Origin: an uncultured Pseudomonadota bacterium
GTDB lineage: Bacteria; Pseudomonadota; Gammaproteobacteria; Burkholderiales; SG8-39
NCBI GenBank assembly: GCA_903864555.1
Contig: CAIPGJ010000509.1
Span: forward strand, 1-7,258
DNA: 7,258 bases
Direction of reading: 5' to 3'
Shown one piece after another: positions 1-7,258 of the stretch. Both the position numbers and the translations under genes were made by a program. The notes under the pieces were generated by a model. That model was given only the letters and a program-made list of their open reading frames with translations, was not told the origin of the DNA and searched no databases. Each line of letters begins with the position of its first letter. Positions within the stretch are counted from its first letter, which is position 1.

Positions 1-1008
1 CACTTCGACGAACTGCTTCGAGATGGCCTGGGCGGCGGCGCCATCCAGGGTGCGGTTGAGCGCAATGATGCCGCCGAAGGCCGAGGTCGGGTCGGTCTTG
101 AAGGCCTTGCTGTAGGCCTCGAGCGGGTCGGCGCCGACGGCCACGCCGCAGGGATTGGCGTGTTTGACGATGACGCAGGCCGCGGGTCCCATGCTGCTGT
201 CGAAGCTCTTCACGCACTCCCAGGCGGCATCGGAGTCGGCGATATTGTTGTAGGACAGTTCCTTGCCCTGCAGTTGCCTGGCCGTGACGAGCGACCCGGG
301 AGCCGGATGCAGGTCGCGGTAGAACGCTGCCTGCTGGTGCGGATTCTCGCCGTAGCGCAGGTCCTGCAGCTTGAGGAAGCGGCCATTGGCCTGGCCGGAG
401 AACAGTGCATGGCTGCCGTCGGGCTGGATGCCGGAGAGGTAGTCGCTGATCGCGCCATCGTAATTGGAGATGCGGTTGAATGCGGCCACTGCGAGGGAGA
501 ATCGCGTGGCATCGCACAGGCCACCGTCACGCTCGATCTCGGCCAGCACGCCGGCATACTGGGATGCATCGGTGAGCACGCCCACGCCCTTCCAGTTCTT
601 GGCCGCGGAACGCACCATGGCCGGCCCGCCGATGTCGATGTTCTCGATGGCGTCTTCCAGAGTGCAACCGGGTTTGGCCACCGTGGCTTCGAAGGGGTAG
701 AGGTTGACCACCAGCAGGTCGATGCCGCTGATGCCATGCTGGTCGATGGCGGCCATGTGTTCGGGCAGGTCGCGCCGGGCCAGCAGGCCGCCATGGATTT
801 TCGGGTGCAGCGTTTTCACGCGGCCGTCGAGCATTTCCGGAAAACCGGTGTGGTCAGCCACTTCGGTGACGGCAATGCCGTTGTCGGCCAGCATCTTTGC
901 CGTGCCGCCCGTGGAAAGGATGCGGATGTCGAGTCTGGCCAGGCCCCTGGCAAGGTCGAGCAGGCCGGTCTTGTCGGAGACGCTGATGAGTGCCTGGCGG
1001 ATTTTCAT
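1..1008 (-). CDS. purH: Bifunctional AICAR formyltransferase / IMP cyclohydrolase PurH (N-terminal 336 residues; runs off the window)
   Basis: This enzyme catalyses the last two steps of de novo purine synthesis in the cytoplasm: formylation of AICAR by 10-formyl-tetrahydrofolate, then ring closure to IMP. The reading frame is open from the ATG at 1008 to the window edge without a stop. The N-terminal MGS-like cyclohydrolase part (about residues 1-140) shows the family stretches [30 protein letters not shown] and ENIDIGGPA. The transformylase part follows, with RYGENPHQ at 218-225 and the active-site stretch KHANPCGVA starting at K282-H283. Family members are about 520 residues, so roughly the last third is missing here only because of the window edge. 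The start lies two bases after the fis stop (TGA-AC-ATG), with only a weak ribosome site (GAAGAT) in the fis tail, so coupled translation is likely. In Pseudomonas purH also follows fis. Identification is certain. Confidence 0.97.
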
Positions 1009-1010
1009 GT

Positions 1011-1256
1011 TCAGATCTTGATCTTCAGCGACTGCATTTTCTTGCGCAGCGTGTTGCGGTTGATGCCGAGCATTTCGGCGGCGACAGTCTGGTTGCCCTC
1101 GGCCTGGTCGAGCACGACCTCCAGCAGCGGGCGCTCGACATTGCGGATCACCATGTCGTACACGGAGCGCGGCTTCTCTCCGTCGAGGTCCTTGAAGTAC
1201 TTGTCCAGTGAGCGCCGTACGCAATCGGCGATCTCGTTGGTTTGTCTTGTGCTCAT
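1011..1256 (-). CDS. fis: DNA-binding protein Fis, short form (81 aa)
   Basis: Fis is a homodimeric nucleoid-associated protein that bends DNA and regulates rRNA, tRNA and many growth-phase genes. The 81 residues align with the core of E. coli Fis: a dimerisation helix region (about 8-50, including [12 protein letters not shown]) and a C-terminal helix-turn-helix (about 54-74, [20 protein letters not shown]), which is nearly identical to the E. coli motif. E. coli Fis has 98 residues. The roughly 17 missing here are the N-terminal beta-hairpin arm used to activate DNA invertases. The start is firm: the frame has a TGA at 1272-1274 and no start codon between it and the ATG at 1256. That ATG overlaps the dusB stop in an ATGA, and no strong Shine-Dalgarno is visible, so translation is probably coupled to dusB. 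purH follows two bases after the stop. Confidence 0.95.
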
Positions 1257-2272
1257 GCAGCGAGTTCCATTTCAGTCTCCTCGACGTAACGCAGCCGCCG
1301 GTCATGGCTGGCGAGTTCTTCGAAGAAGCGGTTGACCGCCAGCAACTGCTCCTCGCAGCTGCCCAGGGTGTTCATGTGGTGCCGGAAGGCGGCCGACCCG
1401 GCCAGCCCCTTGGTGTACCAGGAGATGTGCTTGCGTGCGACCTTGACCCCGCGATCGCTGCCGTAGAAGGTATGCAGGTCGTGCAGGTGGCCGATCAGCA
1501 CGGTGTGGATTTCGGTGACCAGCGGCGGCGGCAGCGTGTCACCGGTCACCAGGAAGTGCTCGATCTCGCGAAAGATCCAGGGCCTGCCCTGGGCCGCGCG
1601 CCCGATCATGACGCCGTCGGCGCCGGTGTAGTCCAGCACGAACTTAGCCTGCTGCGGCGTGGTGATGTCGCCGTTGGCGATCACCGGCAGGCGGGTACTC
1701 GCCTTCACTTCACGGATGGTGTCGTATTCGGCATGGCCGCTGTAGCCGCAGGCGCGGGTGCGACCATGGATTGACAGCAGCTGGATGCCGATGTCCTCGG
1801 CGATCCTGGCCACGGCGAGGGCGTTGCGGTTCTGCTTGTCCCAGCCGGTGCGAAACTTCAGCGTCACCGGCACATCGACGGCCCTGACCACGGCTTCCAG
1901 GATGCGCGCCACCAGGGGTTCGTCGCGCAACAGCGCGGAGCCGGCGTGGGTATTGCACACCTTCTTGGCCGGGCAGCCCATGTTGATGTCGATGATCTGC
2001 GCGCCCTCATCGACGTTGTAGCGCGCGGCATTGGCCATCATGGCCGGATCGGCACCGGCGATCTGCACCGAGATGGGATCGACTTCGCCATCATGATTGG
2101 CGCGCCGGCGCGTCTTCTCGCTGCCCCACAGCAGTGAATTGGAGGCCACCATTTCGGACACGGCGAGGCCGGCGCCGAATTGCTTGCACAGTTGCCGGAA
2201 GGGCCTGTCCGTGACCCCTGCCATCGGTGCGACAAATAGATTGTTGCGCAGCACGTGCGTACCGATTTGCAT
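1253..2272 (-). CDS. dusB: tRNA-dihydrouridine synthase B
   Basis: This FMN- and NADPH-dependent enzyme reduces uridine to dihydrouridine in the D-loop of tRNA. The 339 residues match E. coli DusB along the whole length. Visible are the N-terminal [12 protein letters not shown] (15-26), the catalytic cysteine C100 in [16 protein letters not shown] (138-144), SIHGRTRA (167-174), VIANGDI (197-203) and the phosphate-binding [16 protein letters not shown] (222-237). The frame stays open upstream to a TTG at 2365, but I chose the ATG at 2272. It gives the usual family N-terminus (M-x-IG), and the likely promoter lies at 2311-2341, so transcripts would begin downstream of that TTG. The 5' leader is C/T-rich and has no Shine-Dalgarno. 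The stop overlaps the fis start by four bases (ATGA). The dusB-fis pair is a classic gammaproteobacterial operon in which the first gene drives fis expression. Confidence 0.95.
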
Positions 2273-2310
2273 GGACAGGCGAAGGGGATCAGGAGGAAAG
2301 CGGGGGAGCA

Positions 2311-2341
2311 ATTCTATACCCAATCCCCACGTGCATGACAG
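2311..2341 (-). promoter_or_regulatory. Likely sigma-70 promoter of dusB-fis-purH
   Basis: On the minus strand a -35-like CTGTCA (2341-2336) is followed after 17 bases by TATAGAAT (2318-2311), which contains TATAGA and, two bases on, the better TAGAAT. The next bases are TGCTCCCCCGC, a C-rich stretch where the discriminator would lie. This would start transcription near 2303-2306, about 30-34 bases before the dusB ATG. GC-rich discriminators are a known feature of promoters under stringent control, including E. coli fis and rRNA promoters, so growth-rate control is plausible but inferred. Confidence 0.6.
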
Positions 2342-2348
2342 GGCGTGT

Positions 2349-2363
2349 GCACAAATTTTACGC
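2349..2363. promoter_or_regulatory. Candidate Fis-binding site 1
   Basis: GCACAAATTTTACGC fits the published 15-bp Fis core pattern GNNNAWWWWWTNNNC at every fixed position. It closely resembles high-affinity E. coli sites that have an AATTT centre flanked by G at -7 and C at +7. It lies just upstream of the -35 element of the dusB-fis promoter, with its centre about 52 bases before the inferred start of transcription. E. coli Fis represses its own dusB-fis operon through sites in the promoter, so autoregulation is the natural reading. No binding data are available here. Confidence 0.5.
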
Positions 2364-2397
2364 AACGCGGTGGTGCTCGGGGAAGAGCGTTATTGCC

Positions 2398-2412
2398 GCA
2401 GATTTTTTTCTC
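2398..2412. promoter_or_regulatory. Candidate Fis-binding site 2
   Basis: GCAGATTTTTTTCTC also satisfies GNNNAWWWWWTNNNC, with a run of seven T in the middle. Its centre is 49 bases upstream of candidate site 1, within the ubiH-dusB gap. The homopolymer T-tract could equally be just a bent A-tract, so this site is less convincing than site 1. Confidence 0.35.
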
Positions 2413-2513
2413 GATCAGCGATGTGCCGGTATCGCCGGCCAGGCGCAGCGGGCCTTCATTTCACCGTCAACGTCAGGAGAGGCCGCTTGTTGCGATGCGA
2501 TGCGTGTGCCGCG

Positions 2514-3686
2514 TCAGGGCAATGCACGAGCGCCGAACATCATGCGGCGCGACAGCAGGCGGCGTGCCGGAGGCACCATGTCCAAAAAGGCCAGCGCTGC
2601 GCCGCGCAAGCTCGCAGCCAGCGGCAGGTCCAGCGAGAATGCTGCGATCAGTCCGTCGGTCAGCCTGACCATGGCCATGCGATCCAGCCTGCGTCGCCGC
2701 GCGTAGGCGGCGGCAAAGGCGTCGCTGCCTGGCAGCGGCAACTCCGGCTTCACGCCGCTGGCGGCATCCACGACAAGCTCCGCTAGTTCCCAGGCATCGC
2801 GCAGGCCGAGGTTGAGGCCTTGTCCGGCCACCGGATGCAGCGTCTGCGCAGCGTTGCCGATGGGAATGATGCGTGGACCGGGGATCTCCCGGCGGTATTT
2901 GAGTGCCAGCGGGAAGGCTGCACGCGGACCCACGCTGCGAAACCGTCCCAGCCGGCCGCCGAATGCCGTCTGTGCAGCGGCGATGAACGCTGCATCATCC
3001 AGCGCCATCAATTCCGCGGCGCGCTCGGTGCCTGCCGTCCACACCAGCGCGTGACCGTTGCGATGCGGCAACAAGGCCAGCGGACCCTGGGTCGAGAATC
3101 GTTCCCAGGCAGTGTTGCCGTGCGCCTGTTCGGCCTGCAGGTCGCAGACGATGGCGCTCTGGCCATAGGACTTGACCGTTTCACGGCCGGCTTCGTCGCC
3201 GGCACCGTCGGCCAGCACCAGCAGCTTGCCCTGAAACTGTTCTCCCTTGCATTCCACGGTGATGCCGTCGGCCGTGGGGTGCCATGCGTTGGCCTGGCCG
3301 ATATGCCGGTGCAGGCCGTGACCTGATCCCTCAGCCGCTTCGAGCCTGCTGACGATGTCCCGATAGCCGGCGACATAACCGAGCGCCTCGATGCCATGGT
3401 CCTCTGCAGTGATGAGGGTGCGGCCAAAAGCCTTTTGCTGCGAGACATGGATGCGGGTGATGGGCGTGACCGGCAGCGTGTCCCAGCAGCCCATGCGCTG
3501 CAGGATCAGTCGTGAACCCCAGGACAGTGCGATGGGCCGGTCTGCGCCTGTCGCCGGCCCGCCGATGTGCAGCACGCGCAGGCTGTCCTCCGGCAGTCCG
3601 TCGCGCATCAGCACCTGCAGGGCGTGGGCGAGGGCCATGCCGACCGGCCCACTGCCGGCAATGATGATGTCAAAAGGCCCGGCCAT
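2514..3686 (-). CDS. ubiH: Ubiquinone biosynthesis FAD-dependent hydroxylase UbiH (2-octaprenyl-6-methoxyphenol hydroxylase)
   Basis: This flavoprotein of the UbiH/UbiF/Coq6 family adds a ring hydroxyl during aerobic ubiquinone synthesis, probably as part of the Ubi complex. The 390 residues are normal for the family. Three FAD/NAD(P)H motifs are in order: GSGPVG at 11-16 after a hydrophobic beta strand (the dinucleotide-binding fold), the ADG stretch at 159-161 (the DG motif region), and IGNAAQTLHPVAGQGLNLGLRDA at about 276-298 (the second FAD motif). The last is the form typical of UbiH. The substrate position cannot be proven from sequence, and UbiF/UbiI-type paralogues are the alternative, but the pepP-ubiH gene order known from E. 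coli and Pseudomonas favours UbiH. Its ATG shares one base with the pepP stop (TGATG), indicating coupled translation. ubiI, which follows in E. coli, is absent; the next gene is dusB after 241 bases. Confidence 0.9.
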   Translation of the reverse strand: MAGPFDIIIAGSGPVGMALAHALQVLMRDGLPEDSLRVLHIGGPATGADRPIALSWGSRLILQRMGCWDTLPVTPITRIHVSQQKAFGRTLITAEDHGIEALGYVAGYRDIVSRLEAAEGSGHGLHRHIGQANAWHPTADGITVECKGEQFQGKLLVLADGAGDEAGRETVKSYGQSAIVCDLQAEQAHGNTAWERFSTQGPLALLPHRNGHALVWTAGTERAAELMALDDAAFIAAAQTAFGGRLGRFRSVGPRAAFPLALKYRREIPGPRIIPIGNAAQTLHPVAGQGLNLGLRDAWELAELVVDAASGVKPELPLPGSDAFAAAYARRRRLDRMAMVRLTDGLIAAFSLDLPLAASLRGAALAFLDMVPPARRLLSRRMMFGARALP

Positions 3687-5014
3687 CAGCCTGTCGTGCC
3701 CCGGCCCACTAAGGCTTCCAGTTCGGCCACTGACTTGGGCGTGGCAGAAGTGATGACCTCGCAGCCCGTGTCCGTGACCACGACGTCATCCTCGATGCGC
3801 ACACCGATGTTCCAGTACTGCTCCGGAACCTTGTCGTCGGGGCGGATGTAGCAGCCGGGTTCGACCGTCAGCACCATGCCTGGCTCCAGCAGTCGCCAGT
3901 CGCCGGCACACTTGTAGTCGCCCGCATCATGCACGTCCAGTCCCAGCCAGTGGCCGGTGCGGTGCATGTAGAAGCGCCGGTAGTCCTCGCTCTCGATGAC
4001 GCTGTCGGCCGTGCCCTGGCACAGCCCCAGGCGCACGAAGCCTTCGGCCAGGGTATGCACCGCGGCGTCGTGCGGCGCATTCCAGCTACCGCCTGGGCGG
4101 GTGGCGGCGATGGCTGCAGTCTGCGCATCCAGCACCAGTTCGTAGATCTCGCGCTGTGCCTTGCTGAAGCGGCCGCTAACCGGAAAGGTGCGCGTGATGT
4201 CCGAGGCATAGCCGTCCAGCTCGCAGCCGGCATCGATGAGCAGCAGGTCGCCGTCCTTGAGGCGCTGGTTGTTCTCGCGGTAGTGCAGCACGCAGGCATT
4301 GGCGCCGCCGGCCACGATGGGCCAGTAGGCCGGGAACTGCGCGCCGCGCCGGCGGAAGCGGTACAGCAGCTCGGCCTCGATTTCGTACTCCATGCTGCCC
4401 GGGCGCGTGGCGCGCATGGCCGCGATGTGGGCTTCTGCGGAAATGTCGGCGGCGCTGCGCATGGTGGCCATCTCGATGGCGTCCTTGCGCAGGCGCATCT
4501 CGTCCAGCAGGGTGCGCACGTCGTGGATGGCGGACGGTGCCGTCACGCCGGCGCGCGACTGTTCGCGCACGCGATTGAGCCATCCGAGGATGCGTGCATC
4601 CCAGGCGCTGTCGGCGCCCGGTGCATAGTAGACGGCTGGCTGGTTGGCCAGCAGCGTCGGGGCGATTTCATCCAGGCTGGCAATGGAATGGGCCTCGTCG
4701 AAGCCGTAGCGTTCGCGGGCGGCATCGGGCCCGTGGCGGAAACCCTCCCACAGCTCGCGCTCCGGGTGCTTGTCACGGCAGAACAGGACGGACCTGGGCG
4801 ATTCCCCGGCGATCAGGAACAGCACCGCTTCGGGCTCGCCGAAGCCGCTGAGGTGATAGAAGTAGCTGTCGAAGCGGTACAGGTAATCGCTGTCGCGGTT
4901 ACGCAGGCGTTCGGGGGCCGTGGGGATGATGGCGACGCCCTGCTGCATGCTGCGCAGCAATTGGGCGCGTCGCGGGGCAAAGATCGAGGCGGGGGAGGGC
5001 AGGGCGGCATTCAT
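3686..5014 (-). CDS. pepP: Xaa-Pro aminopeptidase (aminopeptidase P), M24B family
   Basis: This cytoplasmic metallopeptidase removes an N-terminal residue next to proline, using two metal ions, normally manganese. The 442 residues match E. coli PepP in length and motif spacing. An N-terminal AMP-N domain (about 1-170; FDSYFYHLSGFGEPEAV at 48-64) is followed by the creatinase/pita-bread catalytic domain. All five metal ligands are present: D261 (LIDAG), D272 (SDITRTF), H355 (TGHWLG), E385 (TVEPG) and E408 (VRIEDD). H244 and H362 probably correspond to the conserved active-site histidines. The start at 5014 gives a family-like N-terminus, but no clear Shine-Dalgarno precedes it. The stop overlaps the ubiH start by one base. 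In many gammaproteobacteria a ygfB/UPF0149 gene lies upstream; here murU does instead, 94 bases away. Confidence 0.95.
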   Translation of the reverse strand: MNAALPSPASIFAPRRAQLLRSMQQGVAIIPTAPERLRNRDSDYLYRFDSYFYHLSGFGEPEAVLFLIAGESPRSVLFCRDKHPERELWEGFRHGPDAARERYGFDEAHSIASLDEIAPTLLANQPAVYYAPGADSAWDARILGWLNRVREQSRAGVTAPSAIHDVRTLLDEMRLRKDAIEMATMRSAADISAEAHIAAMRATRPGSMEYEIEAELLYRFRRRGAQFPAYWPIVAGGANACVLHYRENNQRLKDGDLLLIDAGCELDGYASDITRTFPVSGRFSKAQREIYELVLDAQTAAIAATRPGGSWNAPHDAAVHTLAEGFVRLGLCQGTADSVIESEDYRRFYMHRTGHWLGLDVHDAGDYKCAGDWRLLEPGMVLTVEPGCYIRPDDKVPEQYWNIGVRIEDDVVVTDTGCEVITSATPKSVAELEALVGRGTTG

Positions 5015-5043
5015 CCGGAAGGGTTCTGCAGGGAGGGTGGTGC

Positions 5044-5072
5044 ATTGTCATGCCGCGCGGGCCGCTGGGCAA
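5044..5072 (-). promoter_or_regulatory. Possible weak promoter for pepP-ubiH
   Basis: In the 94-base gap between murU and pepP, TTGCCC (5072-5067) and GACAAT (5049-5044) lie 17 bases apart on the minus strand. Each matches four of six consensus bases. Initiation would fall about 25 bases before the pepP ATG. The rest of the gap is GC-rich and shows no clear terminator for murU, so read-through from murU is equally possible. Confidence 0.3.
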
Positions 5073-5108
5073 GTCGCCTGACCGGCGCATCAGCGTGATG
5101 ATCGGTGC

Positions 5109-5777
5109 TTACCCGGCTGAATTCAGTGCGGACAGGCGTTCCGGTGTGCCCACATCATGCCATTGGCCGGCATGCAATTCACCACTTACTTTATTTCGAT
5201 CCATGGCCGAGCGCAACAGTGGCGCCAGCGGTGCTTTCACGCCGGGCGCCAGGCCGGCAAACAGGGCTTTGCTGTAGAGTCCGATGCCGGCGAAGGTATG
5301 CCGCCCCGCCGTCGGGCCGCTGGCGGCGAGCCGGCCGGCGGTCAAGCAGAAATCGCCAGCGGGATGGTGCGGCGGGTTGGGCACCATGACCAAATGGGCG
5401 AGATCGGCTCCGAGGGTGCGTCGCGTCAGGCCGGAAAAATCGTAATCGCAATACAGATCGCCATTCACGGCGATGAAGGCCTGGTCGCCCAGCAGCGACA
5501 GCGCCTGGACGATGCCGCCTGCCGTCTCCAGCGCACTGCCCTCGGGCGAATAGGCGATGTGCACGCCCAGGCAGGCGCCATCCCCGAGTGACTGCTCGAT
5601 CAGGCCACCCAGGTGGGCGTGGTTGATGACCAGTTCGCGTATGCCGGCTGCGGCCAGTGCCGCGACGGTCCATTCGATCATGGGCCGGCCTTTCACTTCG
5701 AGCAGGGGTTTGGGCAGGTGGTCGGTCAGCGGGCGCATGCGCTCGCCGCGACCGGCTGCCAGGATCATCGCTTTCAT
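5109..5777 (-). CDS. murU: N-acetylmuramate alpha-1-phosphate uridylyltransferase MurU
   Basis: The protein is a sugar-1-phosphate nucleotidyltransferase with a Rossmann-like fold. It would convert MurNAc-1-phosphate and UTP into UDP-MurNAc, the second step of the fosfomycin-bypassing cell-wall salvage route described in Pseudomonas putida. The 222 residues fit MurU, which is short for this superfamily. The nucleotide-binding signature is at 4-25 (MILAAGRGERMRPLT followed by PKPLLEV, with K23 in PKP), and the metal-binding NGD is at 105-107. The specific assignment rests on the partner kinase gene amgK directly upstream; by sequence alone GlmU/RmlA-like or mannose-1-phosphate enzymes are relatives. 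The frame extends to an ATG at 5828, but that stretch lies inside the inserted element, so I start at the ATG at 5777, where the conserved N-terminus begins. There is no strong ribosome site before it. Confidence 0.9.
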   Translation of the reverse strand: MKAMILAAGRGERMRPLTDHLPKPLLEVKGRPMIEWTVAALAAAGIRELVINHAHLGGLIEQSLGDGACLGVHIAYSPEGSALETAGGIVQALSLLGDQAFIAVNGDLYCDYDFSGLTRRTLGADLAHLVMVPNPPHHPAGDFCLTAGRLAASGPTAGRHTFAGIGLYSKALFAGLAPGVKAPLAPLLRSAMDRNKVSGELHAGQWHDVGTPERLSALNSAG

Positions 5778-5784
5778 GGAAAGG

Positions 5785-5796
5785 CTAGTGTCCTGA
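5785..5796 (+). repeat. Left terminal inverted repeat of the inserted element
   Basis: CTAGTGTCCTGA is the exact reverse complement of the right end at 6078-6089. The leading CTAG is itself a palindrome and probably includes the duplicated target. It lies seven bases upstream of the murU start codon. Confidence 0.8.
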
Positions 5797-5848
5797 ATCG
5801 CTAATTCGATGAAGAAAAAGACCGACAATCGCCGCCATACGGATACGG

Positions 5849-5868
5849 CCTTGCAAATGCTCGCAAGG
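5849..5868. repeat. Hairpin inside the element (6-bp stem)
   Basis: CCTTGC (5849-5854) pairs with GCAAGG (5863-5868) around an 8-base loop. No T-run follows on either strand, so it does not look like a terminator. Confidence 0.5.
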
Positions 5869-5980
5869 GGGTCAATCTTGCTCCGCTTTGTGCCTTCTTT
5901 GGCACCGATTTCGGCCTTTTTCGCGATCCAGGATCAGGTCTCGGTACAGAATCATATTCAACGAACTAAGAAAGGACTGA

Positions 5981-6003
5981 ACAAGTGGGCTAAGCCCTCT
6001 TGT
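5981..6003. repeat. Long imperfect palindrome inside the element
   Basis: The 23 bases form 11-nt arms around a single A with one T-T mismatch: ACAAG-T-GGGCT pairs with AGCCC-T-CTTGT. As RNA or single-stranded DNA this gives a strong hairpin. No T-run follows directly on either strand. A role in transposition, recombination or RNA stability in the amgK-murU transcript is possible but unproven. Confidence 0.65.
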
Positions 6004-6077
6004 CTATCCGCCACTTCAGAGGAAACATTTGAACGACAGTCCTCGATTCGAGACTTGATCCGTGTTTCCCTAACCAA

Positions 6078-6089
6078 TCAGGACACTAG
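6078..6089 (-). repeat. Right terminal inverted repeat of the inserted element
   Basis: TCAGGACACTAG mirrors the left end exactly. On the minus strand its CTAG supplies the TAG stop codon of amgK (6088-6086). The insertion therefore ended exactly at that stop and left the kinase's last codon intact. Confidence 0.8.
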
Positions 6090-7138
6090 AAGGTAAAGCC
6101 GGAGCGGGTGTCCTGCGGCGACAGGGTGTCCAGCAGGGCGCCCAGCGGCCCGAGCAGGCGGTAGCGCTCGCAGGTCTTGCGCAGATAGTGCATCACCAGT
6201 GGCTGGTCCTTGAGGTAGGCCTGCTTGCCATCGCGGTGGCATAGCCGGGCAAAGATGCCCAGCACTTTCAGCTGGCGCTGGGCGCCCATCCATTCGAAGT
6301 CCCGGTAGAACGCGCCGAAATCGGCATCCACCGGCAGGCCTGCCGCGCGCGCCTTTTCCCAGTAGCGCACGCACCAGTCAATCACCTGGGCCTCGGGCCA
6401 GGCGATGTAGGCATCGCGCAGCAATGACACCAGGTCATAGGTGATGGGGCCGTAGACGGCATCCTGAAAGTCGAGGATGCCCGGACCCGGCTCGGTCACC
6501 ATGAGATTGCGGGAATGGTAGTCGCGATGCACATAGACTGCCGGCTGCGCCAGGTTGTTCTCCAGGATGGCATCGAAAGCCGCGCGCAGGCAGGCCTGCT
6601 GGGCCTGATCCAGGGTGACACCAAGCTGCCGGCCGATGTACCACTCGGGAAACAGCTGCAGTTCGCGCTCCAGCAAGGGGCGGTCGTAGGCGGGCAGCAC
6701 GCCGGGGCGACTGGCTTTCTGGATCGCCACCAGCGCGTCGATGGCATTGAGGTACAGGCGGTCGGCCTGCTCCGGTTGCTGCAGCGCGCTCAGATAGGTG
6801 GTGTTCCCCAGGTCCGACAGCAGCAGGAAACCGTTCTCCACGTCCGGCCGGATGATCTGCGGGACATTCACGCCGGCCTCGGCCAGCAGGGTGGCGACGC
6901 TCACGAAGGGGCGGCTGTCTTCCTTGTCGGGCGGGGCATCCATGACGATGAGCGTGGCGCGACCGTCCGGTTCGGGCCTGGCCAGCTGCACACGAAAGTA
7001 ACGCCGGAAACTGGCGTCGTTGGAGGCTGGCACCAGGGACCAGGCATCATGACCCAGGCTGGTGCGCAACCATGCCTGCAGTTGCACCAATCGCGGGTCC
7101 GGGGATGGTTCGATGGCTACAGTCACACTGCCTTGCAC
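6086..7138 (-). CDS. amgK: N-acetylmuramate / N-acetylglucosamine anomeric kinase AmgK
   Basis: This member of the aminoglycoside/choline phosphotransferase fold would phosphorylate MurNAc (and GlcNAc) at C1, feeding MurU in the Pseudomonas-type peptidoglycan recycling route. The 350 residues show an N-terminal lobe with SNDASFRRYFRV (39-50) and IVMDAPP (64-70), then LLLSDLGNTTYL (105-116). The catalytic loop is HRDYHSRN (204-211, base D206), and the metal-binding stretch is ILDFQDAVYGPITYDL (221-236, D223). The start is the GTG at 7138; a GTG at 7126 with AAGG just before it is a possible alternative, and neither has a strong ribosome site. The stop TAG lies within the end of the inserted element, but the C-terminus appears natural. 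The neighbouring murU makes the function specific; without it only a generic sugar or aminoglycoside kinase could be called. Confidence 0.9.
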   Translation of the reverse strand: MQGSVTVAIEPSPDPRLVQLQAWLRTSLGHDAWSLVPASNDASFRRYFRVQLARPEPDGRATLIVMDAPPDKEDSRPFVSVATLLAEAGVNVPQIIRPDVENGFLLLSDLGNTTYLSALQQPEQADRLYLNAIDALVAIQKASRPGVLPAYDRPLLERELQLFPEWYIGRQLGVTLDQAQQACLRAAFDAILENNLAQPAVYVHRDYHSRNLMVTEPGPGILDFQDAVYGPITYDLVSLLRDAYIAWPEAQVIDWCVRYWEKARAAGLPVDADFGAFYRDFEWMGAQRQLKVLGIFARLCHRDGKQAYLKDQPLVMHYLRKTCERYRLLGPLGALLDTLSPQDTRSGFTF

Positions 7139-7224
7139 GGGGATGGTTGCTGCGGGGCGCGTGCGCTTGCGAAAAAACAGGCTTCGCAGGCAGCAGGCGT
7201 TTGCCTAAGTCGGTGATTTGTGAG

Positions 7225-7249
7225 ATTTTAGCACCCGGCTTTTCCTCAA
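7225..7249 (-). promoter_or_regulatory. Candidate promoter of amgK (extended -10)
   Basis: On the minus strand TGCTAAAAT (7233-7225) is an extended -10 element. A TTGAGG (7249-7244) lies upstream with a spacer of only 13 bases, too short for a normal -35, so the extended -10 would have to carry the activity. It would leave a leader of about 80 bases before amgK. That leader contains a 6-bp stem (TGCGAA at 7168-7173 with TTCGCA at 7183-7188). Confidence 0.4.
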
Positions 7250-7258
7250 TTATCCCTA

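Follow-up and report, generated by a model that had tools for sequence, protein, structure and literature searches.

The insert that separates amgK from murU at positions 5785-6089 of the window (the whole stretch of DNA analysed, 7,258 nucleotides) is very probably a nested pair of MITEs, element B lying inside element A, with a hairpin at the centre of A that is common to MITEs of different transposase families. To our knowledge, the origin of bacterial MITEs whose interiors are unlike those of a parent IS, and the reasons why some of them succeed, are poorly understood; a core common to transposase families and carrying compensatory changes is a concrete, testable object, and a model of this module finds such elements without prior knowledge of their ends. 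What appears to be new, judging from Rfam and the open-access literature searched, is a hairpin module common to MITEs with IS630- and IS5-type ends, IS630-driven MITEs being already known from the RUP elements of pneumococcus with IS630-Spn1 (PMC2229807).

An insertion at the amgK-murU junction

The features of the region are as follows.

5109-5777, minus strand: murU (nucleotidyl transferase), its start separated from the left CTAG by 7 nt
5785-5788, no strand: left target copy CTAG, read from the sequence
5785-5969, plus strand: element A, left and central part, with the IS630-type end CTAGTGTCCTGAATCGCTAATTCG
5815-5921, plus strand: core of A bracketed by A5 and T5, aligned with 14 other copies
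5839-5905, plus strand: 67-nt module, an imperfect hairpin, 62.2 bits, E 2.9e-13 (210,734 bases searched)
5967-5969, no strand: left target duplication of B, TAA
5970-6070, plus strand: element B, non-autonomous, nested in A
6071-6073, no strand: right target duplication of B, TAA
6071-6089, plus strand: element A, right end TAACCAATCAGGACACTAG
6086-6089, no strand: right target copy CTAG, read from the sequence; its complement holds the amgK stop TAG
6086-7138, minus strand: amgK (APH-family sugar kinase), whose stop codon TAG was reused by the insertion

The other genes of the window encode a Fis-type regulator, dus, an FAD-binding protein and aminopeptidase P. An earlier note, made from the letters of this DNA, had described an insert with CTAG at both ends, perfect 12-bp terminal inverted repeats, a G+C content lower than that of its flanks, and an exact amgK-murU junction once it was removed, and all four descriptions were borne out. 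CTAG occupies 5785-5788 and 6086-6089, the perfect repeats are CTAGTGTCCTGA and TCAGGACACTAG, and G+C is 0.489 within 5785-6089 versus 0.657 in 1 kb on each side; the inverted repeat is in fact longer, with 24 of 30 bases in agreement once B is set aside. With 5785-6085 taken out, TAG is followed by 7 bases and the murU ATG. The amgK stop TAG is the complement of 6086-6088, and it was retained because the duplicated target supplies TAG, while the murU start codon is intact beside the insertion. IS630 elements prefer CTAG or TA as target, and the TA at 5786-5787 is what we take, by the IS630 convention, to be the duplication. The distance from amgK to murU is now 308 nt, versus 7 before the insertion, and this spacer contains a long hairpin; a lowering of murU expression is predicted as likely.

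The junction was compared among 80 related betaproteobacterial loci (best amgK identity 66%). In 77 of these murU was placed 3' of amgK on the same strand; the two genes were no more than 58 nt apart in 56 loci and 72-1092 nt apart in 21. The insert was absent from all 80 loci by blastn, apart from one chance-level match of 26 nt (E 0.12), and the ten longer gaps that were examined contained other sequence. In all likelihood the ancestral junction carried no insert.

The insert could instead be read as a resident regulatory RNA of the amgK-murU operon, and its stable predicted fold (z -4.45) and the covariation of its core would suit such a role. The earlier note had named conservation at this locus across distant species, together with covarying structure and absence elsewhere in genomes, as the sign of a resident element; covariation was indeed seen in the hairpin, which, however, is scattered over many genomes and is not resident here. 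This reading, already refuted as far as an ancestral feature of the junction is concerned, is barely credible given the blastn absence from the 80 loci (77 with murU downstream), the presence of the core elsewhere in many genomes, the target duplications, and the lack of any Rfam match, at or near a family's gathering score, at the module in window positions 5000-7258 and in 12 module-bearing loci.

In 27 elements bordered by CTAG at either end, the adjoining TAG served as stop of an open frame (120 codons or longer) at 13 of the 54 sides, as against 12 of 108 for shifted frames. This is no more than suggestive, and points to a probable habit of landing on TAG stops that would follow from the CTAG target.

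Element A and its IS630-type ends

The only reading frame in the insert (95 aa) had no Pfam match, and no transposase gene was present. By blastn, just 8 of 200 genomes of the order matched the insert, each of them partially and one (G156) over 25 bases only, and the whole insert had no match in plasmids or phages. Two separate parts were matched in different genomes: positions mostly within 1-140 of the insert in G092, G025, G074, G027 and G158, and positions 192-292 in G008. Complete A-type copies, roughly 160-220 bp long and ending in CTAGTGTCCTGAGT or a near variant, numbered 21 in five betaproteobacterial genomes (G092, n = 10; G025, n = 7; G074, n = 2; G158, n = 1; G027, n = 1). Once B and one TAA were removed, the A of the window aligned end to end with 12 copies and was gapless at the site of B; CTAG flanked both sides in 10 of 12 A-family copies. 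The sequence CTAGTGTCCTGA was counted 95 times in five of the six genomes searched and its reversed control pattern 0 times, indicating that A ends occur far above chance.

A candidate partner for these ends was found in a plasmid search, in which the first 38-39 bases of an A copy matched the end of a Janthinobacterium plasmid element and two places in Cupriavidus. The Janthinobacterium element has the ends CTAGTGTCCTGAGTTAGAAATTCG and CTAGTGTCATGAGTTAAAAATTCA, about 1.17 kb apart, and encodes a 362-aa protein with a DDE_3 domain (NCBIfam transpos_IS630, E 5.7e-77). Loci L143 and L145 show this match between the ends of A and an element that encodes an IS630 transposase. A sister end type was seen in G089, where an IS630-type transposase (L248) lies between CTAGTGTAGTGCTTCG ends that are also those of its mini-element L244, the first 16 bases being the same in both elements of this one genome. 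Relatives of the IS630 transposase were present in 9 of 14 core-bearing genomes, several as fragments; those in G158, G025 and G119 had related but other ends, so that, for the end type of A itself, plasmids supplied the only partner seen. The IS481 family, guessed from the CTAG target, was rejected, as the partner scored 59.9 bits (cut-off 224) versus 259.1 for IS630.

At the level of sequence, then, the ends of A match those of IS630, and with its CTAG/TA duplication and no transposase gene A has the traits of an IS630-family MITE. The non-autonomous, IS630-like character supposed in the earlier note agrees with the full-length IS630-family elements sharing this end and with the G089 sister type; searches along the lines it had suggested returned a full-length IS with the same 5' end, in the Janthinobacterium plasmid, and copies in relatives, namely the 21 described above. 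Its view of the insertion as recent and as a single element was not supported: the matched part of A is 72-73% like its best relatives, 6 of the 30 end positions are mismatched, a 6-bp internal duplication is present, and a second insertion, that of B, is nested inside A.

RUP elements are like A in being short and gene-less, with a TA target and ends matching an IS630-family element, and they differ in host; in the passages that describe them, no conserved hairpin module common to IS5-type MITEs is mentioned (PMC2229807). The same source describes the Correia or NEMIS elements of Neisseria as small, with TA at their ends and transcripts that fold into stable stem loops (PMC2229807), features that also recall A.

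Among viral contigs, the exact-end pattern at the length found in the window gave 0 matches; a 15-base end gave 16 viral matches, none of which was hit by tblastn with the IS630 protein. In viral contig L085 (10226-10274) two facing CTAGTGTCCTGAATC copies lie 19 bases apart, perhaps by chance. At five loci of G158 (L123, L127, L131, L135 and L139) a near-identical CTAGTGTCCTGAGTCAGAAGTTCG end was found around a different interior, TCACCCCCGCGAACGCGGGGGTCC...CGGGAATGACGA, which is apparently one end type with other cargo. Also in G158, around position 1501 of L116, a stretch of about 54 bp consists of little beyond two facing IS630-type ends.

Element B, nested in element A

Relatives of B without A were found three times in genome G008, where they were flanked by TAA, TAA and TGA; since B is flanked by TAA in the window and its G008 relatives by TAA, TAA and TGA, it was recognised as a second mobile element inside A. 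Some IS5 subgroups prefer a TNA target, and B shows the 3-bp TNA duplication of an IS5-type MITE. The sequence CTGAACAAG of B is common to the end of an IS5 element of pA81, and a G008 copy of B gave no plasmid match. The TAA duplication of B resembles that of the IS5 family, and its ends may do so as well.

The anatomy of both insertions is consistent with two steps. First, A would have inserted into a CTAG spanning the amgK TAG stop, most likely mobilised in trans by an IS630-family transposase; later, B would have entered A close to its right end, with a duplication of TAA such as an IS5-type transposase would make. The Tn3-derived TIMEs are comparable to A and B as non-autonomous elements that build mosaics, and are unlike A in their Tn3-family ends and 5-6 bp duplications; as presented in the passages concerned, they combine one end type with varied cargo, whereas here one core is combined with varied ends (PMC4133298).

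At one G008 locus (L081), B is followed by CCAGGACAC, which is close to the A end CAGGACAC, and the other two loci (L082 and L083) are without such a sequence. On the reverse strand of L081, 3' of B, TAACCAGGACACAC resembles the window's TAACCAATCAGGACAC; G008 has neither CTAGTGTCCTGA nor a module match.

A conserved hairpin at the centre of element A

In the core of A, aligned in 15 copies, compensatory changes were observed at 12 of 28 predicted pairs. Two models were built: R1, of the core (102 positions; at most 10 matches scored per genome), matched 68 of 399 genomes of one order, and R2, of the central 67 nt (25 sequences; threshold E up to 0.001 per genome), matched 37 of 398 Pseudomonadota genomes, some near the E limit. 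In the alignment of 25 sequences (A2) 96.6% of the cells were paired, and 52 cells were changed on both sides, versus 15.9 for shuffled sequences and no more than 14 for slid controls; the hairpin covaries. The unpaired stretches GCGTT, CTC and GCCTTG were also conserved. Folded as DNA, the window's copy of the core was only modestly better than its shuffles (z -1.42). Mispairs in 77 sequences comprised 11 G-T and 16 A-C, and since G-T was not favoured over A-C, the hairpin is maintained either in DNA or in the RNAs of both strands, and not in a one-strand RNA only. A six-base tandem, ATACGGATACGG, at window positions 5837-5848 lies within the hairpin of A and is missing from the other aligned copies.

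Searched over 100 sources, R2 gave 109 module matches, of which 20 were dropped (two with short flanks and 18 without a significant repeat); the remaining 89 had flanking inverted repeats above those of 100 shuffles. The module lay in an open frame of 200 codons at 23 of 46 loci, whereas randomly chosen positions gave an average of 41.1 in 46. This intergenic bias would suit a mobile bidirectional terminator, a rather unlikely reading in which RNA of either strand folds, insertions are harmless or insulating, and murU has here been uncoupled from amgK. An A-run before and a T-run after the hairpin, within 25 nt, bracketed 30 of the 89 modules, versus 1.3 expected with shuffled arms, so that one copy in three could act as a two-way terminator; in the window, A5 and T5 flank the stem at its base, and the pairing errors favour no strand, as expected if both strands must fold. 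However, the paired runs were missing in 59 of the 89, the A-run of the IS630 types sits in the IS end itself (L143 has ACAAAATCG there), and the conserved unpaired GCGTT, CTC and GCCTTG are unneeded for termination; a consensus scan of 5600-6300, of a kind not covering stems with internal loops, found no terminator.

The hairpin with conserved bulges, and the inverted pairs of modules in some elements, also recall REP, REPIN and RAYT systems, which are described as dispersed palindromic DNA repeats, sometimes in inverted pairs (PMC3733652). That a Y1 (RAYT/IS200-type) transposase moves the module as a unit of REP type, and that its presence in MITEs is a matter of chance, is nevertheless very improbable. 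Y1 genes were found in 19 of 20 core-bearing genomes versus 9 of 20 without a match, a comparison confounded by size because the no-match genomes include several small ones, and none of 20 Y1 loci had the module in its flanks (up to about 2 kb, some of them shorter where a contig ended). A 50-kb stretch of E. coli K-12 contained no module (best 10.8 bits, E 1). The module lies mostly inside elements with their own end repeats, and it differs from REP and RAYT, as far as the passages on them go, in these ends, in having no Y1 gene beside it and in its different transposase (PMC3733652).

The same module between unlike ends

The outer 22 nt of 87 matches were clustered, two L178 matches being dropped as the same place as L213, and at the chosen cut 30 end types resulted, 13 with at least two members and 17 single, some with doubtful outer limits. 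The module was thus found between ends that are unlike in sequence. A transposase family was tied to three end types only, two IS630 and one IS5. The IS5 case is that of the module elements of L299, found through a viral contig, which have the end TTTAAGGAACCTCTGAACAATTCC and share TTTAAGGAACCTCTGAACAA with the pA81 element of Achromobacter; the latter encodes an IS5-family transposase (NF033581, E 7.2e-106; DDE_Tnp_1, E 1.7e-32). The module was in none of six IS630-type transposase loci, nor in the pA81 locus. Two single-end plasmid searches gave one weak partial match and none, respectively. Ends of the AGRGCCTGTT type were matched 59 times in G331 and G045, and in the 30 of these loci that were inspected the only end pairs were 198-266 nt apart, which leaves no full-length IS among them.

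Modules of the same genome with unlike ends had an identity of 0.730 (27 pairs, of which 15 came from G027, eight of these with L211, whose ends are doubtful); modules of different genomes had 0.652 with like ends (184 pairs) and 0.555 with unlike ends (3449 pairs), kinship between genomes being uncorrected. Clean single cases came from G049, where both modules of L169 have their own kind of ends, and from G036 (L151 versus L245). The higher identity of like-end modules across genomes, and the similar spacing of module and end (the nearer outer end was 44-52 nt from the module in 62 of 89), would fit a single ancient MITE lineage in which the ends have drifted or been substituted stepwise, the hairpin being an unselected remnant. 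We consider this improbable, as such a remnant would lose its compensatory changes and conserved unpaired bases, and modules within a genome are more alike across end types (0.730, with the 27 pairs and their G027 share as given above).

We favour the view that the hairpin benefits the elements that carry it, termination being a frequent side effect. The hairpin may be kept because it helps the elements to spread or to be tolerated, with candidate roles in bringing the ends together as a DNA hairpin, in binding a host protein or as a two-way terminator. A wider form of this reading, which we hold tentatively and at somewhat under even confidence, is that a portable 67-nt DNA hairpin of Proteobacteria would be reused as MITE core by unrelated transposases (IS630, IS5 and probably others), the ends being exchanged and the core kept while adapting to the host genome; it would act as a general passenger kit, through end synapsis, host-factor binding or two-way termination, with which any active IS end could give rise to a successful MITE. 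In the open-access literature that was searched, no description of this common module was recognised.

At L164, L173, L175 and L182, module elements lie near sequences like a DNA uptake signal that we take to be neisserial; since these uptake-like sequences stand beside them, the module may reach the Neisseriaceae, and these neisserial-looking elements were recovered by the module. Module pairs in opposite orientation were seen at L178, L184, L169, L240, L214, L216 and L217, and in five of these (L178, L240, L214, L216 and L217) a single pair of ends encloses both modules, whose starts are separated by about 108 nt.
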